Shown here piece by piece: positions 1 to 64,000 of a stretch of 64,000 bases of DNA (positions are counted from its first letter, which is position 1; the number at the start of each line of letters is the position of its first letter). Under the pieces are notes generated by a model, which worked only from the letters and a program-made list of their open reading frames with translations, was not told the DNA's origin and searched no databases. This DNA comes from Ianthella basta (lineage: Eukaryota; Porifera; Demospongiae; Verongiida; Ianthellidae). Location: assembly GCA_964019415.1 (NCBI GenBank), contig OZ025871.1, forward strand, positions 8,790,213 to 8,854,212, in the 5' to 3' direction. A program made the position numbers and the translations under genes.

Positions 1-323
1 ACAGGGCAACACTTTGTTTTGTAATTTGACAAAGCAAGTCATCATCTACAAATGTAAGTACAACTGAGTAGTTTTTAAAATCTTCTTCACTTATGTGAGG
101 ATCCTTAATTATCCTCCTTACGTTCAACTAGTCTTACATGGATAGCTATATTAACTTACGTAATAGTATTTGTAAGCAATATGAAATAGCAAACCATTCA
201 AAGAATAAATTTTGTTCATTCCATACATATTTAGGTATTTTAGTCAGTTTATCAACCTAGCAGTACTCTCATTGCTTTTGCTGACTATGAATGTGTAGCA
301 TTTTGCTGTCTTCCATAATCCAG

Positions 324-3300
324 TCCCACGTTATTGTTGGATGACAGCTGCAGAAGAAGCAAAGATCAATTTCAACACTGGTGAAACTGCAGCCCAATTT
401 ATGGTTTCTATCATTCGAAGTGGGCCTGCAATTTCTAGCAATATGTCTGAGCAGTGTGCAGTGTTTCAAATCAAAGAAAGTCCCAGCTGTACGTTCCACA
501 TATCCACTATTCATGACAATTACTTCTTAGAATAATAAGATTGTAGTGGGAAGGATAGTGGCCAGAAAATGTATTATACTGTTGTGGAGCAATAGCAAAT
601 TTATGTCATAGTTATATCTATAATATAATATTAGCATTGAGGCGGAATGTTAGTAATAATCTAGTACTTTGTGACATTGTAGTAGTGGAAATGCATGTAC
701 TTACAGGACATGAATTTGTGTGTGTATGTCAGTGTAGGGATTTTAATTCTTCAGTACAACAAAACTGTTTGCGTGCTTTGGTTGTAATCCTATGATGGTG
801 CAATTTGGTTGTTGATGTGGCCAGCTTTCAAAGAGACAGTGGTACTACAATCTATAATAGCTTTATATGTACAATGTCATACCCAACCAGCATTAATTGG
901 CCAGCCTGCTGCAATACCATGGGCACAATGCTATGTACATGCTCATACTACAATTATTCATTCATCACTACATCATTTGATTACTGCATGTTTGCTATGG
1001 TTTTCGGCATATAATAGCCTATTGCTACACACATAGCTTATAGCTACTTATAGATTATGCACAGGGTTGCAGCAATTATGTGAAATAGAATAATTATTGG
1101 TAGCACGTTGGTTAGTAAGTGAAATATAGTCAATTGCATTGTTAATAGCTATGCAGTGCTTTTACATTTTTAAGCCACACTCATTAATTCTTTTTACCTA
1201 CAGTCTCCAATCTCAAATATGACCGTTGCTGTTTCTCAAAAAACTACAATACGGAAATCACCTGCATGGTTAACGTGACTGTTGATGCTCCCATAGTAGG
1301 AAATAATACACTAGTTTTGCAGTTAAATAGCACAGATCACAACACAGTGTGCAACCAGAGTCTCTTGTCAGTGACAGTGGAAACCTTCACAGAAGGTAAG
1401 TAGGTCATGTATGATAATTAAGAAATATTTATGCAAATTCCTATTCTGTCACCTTTACTGATACAATGTGACACTGACATTCTGTGCAGAATCAAGTTCA
1501 TCAGCATCTCCGGATATCAACAATGCTGTCCTTATTGTCAGTGTGGTTCTAGCCGTCCTGGTATCCTCTGCAGTGGTAGCCTGTGTGATTATACTTGGTA
1601 TCTATTGCATAATATCCAGATGTTTCGGGAATGGGATAACAGATGCGGAGAGGTACATTATCCGTACAGTCTTGTGCATATGTAAGCATTTAAAGATAAA
1701 TTTGTGTTGACGTCAGAAATGGAATTCATGAAATCAAAGTGGCATTATATAGTACGCACATTGTCAAGCATGTATTACACTTTGTAAATTATCGTATATT
1801 GGGAAAAATTCGCGAAGTTTAATGTTGCCGATTTTTGCGATTTCACCAAATTCGCAAAATTTTCCTTCGTGAATTTTCTCCACCCATCATTATAATTATA
1901 TGCAAACGTCATAATAAGATGGCCACCGCATAGCACAGAAGTGGGTTTAGCCATTTAAGTGCTATCTTACGGTTCTGTGCTTAAACATTCCCTTCAACTA
2001 AGTAGTTTGCCTGCCAAAAATGTTTTGGAGGTTGGAAATCGCGAAATTATAACCGCAAAATGTTTGGGTTTAAACAAAATTGCTAAACTTTCTTCTGCGA
2101 AATTTTACCACTATACGCTATACAGTGATTAACTACTGTCTTAAGCTTGCATGTGAATTATAACACTTTAGAGACCTTTTCTGTTGGGCTTGAACAGAAA
2201 AGTGACTATTGGAACCAAACACCAGTGGTTTGGCATCGGAAATAATCATGAGCCAAAGTCTTATTAACCCATTAGCGCTGAAGTTTAAAATTCGCGCCGT
2301 GCACCAGGTGCCGAAATTAAAATGGCGACGTACGCGAGCTATTCGGTGTGCCACGGTTTTTAACTTTATTCGCGCCCGAGACGATAGGAAGAAGAGCGCC
2401 GTGTTGCCAATGTCAGGCAGAAAGATGGAAGGGTCGTCTCATAAGACTTCAAGACTCCTCCTCGCCCTGGTTTAGTCGCTGCGTCGTGTAACAAACTCAC
2501 CTTCACCCGTTGCGCACTGAGTGCGAACTTTGGCGCTCGAGTGCAGGCTTTGGACGCAAGTAAGGTACGGGACAACGCGGCTGTTCAAAGCTCCGTGACT
2601 GCTATCTATCCTTCGAAAGTGGTGTGTCCTTGCAAGGCTCGTAGCGAGTAATATACAAAGCTTATTGCGCGCTTTCGGTTATGACGCCTACAGGCGTCAT
2701 CCGGACTTACGCGCAAACTAATAAATGACGCCTACAGGCGTCATTCGGCGCTAATGGGTTAAAGTAGTCTCACTCATGGATGTGGCAGCAGTGATTAGCT
2801 ATACAGATTTTAATATTGATATGATGAATAATAATATAATAATAATTAATCATAAGAATAAAATTAGTGATAACACAATCACAGAAAACTAAAGTAAATT
2901 AATAACAGCGTACAGACAAACAAACAAACAAATAAACAAAGAAAGAGAGTCAATACCCATCCCACCCAGAGTCCATGGATCCCTTCAGGGTTCCCTGCAC
3001 CGCCACGGCATTTCCCCGCTGCACTGCCACTGACAATCGCTGCAGCAGAAACTGGTGGGATCTTGGTTCTCCTGTTGCCTCCTTGAGCCGATGTCCCAGG
3101 TCCCGCAGAAAGGAGAGCCTCCGGGCCTAGGACTCCCGATGTCTCGACCACCAACGGGACGAAGTAGTGGCTCGCATCTAGGTGGGCATACTTGGCCTTC
3201 TTCGCCTGTTCTGCCTGCTTTGCTATCGCACTAGAAGATGTTGCAGCACTTGAGACATGGGAGGGGGCAAAGGTATCTGGGCATGTTGCATCCCAGACCA

Positions 3301-6300
3301 AGACCCTCCCATGCCTCCACGGCACCATTGAAATGCCATCAGGTCGTTTCCCATCTGTGCGATAGACTCCAGAAGGTTCAAGACGAGAAGGGATGTGTGC
3401 TGAGGATAGTGAATGATGGATGATTTCATTCAGGGCTGCGTGTCGAGGGTGGCGTCCCTCACTTCGTCTGCAGCTGAGGCCGTGGGTGGCTAGGTTGTCA
3501 ACTTCAGCCCCACACAGGCTGCATTGATGCCTGTCTATACAGATTGATGTCACTATTATCCTGATGATCATTATTGTTGGTAACGGGATGATTGGTTTTT
3601 ATAATTATATGTTATATATTATACATATATTATATATATATATTATTTATTATGTAAGCTTTCAAGATCTTCTGTATAATTATAAAAAACAGGATGCATA
3701 GACACAAAGTATATTGAAAGCTGCTGCCAAACAAATTCAGATGCACCATTAATTTAATGGAACCTTATGCTGAGTATTTTTTTGCTTTAATTATACATTT
3801 GTAATATTATTGCTGCAGTATTCCCACGTCGGACTATCATTCAGGTGGACAGGCAAAGGCTGAGGTAAAGATTTTCGCACCCTGCTTGTACTATATGTAG
3901 CCAGTGCTGAAGAGCTAACTACACGTTAGAACAATATTTGTTTCATACAACAGTATAACTGGTCTTACAACTATCAGAAGACACCTAAATGCACTTTCCC
4001 ACCATCTGTGAACCTCCTCTGTAAGACATACTATAATATATAGTAGTACTGTATCTATTTTGTGCCAGCCTATGGCCAGCCAATTAAGCTACCCAGTGAA
4101 AGATGCAATAAAGATATATAAAGATGCCATTGCACAGATTCTGCTGCATGAAAAATGACAGATTGCTGGGTTTATGCCGCCAGACAGCTACAACAGTTCA
4201 TGTCTCAGCAAGCCTGGGGCCCCAAAAGGTCTTACGGAATGGCTACCTGTGGCAAATGGCTATCAATGGTAGACATTTAATATATAGGGCCTTTTATGTC
4301 CCCCAGCTTCACTGAGACACCAATTGGTGTAGACGGCTGATGGTGTAATTCCAGTGATCACTCACTTTTTACTCACAGTGTACTATACATCACACAGCTC
4401 TTACCATAGTTCTGCATGAACAAATACATTCAGGAATTTTCGTTATTTTCATATAATTTGTAATAATAATATGTACATGAACCATGCATTGGTCACAAGG
4501 AATTCAAAGCACCTCACCATTCTTGTGCAGGTACCAGCAGTGTACTTCCTAAATATGACTGATGATATTGATGCTTGGGAAGTTCCCAGAAGTGAGATTG
4601 AAGTTGGAGTCAAATTGGGCCAAGGGAACTATGGAGCTGTGTTCAGAGGACAGTTGTCAGTGATGGCCATGTCCCCCAGGATCTATGCGCACAAACAAGA
4701 AATGGAATTTGAGGGGAAGTCCAGTCTAACTGTTGCAGTGAAAATGCTTCGGTGTAAGTGTCCATGAGGCATCACTAACTACGTACAAAGAATCATGTAT
4801 TTTTGCTAACTTGTACACTCGGCGTTCTTTAAGAATTGTATTTTGTATATATGCCATTCTAAACTTGGATTATATAGCATGAGAATGTATGCATTTGACT
4901 GTCTGACTGGGGAATATGGTGGTTATTAGTATGCTGCAATGCATAATTAAGCTTCAGCACTACTCTATGTTGGATAAAACGTCTGGACAGGTTCTGGCTT
5001 TCTCTGGTTCTGGACAGGCTCTGTTGGAAATAAGTCTGGACAGGTTAATAAACCTGTTAATAAACCTGTCCAGAAAAGCGATGTATATAGAAGGATTTTT
5101 CATTCAACTGAATACAATACAAGTTTAATCTATGCGATGCCATGCTTCTCAGAAAGATGAACATGCATTCTTGTTGAATTTAAAGGCCAGGGTGTTTTCG
5201 TATTTCACTTTGAATTCTCAATATATCATAATACTGTCAGCAGTAGCTATAGCTCAAGAACCACAAGGAGTAGGGTAAACTGGCGTTTCCCACATAGGTA
5301 TAATTACACTATTTGCAACTATCTGCACTCCGTTGTAGGTCACAAAATAAATATAGCCCCATAAACAGGTTTTGATTTGATCCTCAGGTCTTTTGGCCTT
5401 CAGAAGATGTAGCAAGATGTCAAAATGAGCAAAATGTTTATTCTATACTGACCTAGCAGTAATTTGGAAAGATCCACTTTTCTTCGATCTCTCTTCTTTG
5501 ATCAGGTAACAGCAATGATTCTGAAAGAAAGCTCTTTTTGCATGAGATTCAAGTGATGAAGAGAGTGTCTGATGGCAACCACGTTAACCCTCATGTCCTG
5601 AAGATGATTGGATGTGTCACTACCACCCTTCCAATGATGTTATTCTTACAGTTTGTACCTCATGGGAGCTTAAGGGACTACCTCAGAGCAAAGAAGATGG
5701 TGATTCACATGATAAAAGTGTTTATAATTGTATAATATAATTATGTTGTATGTGCCTGTAGGATTATTTAATTATTTTGAAATAAATGATAACAAAGTTT
5801 CCAGTGTTTAGGGGATTTAGAGAACAAAGCACACAGCTAACATTTACAGCATGTCATGCGCACAAGGCAATCCAGTGTTATGTATTTTTTTAATACAGGG
5901 TGGATATTCTGAAGCCATCAATGATGACCAAGCTGCTGATGAGACATTAGATTCACACTCTGACTCTTCTCGTTCGAACCAAGCACCTAACCCTACCCCA
6001 TTCCTCAAGAAATTCACTACATTTTGCTACCAGATTGCCAGTGGAATGGTGAGCGCTGGGTATTGATTAAATACATGGTGTGTGTTTTCAAATGTAATGA
6101 ATAGTTATTATTTAGTAGCTAGTAATTATTTGCACAGTAGAATATAATCGTCAATGATTGTTCATTTGGAAAGGGAACACACTACAGACTTTCTAATTCT
6201 GCATAATATTATTTCTATAATTATTATGAGTAATGTATATGGCATGCAATTGTTTGCACTAATAGTTTTCTAATGGTGTACTGATGCAATGGTATACTGC

Positions 6301-7738
6301 GACAATTAATTTATAGGAGTTTCTTGTGTCAAAAGAAATCATTCACCATGATCTGGCATGCCGGAATATCTTAGTGGGTGACAATGATCTACTGAAGATA
6401 TGTGACTTCGGATTGGCAAAGAGACATTGGAATACACTTTCATGTCTGCTCTGAAGACTAGATTACCTATTCGCTGGATGGAACCTGAATCATTTCTCTG
6501 TGAGTTTAGTGAGAAATCGGATGTGTGAGTGCCTTATAATCATTGTATTATATCACATACTATAGATACCATCTTTTACCATAAACCCGCCCAAAATAGT
6601 AAAATATGGACCAGTCACATGGCTTGATTTGGAGAGGCAGATCCTGAGTACTGCATGTGTTTGCTCTATATATTATATGGGCTTGGGAAACTATAGCTGT
6701 TTCAAAGAGGAGGCTATACAATTATGACTTGTTCCGACGCCTTGAAACTTAAATTTATTGGCAGTATTGCTCTGCTTTTGATTTCTGAATACTATCATTC
6801 AGAATGATGCATTTACACATAATTCTGTCCTTCAATCCTGCACAATAGTCATTCTGCTCTAGCCATATACTGTCCATGTACATGTTCATGTGCACACTTA
6901 TCATAATGCATTGTGCACAAACATTGTATGAATTGCCATGATGATTCTTTCCCCTATTGCAGTTGGGCTTATGGGATCTGTTTGTGGAAGATTTTCAGTT
7001 TTGGTAAGTACTACCCCATTTACAGTTATAGCATAATTATATGTTTGAGCTTATAGATTAGTATAATTATACTGTTCAACAAAGGACATGCCCAGAGCTA
7101 TGTTTATTCATAACGCAGATCACAACATTTTGTGCGTTGAATAGCATTTTGTATGCTATAGAACTGTATGCTTACATAATATTATGAATTCTGATATTAC
7201 TATAAACATGTAATACTTTCTATGTGAATGATGCAGGTGATGTTCTGTACACTGAACTTGACAATATTGTCATACTGTCCAATGTAATGGTAGGCTACAG
7301 ACTGGACTGTCCTGAGGGATGCCCACATCAAATGTAAGCAGTTGCAGAGGCAGCGATACTATGGATGCTAGCTGCATGCGTGCAATCAGTGTGTTTTACC
7401 TATAATTATGCACACTTGCATGTGCCATATTTTGCTGCAGCTACTCCATTATGAAAGAATGTTGGAATGATGAAAAAGAATCAAGGCCCAATTTCCTGAA
7501 ATTGAAAGAGGCGTTCGATGGCCTCATTGCACACGGAGAGAGGTACAATTATCTGCAGCTGTTAGCTTGTGAGAATGAGATTGCAGAGGAAGTCCTTGGT
7601 CCAGCAGAGCAAGACCTTGGTGCAGCAGGGGAAGGCCTTGGTGCAGCAGAGGAAGGCCTTGGTGCAACAGAGGAAGGCCTGCAACCAGCAATAAATTATA
7701 GCTATAGTCTTAAAACAAATATTCCTCATCACATATAA
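324..7738 (+). CDS. Receptor tyrosine kinase gene, 13 exons seen, 5' part missing
   Basis: Transmembrane protein tyrosine kinase, predicted to phosphorylate tyrosines at the plasma membrane. Exons by GT-AG and phase: 324-488, 1204-1395, 1490-1652, 3819-3864, 3954-4020, 4069-4095 (donor uncertain), 4541-4753, 5506-5699, 5899-6048, 6317-6524, 6963-7003, 7237-7333, 7441-7738. The first two encode a Cys- and Asn-glycosylation-rich ectodomain (NVT, NNT, NST sites) without a recognised fold. The third holds a TM helix (around [16 protein letters not shown]) and stop-transfer residues. The kinase domain shows the glycine loop [12 protein letters not shown] lysine, alphaC Glu (FLHEIQ), DFG, RWMEPES, DVWAYG, CPEGCP and CW..ESRP. 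The kinase insert (5899-6048) is acidic and Ser-rich. Oddities: HRD reads HHD; the frame shifts by one base in an A-run near 6418, just after DFGLA, so the copy is either a pseudogene or carries an assembly error. The tail ends in EEGLGA-type repeats. Ligand unknown. Confidence 0.88.
1791..2119. mobile_element. MITE with imperfect terminal inverted repeats, in RTK intron
   Basis: About 330 bp inside the third RTK intron. The left end (ATCGTATATTGGGAAAAATT then CGCGAAGTTTA) is an imperfect inverted copy of the right end (TAAACTTTCTTCTGCGAAAT then TTTACCACTATACG). The interior is rich in TTCGCGAA/TTTTGCGA motifs in both orientations. There is no coding capacity. A weak relative with similar CCGTATATCACAAAATTTT ends lies near 57690-57800. 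Confidence 0.55.
2268..2758. mobile_element. Non-autonomous piggyBac-like element, 491 bp
   Basis: Flanked by TTAA on both sides (2264-2267 and 2759-2762). It begins CCCATTAGCGC and ends GCGCTAATGGG, a perfect 11-bp inverted repeat. TTAA target plus CCC/GGG ends is the piggyBac hallmark. Near the right end, two identical 20-bp palindromes (ATGACGCCTACAGGCGTCAT) stand about 30 bp apart. It sits in an RTK intron and has no transposase. Relatives are at 33809, 38197, 40006 and 40882. Confidence 0.8.
2880..3571 (-). mobile_element. 5'-truncated LINE with restriction-enzyme-like endonuclease tail
   Basis: On the minus strand this encodes the C-terminal part of a non-LTR retrotransposon polyprotein: a zinc-finger-like [20 protein letters not shown] followed by KRPDGIS and VWDATCPDT, which fits the PD-(D/E)XK-type endonuclease of LINEs that carry a nuclease after the reverse transcriptase. 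After GVLGPEA (near 3120) the frame shifts, and the family tail ([20 protein letters not shown]) continues in another frame to a stop at 2950-2952. A TTTG/TTTA-rich tail follows. It is dead and 5'-truncated, lying in an RTK intron antisense to the gene. The 53.4-kb fragment belongs to the same broad family. Confidence 0.8.
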
Positions 7739-9772
7739 CCTTGCGCTTTGCCCTGTGCAAATTAATCAAGACAGTATACACAAAGTGTAAGTTCTTTATG
7801 TAATATATCTATGAATATTAATGGTTTCCACATAATTATTCTTGAGCACTCACTTATTATGAAGTCACAAACAGGCAGATACCACCTCTGCATACATGCA
7901 ATAGCCAGGCAGTGCATAATTGTTTAAAATTATGCACTATGCAGTTACGTAGAGTTAGTCATAATTATATTGGAGGTAATATTAAATGACATAATTATGC
8001 CACCTTTCAACTGCACAGTAGTATACAAAATCATGCTGAACAGTGTACTTGCCTCGACCCTGAATTGTGCGAATTTCAACCAATTCATTCTGATATGATA
8101 TGCATGCATGCATGCAGCCGCAATAGGACAAGCTATATATACTGTTTAGAGTATAGTGGAGGAAGGTGTTAGTCCAGCAGAGGAAGGCCTAGCTGTATAC
8201 ATTTAACAGAGGAAGGGTTTTAGGAAAGGATAGGAAGGAAGGGTACTTTGGTCCAGCAGAGGAATTAAGGCCTACTTTTAACAGAGGAAGGTTTTGGTTC
8301 AGTAGGGAAGGCCTTGTCCGGAAAATGAAGACCTTGTCCATCATTGAAAGGTTGTGGTTCTGCATGCAGAGGAAAGCCTTGGTCCTGTGGAAGAAGACAA
8401 TTATTGGTCCAGTAGGGCTGAAAGAGAGGAAGCCCATAAGTGTATGCAGTGCATGGATGCAGCAACAAGAAGAGAATAACATCATTATGAATGTGACTTC
8501 TGTCTAAGTACAGTGACAGAACTTTGCAGTAGTATAATAGATGGCTATATAGCTATTGTGAATTATAGCAATATTATTGTCTATACTCTCAGCAATTAGT
8601 TCTCAGCAGTGCTGCACTTAACTTTGCAAGTAATAATGCTGTTATGCATGGTACATGTTTGCCTAAAACTGTTAGGAAATGCAGATCTAGAAAGATTGAT
8701 CATGCACAGTCATGGTTTCCCTAGAGCGACCATTAATGTTGTAGTATAATCTAGCACAGGTCACGCATTCCTTTGAAAACACCCGTGATACATATTGCTA
8801 ACTGCAAAGTTGACCAATGCAAACCAACAAGGCGTAGCATTGTTGGGAATTCCCTGAGTTACATAATCCGGATGTGGGTTGCGGTGCGGAGAAGATCTTG
8901 AGGTGAATCTATGAGCCCACAATGAGTCTCGTATTGTCAAACGACGCATCGCTGTAGCGGAGCATGACGGACACGCGAGCAGAAAAAATTGACGCCTGAA
9001 ATACAGGATGGGAGGTTGAAGCCTGGTACAGTCAAGGCTATGATTAAAGTGAGTATTTATGTAGCTGCTTCTTAATCCAGTTGTTTTCAAAGAAATTAAT
9101 GTAGCATGTTTGATTGTTAGAAAGCTAAATTAGGTGTTCTGTGACGGCTTCAAGAATGATATATTTGCAATTTTGGATTCGTTCAACTATCACCTATAGT
9201 ATATCCCCTTCACTCAACACCACAGTGTGCTGGGGTCCTCATCCACAGCTCTCACTGTCCATGCCGTTGTATCACTGTTATCAATCTCCTCCCTCCCTCA
9301 CTTTAGCCAGAGCAGCTCAGTAATGTAGCAGTGACCACAGCCAGTGGTCCTGGAGGGAGGGGAGGGACCTGGGGAAACCCCATGGCAACCACCACCCCTG
9401 CTCCTGGGTACTTTGGAAACAGCACTGATGGATTTGGTGGAGGGAATGGAATGACCAAAATACGAGAGATGTCATTGAGAGAGGAAGTGGTGGGAGGGGA
9501 GAGGTAGAGAGAAGAGAGAGATGTGAGGACTGAGGAGGAGTGGAGAAAGGGGGGGGGGGGGTGAAAGAAAGGAGCAGGAAGAGGGGATGAAGGGGAGTAT
9601 GGAAGTGATGGGAGAAGGAGAGCCAATTTAGAGTTGTATTGGACGAAGAAAGATAGTCATTGCACTGTGCATGCAGTGGTAGTAATGATGTAGTTGATGT
9701 AGGTGAACCTGGACCAAGGTATCACCATCTCCACATGTGTGTACTCCGCCCCCACTGCCCCTCCCTCTTCAG
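7739..9772. other. Spacer between the RTK and NRBP-like genes
   Basis: AT-rich up to about 8150, then decayed copies of the RTK tail repeat (8160-8420, listed separately). A possible 5' exon or promoter of the next gene lies somewhere in 8880-9530. One frame at 9303-9530 reads a Gly/Thr-rich stretch (NPMATTTPAPGYFGN) up to a stop, but no homology supports it. A G-run occurs near 9550. Confidence 0.5.
8160..8420 (+). repeat. Decayed minisatellite copies of the RTK C-terminal repeat
   Basis: Degenerate units of GCAGAGGAAGGCCTTGGTCC recur here (for example near 8174, 8256, 8283, 8310 and 8370). The same unit encodes the EEGLGA repeats in the last RTK exon (7595-7685). The array therefore continues past the present stop codon as non-coding or decayed sequence. 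Confidence 0.7.
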
Positions 9773-12700
9773 GTTCTGAGCACCATATCAGGCTGCACCC
9801 TGGATCAAGGTATCAGCATCTATGAGCGGGTCAAGAAAGTGGGACAACACAACTTTGGAGAGAAGAACATCAAGTGAGGGGGCAGGTGAGTGGGTGTGTG
9901 TGGATGGGTGGGAGTGGATGCATGTGTGTGTATCTGTATGTGTGTTTGTGGATGGGTGCTTGCGCATGTGTTTGTGTGTATATATATCTGTTTTTACACT
10001 TGTATTCATGTGCATGTGTTCGTATATGCACATATATGTGTGTGTATGTGTGTACATGTGTGTTACAGTGAACATGGGTGTATGTATGCTTCAGTGTGTA
10101 CCTGTGTGTGTACATACATCTCAGTGTGTACTAGAGTGGGTATATATTTGTATGATTTGGTGGGTGCAAGATGTGTGAGATGTGTACTAATCCCTCATGC
10201 ATACATCTCTTTAAATGTGGTCTACTCTTTCCATTGCAACAGCTACAAGACATAGTCGGTGATTGAGAAACAGATTTACAGTCTATGAATTGATCAACTC
10301 TCTCCTCCTCTCTCCTCCCTCCTCTCCTCTCCTCCCCTCCCCTCTCCTCTTCCTTCCACCTCCCTTCCAACTCCCCTCCTTATGTTCAGCATTGCAGCAT
10401 TCGATCACTTTTGGCTTGGCAAAGATGCAGAAAACCAAGACAGGGTGAGCTCGTCACATTACAGTCATGTGACCTGCACCTGGTGGTCATGTGACCTGCA
10501 CCTGACAGTCATGTGACCCCACCTCTCCCCTCCCAGCTGGTGTTCATTACAGAGTACATGACCTCAGGGTCCCTGCTTCAGTTCCTCAAGACCAAGAAGA
10601 GGAACACAGCCACCGTGGCTGGTGAGAAGAGCAAGAAGACCAGCAAGGTGAGGGAGCTGCTTCTGGAAAGTTATTTCTGGGTGATTTGACGCTGTGTGTC
10701 AGTTGCTTCCAGCCTATTTCTCCTGCACATTATTATGCAGCCGTGATTGTACAATCGTGAGGGCTGGCAGGATGCACTGGTGTGTCAGTGTGTGTCGGGT
10801 GAGAGATTGGCTCAGATAGGCCATTTGTACATATAGCTACATACTTACAATGACTGGTATAGGAGGTTTGTGCTTGTGAGTCTGTGGGGTGGGGAGAGGG
10901 GAAATGGATGAGTTTCAGTAGCTGTGTCTGTGAGTGCGTGTGTCCTTCTGTATCTCTTACATCTGCAGGATACTCCCTGGAAGAGGTGGTATAGACAGAT
11001 CCTCTCTGCTCTGTGGTGAGAGCTACTGCACACACACTATCATGAGCTCGCACATGTACACACTCACATGAACATACACCTTTGATTCTACTCCGCTGGT
11101 CCCACCCCTCCATCTACCCCACCCCCTGGTCACACTCTTCTACTGTCCCACCCCTTTGGCACTCCCTTTGGCTACCTGCATAGGAAGGACATCGTTCACG
11201 GCAATCTCACTTTGGGCACCATCTTCATCCAACATGATGGATTGGTCAAAATTGGGGCAGGTATGTGAAAGAGTATACTAGAATATGCAGAAGTATCCTG
11301 GGGTATACAAGAGCATGGTGAAATGTTGTTGTGCATTACTATTAGAGTAGCACCGATATAGGTTTTACCGATTATCCGATTTCCGATTATTAAGTGCCGA
11401 TACCGATCCGATAGTCCGATTTTTGCTTCACAATGTGTACCTCGGTTTCTATGATCTATTGCCTGAAGCCCTGGTCCTCAGCCACGGAGAACGGCTGACA
11501 ATAATCGAGTGCAATCATCTCACCAGTTCTCCCGTGAATACGCTGTGTGCGCGCATCACTAATACAGCTTAGCCTACAGATTCATATGCGATCTTCGCTT
11601 TCAGGCTCGAAGCGATATTTGCCAGAATAGCGCTGGACTACTTGATAAAGTCGCTGCATTCTGCACCTCAACTATTTTGTTGAAACTCTCTGTGTAGTTG
11701 AGCGTGCTTGTCCTTCAGATGCTGCACCAAATTCGTATAATCGGCCCATAATATAATTCGTGCACGCAATTCCTACCGCTGCGCGGATTTCTTCTTGTTG
11801 CAGGCCTGGCACACTACAAAGTTGAGGTCCTCGTCGACAGCGAAGTAGTCCCATCCTGGTGAATCTTTCTTCCTGGCGATTCCATGCGCCGCAGACCCAG
11901 AACAAACCAACGGCAAACGCTGCAACAACGTAACCACTCGCATAACACTTTACTCGCAAACGTCACGTGCTCGAGGTGACATAATCGGTAGGGGACGAAG
12001 GAAAAAAGCCGATTACCGCGATAAGGTTACAGAGATCCAATATCGGCCGATACCGATTGCCGATCCGATTATCGGTGCAACTTTAATTACTATGCAGAAG
12101 TATACTAGAGTATAGTGGAATATCCAGACTCATCCCCTTGTCTGTTGCAGTGTCTCCCGATGCCATTCACCAGTATGTGAAGACCAAGAATGAAGACCAG
12201 CATTGGCTGCATTACATAGCACCCGAGTATGCATCAAGTGAGTGTGGGGAGGGGGGGAAGGGAGGGGAGGGGAGGGGAGGGGAGGGAGTGTGGATGTGAT
12301 GGAAGAGAACGTTTGGTCACTCTCACTGTCTGCAGCCACTAAGATAACTCCTGCAGCTGACATCCATGCCTTTGGACTGTGTATGTTGGAGGTGAGGACT
12401 TGTCATGTGGCTGTCATGTAATATTGACACATGTGACTGTCACGTGACTGTCATGTGATAGATGGTTCGCTGGGATGTACTAGACAGCACATTTCACCTA
12501 ATGCTCAAACCTGAAATGATCAAAAAGGCACTGGACAGGCTTGAGGACCCAAGGAAGGTGAGTAGTATTACACAACTTGTCATCATGTGACTAACATGTG
12601 ACTGTCATGCAACTGTGATGTGATACTGTACCCCGCCTCCCTCAGACCTTCATCCAGTTTTATCTGAATTTGGATCCCTCCAAACACCCACCAACCACTG

Positions 12701-12947
12701 AACTTTTGCGTAGTCCTATACTTTGTGAGGTAATCACATAGCTCTCATATGACAGGGGGTCATTATCAGTTACGTACATAAGTTCTGTTTCCCTCAGTTC
12801 CCATTGCTCAACCTTGCTGCCCTAAAGCTCCCCATTGGTACAGATGTGTCAAGTGTACAACCTGCTGAGTTTGAGGTTTGTGTCAAGTACCAGGGACAGC
12901 CCAAGACCATGAAGTGAGTGGGGATGGCTAGTACACACATACAGACA

Positions 12948-13014
<67 letters not shown>

Positions 13015-14196
13015 TGTAAATCTCGTGTAAAGTCAATAGCAGATGTGTCCAGATTTGTGGAGATCAGGTGGGTAGCATGTGACGTCATCTTGTGGCTGAC
13101 ATGTGACACAACCAGTCTGTCGTCTACTACCCTTATATGGTCATGTGATGCAACCAATCTGTCGTCTATTGCCCTTATATGGTCATGTGTACAGGAGAGA
13201 CCTTGCCATGCATGAACCTGATGACCCCACTACTCCACCCTCAGCAGAGTGAGCCACATCCACAACTAATGAGTAGGAGGGTACCCTTTGGTTCTGCTGT
13301 CTTCTGGACAGTATGTGTCTGTACTAACTTGGTAGTACGAACAATCCAACTCAATAATCAAAGAACAAGCCAAAATACAAGCAGCCAAACCAAAACGCTG
13401 CCAACTCACTACTCTAGAATACACTGATTCACGTGCCACCTAAACTCAGACTGTCCCCAAAATATCAAAAGAGAAGGGAGGTCACGTACACAGGAAAATA
13501 ACAAACTGACACTTACAAATAAACACTTAATTACTACAGTGTCGTTCTTGTAGCTTGTCTGATGCAGTGCAACAAGTGAAGTGCAGAAGAGGAGGACACA
13601 GACAAAGTACAACCCAGAAGCAAGAAGGGGGAACACTTCAGTTTGTTGTTTCTTTCTACATTCTCCTCAATCTCTAATTGTTGTGTACGCTTGTCACAGT
13701 GCTCCCCTCATCCCCTCACCTCCTCACCTCACCTCTCCATCACTGTGTGCTAGGTTCAGACAGTGGCCTGTGAGCTGCGTTGTGAGGGTGAGAAGAAAAC
13801 GGTGAGTATCTAACACATGTACACCTATTTCACTTCCTGCAGTTCTCACTGGGTATCTATCGTGTGTTGTGTGTATGCATGTCTGTGACTTATGTAGTGT
13901 GTGTGTCTGTCAACTCTACCAATATTTACACTACTATGTAGCTTGTATAGTGAGGTATAGAGCCCATTTGGTATTTACACCCAAACCCACCAAGTGGCCA
14001 TGGACTGGACTGATGTCCTCTTTCCCTCCATCCCCTCCCCTCCCCTCAGCTCCACATTCGTATCCTGTTTGATGACAAACTCAAAAGGAACCTCACCACA
14101 GAGCTGAAGGAAGGAGACCTCCCAGAACAGCCCGCCGAGGACTTAGTCACTAATGGACTTGTCATATGGATTTACATACGTACGTATCAGCATTAA
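9773..14196 (+). CDS. NRBP-type pseudokinase with C-terminal CCT/PF2-like domain, 5' part missing
   Basis: Resembles nuclear receptor binding protein (NRBP1/2), a cytoplasmic pseudokinase related to WNK kinases that acts as a scaffold or adaptor. Exons: 9773-9873, 10390-10444, 10537-10647, 10969-11015, 11184-11260, 12151-12237, 12336-12391, 12462-12557, 12646-12729, 12798-12913, 13195-13248, 13754-13801, 14050-14196. LVFITEYMTSGSL matches the NRBP hinge. The HRD motif is replaced by VHGNLTLGTIFIQHDGLVKI, very close to NRBP, and no DFG is present (KIGAVSP), so catalysis is not expected. APEYAS and ADIHAFGLCMLE are the C-lobe landmarks. The last two exons (ELRCEGEKKT, LHIRILFDDKLKRNL, DLVTNGLV) fit the CCT/PF2-like fold that binds RFxV peptides in this family. 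An exon between 13248 and 13754 may be missing, since the phases do not join. The N-lobe start was not found. One intron holds a hAT element. Confidence 0.85.
9890..10150. repeat. TG-rich cryptic microsatellite in NRBP-like intron
   Basis: Degenerate TGTG/TGCATG/TATG tract right after the donor of the 9773-9873 exon. Long Cys/Val or His/Thr frames here are low-complexity artefacts. Confidence 0.8.
11343..12085 (-). mobile_element. Non-autonomous hAT element with BED zinc-finger remnant
   Basis: 743 bp with a perfect 8-bp target duplication ATTACTAT (11335-11342 and 12086-12093). The ends TAGAGTAGCACCGATA and (reverse) TAAAGTTGCACCGATA are inverted repeats. Both ends are rich in CCGATA/TCGGTA subterminal motifs, as in many hAT families. 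On the minus strand around 11880-11690 one frame reads SPGWDYFAVDEDLNFVVCQA, then CNKKK, a stop, and NLVQHLKDKHAQLH: the W/F, C-x2-C and H-x4-H pattern of a BED zinc finger, the DNA-binding domain of hAT transposases, broken once. No DDE core is left. Confidence 0.9.
12950..13017. repeat. (TG)n microsatellite in NRBP-like intron
   Basis: About 33 TG units with one TA interruption, 36 bp downstream of the donor of exon 12798-12913. Confidence 0.95.
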
Positions 14197-14604
14197 ATTG
14201 TAATGCATGTACACATAATTATGTACAGTAGTCCTGTGCACTGGTGCACGTGTCAAGACATAATACACACAGTGCAGTGTGCGCATAATACACACAGTGC
14301 AATTTTTTCAACCATGAAAGAATTAGTATGCATAAAATAATTATGATCAAACGAAAGTGACAGATGCATGCAGACAATAATCAAAGTGGTTCAGTCTGAG
14401 AGACACTGTCCTCTTCGATCAAGCAGTCTGTGGAGGAGCAGGACACACTGCTCAGTTAAAGGAAGTCTGGAGGGAAGAGGGAAGTCAATTATGCTAACTG
14501 GTCTACTGACTGGTCTAGAGTCCTCACAGCTATACAGACATACTGTGAACACATGACATGTAAACACACTAGAAGTACACGTGCATATATCCCATCCTCC
14601 TTAC

Positions 14605-22838
<8,234 letters not shown>

Positions 22839-23737
22839 CTAACAATCAAGGGAAGAGCATGTATAGTACGGTGGATAGAAAACATTACGTTACCTGAAAA
22901 CTGATAACAGTCATTGCTGGCTATCATTAGCAAACGGCGAATGGTGAACAGTTAACTGGTAGCCAGTAACATTTAATCGTTAACTGGTTTGGGCTACGAT
23001 AAAGAAGTACAAGGACCAGAGAACCTTTGTCGCCTTCAAGGAAGTGGCTGGCGCTTCAAGTTAATGCTCAAAGTCTTGGCTATGATCGAGGAATAAAAGT
23101 GAACTCATGACAAGACAGACACTCAACTTGAGAAGATGGTGAATGATGCATGCTACAAGGTGTCTAAGGCGGCGGTCACACTACGGCGAAAATGACGGCG
23201 ACGGTGACGGCGGCGGTTACGGTGACGTTTCCGGAACGTGGCGGGTCGGTCACACTCCTACTATTACCGAAAGATTATTTGTATAGACAAAGAGAAAATG
23301 GCGGACATCGTGCTCGTGTGCATTTACCTTTTTTCCTAGTTTCAGCTTGGCGGCGGCTACGCTCATCGCAGGAATCGACTTCGCAGGACCCTATTTACTC
23401 TTCTTCGCCAGCGCTGCTTGCGGAAAAGTCGGGAATCGCTGTTATGGCTGCTTTTTGTGCCGTCACTCTTGGCTCAGCCCGCTTTCCAGGATATCATCCG
23501 TTCTCTTCGGGCTCCACGACGATTTTGGGCAGCGCCAAGAGACCATGGTTTTTGGGAAGAAGATGTTTGCGACATGTGGCGAAGGATGGGACGAAGATAT
23601 CCGGACTGGGAGGAGAGCCAATACCTACAGCATTTCCGCATGTCTAAGGATACTTTCTGGTATCTGTCCCAGACGTATGGCAAGTACTTGGAGAAGGAAA
23701 CCACGCATCTAAGACTAACTTCAGTGGGATACAAGAC

Positions 23738-23762
23738 GTTTCGATCCGTAGATCTTCATCAG
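23738..23762 (-). ncRNA. Hammerhead-ribozyme-like core in Penelope 3' terminus
   Basis: On the minus (sense) strand: CTGATGA, a GATC/GATC 4-bp stem with a short loop, then GAAAC. Just 5' is TTGT-ATT-ACAA, which could form stem I, preceded by GTT at the cleavage position; stem III would have only two pairs. Penelope elements are known to carry such minimal hammerheads in their termini. Activity is not shown. Confidence 0.5.
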
Positions 23763-23967
23763 TTGTAATACAAAACTTAGGGAAGCGCGACATTAAATAA
23801 GGGTGTGTGTGTCATTGAGTGTCAAAAGTTTGGCGGGGGGTGATGTAATGGGTGCATCTAATTAGGAGTAAAGGGGGTGATAGGCAATAGAATGAATAGG
23901 GGTGGGAGGTGAGGTAGGGTGAGGTGGCCTGGGGTCAGTCAAGGGGGAGAGTGAGAAGGAGGCTTGT

Positions 23968-25344
23968 TCAACAAGGGGAGCCAGGAGGGATTAATGTTAA
24001 GTCCACAGAGATTTGGGGTTGCTGGTGGATGTGCAGGGCCTCTAGGACCCTTCTCTTCCAATAGCTACCTTCCTCTTGTTTGACTGTAGCGGCTTCCCAG
24101 TTGACCTGGTGCTGGTTGGTCCAGGAGTGCACAGCAATACCATTCTTGGGGTCATTCTTCTTTACTGCAGTCTTGTGCTCACTGATCCGCTTCTCCAAGG
24201 TTCTTCCTGTCTCCCCAATGTATACACTTGGGCAATCCTTGCACGGTACCTCATAGACTACTCCCTTCTTCTTCCTGTCCGATCTTGGCTGCTTCACCTT
24301 CACTAATGAGGATCTGAGAGTGCTTCGGGATGACGTCACTGTTTTCACTCCCAGTGGTTTGCACATCCTCTCAATTCGCTCACTGATTCCTTTGACATAT
24401 GGAATGTGTAGGAGTTTGGGAGGTGGCTCAGTTTCTACAATTGTGGTGGTTGGTGCTGTTCGGCCTCTCAAGTTGTTCTTCACTACGGCTCCAGGATAGC
24501 CATTGGCCATGAACACTCGCCTGAGGTGCTGGATCTCTTGCCATCGCTTTCCTCCCCCGCATACCTTCTCTGCTCTGACTCTCAAGCACTGTACGACTCC
24601 TCTGAACACCTTGGCTGGGTGGTGAGAGTTGAAGTTCAGGTATCTGTCAGTGTGTGTCTTCTTGCGGAAGACAGATGTCCGGGCTGAGTTTCCACACCTT
24701 TCCAGTTGCACGTCAAGGAAAGCGATCTTGCCTTCTGCTTCTCTTTCCATTGTGAACTGGATAGAGCGGTTCTGTCCATTGATGTGCTGGTAGAAGGTCT
24801 TCAAGCGGTCATCATTATGTGGCCAGATGGCAAAGATATCGTCCACGTATCTCAGCCACATCTTGGGCTTGTATGGCGATGTCTCTAGAGCTCGTGTCTC
24901 CAGGGCTTCCATGAAGATGTTAGCTACAATGGGTGAGAGCGGAGAGCCCATGGCTGCCCCTTTCACTTGTTCAAAGAAAGATCCGCCAAACTGGAAGTAA
25001 GTCGACTTTAGGCAGAGCTCCACCAAGTGGCAAAGATCCAGAATGGGGATGCTTGTTCGCTCCTCAAGTGTTGTGTCCTGCTGCAGTCGCTCAGCAATGA
25101 CTAGGAGGGCCTCATCCACTGGAACGTTGGTGAACAGGCTCACTACATCAAAGCTGATCATGATGTCGGTCTCTGCAAGAGATGTCTGGCGGATCCTCTG
25201 CACGAAGTCCGCTGAGTTCCTTACATGTGAGGGGCTCTTGCCAGCCAGTGGTGACAGGATCCTGGTGAGTTCCTTCGCAAGGAGGTGTGATGGAGATCCA
25301 ATGGCTGCCACAATAGGTCTGAGCGGGACACCCTTATTTACTGT
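23968..25344 (-). CDS. Penelope reverse transcriptase with GIY-YIG endonuclease, N-terminally truncated
   Basis: Open for about 450 residues. It starts within the RT (VPLRPIVAAIGSPSHLLAKE), then FDVVSLFTNVPVDEAL, GAAMGSPLSPIVANIFME and the catalytic LRYVDDIFAIWPH (YxDD box). The C-terminal GIY-YIG nuclease is marked by VVYEVPCKDC, VYIGETGRTLEKRISEH and a downstream WE.A.V..EE. This RT + GIY-YIG order is diagnostic of Penelope-like elements, which prime cDNA at nicked DNA ends. The N-terminal RT portion and leader are absent because the copy is 5'-truncated; the first visible codons border the inverted terminus. Not capsid-bearing. Confidence 0.93.
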   Translation of the reverse strand, partial: TVNKGVPLRPIVAAIGSPSHLLAKELTRILSPLAGKSPSHVRNSADFVQRIRQTSLAETDIMISFDVVSLFTNVPVDEALLVIAERLQQDTTLEERTSIPILDLCHLVELCLKSTYFQFGGSFFEQVKGAAMGSPLSPIVANIFMEALETRALETSPYKPKMWLRYVDDIFAIWPHNDDRLKTFYQHINGQNRSIQFTMEREAEGKIAFLDVQLERCGNSARTSVFRKKTHTDRYLNFNSHHPAKVFRGVVQCLRVRAEKVCGGGKRWQEIQHLRRVFMANGYPGAVVKNNLRGRTAPTTTIVETEPPPKLLHIPYVKGISERIERMCKPLGVKTVTSSRSTLRSSLVKVKQPRSDRKKKGVVYEVPCKDCPSVYIGETGRTLEKRISEHKTAVKKNDPKNGIAVHSWTNQHQVNWEAATVKQEEGSYWKRRVLEALHIHQQPQISVDLTLIPPGSPC

Positions 25345-25371
25345 CGCGCTTCCCTAAGTTTTGTATTACAA

Positions 25372-25396
25372 CTGATGAAGATCTACGGATCGAAAC
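25372..25396 (+). ncRNA. Inverted copy of the hammerhead-like core
   Basis: Identical to the core at 23738-23762 but on the plus strand, within the inverted terminus. In the element's own sense this is the antisense copy. Confidence 0.45.
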
Positions 25397-26661
25397 GTCT
25401 TGTATCCCACTGAAGTCAGTACTGCGCTCGAAGCTCGAAGCTCGTTAACTTCCTCCTGCATCGTGAACACGCAGTAATGAACCTCTACAGTATCATCTAA
25501 GACTAGCACTGCCTCATGCAAAGAGACTAGCCATTGTGTTACATTGGCTAGCTCAAGCTAGTAGTTTTGCTCAACTTGCTGCATTGTATGCGATTGGGAA
25601 GTCCACAGTTGTTGCTGTGGTACACCAGGGTGTAGATGTACTTCGTGCAAAGTTTGTACCTGAGGCCATCCGTTTTCCCACTGGATCAGAACTAGATCAA
25701 GTCATGGTAGATTTTGAGGCGCTGTGTGGTTTGCCTTGTTGTGGTGGTGCGCTGGCACTTTCATGCCCATCAGGAAGCCAACAGATTATGGAGACACCTA
25801 TTTTTGTTACAAACGCTTCTGCGCCATTATTGTACTAGGATGTGTTGATGCTAGGGGTATATTCACTTATGTTAATGCGGGTCGACCTGGCTCTGTTGGA
25901 GACTCGTACACTTATCGTCACAGTACCTTATGGCAGAAGATCCGTAGCGGTGATTGGCTTGCACACTCACCAAAAACAATTGAAGGTGTGCAAGTGAGTC
26001 CGTTTCTTGTTGCTGATGCAGCATTTCCATTGTCTGCAACATGCATGAAGTGCTACGAAGCAAGTGATTTGCCCCAAAAGCACAGCTTTAACTACAGCTT
26101 GATCCGAACAAGACGTGTTGTCGAGCAAGCATTTGGTAGGCTCAAAGGACGGTGGAAAATTATGGACGGCCAATGTAAAATCAATGACCCAGTGTTTGTG
26201 AGGCAGGTGGCGATGGTCTGCTGTGCTTTGCACAATGTATGTGAAAGGCACCAGTGCCCATTTGAGCTAGGATGGCTTCCAGATGCTAGTGCTTATGCAG
26301 ACACCATACCAGCCAATTTACAAGCACATGTGGTGATTGGATCAGCAGCAAGTGTCAGGGATGCAATTGCCAAATACATCCATCGCCACAGGCCTGCTCC
26401 ACACTGATTCGAACAGCTGTTTTAATTATTAGTGAACTGTAGTTGTACTTGTCACAGAATAATAATTGACAATGGTACATGTGTCTGCCAGTAATTTTGT
26501 AGATGAAATACAACATGGATGCGCTCGCTAATGATGCAATACAAGTGTGCACCAATATAGTAGGGAGTAAACAATCAAAGTATTAACTCATGCTCACTGA
26601 TTGTCCTTCTTTTCAAACAGTTTTTTCAAGAGCTCAGCTTGAAATGCTTGATTCTGCTGCA

Positions 26662-27489
26662 TCATGTCCATTCGAAATTGTGCGTTTGCTGCTGCAGCCT
26701 TGCTGATATGTCAGCTTCCAATTTTGCCCTGTCTGCTTCCATTTTCAGCTGGAACTTCATTGCATCCTCCTGCATTTTTGCATCATGTGCCATCTGCCTT
26801 TCCTGTGCTTTCTCCTGCATGTCTGACAATGCCAGCAAGAACTGGGTGGCTGCAGTCCCTTTCCCTTTCTTCTGTCCCACTCTGGCAACAGTGGGTGTCT
26901 CATCTCCCATTTTCTTCTTACTAGGTGGCATTGGAATGTCATCTTCATCCTCTTCACTATCACTGTCTACCACACTCCTGGATGGGGGCCTTGAAACATC
27001 AGGGGTACTGGTAGCAGTGCCAGTAACTTCAGGTTCATCACCAGCTACAGACCTTGCAATAGTACTGGGAGTGGGAGTCACGGAGTCGTCGACTGCCCCA
27101 GGGCCCAAAGATGGATGGTCTTTAAAGCGCTCATGGAATGTTTTGAAGTTAGGCCAGCTACTCTCAGCTGCTTCGAGGTCTATTTCTGCATCCTCTTCAG
27201 TATACTCTTTGCCAGTTTCTCCTTTTTTCTGGTAAGTGGCATACATCTTCTTTCCGTTCTTCAGAATTGTGTCAATTTTATTGCAGATCGCCTTTTCAGT
27301 GTACACATTCGTCCTCCCCAGCTCCTCCGTCAAGTAGGCGTTCAGTCTCGTCGTTGCAATTGCTTCTTTCTTCTTCCGCGTTATCATTTTGCCACTAAAC
27401 TCCTCTATGATGTCGGCCCAGATGTCGATCAGTCTTCATTCGATGTCAGGTGTCCATTTGGCTCTCGTTTTCTTGCTTCCAGACGCCAT
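26662..27489 (-). pseudogene. Harbinger Myb/SANT-like DNA-binding protein, one early stop
   Basis: Second Harbinger gene, convergent with the transposase. From the ATG at 27489 it reads MASGSKKTRAKWTPDIE, a TGA, then RLIDIWADIIEEFSGKMITR and KKKEAIATTRLNAYLTEELG. The W...W spacing and helical pattern fit Myb/SANT-like (MADF-like) domains that help Harbinger transposase enter the nucleus and bind the ends. The middle is acidic and Ser/Pro-rich (DSDSEEDEDD), followed by PSKKKMG as a possible nuclear signal, and the C-terminus is a Met/Gln/Lys coiled coil (QEKAQERQMAHDAKMQED). Apart from the early stop the 240-codon frame is open; translation could restart at the Met at 27387, losing part of the domain. 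Confidence 0.85.
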
Positions 27490-28345
27490 CGTTCGCTAGA
27501 TCGCTCACAGAACACGGTTCACACCTTCGCCTCTATCGTCGCCGTCACCGTCACCGTGGCGACCGCTGTCACGGCGACGGTCACGGTACGGCAGGGTCAC
27601 GGTCGCGGTCTCGGTAAGTTATTCGTAGTGTGACCGCAAAAACGTGACGTCACCGTCACCGTCGCCGTCACTTTCGTCGTAGTGTGACCGCCGCCTAAGA
27701 GTACAATTGTTCGAGCATGGAGGATTCTTGGCTGGACCTTTAACGGCAGCAGATACTGCCAGATGATCAGGACACAAAACAAAGAATAGAGAATTAATGC
27801 ATTGGGCATGCAAGAGCCTGCACAACAGGTTTGAAAATATTATTTGGACTGATGAATCTATGATCCAAATTAGAAAACCACTGAACATTGTCCTACAGAA
27901 AGGTTGGAGAAGCGTCAAGACCAAAGGCACAACCAAAGCATCCACTCAAATCATAATGTGGGCAGGGAACTCCAGGAAACGAGCAACAAACGTCTGCCTC
28001 CTGAACTGTTCTGTCAACAGCTCAGTGTACCAGGAGCTTCTCCGGACACACCTCTTGTCTTTTCTCCATGAGAACTTACCAGATGGTCAACTGCAGCAGG
28101 ATAATGCTCCATGCTAGATATCCAAAGTGATACAAGGTTCTTGCGGACAACAAAGTTCCCTGTTCCAGACTCACCAGAAAGCCCCGACTGCAATCATATC
28201 GCAAGCTTGTGGCATGAATTAAAACATTTAATATGAACAGTGGTAAAGCCTCAAAACAAGGAAGAGCTGATGCAAGGGATTGAGACATTTTGGAGAACAG
28301 TTAGGCTAGATAAATGCTGCTGATACATACTGTAGACCATTTGCA

Positions 28346-29475
28346 GAAGGTCATCCCCAAAGTCTCGTGAGAAGCTACAGGATATTGACATGTGCTACTA
28401 AGCATATGTTCATTTATGTGAAGTTCGTTATTTCAGTGCCAAGACCCTTTGGTGTTAAGATTATGTAAACATTGCAGTTTATTGAGTCAGCAGATTTTTG
28501 TCAGTACCAAAGCTTCTACCTTTGATGTTTACTAGCAGGGAAGCCCACCTTTGGCAGGCTTCCCTACTATGGCACACCAACGAAGGCTACCCAGCGCTGG
28601 AATGTCAACGCCGGCACATTGACAATGGCTACTAAAGGGTCGGCATGTTGACAACAGCTGTGTTGGACCCAGTATGTCATCCATGGCCTACCTGACACCT
28701 TTTGCATGTCAAAAGCCAGTACGTTGTATGTACATCATACAGACTGACAATGATTGGAGTATCCAAACAGGGGAAAAATTATAATAGTGCAAGTCAAGAA
28801 AAGTGTAATTGTTGTCATAAATTTTCAGGATAAACAACATTGTCAGTGTAATGTGTGCCATGGTCAAAGTAAACTTGCTGAAGCTGGGCAAGATAAAAAG
28901 CAAGGAGACAAACGCAGGCTTTCTTGACCCTGCCGCAACTGCTGCTGACAGCGGTCTAGAGAATCCCCTGTAAGGACAGGCTCATCTACTGTAGTCACAC
29001 CTGGAGACTGGCCCACAGTGAAGGAGAGCGGAAAGTCATCTGGAAGCATGGGAGTTTCGCGGGATATGCCTGTGGGTAGCGTGGTCCCTGTCTCCTGGGC
29101 ATGGTTGGCTGCACTGGTTGCTGGGGTTCATGTGCTGAGTTTCTCCTAGACCACTGCGTTCCGTTACACTGCTATCTAGCGCTCCTTGGCAACCTTAGGC
29201 AAAGATGGTGCCGTTATCCAGAAACCATGGCTGCTACAATGGTATTTTCCCGATTGTCTACACAGTGGTCCCTGTTCTGCTATCCTAGCCTATAGCACAG
29301 ATAACTCTGCAAAATGATAGGCTAGCCAGAAGAAAGTTATACATCTTGTACCCACCTACAACAGCCTACCCTAGGTTGCCCACCCAGCCTCATCCCACAA
29401 TGTGCTACACACCCTGCCATGCATTTGGAGCACATTACTTTGTTGCCACTGTTGTTTGGAAGCCTTTCAAGTAGA
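28346..29475. other. Repeat-derived spacer, no supported gene
   Basis: Contains the ACTAGCAGGG-type repeat (28530-28700) and AT-rich DNA. A short minus frame at 28864-29049 (GVTTVDEPVLTGDSLDRC) has no recognised relative and no firm splice context. Confidence 0.4.
28530..28700. repeat. Dispersed repeat beginning ACTAGCAGG, copy 2
   Basis: ACTAGCAGGGAAGCCCACCT, with GGGAAGCC paired to GGCTTCCC across an 11-nt loop, then imperfect units with ACCAACGAAGGCTACC and TGTTGACA. It shares start, hairpin and unit order with 46786. Confidence 0.6.
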
Positions 29476-30246
29476 TCAGCTGTTGCCCATATGCAATTTG
29501 TATTCCATAAAAATTTGAGAAACAAGGGTGCGAAAAATGTTTTCTCCAAAAACAAGGGCAGATGTAGGAATGGTCCAGTGTGTCTCTGAAGGGCATGGCA
29601 AACCACCTGGCAGAAAAACCGTAGGAACAAGGAGGAGGGCCGGTCCATGCAAAGAAGGGGGCAGCCTGTCCATGCAAAACCCATGCAGGTCATTAACACT
29701 CGCTAACTTTGAATACATTTGCACCATCCCTACATCTGGCAACATTTTGCTGTGCTTGCGGTCATGTGCTGTCACATCTGTTGAGCTATTGCTTGGAGTT
29801 GGCATACAGAAATCATCAGGGACAGGCATGAGAGACGACTGAGATTTGAGAGAAAAGTGGGTTGAACAAGGTGGATGAGTCATATGGTGCGACCAGTGGG
29901 TGGTGGAGGTGGTAGACATCTGGCTGTTGGTGATGTGAGAGGATGTCGACTGAAAGATGAAGGGGGTTGATGTCACCCTGGCAATGATGTGCAGTGAGGG
30001 AGGAAGATGAGGTGAAGTCAGGCAGGCCGGGAAGATGATGTCACTCTGGAGATCAAATCCATTTGGGAAAAAAGGAGGGCTCAGTATCACAGGATGTTGG
30101 GGGGGGAGGGGGGAGGATGTCACCAGGGGCATGTGGGCTGAAGGGTAAAGGGGAATCTGGAAGGAGGTTGAAGGGTGATATCATCTGAGGCATTTGGACT
30201 GAAGGGTAAGGGGGAATCCAGGAGGAAGTTGAGGGGGTGGATGTCA
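29476..30246 (-). CDS. Unidentified minus-strand ORF with Pro/Ser-rich repeats
   Basis: One frame is open from about 30132 to 29476. The N-terminal part is Pro/Ser/His-rich and low in complexity. The C-terminal third looks more like folded protein (PALLLVPTVFLPGGLPCPSE, then HWTIPTSALVFGENIFRTLV, then FMEYKLHMGNS). Just upstream (30060-30290) the DNA carries an imperfect tandem unit of about 60 bp encoding LLPDSPLPFSPHAP-like repeats in another frame. I do not recognise the family. It may be an exon of a host gene or part of an element. Confidence 0.35.
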
Positions 30247-32270
30247 TCAGAGGGATGTCAAACTAAAGAAGGAGGCTGATTCTGACAAGTAGTTGAGGTG
30301 GTAGGCGCTCAAAATGTACTATTCCGCCGTAATACACATGCTAGGTGCCCTTCTAATTGAAGTGCCCCTTGGTCATTGCATATTTTTGGCTGTTCTAATT
30401 AGAAGCGCCTTTCAGTGCTGGAATTATTTTTAAGGTGCACCTATATTAGAAACTATACGGTATACCAAGAATATAGACACATCTGGATCCAGTCAAACTT
30501 TTCTTACTCTTTGTGCACCAACCGCTTATGCTGTTTTTTCTTGAGCTCTGGGAAGCTGAGTTGGTGGCTGTGGAAGGCTCAGGATCAACAACCATGGCCT
30601 TCCAAATGCATGTCTTTGTCTTCACTATTACATTCTTGCCAAGTCTCTTCAAACCACTACGAATAGTAGCATTTATACAGGTGTCCAGTCCACGTATGCC
30701 AAACATCTCCAAAGAGCAGCATCACTAAGTGTCTCATCCCCAAATTCACCATTTTATGGTCTGAGTGGAATATAGGTGCAAAAGCAGAACTGATAATGGT
30801 TTACGGTTTCCCGTGTGACTTTACCAGTGAAATGCTAACAACTAATCAAAAATATTCACGGATGAAGGAGGGATAATGACAAAAAAGCTAAGCAACAAAC
30901 GAAATTACTGTCATGTCTTCTATGCACCGTATACGCTGTGCATGCGGAGAGTCCTCTAGTATATATATGTGGCAGGCGCATTTAGGAACGATGAATTATT
31001 CTGGATCCAAAATTCTTCACAGGAAGTTGGCAAAAATTGTCGGTATATTTCCATTTGTAACTCAGAAGCTATTAGTCCGATCAAGTTGAAACATAGCCAC
31101 TTTGTGCAGTGAGGTGTGTTCTTGCTGCCAACATTAGAACCGTCAAAAAAGTCCTTCGTTTGGCAAAGTTATGGGCAAAGGTTCACTCATGATCGAGTAC
31201 GACGCGCGAAAATGAGTATCTGAGTATCTTTCAACAGCAGCACTGCCTACTTTGGAAGCACTTAAGCATGTAAGTTGCACAACTGCCTCGCTGGCACAAG
31301 CAAGGCTGCTATCCACACTGATACTGATGTACTTACAGAGGAGATTGAACAGCAGCCATGCCAAACAGCGGGCACTGTTGGAAGAAGACTACCTGGTCCC
31401 TATACAGGAGACGGCTGTGGATTGTGACCGACGTGATGCAGAATGGAGAAAGAGACAAGAGCATTGGCAGGTACCGTTCGTCGCTGATTGCTGGCTGTTA
31501 TCGTTCTTGCTGCTATTCTGGGCAGACTGTGTACGTACAGACCTTGCGAAGTTCTCGTTGCAGTTGCTTTGTCATCTTCTCAGTGTCCGCCCGGCCAATA
31601 TCGCTAGATTTTAAGAGTGTCTTCATCGTTGGGCACCAGGCTGGCCTCAGCACTTGTTATTCTTGTGCAGCAGAAAGGCCTTCATGAGCAGCAAGTTAAA
31701 CTTAGGGGGGCACAGTCCCTGTCGGAGCATATGCACGACGCTGCATTAAAACAGCACAACCAGAACTTCGCAAGGAAATAGATAAAGCCAGTACACATTC
31801 AAAATGATGCGCAAGAGCAGTGAGAGCGAAGGAACAGTCAAAACATAGTGTTGCACTTCCACTCCTCGAAAAGTATACACTCTAGTACATCATTTGTACG
31901 CGGTATAACGTATATTGATAATAGCTCTCCTATTGCACAATACATTATTTATATGTATTGCAACGTATCCCTATAATATAAATACTGTATTCTAAAATGG
32001 CCGTTTCGTCCAAAATACGTATTGACAAAAAGCATCGCAAATCGCCGCGTAGAAGTACAAGATGATCTTGAAACTCGGTGGAAAGTTAGATCTAGGTGTG
32101 ATCCTTCGGAAAATGTAAAAAGTGAATTTCGCCAAGATATGCCTAATTCGTCGTTTTTAACTGCGCCTGCGACATATATATTTCTCTACCATTCCACCCC
32201 CCTCACTTCGACTCCTCCCCATTCTCTCCTAGCCACCTTACCTTCACCTCACCTCCCCAAAACACGAGCA

Positions 32271-32277
32271 CACACAC

Positions 32278-32318
<41 letters not shown>
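32271..32318. repeat. (CA)n microsatellite
   Basis: About 24 CA units with one AAC interruption. Confidence 0.9.
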
Positions 32319-32319
<1 letters not shown>

Positions 32320-32459
32320 GGTCAGTTGGTTGATGCGCTGGTCAGATGGTACAACTTCCTTGTTCACCATGATGTATGGGAGGGGCTCAGGTTCACCACA
32401 AAAAGGAGTGGGAAAGAAGTAGTGCTACATTATACTTACACTAGAATTTTTTTTTCTAC

Positions 32460-32675
32460 AAAATAGTAAGATAATAGGGATGGCATAATAAGGACAAAAG
32501 CAAGTAAAGGCTGTTACACAGTGGAGCATTAACCATGGTCCCTACATGCAAGCATGTCACACCGTATAGTCCTGCACCCTTGATTGTAGGGACGATGGTT
32601 AATGTTCCACTGCCTAACAGCCTTTACTTGTTTCTGTCCCCTTTATGCCATCCCTGCATCCTTACTATTTTTGTA
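32460..32675. mobile_element. Foldback (long inverted repeat) element
   Basis: Two arms of about 85-90 bp face each other across a 40-bp loop. The left arm includes GGCATAATAAGGACAAAAGC, AAGTAAAGGCTGTTACACAG and GCATTAACCATGGTCCCTAC. The right arm carries their inverted, slightly diverged copies (TGTAGGGACGATGGTTAATG, CCTAACAGCCTTTACTTGTT). No coding. It fits a snap-back MITE. Confidence 0.75.
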
Positions 32676-33808
32676 CTATTTTTCTTATTTCTAGTTTCTG
32701 TAATTTTACAGTGTGTAGCTAGCTAAACTGTAGCTGTAACTTTGGCCAAGGCCAGTCATGTACGCAACTTGAAACGGCCACACAATGACATTGCTAAGCA
32801 ATTGAACTATTGTCCAATTACTTTGACTGATCAGCGTAGAGCAGTGTGAAGAGCTCTAGTTGTTCGCAGAGCAATGGGAAGGAGTCCATGGACACTTTGA
32901 ACAGCTGCTCACAATGGCAAAGTCTTGCCTGTTTCATCTGGTTTCAATTATGTCATCTGAAAATGGTGTCCATCCCCTTTGGCCATGCACCACGTTAGGA
33001 ATCCATAAACTGCACCTCCTACTCCTACCTATGAAGGAATACAACCAGGCAAAACTGGTGCAATATTGTGCTAGAAGCATTCTTCTGGTCCCTTTGGTTC
33101 ATGCGCTACTGCTATCAGAGAACTAGAAGAAGAAGATGACGAAACATGGAAAATGTCGAGGTAGTTTTCTGCAGGAGTGCACACGTTCACTTGGAAGTAA
33201 GGTTAGCCCTGCATAGTGTACAACCAACACTTCCTTATGGGTAGACTTTATCGCTAGTAGCGCTACTTTTTATCGGATGTCACGCTTGTGACGTCTATTT
33301 GGGAAAGTGCCTGGTTCAAAATGGCATCTCCATCTTAATGTATTGGGACGCTTCAATGAAACTAGCCAAACGGCAGTGGCAATAAACAATTGAAGGCTAT
33401 GGGTAGGCTTCTTTTAATGCATTGACAATGGCAGCGTACCTAAAGGCAACCTGGAGTGCACGTAAGAGAAAAAAGTCATAGGCTGCTCATACCCCATTTT
33501 GTCATATTATTCTAGTTCTCCTTCCCACCGAATATTTGCGTGCTCCTAGCGCACGACACAGGGCACCTATGGACCCAAGTCGTGTACGAGGGCTTACGTA
33601 CCTAGGTCAAGGACTAGGATCTGACCGCCGGTGGCAATCTGATAAGTACAGCGCTGCAGTGGGCAGGAAATTTGTCCTCCTTGTGTATTAAAAATACCCC
33701 AATGCTGTCATTTTGTTGTGCTGGTATACCGTACGGTACATGGCAGCCGCTTCATCTAAAAGTGGCGTAACTGTGCTCAATGCTCTCCACAATCTTCAGC
33801 TAATTTAA

Positions 33809-35312
33809 CCCTTTAACCGCGGATGACGCCAAAAGGTGTCATGAATGAGTTTGTGCATAACTGCGGATGACACCTTTTGGCGTCATATTGGACTCGCATG
33901 AACTTTGAGCAATATCTTAGTCGAGGAGCCTCCGAATAGAACGTTGCTTTCCGTGTACCCGAACCGGTGCAGGAGCTTTCCGCATGGGGATATGCCATCT
34001 GCTAGCAAGTTTGTTTATACAGCGTGATCCGTGCGGTTTTACCACATTCTTCGGCGTTACCGTGGTTACGCATGTGACCCCGCGTGACTTGCATGTGATT
34101 CGCATAACAAATTGTACAACAACGCGGGATTCATCGAACGAATCTGCTTCGATTGCGAAGGTAAACATTCCAGATGGCAGATAGACATTGCTGCGCTGCC
34201 TTGAAACGGCTACGCAGTCCTTACCCAAAACTCTACAAGTAAGTGTTACGACATTTCAGCACAGTGTCATGGGAAAGTCACGTGACAATAGCTGCCAGTG
34301 AAGATAACGAGTCTTCGCAGCAAATCTTCGCGTGGCAAGTGAGCTTGTGACATTGACGCACGGTGAAGATTGATTTTGAAAGACAAGAAAAAGATCTAAT
34401 TTTTCCATGTGAGCGCTTGCGATCAGATGAAGAGTTATAAGGTGCGCATTTTTTGGGGGGCGGGAGAAAAGTTACATTTATCGATGTAACTTTACAGCAG
34501 AATTAGTTAGGAAAAGCGCTCACATGTAAAAGGTAGAGTATTTGATTGTGTATCGGCTCATACCCTTCGTTTCAAATTCAGCCTCACTCTCACTTGCCAC
34601 CACGACGATTAGTGCTATTTTACCGTAGTTACTAACAACGCCATATCTTGGTCCAAAGAATGATTATTCTCAATTTGAAAGGACGCTATTGTAGCACAAA
34701 GATTGGAGTTCACATTGATGCCAAGCTTGCACAAATCGGGCTTGATCTGACAGAGAAATGAGAAGGAATACGGAAGCCAAATTTTCGACGTGCATGCGGT
34801 TACATTGTTTACATTGCCATAACTCACATGCATCTGTCAGCGCCATAACCTGGTCTCCAGGTTGCGCCTGTTGCACGCAAGCTGCTTCCGAACAGTACAC
34901 AAAATATTCGGGCATCTTCGTTGACGGAAGGTAAGCCAACTTAATATTCGCACTGATAACAATGCAGTGAAAGCGGCTACTACAATGAATACTTCAAATA
35001 ACTCTAAAATAGGATGGTTGAAGAGCCTTCAAGGTCCCGTTTGACTGGGCTGCAAGTCTTGGCTTTGCTGAATGAGGAAGAAGAAGGAATGGAGGACACC
35101 TTCTTCCGCAAAGATCCTCGGAAGGGCACAAGAACGATCAACGACCTTCCTGGAACATAGCTTCAGGCTGCAACTAATTCTTCACCGCCTCTCCAGGCAA
35201 GAGAAGGCTCCAGCAGGTGCGAACACGAGAGGCGCTAAATTTGCACGTGCGCTGCCATTTTAATTTTGCCACTCATGACAGCGCGCGCAATATAAACTCC
35301 GTGGCTAATGGG
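33809..35312. mobile_element. Long piggyBac-like non-autonomous element, 1.5 kb
   Basis: TTAA at 33805-33808 and 35313-35316; starts CCCTTTAACCGCGG and ends GTGGCTAATGGG. Just inside the left end, two 20-bp imperfect palindromes (ATGACGCCAAAAGGTGTCAT, ATGACACCTTTTGGCGTCAT) are spaced by about 25 bp. A short stretch near 34800-34840 (TTACATTGCCATAACTCACA) resembles the right end of the MITE at 60280, so another element may be nested. Open frames inside are short and unrecognised. Confidence 0.7.
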
Positions 35313-35405
35313 TTAAGGAAGGGGTGGTATCAATCTGGTGTAACCATAATCCTTTTGATATGCAAAAACTGTACAAACAAGTGTATAAAAATTTCTTTAG
35401 AATTA

Positions 35406-35972
35406 CCGTATCTGCTCTAAACATTTGTCATTCTAATTTTCGTCAGGAAAAAAAATATGCTGAAGTGCACTCTAATCGTGACGAATTTCCTGTCTCTCTA
35501 ATTTCCGCCATTGGCCTCTAATTTTTGTCATGAACAGGAAGCGTTCTAAATATTCGTCGGAAATGCCTGCAATATGGCTGCGACGGCCAAGGAACAAAAC
35601 CTAGGAACTAAGCCAACAACGCTCGCTGTTGTCTTTGTCATTCTGGCATTGTTCCGTTCGTTTATAAGCCTTTTCGATGCTGTGTACGTCGTTCATTTTC
35701 CTTTTGGTGCGACAATGGAGTTCGTCTCCAGATCCTGTTCGTTCGGACAGTAGCCTCGCACTGCTGTTCGCACGGTGATTGTGAAAGTGGCCATTTCAGC
35801 AAGGAACGCCCATACTGAAAAGCTCTCTAATGTTTCGCCTTCACTCTAATGTTTTGTCCGGAAACTCTAAATATTCGTCACCTTCGACAGTCTTCTCCAT
35901 TCCAGCTCTAATTGCCTCAAAAGACAAAATTTTCGCTGCACTAGGGGGGACAAATTTTTAGAGCGGATACGG
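35406..35972 (-). mobile_element. TA-target MITE, deleted derivative (copy 2)
   Basis: 567 bp between TA duplications (35404-35405, 35973-35974), with inverted ends CCGTATCTGCTCTAAACATT and CCGTATCCGCTCTAAAAATT. It is the reverse-oriented relative of 20736-21638 and lacks its 327-bp HIRAN-like interior at the same junction (GAGGCTAC next to TGTCCGAACG) as the copy at 51881. Confidence 0.9.
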
Positions 35973-35975
35973 TAA

Positions 35976-36236
35976 AAAGAATTTAGGAATGGCCAGCAGA
36001 AAAGCATAGAAACAAGCAACAGTAACTAAACACCATGATGAACCACATTGCCGTGAAGCTTGCTATGCATTCCTAATTTCCTTGTAGCTACATAGGACTG
36101 GGTAGTTAGACATTTGGGTCCATGTAGCTGTACAAGGAAATTAGGAATGCTAGCAAACTTCACGGCAATGTGGTTCATCATGGTGTTGTGTTACTGTTGC
36201 TTGTTTCTATGTTGGCCATTCCTAAATTCCTCTTAA
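35976..36236. mobile_element. Foldback element with ~115-bp arms
   Basis: An almost complete palindrome. The left arm runs AAGAATTTAGGAATGGCC, AAAGCATAGAAACAAGCAAC, CACCATGATGAACCACATTG, CCGTGAAGCTTGCTATGCAT. The right arm is its inverse with a few changes (CAAACTTCACGGCAATGTGG, TTCATCATGGTGTTGTG). The loop is about 45 bp. It starts directly where the TA-target MITE ends. Confidence 0.85.
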
Positions 36237-38196
36237 TTTTAAAGGAATTTCTATATACTTGCTTGTATTACAGCATACAAACAACCACCACCTACATAGG
36301 ACTACCATGCTGTCTGATACACGTACAAACACTATCTGACACACATCACAATTACATGCCTTGTGCACTAAGAATTTGGCAATTAGTTACGTATTCAAGT
36401 GTAATGCCAGCTCAAACTTACAATACCAACCATTCCCAACACCACCTTCTCCAATCTAATCATCCAAGCCAGAGTCTGTTCCAATTCATTAAACTTCAGT
36501 TCGTCTTCTCCCACTCCATCCTACATGATGAAGCAACTCTGGTCAGAAGCATGCTACAGACACAAAATGCACTATCGCCACCAGCAACCTGGCAGCACCC
36601 TTTCAATGGGCAGCAGTAGGAGTGGGCCAAACTGGAAGTACATGTGAATGCAGTGAACAGTGAACAAACATGAATTTAAGAAAAGAGACTCCTGAGACAC
36701 TACAGTGTAGAAGGTTGGTAGGCGTAAAATCTAGTGATTAGCTTTTTCAACTTAGCCCGGCCTGTCCGTTACAGTGGCCAACTGTAATTAACTGACCGTT
36801 CAAACATGTATAACTCACACTTGATAATTAATGAACAGCGTAGGCATGAGAGTCTCCTAGGGAGGCTCTGCTGCAATCATCTCTCATGCACATACCCTTT
36901 GGGGCTGCAACCCACTCACCTTTTCAGGTGACTATTACTGCCAATGTGAGTAAACGTTTTGCTATCAGTGCCATTATCCAGTGTTTCCCCCGGAAAAGGA
37001 ATAAGGGGGGTAGAGAAGGGACAGAATGTTTGTATATTATGTGTGGTATAATTCTTTGCTTTTTCCGCCATCTTCTCATCATGTGGATATTACATCATGC
37101 CCCTTTTAGCTCAAAAATAGCCACCTCAGTCGTTTTCTTAAAAATGAATAAGAATTAGTTGTTTTCTTTCACCAATGCTTTCAAGTTTACAGGTAAGTAC
37201 ACCTTGGCATAAGCTTAGTAGAGACCTATCTAAATAGAATATATCAGTATAGTTATACTGAAGATGAGAATAAGCTCTAGTTTGTACTTAGAAATTATCA
37301 GTACTTATAAAAAGAAAGGGGGCCCTGGTACCCCCATTTAGAGGAAGCATTGCTTTAGCTGTTACATATCTGTATACATCTGCTACTGAACTACCCCCAA
37401 AATGTGAGGTAATCTTACACATGCCACAATACAGAACAACAGAACAATAATTCCTAGGCAAGTTTCTATGTTATAATATCCATAATTAAACACTGTCAAA
37501 TAGAGATTAGTACAAAGATTATAGTGCATCCAGTGGCGTAGCACCACGTTTTTCAGTGGTCCGGCTAGTCACCAATATTTTTAGCAATCTAATCAATATA
37601 GCTAATATCCTTGATTTCAAATGGATATGTTTGCTCCCCAAGGAAATGGCACAGTACAGCCCCATCTATGTGATACGGGCAGTGTGCAGGGCTGTAGCAA
37701 ATTTGTGAAGTGGAATGTAGGGATGTCTTCTCGAGCGTAGTGAGTGAAAAATGTTTGTACCCATACCCTTTTATCGATGCTGACAACAGCCATTTTAGAC
37801 AGGTCGAATGACGTCATATGATATAATGCAACAATGGCTGCAGCATCTATTAGCATGCATGGTATTATGTGAGAGTCGCCAGTAGAAATCAAAGATTAGC
37901 GCAAATCGTTATAATACAAAAATGGCCGTCAAAAATTGGTAAAATTGAAGGGGCAGAAAGTGCCACTGAATAATTTTTTACTGACCGTTGAAGTGAATGC
38001 GCTTGGATAAGGCATGCTTTGTGTATTATTTAAACAGTCGTTCGCCTTTTGACTGCAAAAGTCGCTCGTGGTTTCATATTTTCCAAGACCTTTTGAACAA
38101 TGTTGACTGGAACATTCGGCTACTGTAACACGAACATCTCTCTGATGGATTCATCCTCACTACAGTAGAGGACTTCCATAGTTATAGCTCCATTAA
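36237..38196. other. AT-rich spacer, no gene supported
   Basis: The open frame 36170-36619 begins inside the foldback arm and has no recognised domain. The segment 37380-37530 is a diverged duplicate of 43860-43995, the DNA flanking the LRR exons. A minus frame at 37617-37892 is unrecognised. Confidence 0.4.
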
Positions 38197-38821
38197 CCCA
38201 TTAGGGCCCAAAGACGCAAATTTGCGTCAAGTATTTGTATGTGCTTAAGGCCCAATGATGCAGATTTGCGTCAAGACGAACTTTCCTTTCGTTTGGCTGC
38301 CAAGAACGGAGGAATGGTACTTTTCACAGCAGTCATTTGGCCATCATTTCAGACTCTCGATGTCGCTTTCTGGTCATTCTTGTGCTGCGCAATCAAGCGC
38401 CGAACGTTTTGCGAAGTTACGCACAATTTTTGGTGTGTGACAAGAAAGCTACCACGTACCACGTAGCGACAAGAACGAATGCAGTCGGCTGTTGAACAAA
38501 TAGTCCAGCAGCTAGAGTGGCTCCTAGATCTTTTTCTGGGTCATAGAAGTGCCAGGGAGCAAGTAAAATACAAGCGTTCGCTTACCGTTCTCATATTCTT
38601 TGGCTCCACACGCTCGCTAAGAATCTAGAGCTGGACCACGAACATCCCATAGCCTTTCTAAGAAACAGCACCATGGAATGCAACACCCAATGTCAACATT
38701 TTCAGCGAAGAAAGCCAGGAAAGCCACGGAAAAGCTAGAGTACGGGGCTTGTACGTAGCCGCCATTTTTAGGTTGGGCTCACGGTAAACGAGCGCGAAGT
38801 TCGAAATTGGGTCGTAATGGG
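38197..38821. mobile_element. Non-autonomous piggyBac-like element, 625 bp
   Basis: TTAA at 38193-38196 and 38822-38825; starts CCCATTAGGGCCC and ends GTAATGGG. Near the left end stand the palindrome GACGCAAATTTGCGTC and, about 35 bp on, a second imperfect one (GATGCAGATTTGCGTC). It is a close sibling of 40006-40619. Confidence 0.85.
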
Positions 38822-39366
38822 TTAAACATCAATACGGTACAAAATGAGACTGAATTAGTCAGTAGTTAAGGTGGAGCGGCCATTTTTAATTGCCATTTGG
38901 TAGCCTGGCCATGTAAATAAAATGGTGAGTCGTCTACATTCAACTGACGATTTCTCGGCAACAGAAGCTCAGGTGCATCTCAAACTTGCTAAACATTCTA
39001 AGAAGACATGTGGCTACCTAAATCCTGGAGAATCTACAAATCGCCAAAATGCGCTAATCTTCAATTTCTACTGGCGACTGTCACATATAGCCTTTGAAGC
39101 AATGCATTACTACACTGTTGTCCTTTTAGTTGGAACCTATAATCAAGTAAGTTTACCGAAGCTACTGTGTGACTTTTGGCTTATGGTTAGACCCCTCCGC
39201 CCCCAAGCCTGGAAGTGTGTGTAAACTGGCCAGCTTTGAACTTTAGAAGATAGAACATTCGTTTCTGGTCTGGAGCAAAAGCTGTAGCCAAACCAGCTAG
39301 ACCAGCCGGACCGGGTGCTATGCCTATGGCATCCCAAGCCACACTGTACATGTACACGCACTGTAC

Positions 39367-39854
39367 CTCTTGTGCGGAAGGGATGGAAAGACACTCCAGT
39401 TCTTTCACTTCACTAAAGAAGGACAACAACTTTATGAAGACATCCGCTGGAACACTACGCAGAGTAAGACGATGTACACTCCCTTGATCACCTGCAGGTA
39501 CTGGGCAGGGAAAGAAGTGTAGAGTTGAACATGTAAGTACAATACATATGTATACATACTTAACTTCACATATGTTCTCAGTATTGCTCGTTACACACTA
39601 TACACTACATCGACACAATATGTGACTGACAAGAATGGCACCAACCTACCATTATCAGCACTACACCAGGACTCTTGGCTAAAGTAGAGATCCACTTCTG
39701 ATAATGATTTGTTTTCTCTGAATCCAAGGAGAAGGTGATAACAGAACTGCTTGGGTAGAGCCACACTACGATCACCACTCAGTGTCAGCTTGTTCAAGGT
39801 CTTGTTTCCTGAGAGTGACTTTTCCATTTCCATCAGGACCTCAGAGTCCATTGC
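39367..39854 (-). CDS. LRR exon pair of an NLR-like gene, copy A
   Basis: Two exons on the minus strand, 39650-39854 (205 bp) and 39367-39500 (134 bp), with clean acceptors (CCACAG, GCCCAG) and donors (GTAGGT, GTACAG). Together they make a 113-codon module that starts and ends in phase 0. The sequence carries leucine-rich repeats of ribonuclease-inhibitor/NLR style: MEKSLSGNKTLNKLTLSGDR, FRENKSLSEVDLYFS, SVHRLTLRSVPADVFIKLLS and VKELECLSIP. Such repeats sense ligands in NACHT-LRR proteins, which are numerous in sponges, but no NACHT or death-fold domain is in this window, so the NLR link is inferred from repeat style. The frame reads on past the last donor into unrelated sequence. Confidence 0.65.
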
Positions 39855-40005
39855 CTGTGGAATAAGACATCAACATTGTCCATCACGCAGTGGGATGGGG
39901 ACAAACACCATCTGACACTGTCACTATTGTTTACTATCAGTGGGCGTTATCTAAGCTGTCATACACAATTAACATATAACACTTTGTATTGTATTGTATG
40001 ATTAA

Positions 40006-40619
40006 CCCATTAGGGCCCAAAGACGCAAATTTGCGTCAAATATTTGTATGCGCTTAAGGCCCAATGACGCAGATTTGCGTTAAGACGAACTTTCCCTTCG
40101 TTTGGCTGCCAAGAACGGAGGAATGGTACGAACTTTTCACAGCACGCCTAGTAGTCGTTTGGCCAGCATTTTGGACTCTCGCCGTCTCTTCTGGTCATTC
40201 TTGCGCCGCGCAATCAAGCGCCGAACGTCTTGCGAAGTTAAGCACCATTTTGGTGTGTGACCAGAAAGTTACCACGTACCACGTAGCAACAAGAACGAAT
40301 GCAGTCGGCTGTTGAACAAATAGTCCAGCAGCTAGAGCGGCTCCTAGGTTCTTTCTGGGTCACAGAAGTGCCAGCAAGTAAAATACAAGCGTTCACTTAC
40401 CGTTCTCGTCTTCTTCGGCTGCACACGCTTGCGAAGAATCTAGAGCTAGGCCTTTCTAAGAAACAGCACCATGGAATGCGACACCCAATGTCAACATTTT
40501 GCGCAAGGAAAGCCAGGAAAGCCACGGAATAGCAAAAGTACGGGGCTTGTACGTAGCCGCCATTTTTAAGTTGGGCTCACAGTACACGAGCGTGAAGTTT
40601 GAAATTGGGTCCTAACGGG
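40006..40619. mobile_element. Non-autonomous piggyBac-like element, 614 bp
   Basis: TTAA at 40002-40005 and 40620-40623; starts CCCATTAGGGCCCAAAGACG and ends CCTAACGGG. It shares most of its length with 38197-38821, including the pair of GACGCAAATTTGCGTC-like palindromes, and lies in the intron between the LRR exon pairs. Confidence 0.85.
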
Positions 40620-40881
40620 TTAATGGTTGACCATTCAGCACAAGGCTGGTATAAATGGGTGACCTATACAATTTGTGAGAAAAATAGAAAAAAGACATTA
40701 AGTGAACATAAACTGAGTGATACAATAGTAAGCATACAGTACCATAATATGTAATAACAGTATGGGGGGTAAAATATTATGTAATACACAAACATGAAAC
40801 ATGGACAAAATGATTAAATTATTAAAGAATGAACAATGTAATTGGAATAAAGGAAACTAAATAACAATTCAACTTAATTAA

Positions 40882-41120
40882 CCCTATAGCACCCATGTTT
40901 AAAATTCGCGCCAACCCCCCCACGCCCAAGTTAAAATGGCAGCGCACGTGAGGAATACGAAGCGCCATGTGCTAACTCTTTCTAGGCTTTTCTCTCGGCT
41001 GAAACGGTGATGATGAGCAGTTCACTGCCTGAAGCTGTTACACAGGTGGATTGTTGGTCACACTCAGCCCTTCTCCAGTGTACACAGCCGCGCGAGGATG
41101 AAGACGACGATATGGGTGAG
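40882..41120. mobile_element. Partial piggyBac-like element
   Basis: TTAA (40878-40881) followed by CCCTATAGCACCCATG and then GTTTAAAATTCGCGCC, also found in 2268-2758. No matching right end was seen, so it is a truncated copy; the right border given is approximate. Confidence 0.5.
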
Positions 41121-41989
41121 TGGCTACGCACATTCAGCGTGCACTTTCTTAGAACTACTGCATTCGTTCAGAAATATCTAGCTCTACTATAGCAATATGT
41201 TCCTACTCTATTCAGCAATGATTGTACAGGTGTAGATTAACACAATGGCATTCTAGGGTGTTGTACAAATGCGTTCCTCTCAGTGTACTAGAATGTGGTA
41301 TCTCACATCTTAGAACCAGGAAGTAAATCGTTGAGTAGTGTGGTACATGCCATGTATATCTGTAGTTCAGAGCAAACTGTTTACTGGTTGTGGTGTAGTT
41401 GTCATGTGATGGCTCAGTTGTGTTGCTTCCAAAAGCAGTCACTGTGTTCTTCACCGGTATGGCAGAGGTATTGCTTCAATGGTCTTCAATAGGGCTGTCA
41501 TGCTGTAAAAGTTGCCACCGCCGAAATGGTTCCACCGGGCCAAAAAACGGCAGAAAATGGCTGCCGTAATGGTTCTGCCGTAGTGACAAAGTCCCTTTTG
41601 TCTCCCAATATTCGTTGTTGTGGTGGATCTTGAGCGCGCAGTGAAGACATGTCAGCTGAAATTGTCTATTCATTGAACAAAATCATCCACTCATCGAACG
41701 AAATCGCCTATAAATAGAACCAAAGCACCCATCTAACGAACAAAATCGCCGTTTCATTGAACGGAACATGTTATCCTGGATTGAGAATGCGTCCCAATTT
41801 GGGAAAGACGTCAGGGTACAAGTACACGACGAATCTGACCGTCTATCCGCGCTGGCGCTGGTGATTTAGCAGAGGGGGAACCATTTCCGTTGCTGTTTCA
41901 GTTCCGCGGGGGCCTAATTATGGGGGGAAGGGGGGGGGGGGCAAATTTGGCATGACAGGACATCTTGAGTGCAGTGCTTAGGTTTGAAT

Positions 41990-43900
41990 CCGGACTGGGC
42001 ATCATGGAGAATGCAGTGTTTCTCCTAATACCTGTAGACCTGCTCATGGATGAAGGACACAAGGATCTTGGCAAGAACTGGCAAGATAGAGATTGGCTAA
42101 TATTCGTCTGCGCTTCTGGCCCGAGCTGATTTAGGAACTGGAATGACTGTAGCTGCCTTCCATTTGAAAGGACACTTCTCAGGCAGAAGTTAAAGAGACT
42201 AGCTAAATGCTCGCCCTTCAGGCAGGTTCCCCGCTAATTGCAAGTCAGTGAGTCAGTCCCTTGTCAGTTTTGAACTATCTGCACTGGTAGCAACGGAGGC
42301 TGGCTGCTATAACAACCGTAGAGTTTGATTCAAACGTTTGCCAACAACGAATAAGATCTCCTGCAACTGGAAGTCCTAGAGACCGACAATTAAAATGGCG
42401 TCTCGACCCACGGAAAAAAGGAAGCGCTTTCTTTGGCTGCAGGGCCGTTAGGTGAATGGCACCCCTCTACGCTCATGTCCCTCCACTCCCTTAACTGGCT
42501 GGCTCATATTAAGTACGCTAATGACCTGTAGCAGAAGGGCTGGTCGCTAATTTTGAAAATGGCGTATCGGCCTGCAGAGAATTGACGAAGGACACATCTC
42601 ACTCTTCGGCCGCAAGGCAGCTAGACAAATGTTACCCTGCTAAGAACATGGCCCCCAGTCCCTCAACTGGCACGGAGCATCTCCAGCCGATTCCCAGCAA
42701 GGCTCCAATTTTATGGCTGAACAAACATACATAAAAATCTGAAATCCCACGAATTATAGTAAGATTACACAAGCTGCTACTTATTGTCGGCGCTGTGTCC
42801 TTTAGGACTCTGGCACTGATCATATCTGCACCCATAGCCTTGGTGGGATCAAGCCTGAACTTCCTATTCCTCAATCAGGTTAAACTGAAAAGAACTGGTG
42901 AGCTGAGGGAAGGAAGGTGGTTGTGTTGTTTGATTTAGAATCCCGGTTACACTGGAGAACTGACTGCTGAATTGGTTAGCCATGCACCTCGCATCCTCAA
43001 AAGCAGGACAGGATGCCCTTTTGATTTTGCCCAGGAGCTTGTTCAGTTCCTTCCATACCCTCCTTGACTTGTCTTGAGATTTGGATGCTAATGACTGGAA
43101 GTATGTGCACTTGGCCTGCCTTAGACTCCTTGTAACCTTATTTCTCAGATTCTTGTACCTACCCCAAGCTTTCTAACTACCGTTTCTGCTGCTCTGGCTT
43201 CACAGCTGGTTACGCTTTCTCTCAATTTACGAATGTCCGCATCAATCCAAGGTAGGGGGCTCTTTCGCATATGACATGTAACCACTGGAGCATGTTGGTC
43301 AAGAATGTTCAAGAAGGTACTCTTCCAATGGTTCCATCAACATCATACTGTTTGTTTCCCATGATGCACTACCAAGCTCTTCCAATAGGCCATCCATGTC
43401 AAAATTCTTAAACACTCTGACCTTCTTATTTCGGTGACCTTGCGACCCATTCGAACTGTGTTGACCATGAGGTGGTCGCTCACTCCAGCATCAACACATC
43501 CAGACTCACTGTGACCACTGCAGTTGGAAGTGTAAATGTGGTCAATCAAGGTCTTAGAGTCTTTGGACATCCGGGTTAGGGTTAGTTAAACTGAACTCCT
43601 CACTCAGGGACCGCAGTCGTCTAGATGTTGAGGAATCTGACAGTAGGTTGATATTCACATCTCCCAACACATGAGTGCATGTATTAAGGGATATTCCCCC
43701 AAGGCTGAAGGCTGAGAGTTTACTGTACACCAATACATCACCTAGATGTGTAGTAGGAATGAATGTACTTTCTGTTACCATGGAGACCGTGTAATAGCGA
43801 GTTTTGCACAGACAAAAAGCATGCTTGACTGAAATATATGTTTTCCATGGTAACAGTATAGACATTTCCAAATTGTGAGGTGATCTTACACCTTGCACAA
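41990..43900 (-). mobile_element. Decayed LINE with APE-type endonuclease and reverse transcriptase pieces
   Basis: Minus-strand fragments in the right order: endonuclease end (THVLGDVNINLLSDSS near 43680; TLIDHIYTSNC and VSDHLMVNTVR near 43540-43450), the linker (LNILDQHAPVVTCHMRKSPL near 43300) and RT segments (RLDPTKAMGADMISARVLKD near 42850; FKWKAATVIPVPKSAR and SILPVLAKILVSFIHEQV near 42180-42010). The VLGDxN, DHI and SDH motifs are typical of APE endonucleases in CR1/L2/Jockey-like LINEs. Many frameshifts, and about 500 bp of unrelated DNA (42230-42735) between the RT pieces, indicate an old, broken copy. It lies between the two LRR exon pairs. Confidence 0.75.
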
Positions 43901-44024
43901 TACAAAATGGTCATTTCCAGTCAAGTTGCTATGTTATAACGTCCACATTCATAACAGTAGAATAGTGATTGGTACAAAAGACTAGTGCATCTCAAGCCAC
44001 ACTGTACATGTGCACACACTGTAC

Positions 44025-44517
44025 CTCTTGTGGGGAACGGATGGAATGACACTTCAGTTCTTTCACTTCACTAAAGAACGACAACAAGCTTATGAAGACA
44101 TCTATTGGAACACCCCACAGTGTAAGATGATGTACACTCCCTTGATCACCTGCAGGCACTGGGCAGGGAAAGAAGTGTAGAGTTGAACATGTAAATACAA
44201 TACCTATGTATACATACTTAACTTCACATAGATGTCCTCAGTATTGCTCGTTACACACTATAAACTACATACAACTGAGTTACATGTGTGTGACTGACGT
44301 ACACCAACCTACCATCATCAGGACAATACCATGACTGTGAGGTAAAAGACAGGCCCACTTCTAACAATGATTTGTTTCTTTTGATTCCACGGAGAAGGTG
44401 TTGACAAAACTGCTTGGGCAGAGTCACACCACGATCACCTCTCAGTGTCAGCTTGTTCATGGTCTTGTTTCCCGAGAGTGACTCTTCCATCTCCATCAGG
44501 ACCTCATGGTCCATTGC
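44025..44517 (-). CDS. LRR exon pair of an NLR-like gene, copy B
   Basis: Paralogue of copy A with exactly the same exon sizes: 44313-44517 (205 bp) and 44025-44158 (134 bp), with the same splice signals and phases. It reads MEESLSGNKTMNKLTLRGDR, VTLPKQFCQHLLRGIKRNKS and LLEVGLSFTSQSWYC. Flanking intron DNA is duplicated as well. Since it lies upstream on the same strand, copies A and B may be successive modules of one long minus-strand LRR gene; the 4.2-kb intron between them would hold a LINE and three piggyBac-like copies. Alternatively each is a remnant of a separate paralogue. Confidence 0.65.
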
Positions 44518-44929
44518 CTGTAGAATAAGACATCAACACAGTCCATCATGCAGTAATATGGTGACAACGGGAGGTTTAGCACAGGGTAAAATGTAATGTA
44601 ATCGGGTTGTTGCATTTGGTGCAAAAAGTCGAACGCAGGAAGTAACATTTTGACATTGTAAGGCAGGTTATTGCATTTACTTTGTACGTTGTTGTCCTGC
44701 TATGGAAAAATCTTGTTACATTATTCGTGCTTATCTTGGCATGGATACTTCATCTAACTCAGCTTCCTTTGTCCCTTCTCGGTCTCTGACCTCAATGAGT
44801 CCGAGTCCATCTGCCATGTTGCCTTCAGGAAACCAGCTGAAGCCAACAAGGGTGCATTTTCAGGTGGGAGACAATGTATTGTTGCTATGCAAAGTTGTGG
44901 CAGTTGAGCACCCCTTTGTTTGAGGGTCA

Positions 44930-45510
44930 ACCTGTTAGGAAGATGTAACTGCAACACTACAGAAGGAATTCCCTGTAAAATCTATTAAAGATCACTGCCT
45001 GAACTTTGGGAGAGTGCTACCCAACCTGATGGAAGCCTTCCTAAGCACTGATGTAGGACAGCGCAAAAAAGAGCAGCAATGAGGAGGAATTTAGAGCGAA
45101 GGAGCAGCTTCTTGAGTCCCTTCATGACAAATTAGCAGAAATAGACCTGGTCAAGCAAGCTGCTGCTGCTGCCAAGAAGAAAAAGACAGACAGACATAAA
45201 GAGAACAACTCGGGCAGGACGCTCTTTGAATGCTGAAATGGATAAAATAAGCAGGCAGCATGAAGACGGACCACCAGGGAAGAAGCCAAAGCTAGACTTA
45301 CAAAGATATGGAGGCAGAAGCAGGAGATAAAAGACACAGAACTGAAACTACGACAGAAAGAGCTGGAGTGAAGGAAGTGTGAACTGGCACTGCAAGAGAA
45401 GAAAGCCAAGCAAGCTGATAAAGCTCAGCAGCAAAGTGTGGCTCAAATCGGTCAAATGCAGACAGTTATGCAGCAACAGATGCAGCAAATTACCTAGCCT
45501 GTTGGGTTTC
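44930..45510 (+). pseudogene. Harbinger-type accessory protein (Myb/SANT-like tail), broken
   Basis: Frames read ATLQKEFPVKSIKDHCLNFG, then EEEFRAKEQLLESLHDKLAE, then KQAAAAAKKKKTDRHKENN, and further on KKPKLDLQRYG and AKQADKAQQQSVAQIGQMQT ending in Gln-rich DNA. This order (SANT-like helix, E/K-rich stretch, basic patch, coiled coil) is common in accessory proteins of animal Harbinger elements. The reading switches frame several times, so it is dead. Confidence 0.55.
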
Positions 45511-45618
45511 TTGCCAAGAAGTAGTTATACAGTTTACATGCATCAAGTGGTGGCAGCCAGTTTTTGATTTTGATGTAATCACAGTAAAACAATAGATTTT
45601 AATGTAACAGCAAATAGG

Positions 45619-46650
45619 TTACTGCAAGTACTCTGCAAGTGTAGGTGAATGCAGTTGAATGATCACAAACCTTGTTCTCATAAAGATATGCATGACAGTT
45701 TTTGTCAGGAGAACAGCAACGGCATAGTACTTTGTCTCTGGTTGAAGACAAATGTAAGCGTTCTTCTTGAAATCAACAAACGCCCAAAACCTGGTAATTG
45801 TTCCAAATCTCAATTCAATACAAACACGAACTGCACATACTTGAATGTTAAACGCACACTGCTGAGGTGTCAGGTGAGCTCCTAGAAGTGGCTGTACAAT
45901 CTCGGGGTGAATGGGATATGCAGGGTTGCCATAGAGGATCCAGCAGTTTCCATGTCCTTGAGTCATGTGCTTGTAGTAGGAAATCACTCTCCTGTAGCAT
46001 AGTGGCATCATGTCTTCGGCTTTCCACAGGCCCAAAATAAATGCACCATAATTCCAAATGGGGACTTAACAGTCTGAAATTTCAAGGCATCAACACGTTT
46101 GTGACCACTATAGAAAAGACATTGACCTTGAATAGGCCTTGGAATGGGCCTGACTGTTCTGTCAATAAAACCCCAGACATGCGGCAATGGGCAGTACCTT
46201 AGCACAGCATCCTCTTGAAGATGTGCATTTGTAAGCCAAGCAGTGTATCCAGAAGATGATGCCACTTGTCATATGGGAACTCTAAGACTAAATGTGTGAT
46301 AACACTATAAGCTCTGACACACGTCATCCAAAGATGCCTTCTAGATCTTCTAAATGGTTTGGATAAGCCAGAATGCACAATAAAATACAAAGACCCTCCA
46401 GTCCGGTGCAGCGTGTTCAATTACTACCCACCATTCCTACAGGAAGATCAAGAGTTCTTTCGAGTCCAGGTATGCACTCAAAACCATGATTAGCACTGGT
46501 CTGGTAGCAGGCTTTCAAAATCCAACTGCTTCCCTTGTCTGCGTGTATTTCAGCTTGCGCAGCATGCTCCATCGAATGTTTTTCCAATTCTGGAAGTAGA
46601 AGCAGGACTTCGAAAACCGAATCATCATCTGAATCTAGCACAACCATCCA
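45619..46650 (-). pseudogene. Harbinger-like DDE transposase, decayed
   Basis: Minus-strand pieces in order: SKPFRRSRRHLWMTCVRAYS (near 46350), VWGFIDRTVRPIPRPIQGQC and YSGHKRVDALKFQTVKSPFG (near 46170-46060), FGPVESRRHDATMLQESD, ILYGNPAYPIHPEIVQPLLG (near 45935) and VCIELRFGTITRFWAFVDF (near 45820). These match the DDE_Tnp_4 pattern FIDGT / YGDPAYP / E..FG. The first Asp and the Glu are kept, but the second Asp is Asn (YGNPAYP), and there are several frame changes. It is therefore inactive on two grounds. Confidence 0.85.
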
Positions 46651-46707
46651 CAATCCTTCGCACAGTTAATCGCCGTTATTGCCAACTTCCGCTGCGCTAG
46701 AACAAAC

Positions 46708-46760
46708 AAGTATTTTGAGTTAAATAACACGAGGGGCTGCCACCCCAACTTGAAATACTT
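46708..46760. repeat. Solo ~53-bp hairpin repeat (GGGGCTGCCACCCC type)
   Basis: The arms AAGTATTTTGAGTT and AACTTGAAATACTT enclose GGGGCTGCCACCCC. The same hairpin unit ends repeat X (21641-21695, 62207-62255) and recurs in a rearranged form at 57983-58052. Confidence 0.6.
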
Positions 46761-46785
46761 CTCCGATCATTGCTGTGTTATCAAT

Positions 46786-46936
46786 ACTAGCAGGAAAGCC
46801 TGCCTTCAGTGGGCTTCCCTGCTCCGGTACCCCCACAACGGCACTTCCACGACAGCTACTCGGCACCGGTCTGGCAACGCCAGAGTGTGCGATGACAGTA
46901 TACTAACGTCATCTGGTAGCATGCATGCATATGCAC
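46786..46936. repeat. Dispersed repeat beginning ACTAGCAGG, copy 3
   Basis: ACTAGCAGGAAAGCCTGCCT, whose GGAAAGCC pairs with GGGCTTCCC, followed by CCCACAACGGCACTTCCACG and CTGGCAACGCCAG. It ends against the Kolobok target site. Confidence 0.6.
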
Positions 46937-47238
46937 TTAAAGGGACACTGCCACCAAATGACAAGTAGACTTTGAATTAAAGTAATAAGCATGAAACCCT
47001 TGCTGGTGAAGTTTCAATTCTGAAATCGCTGTTGTTCGTGAGATAGAGCTTCGTGAACCATGGTTTCGGAAGCCATATTCGCGTAATGACGCCATTGTGG
47101 TGTGACGTCACTGGCGTGAAACTTGGCATAGACACGCCAATTTGTGTACAAGAACTGCTCTGGCTTGTTGACCAAACACGTCTGCATTTGCTCCAGCAAC
47201 TGTTAACCATCTCCCAAGCTTTAGATAGCACCAGAATC

Positions 47239-49537
47239 ATGCCGTACTGCATGGTCTTTGGCTGCAAGAATGACAGCAAGGACCCCACGCTCCTCAAAGT
47301 TTGGCTGGCTAAGCTTCGGCTTGAAGACCCACCAATCAAAGAAACAAGCCGTGTGTGCTCAGAACACTACGCAGATGAATGTTTCAAGTGGGATTTGAAG
47401 AGTGAGCTGATGTCTGGAGCAAAGCCAAAGCGTACACTGAAGCCGAATGCTGTTCCAACTTTGTTCTCCTTTGTGAAGAGCAGCAAAAGGTCCACCTCCA
47501 CAAAGAGGATAAAAGAGAAAGACGCCAAGCAGGTGAGCTTTAATTTCGGCTAGTGTAGTACTTGTTGCTGCATTGAATACAGGAATCTTGAAAGAAGCTT
47601 GTCTTCAGTCAAAATTATAAGTTTATCGTTATGAAACTCTCGTTCTTTTGTAGCTGATAGAAGATGCTATAGCTATAGAGCCAACCAAAGATATTGCAGT
47701 ACAAACAGGTATGAAGCAAGAAACCATGCATGATTTTACAGGTGATGCAGCTGTCCCATGTTGTCATGTATGATGTAATGCCTGTATTCATACTGCTACC
47801 TTTTTAGATCTTACCTTGATGGATACATCAGCTATCCTAAGTATGAGTACGCGAACAGTTGCCACACAGACCACTTCGCCTCAGAGTCTTCGATCTCAAT
47901 CCACCTGGACCGTGGATGCTCAGCAAGAGATCCACAGTGTTCACCAGGCCATTGAGTTTGAACATGGCTACATCGGGAACAGGGATCTGGACTCAGTTGG
48001 CTCTTGCACCTCTGATCAGGATGTCATGGATACTTCTTTTGTTGCAGCTACCACCTCTAGTGACACTGAGGAATTGGTGGATTCTAATGTTCCTTCATGC
48101 CAGTCACCTTCTGAGACGAAGTACCTAGTGTTTGAGAGCTGCTTGATACGCTTTTTCCAGACATGTCCAATTTGCTTTCAGCACATAATTGAGACAAACT
48201 TGGAAACATTTGGCAGCCTACTATCCATTCAGTACATCTGCGTGTATGAACATGTCTCCAAGTGGTTCTCACAACCTCATGTCAGAGGCATGGCAGCCGG
48301 TAACTTGCTTCTTTCTGCTGCTATCGTGTTTTCGAGCAGCAGCTACACCAAGTTTGCGCACCTTGCCGACACACTGAATCTCCCCATCCTGGCTGAGCGC
48401 ATGTTCCATAGGATTCAGTCCAACTACTTGTTTCCAGTGATCCAAAGCACATGGACGCAACACCAGCAGGTCATCATTCAATGTCTTCAAGGTCAAGACT
48501 TGAAGATCGGCGGAGATGGACGTTGTGACAGTCCTGGCTACAGTGCCAAGTACTGTGCGTACACCCTCATGCTTCAAAAGATAGGGGAGATCATTGATTT
48601 TCAAGTAGTGCAAGTAACCGAGACAACTAGTTCTGTTGCCATGGAGAAGGAAGCCTTTCGCCGTTGCATTAACGGAGTAAGGGATGCAGGGCTGAATGTC
48701 TCCGTGGTAGCAAATGATCGTCACACTGGTAATGCAGCACTTTGCTGCACAGCCTACCCAGAAATCAACCATCAGTTTGATGTCTGACATGTGTGCAAGA
48801 ATTTGTCTAAGAAGCTGCCGAAAGCGGGCAAGCAGCACAAGTGTGAGGACCTGTTGCCTTGGGTGCAGTCCATCTGCAACCATCTTTAGTGGTCCAGTGA
48901 GACCTGTAAGGGGAACGCGGACCTCCTGAAGGAAAAGTGGCTCTCTGTTCTCCACCACACTGCCAACCTCCACACCTGGGGAGGATCACACCTCTTCAGT
49001 GAGTGTGTGCATCTTCCACTTCCAGTTGACAAAGTGGAGCGAACCAAGTGGCTGCCTCCTGGCAGCCATACTCATCAAGTCCTAACCAAGCTTGTAATGG
49101 ACAAGTCTCTGGTTAAGGCACTTAATCATATGACTGCCTTCTGCCACACTGGTAACTTGGTGTATCACTCTGTCCTGCTCAAGTACTGTGAGAAGCGCCA
49201 ACACTATTCCTATGAAGGAATGATTGCTCACACACAGTTGGCAGCGCTGGACAATAATCATAACTTGGGCAGAGCACAAGCAACAACAGCAGCAGGCAAC
49301 CCCCGATACCGCATCTCATATCCCAAGGGCCGGAGCGACTGGGTAGTCAAACCCATCAGTGAGAGTAAGTCATACCCGTACCTTGCTGACATGATGGTAC
49401 AAGTGGTTGAAATGCAGGCAACTGGAGTAGCACTACCACACCCTGACATACCAGACTTGCCTAGGAACATTGCACGCACACCTTGCCCACCAAAGGAAGA
49501 AGTATTAGCCAGACACCAGTCACATTATTCACAGTAA
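47239..49537 (+). pseudogene. Kolobok transposase (THAP finger + DDE domain), two stops
   Basis: Exons 47239-47532, 47654-47708 and 47808-49537 join in phase. The N-terminal THAP zinc finger shows CMVFGC (C-x4-C), VCSEHY (C-x2-H), spaced as in THAP, and the closing AVPTLF. A Ser/Thr-rich linker follows. The catalytic part has GDGRCDSPGYSAKYC (first Asp), VVANDRHTG (second Asp), then HVCKNLSKKL, LHHTANLHTWG and FCHTGNLVYHSVLLKYC..RQ, characteristic of Kolobok. Two TGG-to-stop changes are apparent: FDV-stop-HVCK near 48785, where Trp is usual, and HL-stop-WSSETC near 48888. The exons are otherwise open to 49537. In an active relative the protein would cut at TTAA ends. Confidence 0.9.
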
Positions 49538-49690
49538 CAGTACGACATTGTATGTATTTTTACTTCTTTTCAGTCGCATGTAAGCATAAACACATTTGAC
49601 ATGCATACCTTCACATGTTCAGCTGAAATTATTCATTGCTACATACAGACATTACAATTAAAAGAGTTTCAGTCAATCTTCTTCAGCCTC

Positions 49691-50224
49691 TTAAAAACCA
49701 ACATACTGACCCGACTCTTCTGGGTACTCCTGCCTAATTTGGTGCACTGCACAGGCAGGAATCACTTTTCTAATGGAGCGCCCAAGTCGGGTGTAAATCC
49801 ACCAAGTGAACTGCCAGTACGCCGCCAAGCGCGAAGTCCAATTTGGTATGGGCACTTCAAAGGCCTCGAAGTGCACGTCTTGCATGGCTACAAGCGCGGT
49901 TTGCGGCACTTAAGGGTTCAGGCATACCACACAGAAGCTAGGATGGTTCGTGATGCACCCATGAGATCCCATCTTCTGAAGAATTTCGGTCACTTCCTTG
50001 CAGCAGACGCTCTCCTTCTCGGTTGACATCGCAGGACAATTTCCACACTTGCACCACCGGTTTTGTCCAGTCCTAGCTTCTAAAAGCTCGGTAGGCATTT
50101 GTTCCTCCCTGTCTTTTTCATTCCTGTGCCTTTCACGAAGGCTCTCCAGTTCTTCGACCGTCATTAAAGGCTGGAAAAGATACGGTTCAACGTGCTGCGC
50201 CATAGTGGTTCTAGCCAATTTCAC
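49691..50224 (-). pseudogene. P2X7 ballast-domain-like (zinc-coordinating Cys-rich) ORF inside Kolobok
   Basis: Starts MKLARTTMAQHVEPYLFQPL, a helical charged N-terminus (MTVEELESLRERHRNEKDRE), then WCKCGNCPAMSTEKESVCCK and GCITNHPSFCVVCLNP. After one in-frame stop near 49910 the same frame continues TSRLAAYWQFTWWIYTRLGR, KVIPACAVHQIRQEYPEESG and QYVGF before the end. The order CxCGxC..CC(K/R)..CIT.....(L/V)..V, then LR..AY..(F/Y).W, ILP(A/S)C...IR.E(F/Y)P...GQY.GF is that of the cytosolic zinc-coordinating ballast domain of vertebrate P2X7. No P2X channel part (TM helices, ectodomain) is present. It lies wholly within the Kolobok TIRs, convergent with the transposase, so it is likely the element's second gene. 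Its role there is unknown. Confidence 0.82.
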
Positions 50225-50392
50225 GCCAGTGACATAATCAATATGGCTACCCCAACCAAAGTCAATCTATCTTTGGAGTTTAATTTCTCCCAAACGGTAA
50301 GTCACATGACAATTTCACAGCAAAGTAACTATTTTTACAACATTTATTACGTTTTGAACCTCACTTGAATTTTGGTGGCAGTGTCCCTTTAA

Positions 50393-51880
50393 CAGAACAA
50401 AACAACGATTAATGAATCACATAGTCATGCACATGGTCTAAATCAAAAGTGAATCGAGCATGTCTCACAACAGAGCCAGTTAATGTCCATAACATGATGC
50501 TTGCTCTTGTCTTTGCTGTAGCAAGTGTTCACCTTGGTGGGATGTTCCTAAGGAGCACAGTCTCATTTGTGCAGCTTTGCATTCTGCTGGGTGTAGAAGA
50601 AATGCACTGAGAAGTAACCTGATGCAATCATGTCCTCGTCCATGTTGTTGCATGTGATTCCGATGCAGGTCAGGAGCTTCACTTTCCCCTCGCTCTTCAC
50701 AAGGCCAGCCCGCAAAGAAGATGGTGATTGACGGGCGTCCGTCTTCGCACGAACGACAGAGTAAAATACGGTGCCATATGACTGGTGCGTAATACGGTGC
50801 GAGTAAGGTCCCGTATTCGTCACATGGCATGATGAGCGGTTCCGTGTTTCGCACCATCTGCCATAGGCCTACGTATCAGAGGATATTCAATCTAAGGGAA
50901 CTGTGTAACCAAGACCGGATAGGGGCTTTCGCAAGTGCCTATAAGGCTGAGGCGAAGGATGCTGTGCTGAGGTTTGTGGAAGCTGGTAGCTAATGGTAAT
51001 CCTCAGTCGGAAGGATTGCTCACTTCAGTACTGTATGCGGAAGTTTTCGTCCTCCTTGAGCTTCTGTCAGAACAGACAGGTTAGTATGCTGATTTCGCTG
51101 TCGGTTGTTGCCACAACTGTCACGGGTGAATGATTCGTAGCAGGTCAATAGGAAGGGGAGTAGCTGGTTGTCGTGGTCATGTACGCAGGAGGGTAGAATG
51201 TTGCTAAAATGTTGAAGGAATGGCTACATGCATTACTTGTGCAACTAGCTACACAGCAACCTTTATCCCCTCATTCCTACTTTACTCCATCACCTCTCAT
51301 TCTAAGACATTATACCTACCATTCCCTCCTCTCCTTGGCCCACTCCCTTTCTCATTGGCTTGCTGCCTTACTTCCTTCACTTGCTCCCGCTTCCTTTCAG
51401 ATCTAACCAATCTTGCTCAATTAAGATACCAAAGGCAAAATCATAATGTTATATTCAGTACAATTCATGCTGGTGCACCGTGTTCCTTCGATACCTTTGA
51501 AATTCATGCCGTCCTCAGCCACTACTTTCAGCCTTCGTCAAGTCGGGTGTGATGTGTGATGTGCATAGATGCTGGAATTATAAGCACAATAGCCCGCAAG
51601 GAAGACGGTATAGGGTGGTCGTCCGAGTTTGCACGAATGACGGATGACTATATAAGGACGAATACGGTGTTTGTGTAATACGGTGCGATCACGGCTACAT
51701 TATGCATTGAAAATAAGTTAATCAGTGGGTGGTGCCGGTACCAATGGAATGTCCAGTCCTTCCCTGTGTATGCCCTATACTACCCCAATCTATGCCCTAT
51801 TCTGCCCTGTGTATGTCCTATTTGGCCTTTGTTTGCCCTACTCTAATCCTTCTGAATCCCTATGTTTAGCTTTTATGGTA
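50393..51880. other. Spacer with short ATACGG/CGTATT motifs, no gene supported
   Basis: Clusters of AATACGGTGC, GTGCGTAATACGG and CGTATTCGTC motifs at 50760-50830 and again at 51640-51700 suggest the ends of a decayed MITE (about 0.9 kb between). Similar motifs occur at 62490-63080. Minus frames at 50480-50857 are unrecognised. Confidence 0.35.
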
Positions 51881-52461
51881 CCGTATCCGCACTAAACATT
51901 CGTCACCTCTAGTGCAGCAAAAATTTTGTCTTTTGAGGCAATTAGAGCTGGAATGGAGAAGACCGTCGAAGGTGACGAATATTTAGAGTTTCCGGACGAA
52001 ACATTAGAGCGAAGGCGAAACATTAGAGAGCTTTTCAGTATGGGCGTTCCTTGCTGAAATGGCTGCTTTCACAATCACCGTGCGAACAGCAGTGCGAGGC
52101 TACCGTCCGAACGAAAAGGATCTGGAGACGATTCGCAATCGCTGAACTCCATTGTCGCACCAAAAGAAAACTGAATGACGTACACAGCGTCGAAAAGGCT
52201 TATAGACAAACGGAACAATGCCAGAATGACAAAGACAATAGTGAGCGTTGTTGGCTTAGTTCCTAGGTTTTATTCCTTGGCCGTCGCAGCCATATTGCAG
52301 GCATTTCTGACGAATATTTAGAACGCTTCCTGTTCATGACAAAAATTAGAGGCCAATGGCGAAAATTAGAGAGACAGGAAATTCGTCACGATTAGAGTAC
52401 ACTTGAGCATATTTTTTCCCCTGACGAAAATTAGAATGACGAATTTTTAGAGCAGATACAG
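51881..52461 (+). mobile_element. TA-target MITE, deleted derivative (copy 3)
   Basis: 581 bp between TA duplications (51879-51880, 52462-52463), starting CCGTATCCGCACTAAACATT and ending TTTTTAGAGCAGATACAG. It keeps the ATGGCTGCTTTCACAAT start of the HIRAN-like segment but jumps from GAGGCTAC to CGTCCGAACG, the same internal deletion as the copy at 35406. Confidence 0.9.
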
Positions 52462-52794
52462 TATAGCATCTATGCAGCTAAGGTATATATATTTATCTAC
52501 TAACATCTTACATCTATCCCCATTACAAGTTAATACAGTACAGTTACATTATAGTTCCACTAGCAATAACACTTATAACACCCATTCATATTTTTGTACA
52601 TCGATCTTACCCAACCAGTTACCCATTGTCAGCGTAATACCCTTGGGGTACGCATTTCATATTGTATTTCTTGGGATTGTGTGTGCTCACTCCTGGTCAT
52701 GCACGACCCCCATCCTATAATGATACAACAGGTATCACCTGGGTGTCAGTACTTCTCTGTGAACCTGATACATTTGAAAGTTGTAGTGACAACT

Positions 52795-53860
<1,066 letters not shown>

Positions 53861-54008
53861 TAATGCGTATCTGTGTCTCTTTGTCTTATAATAATAATCA
53901 TTATTATCATTTATTATTACTATTATAATAAAGTGACCCTTCACACATTATGTTTTATCACTACTGTATTGTACAATTGCATATAATAATAATAATAATA
54001 ATAATATA

Positions 54009-54628
54009 TATGTGTGAGTGGATTTGAGAAAACGACCCACTTCGCGCAGTTTATTGATTTTGAGTTAGTGACACCGTGCTAAAGCAGAGTGGTTGGGCTC
54101 TCTATTACCCTTTGTTGCGCTTCGATATTTGCTTCAGTTCCAGAGATACGCTTGCCTAAAATGTGAAATTACGTTAGGTGCTTGGCTGAAAAAAGGCGTT
54201 AAGAACATGGACTTCCAGTCATGGCACAAATCTCGGACAGTTGGGTTAGTCATATTGGGAAGCGTATCTGCCTCCTCCTCAACACGGGAAGGTCTTCACG
54301 CTTGTCGGGAATGCTGGAGTAGTGTAGGTATGTTGACTTCGAGTAAGGCCTGGTTGCCTTGAATAACGTGCGTAGCTTTTTACGCTTACTTAACATGTTC
54401 GTATAAGTGGTGCCCGATGGCCACCATGTAAATTCTAAGTCTTCGTTTGAGCTTTAGAGAAGGAATTAAAGATTCAAGCTTGGCCACAAGATAGGGACTG
54501 TACAATAGATATGAATGATACCAAAATCCGTTTTTCGGTGAAATATCACCCGCATAATTGTTTTGTCCCATATCTATTGTTTACATATTGCGCAAAGTGG
54601 GTCGTTTTCTAAAATCCGCTCACATATA
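54009..54628. mobile_element. MITE with ~38-bp TIRs in a TATA-rich site
   Basis: The left end TATGTGTGAGTGGATTTGAG then AAAACGACCCACTTCGCGCA is inverted at the right as TGCGCAAAGTGGGTCGTTTT then CTAAAATCCGCTCACATA. Flanks are TATATA on both sides, consistent with a TA target. No recognised coding. Confidence 0.8.
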
Positions 54629-54638
54629 TATATATATA

Positions 54639-54935
54639 TCATATGGGGTTTGTTGGCAGTCCATCATCTTCTATTGGTGGCTCTAACATAGGTTTGCAGT
54701 ATGTGTCAGCCTGGTTCTTATGTGCAGAAACTGTTGAAGAATTCGAAGAAGCATCTATTTCAGCCAATGAGCTTGAGCCTACAGCAGAATCACCAGGAGA
54801 TGTAGCTTGAAAAGCTGCAGCTAGGTTCCTCACAGCTTTGGGCTTTAACTGTTTTCTTGCTTCCCGGTGCTTTACATGGTAATGTAGCCTTCTGCGTTTC
54901 TTTTCTTCTTCTGTGTGCCCTCGTCTTTTCATCAT
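54639..54935 (-). CDS. Small basic/Ser-rich ORF, unidentified
   Basis: 99 codons from MMKRRGHTEEEKKRRRLHYH through VKHREARKQLKPKAVRNLAA to a Ser/Ala-rich and acidic C-terminus. The N-terminus could bind nucleic acid or be a nuclear signal. It is divergent from the plus-strand gene starting about 330 bp away, so the two could share a promoter or belong to the same element. No family recognised. Confidence 0.35.
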   Translation of the reverse strand: MMKRRGHTEEEKKRRRLHYHVKHREARKQLKPKAVRNLAAAFQATSPGDSAVGSSSLAEIDASSNSSTVSAHKNQADTYCKPMLEPPIEDDGLPTNPI

Positions 54936-55264
54936 CTGCTAGCTATGGTTAGCTGCATATGAAGTGCCAGGAAGAAGCAGGAACATAGCTAGTGTGCAAA
55001 ATTCCCTTTAAGTAGCATTTGCAGTGAAGGGGGGCTGCATTACAACAAACCTTGGCTCGTTGTGCTGATAGACTTTGCGCGACTGGTGAACGATTGTACT
55101 GGCGTAACTTCAGTGGAAACAAAAGCGTGCAATTAGCGCACAATCATATAACACGTGATACCCGCCGCATTTTCTCATTCACTGCTTGCATACTATCGTT
55201 CACTCGTGCAAATCCCGCCACGTTTCAGCTTTGCAATTAGCATCAAGGGAGGTCGGAGTGTCTA

Positions 55265-58200
55265 TGATGGCATCTACTAGTGGCTTCTATCGGTGACCTG
55301 GCTCAGTGCCGAATCAGGAAGACCGCCAGTTGTCCGCTTTTGAATCAGCTGTCCATGCCCTTCAGCAACAACAGTCTGGAGCATCTACTCAACTCAGTGC
55401 TTTCAGCACTCGGTTAGACAACTTAGAAGACAGAATTGGCCAACGTAATGCAGATGCATTGGCAGAAAGGGACTTGAACCAGACTCACCCAGAGATTCAA
55501 AGCTGCACTAAAGTTCCAAGGGAGCTATCTGTAAGTTGCCTGCCAAAACAATCAATATTTGTGTCTGTGAGACCTGTAGGGCCACACCATGCGGTTGAGA
55601 GAGTGATTTCCGCATGGTGTGTGTACTGGAAACGCTATTTGGGCGAGCCTGTGCGACCCCTAATAGCGTCAGCTGCCAATTATTAGCTGTATTTCAAGCA
55701 TAGGGATGTATTTCAGTGACCAAAGGTTGTACAACCTGCACTCTTGCAACGAACAATAGTCAATGAAGCGCCTCATTACACGCTAGTTTCCAACCAACTA
55801 TCTGCCATCCCTACCTATGCTGTTATCAGCCACCTGTACAATGCCTAGCTATACTGAATTTCTGCTGATTTTTGAACTTTTGTCCATATTTCAGTTTGGG
55901 AAAACACCTCAAGCTAAGTTTTGCTGTGACATGAAGATCTGGAAGCCTTGAGTTAGTGTAGCTGATCAGGAGTTGCAGCTGCAGTCAGTTAGTGAACTAC
56001 ACACAAACACACAACTCAAATTGCTGACTCAATTCTCTAAGCCACGTCAACTGAGGCATGATTGTCTACAAACATGCACACACAAGAGAAAGGGTAACAA
56101 GCACATACCAGGCAATCTCTCACTCAATCATTCAGCTAGCTTGCTGACATATGGAAACAAGCTTATAGTTCAAAGCTACTTGAATGGCAATTTTCTCCGT
56201 TCATCTGCATTTCTCTGCTGTACAACACCATTTGTTACATGAGGAAGCCATACATCAAAGCAAGCTGCAGTGTGCTAATTTTGCATAACGCCACTGTTTA
56301 CACTTTCACACCTCATAACACACTGCGTTGAATGGGGCTCTTATTTGCTAACCCAATCACTTTCTAGCCTTAAACAAACGTTTTGTTTACTGCTTTATCA
56401 AAATGCCTTTGATATTCATCACCTTGTGAACTTACTCATGAACATTGGTTCTGGAAAGATGAGTCATCAACATAAATTTATGCCTAGCACACATGTATTT
56501 TTATGGCAGTGACATGTAATTGTGCATGTAATGTCTTTAATGATAGAGAAACCAAGACTCCCTTGTGACATGTAATTGTGCATGTAATGTCTTTAGTGAT
56601 AGAGAAACCAAGATTCTCTTGTGACATGTAATTGTGCATGTAATGTCTTTAGTGATAGAGAAACCAAGATTCCCTTTTACGAGTTCACTTGTTGGATCAA
56701 ATTGAAGGTAGATCTCGCCACTCCCAAGTTCTCCAGTCGTTTAAATCCTAGTACACTCTCTAAAAAGAAAGTTCTCCCTTCATACACTGCTTGTAGGACT
56801 TCTAATTATTTGCCCTAGTGCCGACTCAAGCGACGCCGACGCTTTATTCAGTACGAGAGGCCGCTGACAGCCTTTTTCTTGCGACGCGCTTCTCGCCTTT
56901 GCCTTGTGCTCCGAGAAGAGCGTGTTCTCTGATTTCTATAGTAACTTCAGTCAGGTTCGTTCAGTAAATTCATTTGACAGCGAACGAATTCAAGCGCTAA
57001 TCGCTGCTGTTTGAATCGTAACAAGTCACATATGCGTACAACTTGGCTCTGCCCTGGATGTTGGTTGTACACATGCTGACCATCATTTGGTACTAGCCAA
57101 TAATTCACATGTTATGCTATGTCTACACATTCCGTTCATGGATTGGCAGGCTCAAACTACAGCACCCTGTAAGCATCTGTATTTTTGTATAACATCTTGC
57201 TTTCTTTTATGAGGGCTGTCTCAAAATTGTTTATCTATCACAGAAACAGATTAAATTGCTGCACTCTATGTGGGCAGAAGGAGATCAGTTCAAAGCAAAT
57301 GAACCATAAGTACTGTAAAACTATGCATGCTTGACTAAGTACTCACGCATGTTGTAGTACAATAGTGTTTTTGGCACCAAGTTTTAGACGCAGTAGAAGA
57401 TAGCTGTTATTTTAAGACAAGTTAGCATCCCTCTTATATAGGCTTGGGTATCCTGCAGCAGCATCATGCTTGTTCACACTTTGATCCTTTACTATGAGCA
57501 TAGTGCTTGATGCTGTCACACCAAAATTTAGGCACAAGGCTACCTCATGTCTATTCAAGACTGCTCTTAGGCTTGGCCCATCACTTCCAGCAAGAAAGGG
57601 AGTATGTAGCTTCACCTTAAATTTAGCAATTGCATGCCACAGAAATAACCATGCAGGAGACCATAGGTAAGCTTGCTTATAAAAGGCTTCACTACCGTAT
57701 ATCACAAAATTTTCACGGCCTAAAAATTTTGTGAATCGCTGCCAAAATGTGCCAGATATGTTTGCGAATAAAACTTTTGCAAAGGAGACTCTACAAGGTG
57801 GACATAAAAGCCTTAAATAGCAGGAGCAATCACTTCTGAGATCAAGCAAACAGAAGAGCTACATGCCGTTCGTTGATCAGCCATTTTATCATGACATCAT
57901 GGGCATACACAAGTTATTATTATACCATAAGTATTATATGCATATAAAATTTGTGAATTTCCTCCATTTGCAAAATTTAAAACAAGTATTTGGAGTTAAA
58001 AACTTGTGGGGCGCCGGGGCGCCCCTAAACCTCGAACTACTTGCTAGCAATTTCCCCATGTACGTTCAGTAAATCAAATAGTTGGGGGTACAGTATTGTT
58101 GTTGGCCTGAAAAATACATCGAGATACACTAGACCATTGGGTTTGCAAGAGCTTCAAGTCTCCAGAGCAGCCAGTCATATCCAGTGACAGCACCCCTACC

Positions 58201-59876
58201 AAACTGTCAAATGTTTGCCTACTGCTTTTTAATCTATATGACATTCTGAATGAGCAATTGTTACTTTGTGCCTGGAGGAGGAGTGTGCTGGCTGAAAGGC
58301 TACCCTATGATGACTGTATGAGCGAATCATGACTATAAGTATATGCTATGATTTGCTGGGTCTCCCATTATTGGCCAACGGGTCATTAGACTTCTGTTGT
58401 ATTTAGGGCTGTACCTCGCAGGAGAATAGTGAGGTAGACTTCATACTACAATACTATTGCTTAAACATGTTCTAGAAACACTTTGTGTTATTTGGATACA
58501 CGGCGAAATATAAAGGAAGATGCTTTTGAGCCTAGCAAACAGAGAGAACAATTATCACAGAAGAGACGTTCCCTAGGCTTTTTATTAGTATCACTCTATT
58601 AAAATACATGTTTATGACCCCATTTCGCTAGATTAAAATACGGCACAACGCCATTAGAGACAATTTAAAGCTTTGTAAAAACGACATGAGCGCAATGACA
58701 GAAATATACATACATACATACATACATATATACGAACATAAAGCCATACGAAAACCTAAAAGTGAAAACAATATAGGGGGCGCCTTTGGTGCCCCAAAAA
58801 TTATTGATCACGAACAATTGCGACATACAGTACACCACAGCACTGGCACTTTGCACGGTTTAAAGTAATCATTTGTGCTTATTTGCACTCAATTGTGTGA
58901 CCGTTTAAGCATTGTTTGCACATTTGATGAGAGTTGACCAGCTTTCCAATGCTCCTGCCGCATAGCAATTGTCAAGTTGCCTGAATGCGCCTTTGTGAAT
59001 GAGTTGATCATTGGTGGTGGCTAATGTGTGTTTCATTCGCATTCACATGTAGTTACAAGTCAGCCCACAATTATCAGGTAGCTAGATCAGTTTTTGAGCA
59101 GGTGCAAAGCTATTTTAGGGACCGCTTTTCACAGCAAGAAGTCTATGGTGAGTGTTAGAAAAACATTAGCACCAGCTATGTGGCATTTCTACATGTCTTT
59201 GCTAGTTCCATGTATTATTTGCAGCTGCAGTACATCGGTACTATGAATCATGGAGGAGAGCATACAATGACAGCAAGCCAGAATGCTCCAGTCTTAAACT
59301 CTGCCAATGCCAATAGGAAGAAACGAGTAAATACATATTGCCACTGTTTTTAAGGACATTGGATTTACGTGCATCTGTATTCTTGTTTGTGTAGCTGTAT
59401 ACTAGACGCACACGTGCTCTGAAGTGCAAAAATGAGAAGAGGGCCTGGAGTATGATCACTCCACACTATATGTCTGACGAGGAGCCCGAAGAGCACAATG
59501 GCTTCAAGCGCTTTGGTGTGCACTCGCCACACTTCAGATCTGAAGATATATTTAGCAGGGACAGCATTAGGCACAGTAGTAATTTAATCGTCTTTTTCTA
59601 CACAGTTCTTAAATAGCTTGTTTTCAAGCTGGACAGCCGCCTTAAAAAGCCTCAAGATCGTACTATGGTTACAGAGCTACAGACAGGGTGAGTGGATCCC
59701 CTCGTAATGATACCCTGCCCAGAAAGTTTGCTAGATGGGCTATTAAAGATGACATCCAGGAGCCCGAACGCATCCAGCTAACTGCATTGCCCAGAAGACC
59801 TGCAGCTGATCAGCCACAGGCTACAGACAGCGATAGTGAGGAGGATGACATTGACCTAAGCAGCATCCTTCAGTGA
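55265..59876 (+). CDS. Decayed-looking multi-exon gene, function unknown
   Basis: Segments on the plus strand look like exons of one gene. 55265-55530: MASTSGFYR, then after a TGA a coiled coil, QLSAFESAVHALQQQQSG..TRLDNLEDRIGQRNAD, with donor GTAAGT. 59078-59147: VARSVFEQVQSYFRDRFSQQ. About 59221-59325: AAVHRYYESWRRAYNDSKPE, then NANRKKR in a shifted frame. About 59395-59545: LYTRRTRALKCKNEKRAWSM, TPHYMSDEEPEEHNGFKRFG. About 59612-59876: KLDSRLKKPQDRTMVTELQ, then a frame step, GSPRNDTLPRKFARWAIKDD and an acidic tail DSDSEEDDIDLSSILQ. I recall ORFs of this composition (coiled coil, YFES.R/YYESWR helix, basic stretch, MSDEE, RWA) as repeated genes of unknown role in invertebrates, possibly mobile-element borne. 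Frame breaks suggest a pseudogene or assembly errors. Confidence 0.45.
56509..56672. repeat. 56-bp tandem repeat, three copies
   Basis: CATGTAATGTCTTTA recurs at 56525, 56581 and 56637, exactly 56 bp apart, with only a few substitutions between units (GACTCCC/GATTCTC/GATTCCC). Near-identity implies a recent expansion. Confidence 0.95.
57983..58052. repeat. Solo hairpin repeat (GGGGCGCCGGGGCGCCCC type)
   Basis: The arms AAGTATTTGGAGTT and (inverted) CTCGAACTACTT enclose GGGGCGCCGGGGCGCCCC. It is related to the hairpins at 21641, 46708 and 62207, but the central stem is different and longer. Confidence 0.6.
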
Positions 59877-59993
59877 GGTACAAATACGTTTAGGTAGATT
59901 GATTGTGTACTGACTTATGCTTTTGTAAGCCTAGCTTTAAGCTCAAGTCCCAAGGTGGCTGCATCCACAAATGGTGTGTGTAAGTTCCCCCCA

Positions 59994-60279
59994 ATGTGTG
60001 AGAGTCCGTTACGCACTGTATCCACATGTGGAGTGTGTTGTCTTATTCCCATGTGTGAGGGTCCATTGCAGGCTGTATCCACATGTGGAGTGTGTTGTCT
60101 TATTCCCATGTGTGAGAGTCTGTTGCGGACTGTATCCACTTGTGGAGTGTGTTGTCTTATTCCCATGTGTGAGAGTCCGTTGCGGACTGTATCCACATGT
60201 AGAGTGTGTTGTCTTATTCCCATGTGTGAGAGTCCGTTGCGGACTGTATCCACATGTGGAGTGTGTTGTCTTATCCCCA
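59994..60279 (-). repeat. 57-bp minisatellite, five units, open reading frame kept
   Basis: ATGTGTGAG recurs every 57 bp (59994, 60051, 60108, and so on). Since 57 = 3 x 19, one minus frame stays open and reads MGIRQHTPHVDTVRNGLSH repeats with a few substitutions. Whether it is translated is unknown. A sixth unit lies at 61103-61170, beyond an inserted MITE. Confidence 0.9.
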
Positions 60280-61102
60280 CGCTTGTAGGTTATGACAAAT
60301 CATAACATAAAGGTGTGAATTCCTCTGTTACCATGGCTACTTGCGCAATGTCATGTAATGTGCGCATGATCTGCGATTATTTTAGAAAAGAAATCGCCCT
60401 AGAACGTCGTATCTGGCAGCTAGCTATGTACCTAAGGACGAAAACAAGCCTTACCGAGCAGATTTGATCTAATCGTTCGAGCGAAAAAGCCTAACTGTGC
60501 AATGTGCTATAATGCCGTCAGCCATTTTTTTAAAATATCACAAGGACGTCACGAGACATTGCCCCTGTAGGCGGGCTGTTACGGTTGTTCGCAAAATATC
60601 TTTCTGGCTATCGGTATTGCTAGGTAGAGGCACATTGATGGCTTGTTTCGCATGCTAAGGAAATCATCTAACTTTTCCATGCATGCATTGTTCATGCTCG
60701 CTTCCTGTGAGGAGTTACAAGGCGCAGAAGTTGGCAAAAGAGAAACGAAAGTTAGTTATCTTGCTGTAACCTTGGATAGGATTAGTTTACCAACAATGCA
60801 TGCATGCAAAAGTTAGATCGCATGTGTATGAACAGATTAATGTTCATTTTGTTCCGTTTAGACATTCCTCCGATAGCCAGAAAGATATTTCCCGCTACTT
60901 TGATGGCTTTGGTAGCGGCGACATTGCTCAGTGAGGCAAGGTGCCATCAGCACATATTGCACATAGACGTAAAGAGCGGAAGTAGGTACTCGCCTGACGT
61001 CGATTGAACAAAGTTTGCAGGAGATATAAGCAATTATACGGAGATAAAAAAATCGGCCGCGAACACGCCCCATTGTTTACATAGTGCCATAACCCACATG
61101 CG
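60280..61102. mobile_element. MITE inserted into the 57-bp minisatellite, ~820 bp
   Basis: The array breaks at CTTATCCCCA and resumes with CATGTGTGAGAGTCCG. The inserted DNA begins CGCTTGTAGGTTATGACA and ends with the inverse of CGCATGTGGGTTATGGCA. Inside are long inverted segments: ATATCTTTCTGGCTATCGG (60596) against CCGATAGCCAGAAAGATAT (60872), and CATGCATGCATTGTT (60679) against AACAATGCATGCATG (60793). No coding. The right end resembles DNA near 34810. Confidence 0.7.
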
Positions 61103-61392
61103 CATGTGTGAGAGTCCGTTGTGGACTGTATCCACATGTGGAGTGTGTTGTCTTATTCCCATGTGTGAGCTTGTCTTAGGGTGTGCATGGTTTTTAGGTA
61201 AGTTTCATCGCAGTCTTATTTGAAAGACAAGTTTGAAGGTACGCTTCCCTCAAACGTTGGCATGACTCTACTGGGTATTAGCCAAGTACTTCTATTTACT
61301 CTGCCATTCTACACTCCATGCAGGTACTCAAAGTTCTGGCAAGTCCCTAAAGGAACTTAATTATATCATAGCTGTAACCCAACAGTTTACTT
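61103..61392. other. Minisatellite remnant and spacer
   Basis: One more 57-bp unit (61103-61170), then AT-rich DNA with no gene seen. Confidence 0.6.
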
Positions 61393-62058
61393 TTTAGGGG
61401 CTGCCACAGGCAGCCCTTATATTGTTTTCGTTTTGACATTTTGTTGTATGGCTTCGTGTCCCACTTCCGGTGGTATATATGTCGGTTTATATAATACGTA
61501 AACTAAGGCAGTATAACTGTGCTAGCATTTATATTATAATGTAGTGACCAAAGTATTGAGGATAGAGGATTTATAATTATTGTACGCTATTTATTCGGCT
61601 GGAAGTGGACCGTGTGCGAGGCCAAAGGACTTTCCAAATCGGCTTCTAAACGTCGTGTTAGGGCACTTTGAACGTCCTCTTCCGCCGTGGAACAGACTCC
61701 TACAACACTTCTGGTTGATGGGCAATGAGACAGCTTCGAGACAGCGCCCAACAGGTCATTGACTTCACCACGCGCCTTCTTCGATAATGGCCGCGCCCGC
61801 CTCGGAGGACTTCACTTCGCCGCCTGAAGCACATGACACAAGTTCAAAAATGCTCTTCAGAATCTGGCCCACGTGTACTGTGCTGTAGCAAACCACGTGC
61901 GTAACTTTTGCCATCACATAACAATAGCTACTCTCGCGACTGTGGGTTCCTTCGTACATTATGTTTCAGTAAATACTCTTTGTAAATGCATGTGCTGTAA
62001 GCAGTCATGTGTCTGTGCTGGTGGAGATTTCTCTGTGCTTGTGCGTGGTGTGTGCGTG

Positions 62059-62100
<42 letters not shown>

Positions 62101-62255
62101 TGTGTGTGTGCGTGTGTGTGTGTGTGTGCTGAGGTCACAAAGGTGTATGACACAATGTCATGTTTATTGTGAGTGACAGAGCAGCGACCGAAGAGAGCAA
62201 GTATTGCGAGTTGGGGTGGCAGCCTCACAAGTTTTTAACTCGAAATACATGTTAA
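61393..62255 (+). mobile_element. Dispersed repeat X, copy 2 (uninterrupted)
   Basis: Starts with a half hairpin AGGGGCTGCCACAGGCAGCC and ends with GAGTTGGGGTGGCAGCCTCA and TTTTTAACTCGAAATACATG. It is homologous to 19490-21695 without the two MITEs, and so gives their empty sites. Includes a (TG)n tract at 62057-62128. No protein domain recognised. Confidence 0.65.
62057..62128. repeat. (TG)n microsatellite
   Basis: About 35 TG units with TA and CG interruptions. The same place in copy 1 of repeat X (20227-20253) has only a short tract, so it expanded after duplication. Confidence 0.9.
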
Positions 62256-63317
62256 TATTTACACTGTATTATCAACTTTATTGGCTTTGGTTTGTTGTAC
62301 TGCACTTGGTACATGGCTACCATGCGAAGTCTTGCATGGTGCCTAACACCAGCACAAAAAATGGCGGACTCACCTCGCAATATCGCTAAAAAAGTCGCTT
62401 GGGGTGCACACATTGTATCACCTGCGCTTGCGCCGTCTTTTTACCGTATCCTCAAGTTGGCTGAACGAGACACCATGGTGTCTGTCTTCATAGGGTGTAC
62501 GATACCGTATTCGCATCGTTTTCATAAGAATACGGTAACACATTTATACGAAAGTGGTCCCGCGGTCTCGGCGCGAGTCCCTTGTGCTTGTTGCTTGTCT
62601 CATAGTCCCTATCCTTTCTGTAGCAACATATCTTGTTGGTATGTGCATACCAAATTTTTCCCTGGCAAATGCGGTCAATGAGAAAAGATCTCCAAGGAGA
62701 ATGATTGCTCTTCTGCTCTGCACTTGCATCGCACGAAGCTGATTTTGTTCGGCAGTTGTGCCAATTCAATCGCTGAACTTGGGAGGCCTTTCGCACCATG
62801 GTTGACAACATACAAAATGGCTTTGGTATCCGAGAAAAATGGCCACTTTCCGGTAGCTCCTTCCCTTTCTTCTCCATGCTAGAGCCGAACATGGTCGTTT
62901 TCACGATCCCATTGTTCTGAACTAAAGTAGGGCACAGTGCAGACGAACGGAGTTGGCAGAATGTGCAGCGCAAATCCCTAAACGCTGCTGAGAATACGGA
63001 ACGCAGCCAAGTTAATGGAACGCCCTAAGAATACGAAATGCCTTAAGAATACGGAATGGTGCCAAGAATACGGAACACGAATACTCGGGCTTGGCTCCAA
63101 TATAATAGGATACAGTAGCTATTGCAACTAATTTTGTGTAATTCATCAACACACTTGTGAACACAATTCATAGGCAAGAATGAACACAAATGATTGAAGC
63201 AAACATGAGTAAAGTCAGAAATATTTCGACACGTGTACAGCGACACAGTGGAATTGACTTACATACCATACACAGTTTGCACATTCTCAGAGTTGTCAAA
63301 AACACAATCAAGAACAT
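62256..63317. other. Spacer with AATACGG direct repeats, no gene supported
   Basis: AAGAATACGGAA-like units recur at 62527, 62991, 63030, 63048 and 63065, plus TACGATACCGTATTCGCATC at 62499: probably a decayed MITE. A minus frame at 62488-62973 is open for 161 codons but matches nothing I know and ends in these repeats. Confidence 0.4.
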
Positions 63318-63470
<153 letters not shown>

Positions 63471-64000
63471 TGAAAAGCAGTGGACCACATGCTTTAACCC
63501 ATTATAGACAAATTCATGTTACGAGCGAAACCAGTGGTGCCCAAATAAAATGGTGCAAGTATGTGGCAAAGTTGCATAGTCGGCTTACGCACGTTTTGAA
63601 GCTTTCCCAGTTCCAGATAGCAACGTTAGAAGTTAGGATCGGTGAAGAAGTCCCTGTGCAAGGCTCTGAATGGGTTTCTGGGCCGATTTGAAGATCTGTG
63701 CAAACGGGCTTGCAGAAGGAGGCCGAAAATGGTAAGTATTGCCGTTGTTCACCTGTGGTCTCGCATGCAGCTGACCCAGCATCAATTTATGCAGTGAATA
63801 CAGTCCTGAAGTCAGTCCTGAAGCAAGCTTTGCAGCTCAAAGTTTGCGCTTTCAAAAGCTTCTCTTTGGTGGTAGTCTTGTAAAAATGGCGTCGATTGCC
63901 TCGCAATTTCACATGCTTCGCTCTTTGCTTATGCCCGATTTTCATCCATATACAGCGCCCTACCACTAGACATTGCATTGACGACATTAAAACAACAGCG
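63471..64000. other. Window end, no gene supported
   Basis: A plus frame at 63530-63690 (KLHSRLTHVLKLSQFQIATL) followed by AATGGTAAGT at 63729 could be an exon with a donor, but no domain is recognised and the window stops too soon. Confidence 0.3.

Follow-up and report, generated by a model that had tools for sequence, protein, structure and literature searches.

P2X7 ranks among the major ATP receptors of the immune system, and to our knowledge its cytoplasmic ballast has no accepted function. Within the window, i.e., the whole stretch of 64,000 nucleotides of Ianthella basta DNA analysed here, an earlier note had described a gene for a ballast-like domain inside a transposon, which raises the question whether this gene belongs to the element as a working part, was taken up from the host, or is simply carried along.

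A similarity between a transposon protein and P2X7 has been reported before. According to the available parts of Kojima & Bao 2022 (PMC9587614), the Kol0 group, i.e., the originally described Kolobok elements, encodes, next to the transposase, another protein named KolX, which is similar to residues 476-595 of human P2X7 and to its two-zinc ballast. In the same text, P2X7 originates from a P2X4-like gene fused with KolX, Nanor is interpreted as domesticated KolX, and piggyBac relatives with the C-terminal part only are mentioned; the first description of the Kolobok family, Kapitonov & Jurka 2007, is known to us via citation. Rump et al. 2020 (PMC7016195), likewise available in part, proposed as origin the capture of an ancient ballast domain and described ballast (ZCD) proteins across Metazoa, linked in several invertebrates to two common markers, a linkage which was interpreted as ancestral host synteny; the string "transpos" has 0 occurrences in the available text of that paper. 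Further papers treating the KolX-P2X7 link were not found in a search that had subscription journals and bioRxiv outside its scope. Both this link and the transposon origin of the P2X7 tail are already published, and the element in the window is a further example.

Borders, ends, and class of the element

The element and its genes occupy the following positions of the window; the C7 copy is the related element on contig C7, and L numbers denote loci elsewhere in the genome.

46937..50392: Kolobok element including both TTAA copies (3,448 bp between the TTAAs, 46941-50388)
46937..46940: left TTAA target-site duplication
46941..46958, plus strand: left terminal inverted repeat (TIR), 18 bp, starting with AG (5'-RR, Kolobok-like)
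47239..47535, plus strand: THAP-domain exon of the transposase (Pfam THAP; homologous exons in other elements)
47816..49537, plus strand: DDE transposase part with two interruptions, TGA directly following 48784 and TAG at 48887-48889
49691..50203, minus strand: KolX gene (ballast / P2RX7_C domain, Pfam PF20478), ATG at 50203, stop codon at 49691-49693
49910..49912, minus strand: in-frame TAA interrupting KolX in the window copy; sense codon in the C7 copy
50168..50185, minus strand: N-terminal PYxFxP motif of KolX, common to the KolX frames of L034, L038, and L055
50371..50388, minus strand: right TIR, 18 bp, element terminus CT (YY-3')
50389..50392: right TTAA target-site duplication

The TIR sequence AGGGACACTGCCACCAAA is present at 46941-46958 (plus) and 50371-50388 (minus) with 0 mismatches, and a TIR search of the window allowing up to 3 mismatches returned 2 matches versus a shuffled mean of 0.05, with two or more matches in 0 of 100 shuffles. 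TTAA immediately flanks both TIRs, as described in the earlier note along with their perfect 18-bp match, and TTAA is the Kolobok target; the AG...CT termini agree with the 5'-RR...YY-3' rule for Kolobok (PMC9587614, available text).

In the transposase, Pfam THAP was matched at E 7.6e-11 in the ORF 47053-47553 (plus), whereas the best Pfam match of the DDE part was Mutator at E 0.061 and 12.7 bits, i.e., below threshold (cut-off 26.5). The DDE part can be aligned with transposases from further elements of the same genome, and the motifs GGDGRCDS, ANDRH, and YEGM were found by eye. The C/DxxH signature reads DVWH in the C7 copy, and its third position is taken in the window copy by the TGA after 48784, the first of the two in-frame stops of the transposase frame. 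The combination of a THAP domain and a DDE transposase with the C/DxxH signature is that of Kolobok. The probable assignment to Kol0 rests on the TTAA, the RR/YY ends, the THAP and DDE signature, and the presence of KolX. The element in the window is best explained as a degraded Kolobok DNA transposon of the Kol0 type, inactive through its stops, and it carries the ballast gene convergently with the THAP-DDE transposase, as had been claimed.

Two other features of the window were recorded. An ORF adjoining the left side of the Kolobok element (45619-46035, minus) matches DDE_Tnp_4 at E 0.0084, below the cut-off, and may be the remnant of a Harbinger-like transposase. A long AAT-type trinucleotide repeat at 53166-53559 gives rise to poly-Asn and poly-Leu ORFs.

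The KolX gene and its likeness to the P2X7 ballast

When searched against Pfam P2RX7_C (PF20478), the two halves of the window KolX scored 25.5 bits (profile positions 56-113, E 1.4e-5) and 37.9 bits (145-191, E 2.2e-9), both above the cut-off of 23.5, so that the ballast-like domain on the minus strand is recovered by the profile search that the earlier note had proposed. Read through the stop, KolX ranked first (E 4.7e-17) among the 17 PF20478 matches of the 209-Mb genome, in a genome-wide profile search run without a positive control. These curated Pfam scores exclude a chance ORF. In single-sequence searches of the PDB with each half alone, no match was found at E 0.001.

The gene had been taken for a single ORF starting at 50224, and here the account needs correction. 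The TAA at 49910-49912 splits the frame; it is not an intron, as the C7 copy aligns without gaps and has a sense codon at the site. The GTG at 50224 is a mechanical start, and the ATG at 50203 is preferred, given that the codon at 50218, upstream of this ATG, is a stop in the C7 copy. No P2X channel part lies within the element, in agreement with the description of a channel-free gene; the P2X channel profile PF00864 gave 0 matches genome-wide and 0 in control genomes as well.

Two other KolX sequences of the genome gave matches to P2X7 itself. The spliced KolX of family B (see below) matched P2X7 chains in the PDB at E 9.5e-9 to 4.1e-6 (next chain E 0.87), and the KolX-like frame of L032 matched them at E 1.8e-5 to 2.1e-4 (next E 0.6), i.e., P2X7 chains were the only PDB matches of either query at E ≤ 0.001. 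KolX shares with the P2X7 ballast the WCxCxxC, CC, and CIT cysteine clusters, the xxAY motif, the (L/I)P(S/A)C cysteine, the IR..(F/Y)P tail, and the Y.GF end, and differs from P2X7 by being free of a channel part and by missing most of its GDP contacts. The published cysteine motifs of the ballast are PxWCxCx2C and LCCRx3GxCITTS/T (PMC7016195, available text). All seven ballast cysteines (WCxCx2C, CC, CIT, and the last Cys) are present in the window copy, the family-B copy L038, and L034; one is missing in the C7 copy (stop) and one in L032 (replaced), and the rows of L033 and L036 are partial. By analogy, the seven KolX cysteines would bind zinc.

The five GDP contacts of rat P2X7 given in the available text of Rump et al. 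(PMC7016195), i.e., R546, H547, R574, R578, and K583, are unevenly represented among the seven KolX rows: R578 in 7/7, R546 in 5/7, H547 in 1/7 (family B), and R574 and K583 in 0/7. These contacts are poorly conserved outside vertebrates according to the same source as well, and they are therefore not defining for the ZCD. H547 is described there as not found in invertebrates; the KolX of family B has His547 within a P2X7-like R-H-x-A-Y motif. Outside the ballast, four loci (window, L034, L038, L055) have an N-terminal PYx(F/Y)xP in their KolX frames; within the 155 kb scanned, the pattern was seen at three further places, and a shuffled 64-kb window contains it 0.9 times on average.

In an unrooted FastTree tree of 9 sequences including two P2X7, the latter grouped with B-type KolX at a support of 0.958, and the direction of descent is not readable from it. 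The present data agree with a derivation of the P2X7 tail from KolX, the direction itself being beyond the reach of one genome and an unrooted tree.

With the Kol0 KolX described in the available text of PMC9587614, the window element shares the TTAA target, the RR/YY ends, and a DDE transposase accompanied by a cysteine-rich second protein of the ballast type, from which it differs in being a further family and inactive by stops. Stand-alone ZCD and Nanor proteins (PMC7016195, available text) resemble KolX in being short and channel-free with a C-terminal ballast domain; they are treated there as host genes.

KolX beside related transposases across the genome

The exact TIR was found at 3 places in the genome, 2 in the window and 1 on contig C7. 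The C7 copy is 86.5% identical to the window element where both have bases (83% in another alignment) and has TTAT at either flank. With the window transposase as query, 19 rows at 14 loci were obtained, and local tblastn revealed convergent KolX remnants at 11 of these loci, among which C21:2.735M is counted on a 25-residue KolX fragment only:

window, C7:805k, C4:6.315M, C18:5.067M, C1:10.395M, C21:2.735M
C2:6.932M, C7:553k, C1:4.557M, C6:4.065M, C14:2.945M

KolX was not found in the stretches fetched at the other three (C1:10.005M, C9:3.420M, and C2:6.315M, the last consisting of short transposase fragments). L030 on C11 holds THAP and KolX pieces and no transposase match. Pairwise identity among the KolX proteins of five lineages is 33-64%, and since at least five lineages are this diverged, the association of KolX with the transposase is regarded as old. 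The ORF, which the earlier note had suggested looking for in other Kolobok copies, was recovered as a recurrent partner of related transposases; a chance capture that other copies lack, which that note had named as the refuting case, is contradicted by the 11 of 14 loci and by purifying selection between two copies (see below).

Three further observations concern places beyond these loci or departing from their arrangement. At L032 (C1:4365000-4374000), a KolX-like frame at 4262-4669 (minus) is stop-free in its readable part, has about 200 N just upstream, and has no THAP or transposase match within the 9 kb fetched; it is a candidate stand-alone or domesticated KolX, or reflects an assembly gap. 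At L033 (C7:548500-558000), the C-terminal half of KolX lies in frame with a DEAD/helicase-like stretch (5085-5702, minus; E 0.00033, below the Pfam cut-off); about 390 bp of this chimeric place are repeated in L040 (89%), and the chimera was therefore probably made by insertion. Two 178-bp matches (87%) at C1:8799401-8799578 and C1:8773196-8773373 are confined to the left terminal part of the window element and are possible short non-autonomous relatives.

Family B and its transposase-less derivatives

L038 on C18 is a 4.3-kb family-B element with TTAA and with ends starting AGTGCCACTGACATGC. Its KolX is modelled from the sequence as 213 codons in three exons with GT-AG junctions. Under this model, KolX is free of stops, gaps, and lost splice sites in 3/3 full-length family-B copies (L038, L017, and L041), two of which are contiguous and the third split by an insertion. 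About ten short PF20478 matches (~55 aa, profile 141-192) correspond to the last exon of this gene, and their interpretation as C-terminal-only piggyBac relatives was dropped.

Eight family-B derivatives have lost the DDE region and retained the KolX region. Identical deletion breakpoints (1161|3152 of the query) are found in seven of them, i.e., the C6, C12, C11, C2, C23, C22, and C18 copies L040, L042, L037, L015, L009, L039, and L067, and other breakpoints in one. The shared deletion ends just past the KolX stop, and as seven derivatives have it in common, they will go back to one deletion event and have spread since. KolX of 7/8 derivatives has one or more disabling changes (a nonsense codon, an indel, or loss of a splice site), and none was detected in the remaining one.

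Selection on KolX

Between the window and C7 copies, dN/dS was 0.36 for KolX (bootstrap 0.20-0.62; range of estimates 0.33-0.36), 0.44 for THAP (0.22-0.89), 0.69 for the main transposase exon (0.46-1.03), and 0.46 for the downstream transposase part (0.27-0.76). Off-frame controls of KolX gave 0.74 (0.47-1.33) and 0.70 (0.41-1.26), and the main transposase exon was inseparable from its off-frame values (0.55 and 0.82 vs 0.69 in frame). Counted from the ATG, KolX differed by 43 non-synonymous and 30 synonymous changes on 399:105 sites (binomial p 7.6e-5 vs the site ratio). Purifying selection on KolX is thus the clearest signal among those compared, though the off-frame ranges overlap that of the frame itself.

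A different picture was obtained for the eight derivatives, in which KolX singletons, counted without L035 (an 89%-identical decayed relative), comprised 41 missense and 4 nonsense versus 10 synonymous changes on 507:132 sites (p 0.74 vs neutrality). The change ratios of the derivatives and of the window/C7 pair differed at Fisher p 0.007, a contrast weakened by spanning two different families, with the full-length family-B copies too alike for a test of their own. For L038 vs L035, dN/dS of KolX was 0.42. KolX was constrained alongside the transposase and unconstrained once the transposase was lost, which fits what is expected of a trans-acting product, i.e., of a partner of the transposase rather than cargo. 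The idea that the derivatives are maintained KolX sources was dropped, as KolX drifts neutrally there.

Role and origin of KolX

At a probability of roughly three in four, we read the locus as a decayed Kol0-type Kolobok in which KolX is the normal second gene and would encode a small zinc-binding protein of the ballast fold acting in trans as an accessory factor. The fold itself is that of the ballast as far as we infer from sequence. Host cells would produce KolX along with the THAP-DDE transposase, and it would act in trans on transposition; zinc bound by the cysteines would hold the scaffold of the protein, while the conserved PYxFxP at the N-terminus and the C-terminal tail would be contact sites for other proteins; following the published inference, a KolX fused to a P2X4-like channel would now be the cytoplasmic ballast of P2X7.

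Selection in trans would likewise act on a KolX that serves as a self-regulatory repressor of its own element. The observed selection and recurrence are compatible with any trans-acting function, and the eight derivatives have kept the KolX region and lost the DDE part, as repressor-type derivatives might. KolX is neutral in these derivatives, however, and just 1/8 is without a detected disabling change, so that they are not maintained repressor sources; we consider a brake unlikely, while among the autonomous copies nothing separates an activating from a repressing KolX.

The opposite direction, in which Kolobok took up a host ballast-domain gene that was then carried along by the lineage, would suit the occurrence of ZCD proteins across Metazoa with linked markers read as host synteny (PMC7016195, available text), as well as the L032 frame, which is stop-free where readable, interrupted by the N run, and without a transposase or THAP match in 9 kb. 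Yet KolX adjoins transposases in at least five lineages at the low identities given above, i.e., the association is old. Such a capture seems quite improbable to us and, if any took place, would predate the split of those lineages and leave the identity of the present KolX unchanged.

That the ballast gene is useless for transposition and retained merely through its position between the TIRs is very unlikely: the window copy is decayed and 7/8 derivatives have a disabling change, but cargo is disfavoured by dN/dS between the window and C7 copies, by the uninterrupted KolX in 3/3 full-length family-B copies, and by the recurrence at 11/14 loci.

By analogy with the P element, KolX might belong to the Kol0 transpososome as a subunit that depends on zinc and a guanine nucleotide, and might thus contribute in trans the part played in the P transposase by its GTP-binding insertion domain. 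The P transposase, with THAP, RNase H, and the GTP-binding insertion domain, likewise combines THAP with a DDE-type transposase, and P and Kolobok are among five superfamilies sharing C/DxxH (PMC9587614, available text), whereas the GTP-binding domain sits inside the P transposase (PMC7776569, available part). The RHxAY motif with His547 in family B would suit this proposal, but none of the seven KolX rows has R574 or K583, which lowers its odds, and we regard it as a long shot; if true, an ion channel of the immune system would have co-opted a transpososome component as the GDP-binding ballast of P2X7.

Added from this genome are the recurrence of KolX, family B, and the selection contrast, the window copy being an ordinary decayed member. 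The contrast is absent from the main text of PMC9587614 as far as searched, where "purifying" and "synonymous" have 0 occurrences, and it points to KolX working in trans with the transposase. Given the published derivation of the P2X7 tail, KolX would be the place to learn the original purpose of the ballast fold, and this genome offers diverged KolX proteins for it, among them one from three exons whose frame is uninterrupted and whose RHxAY motif is P2X7-like.
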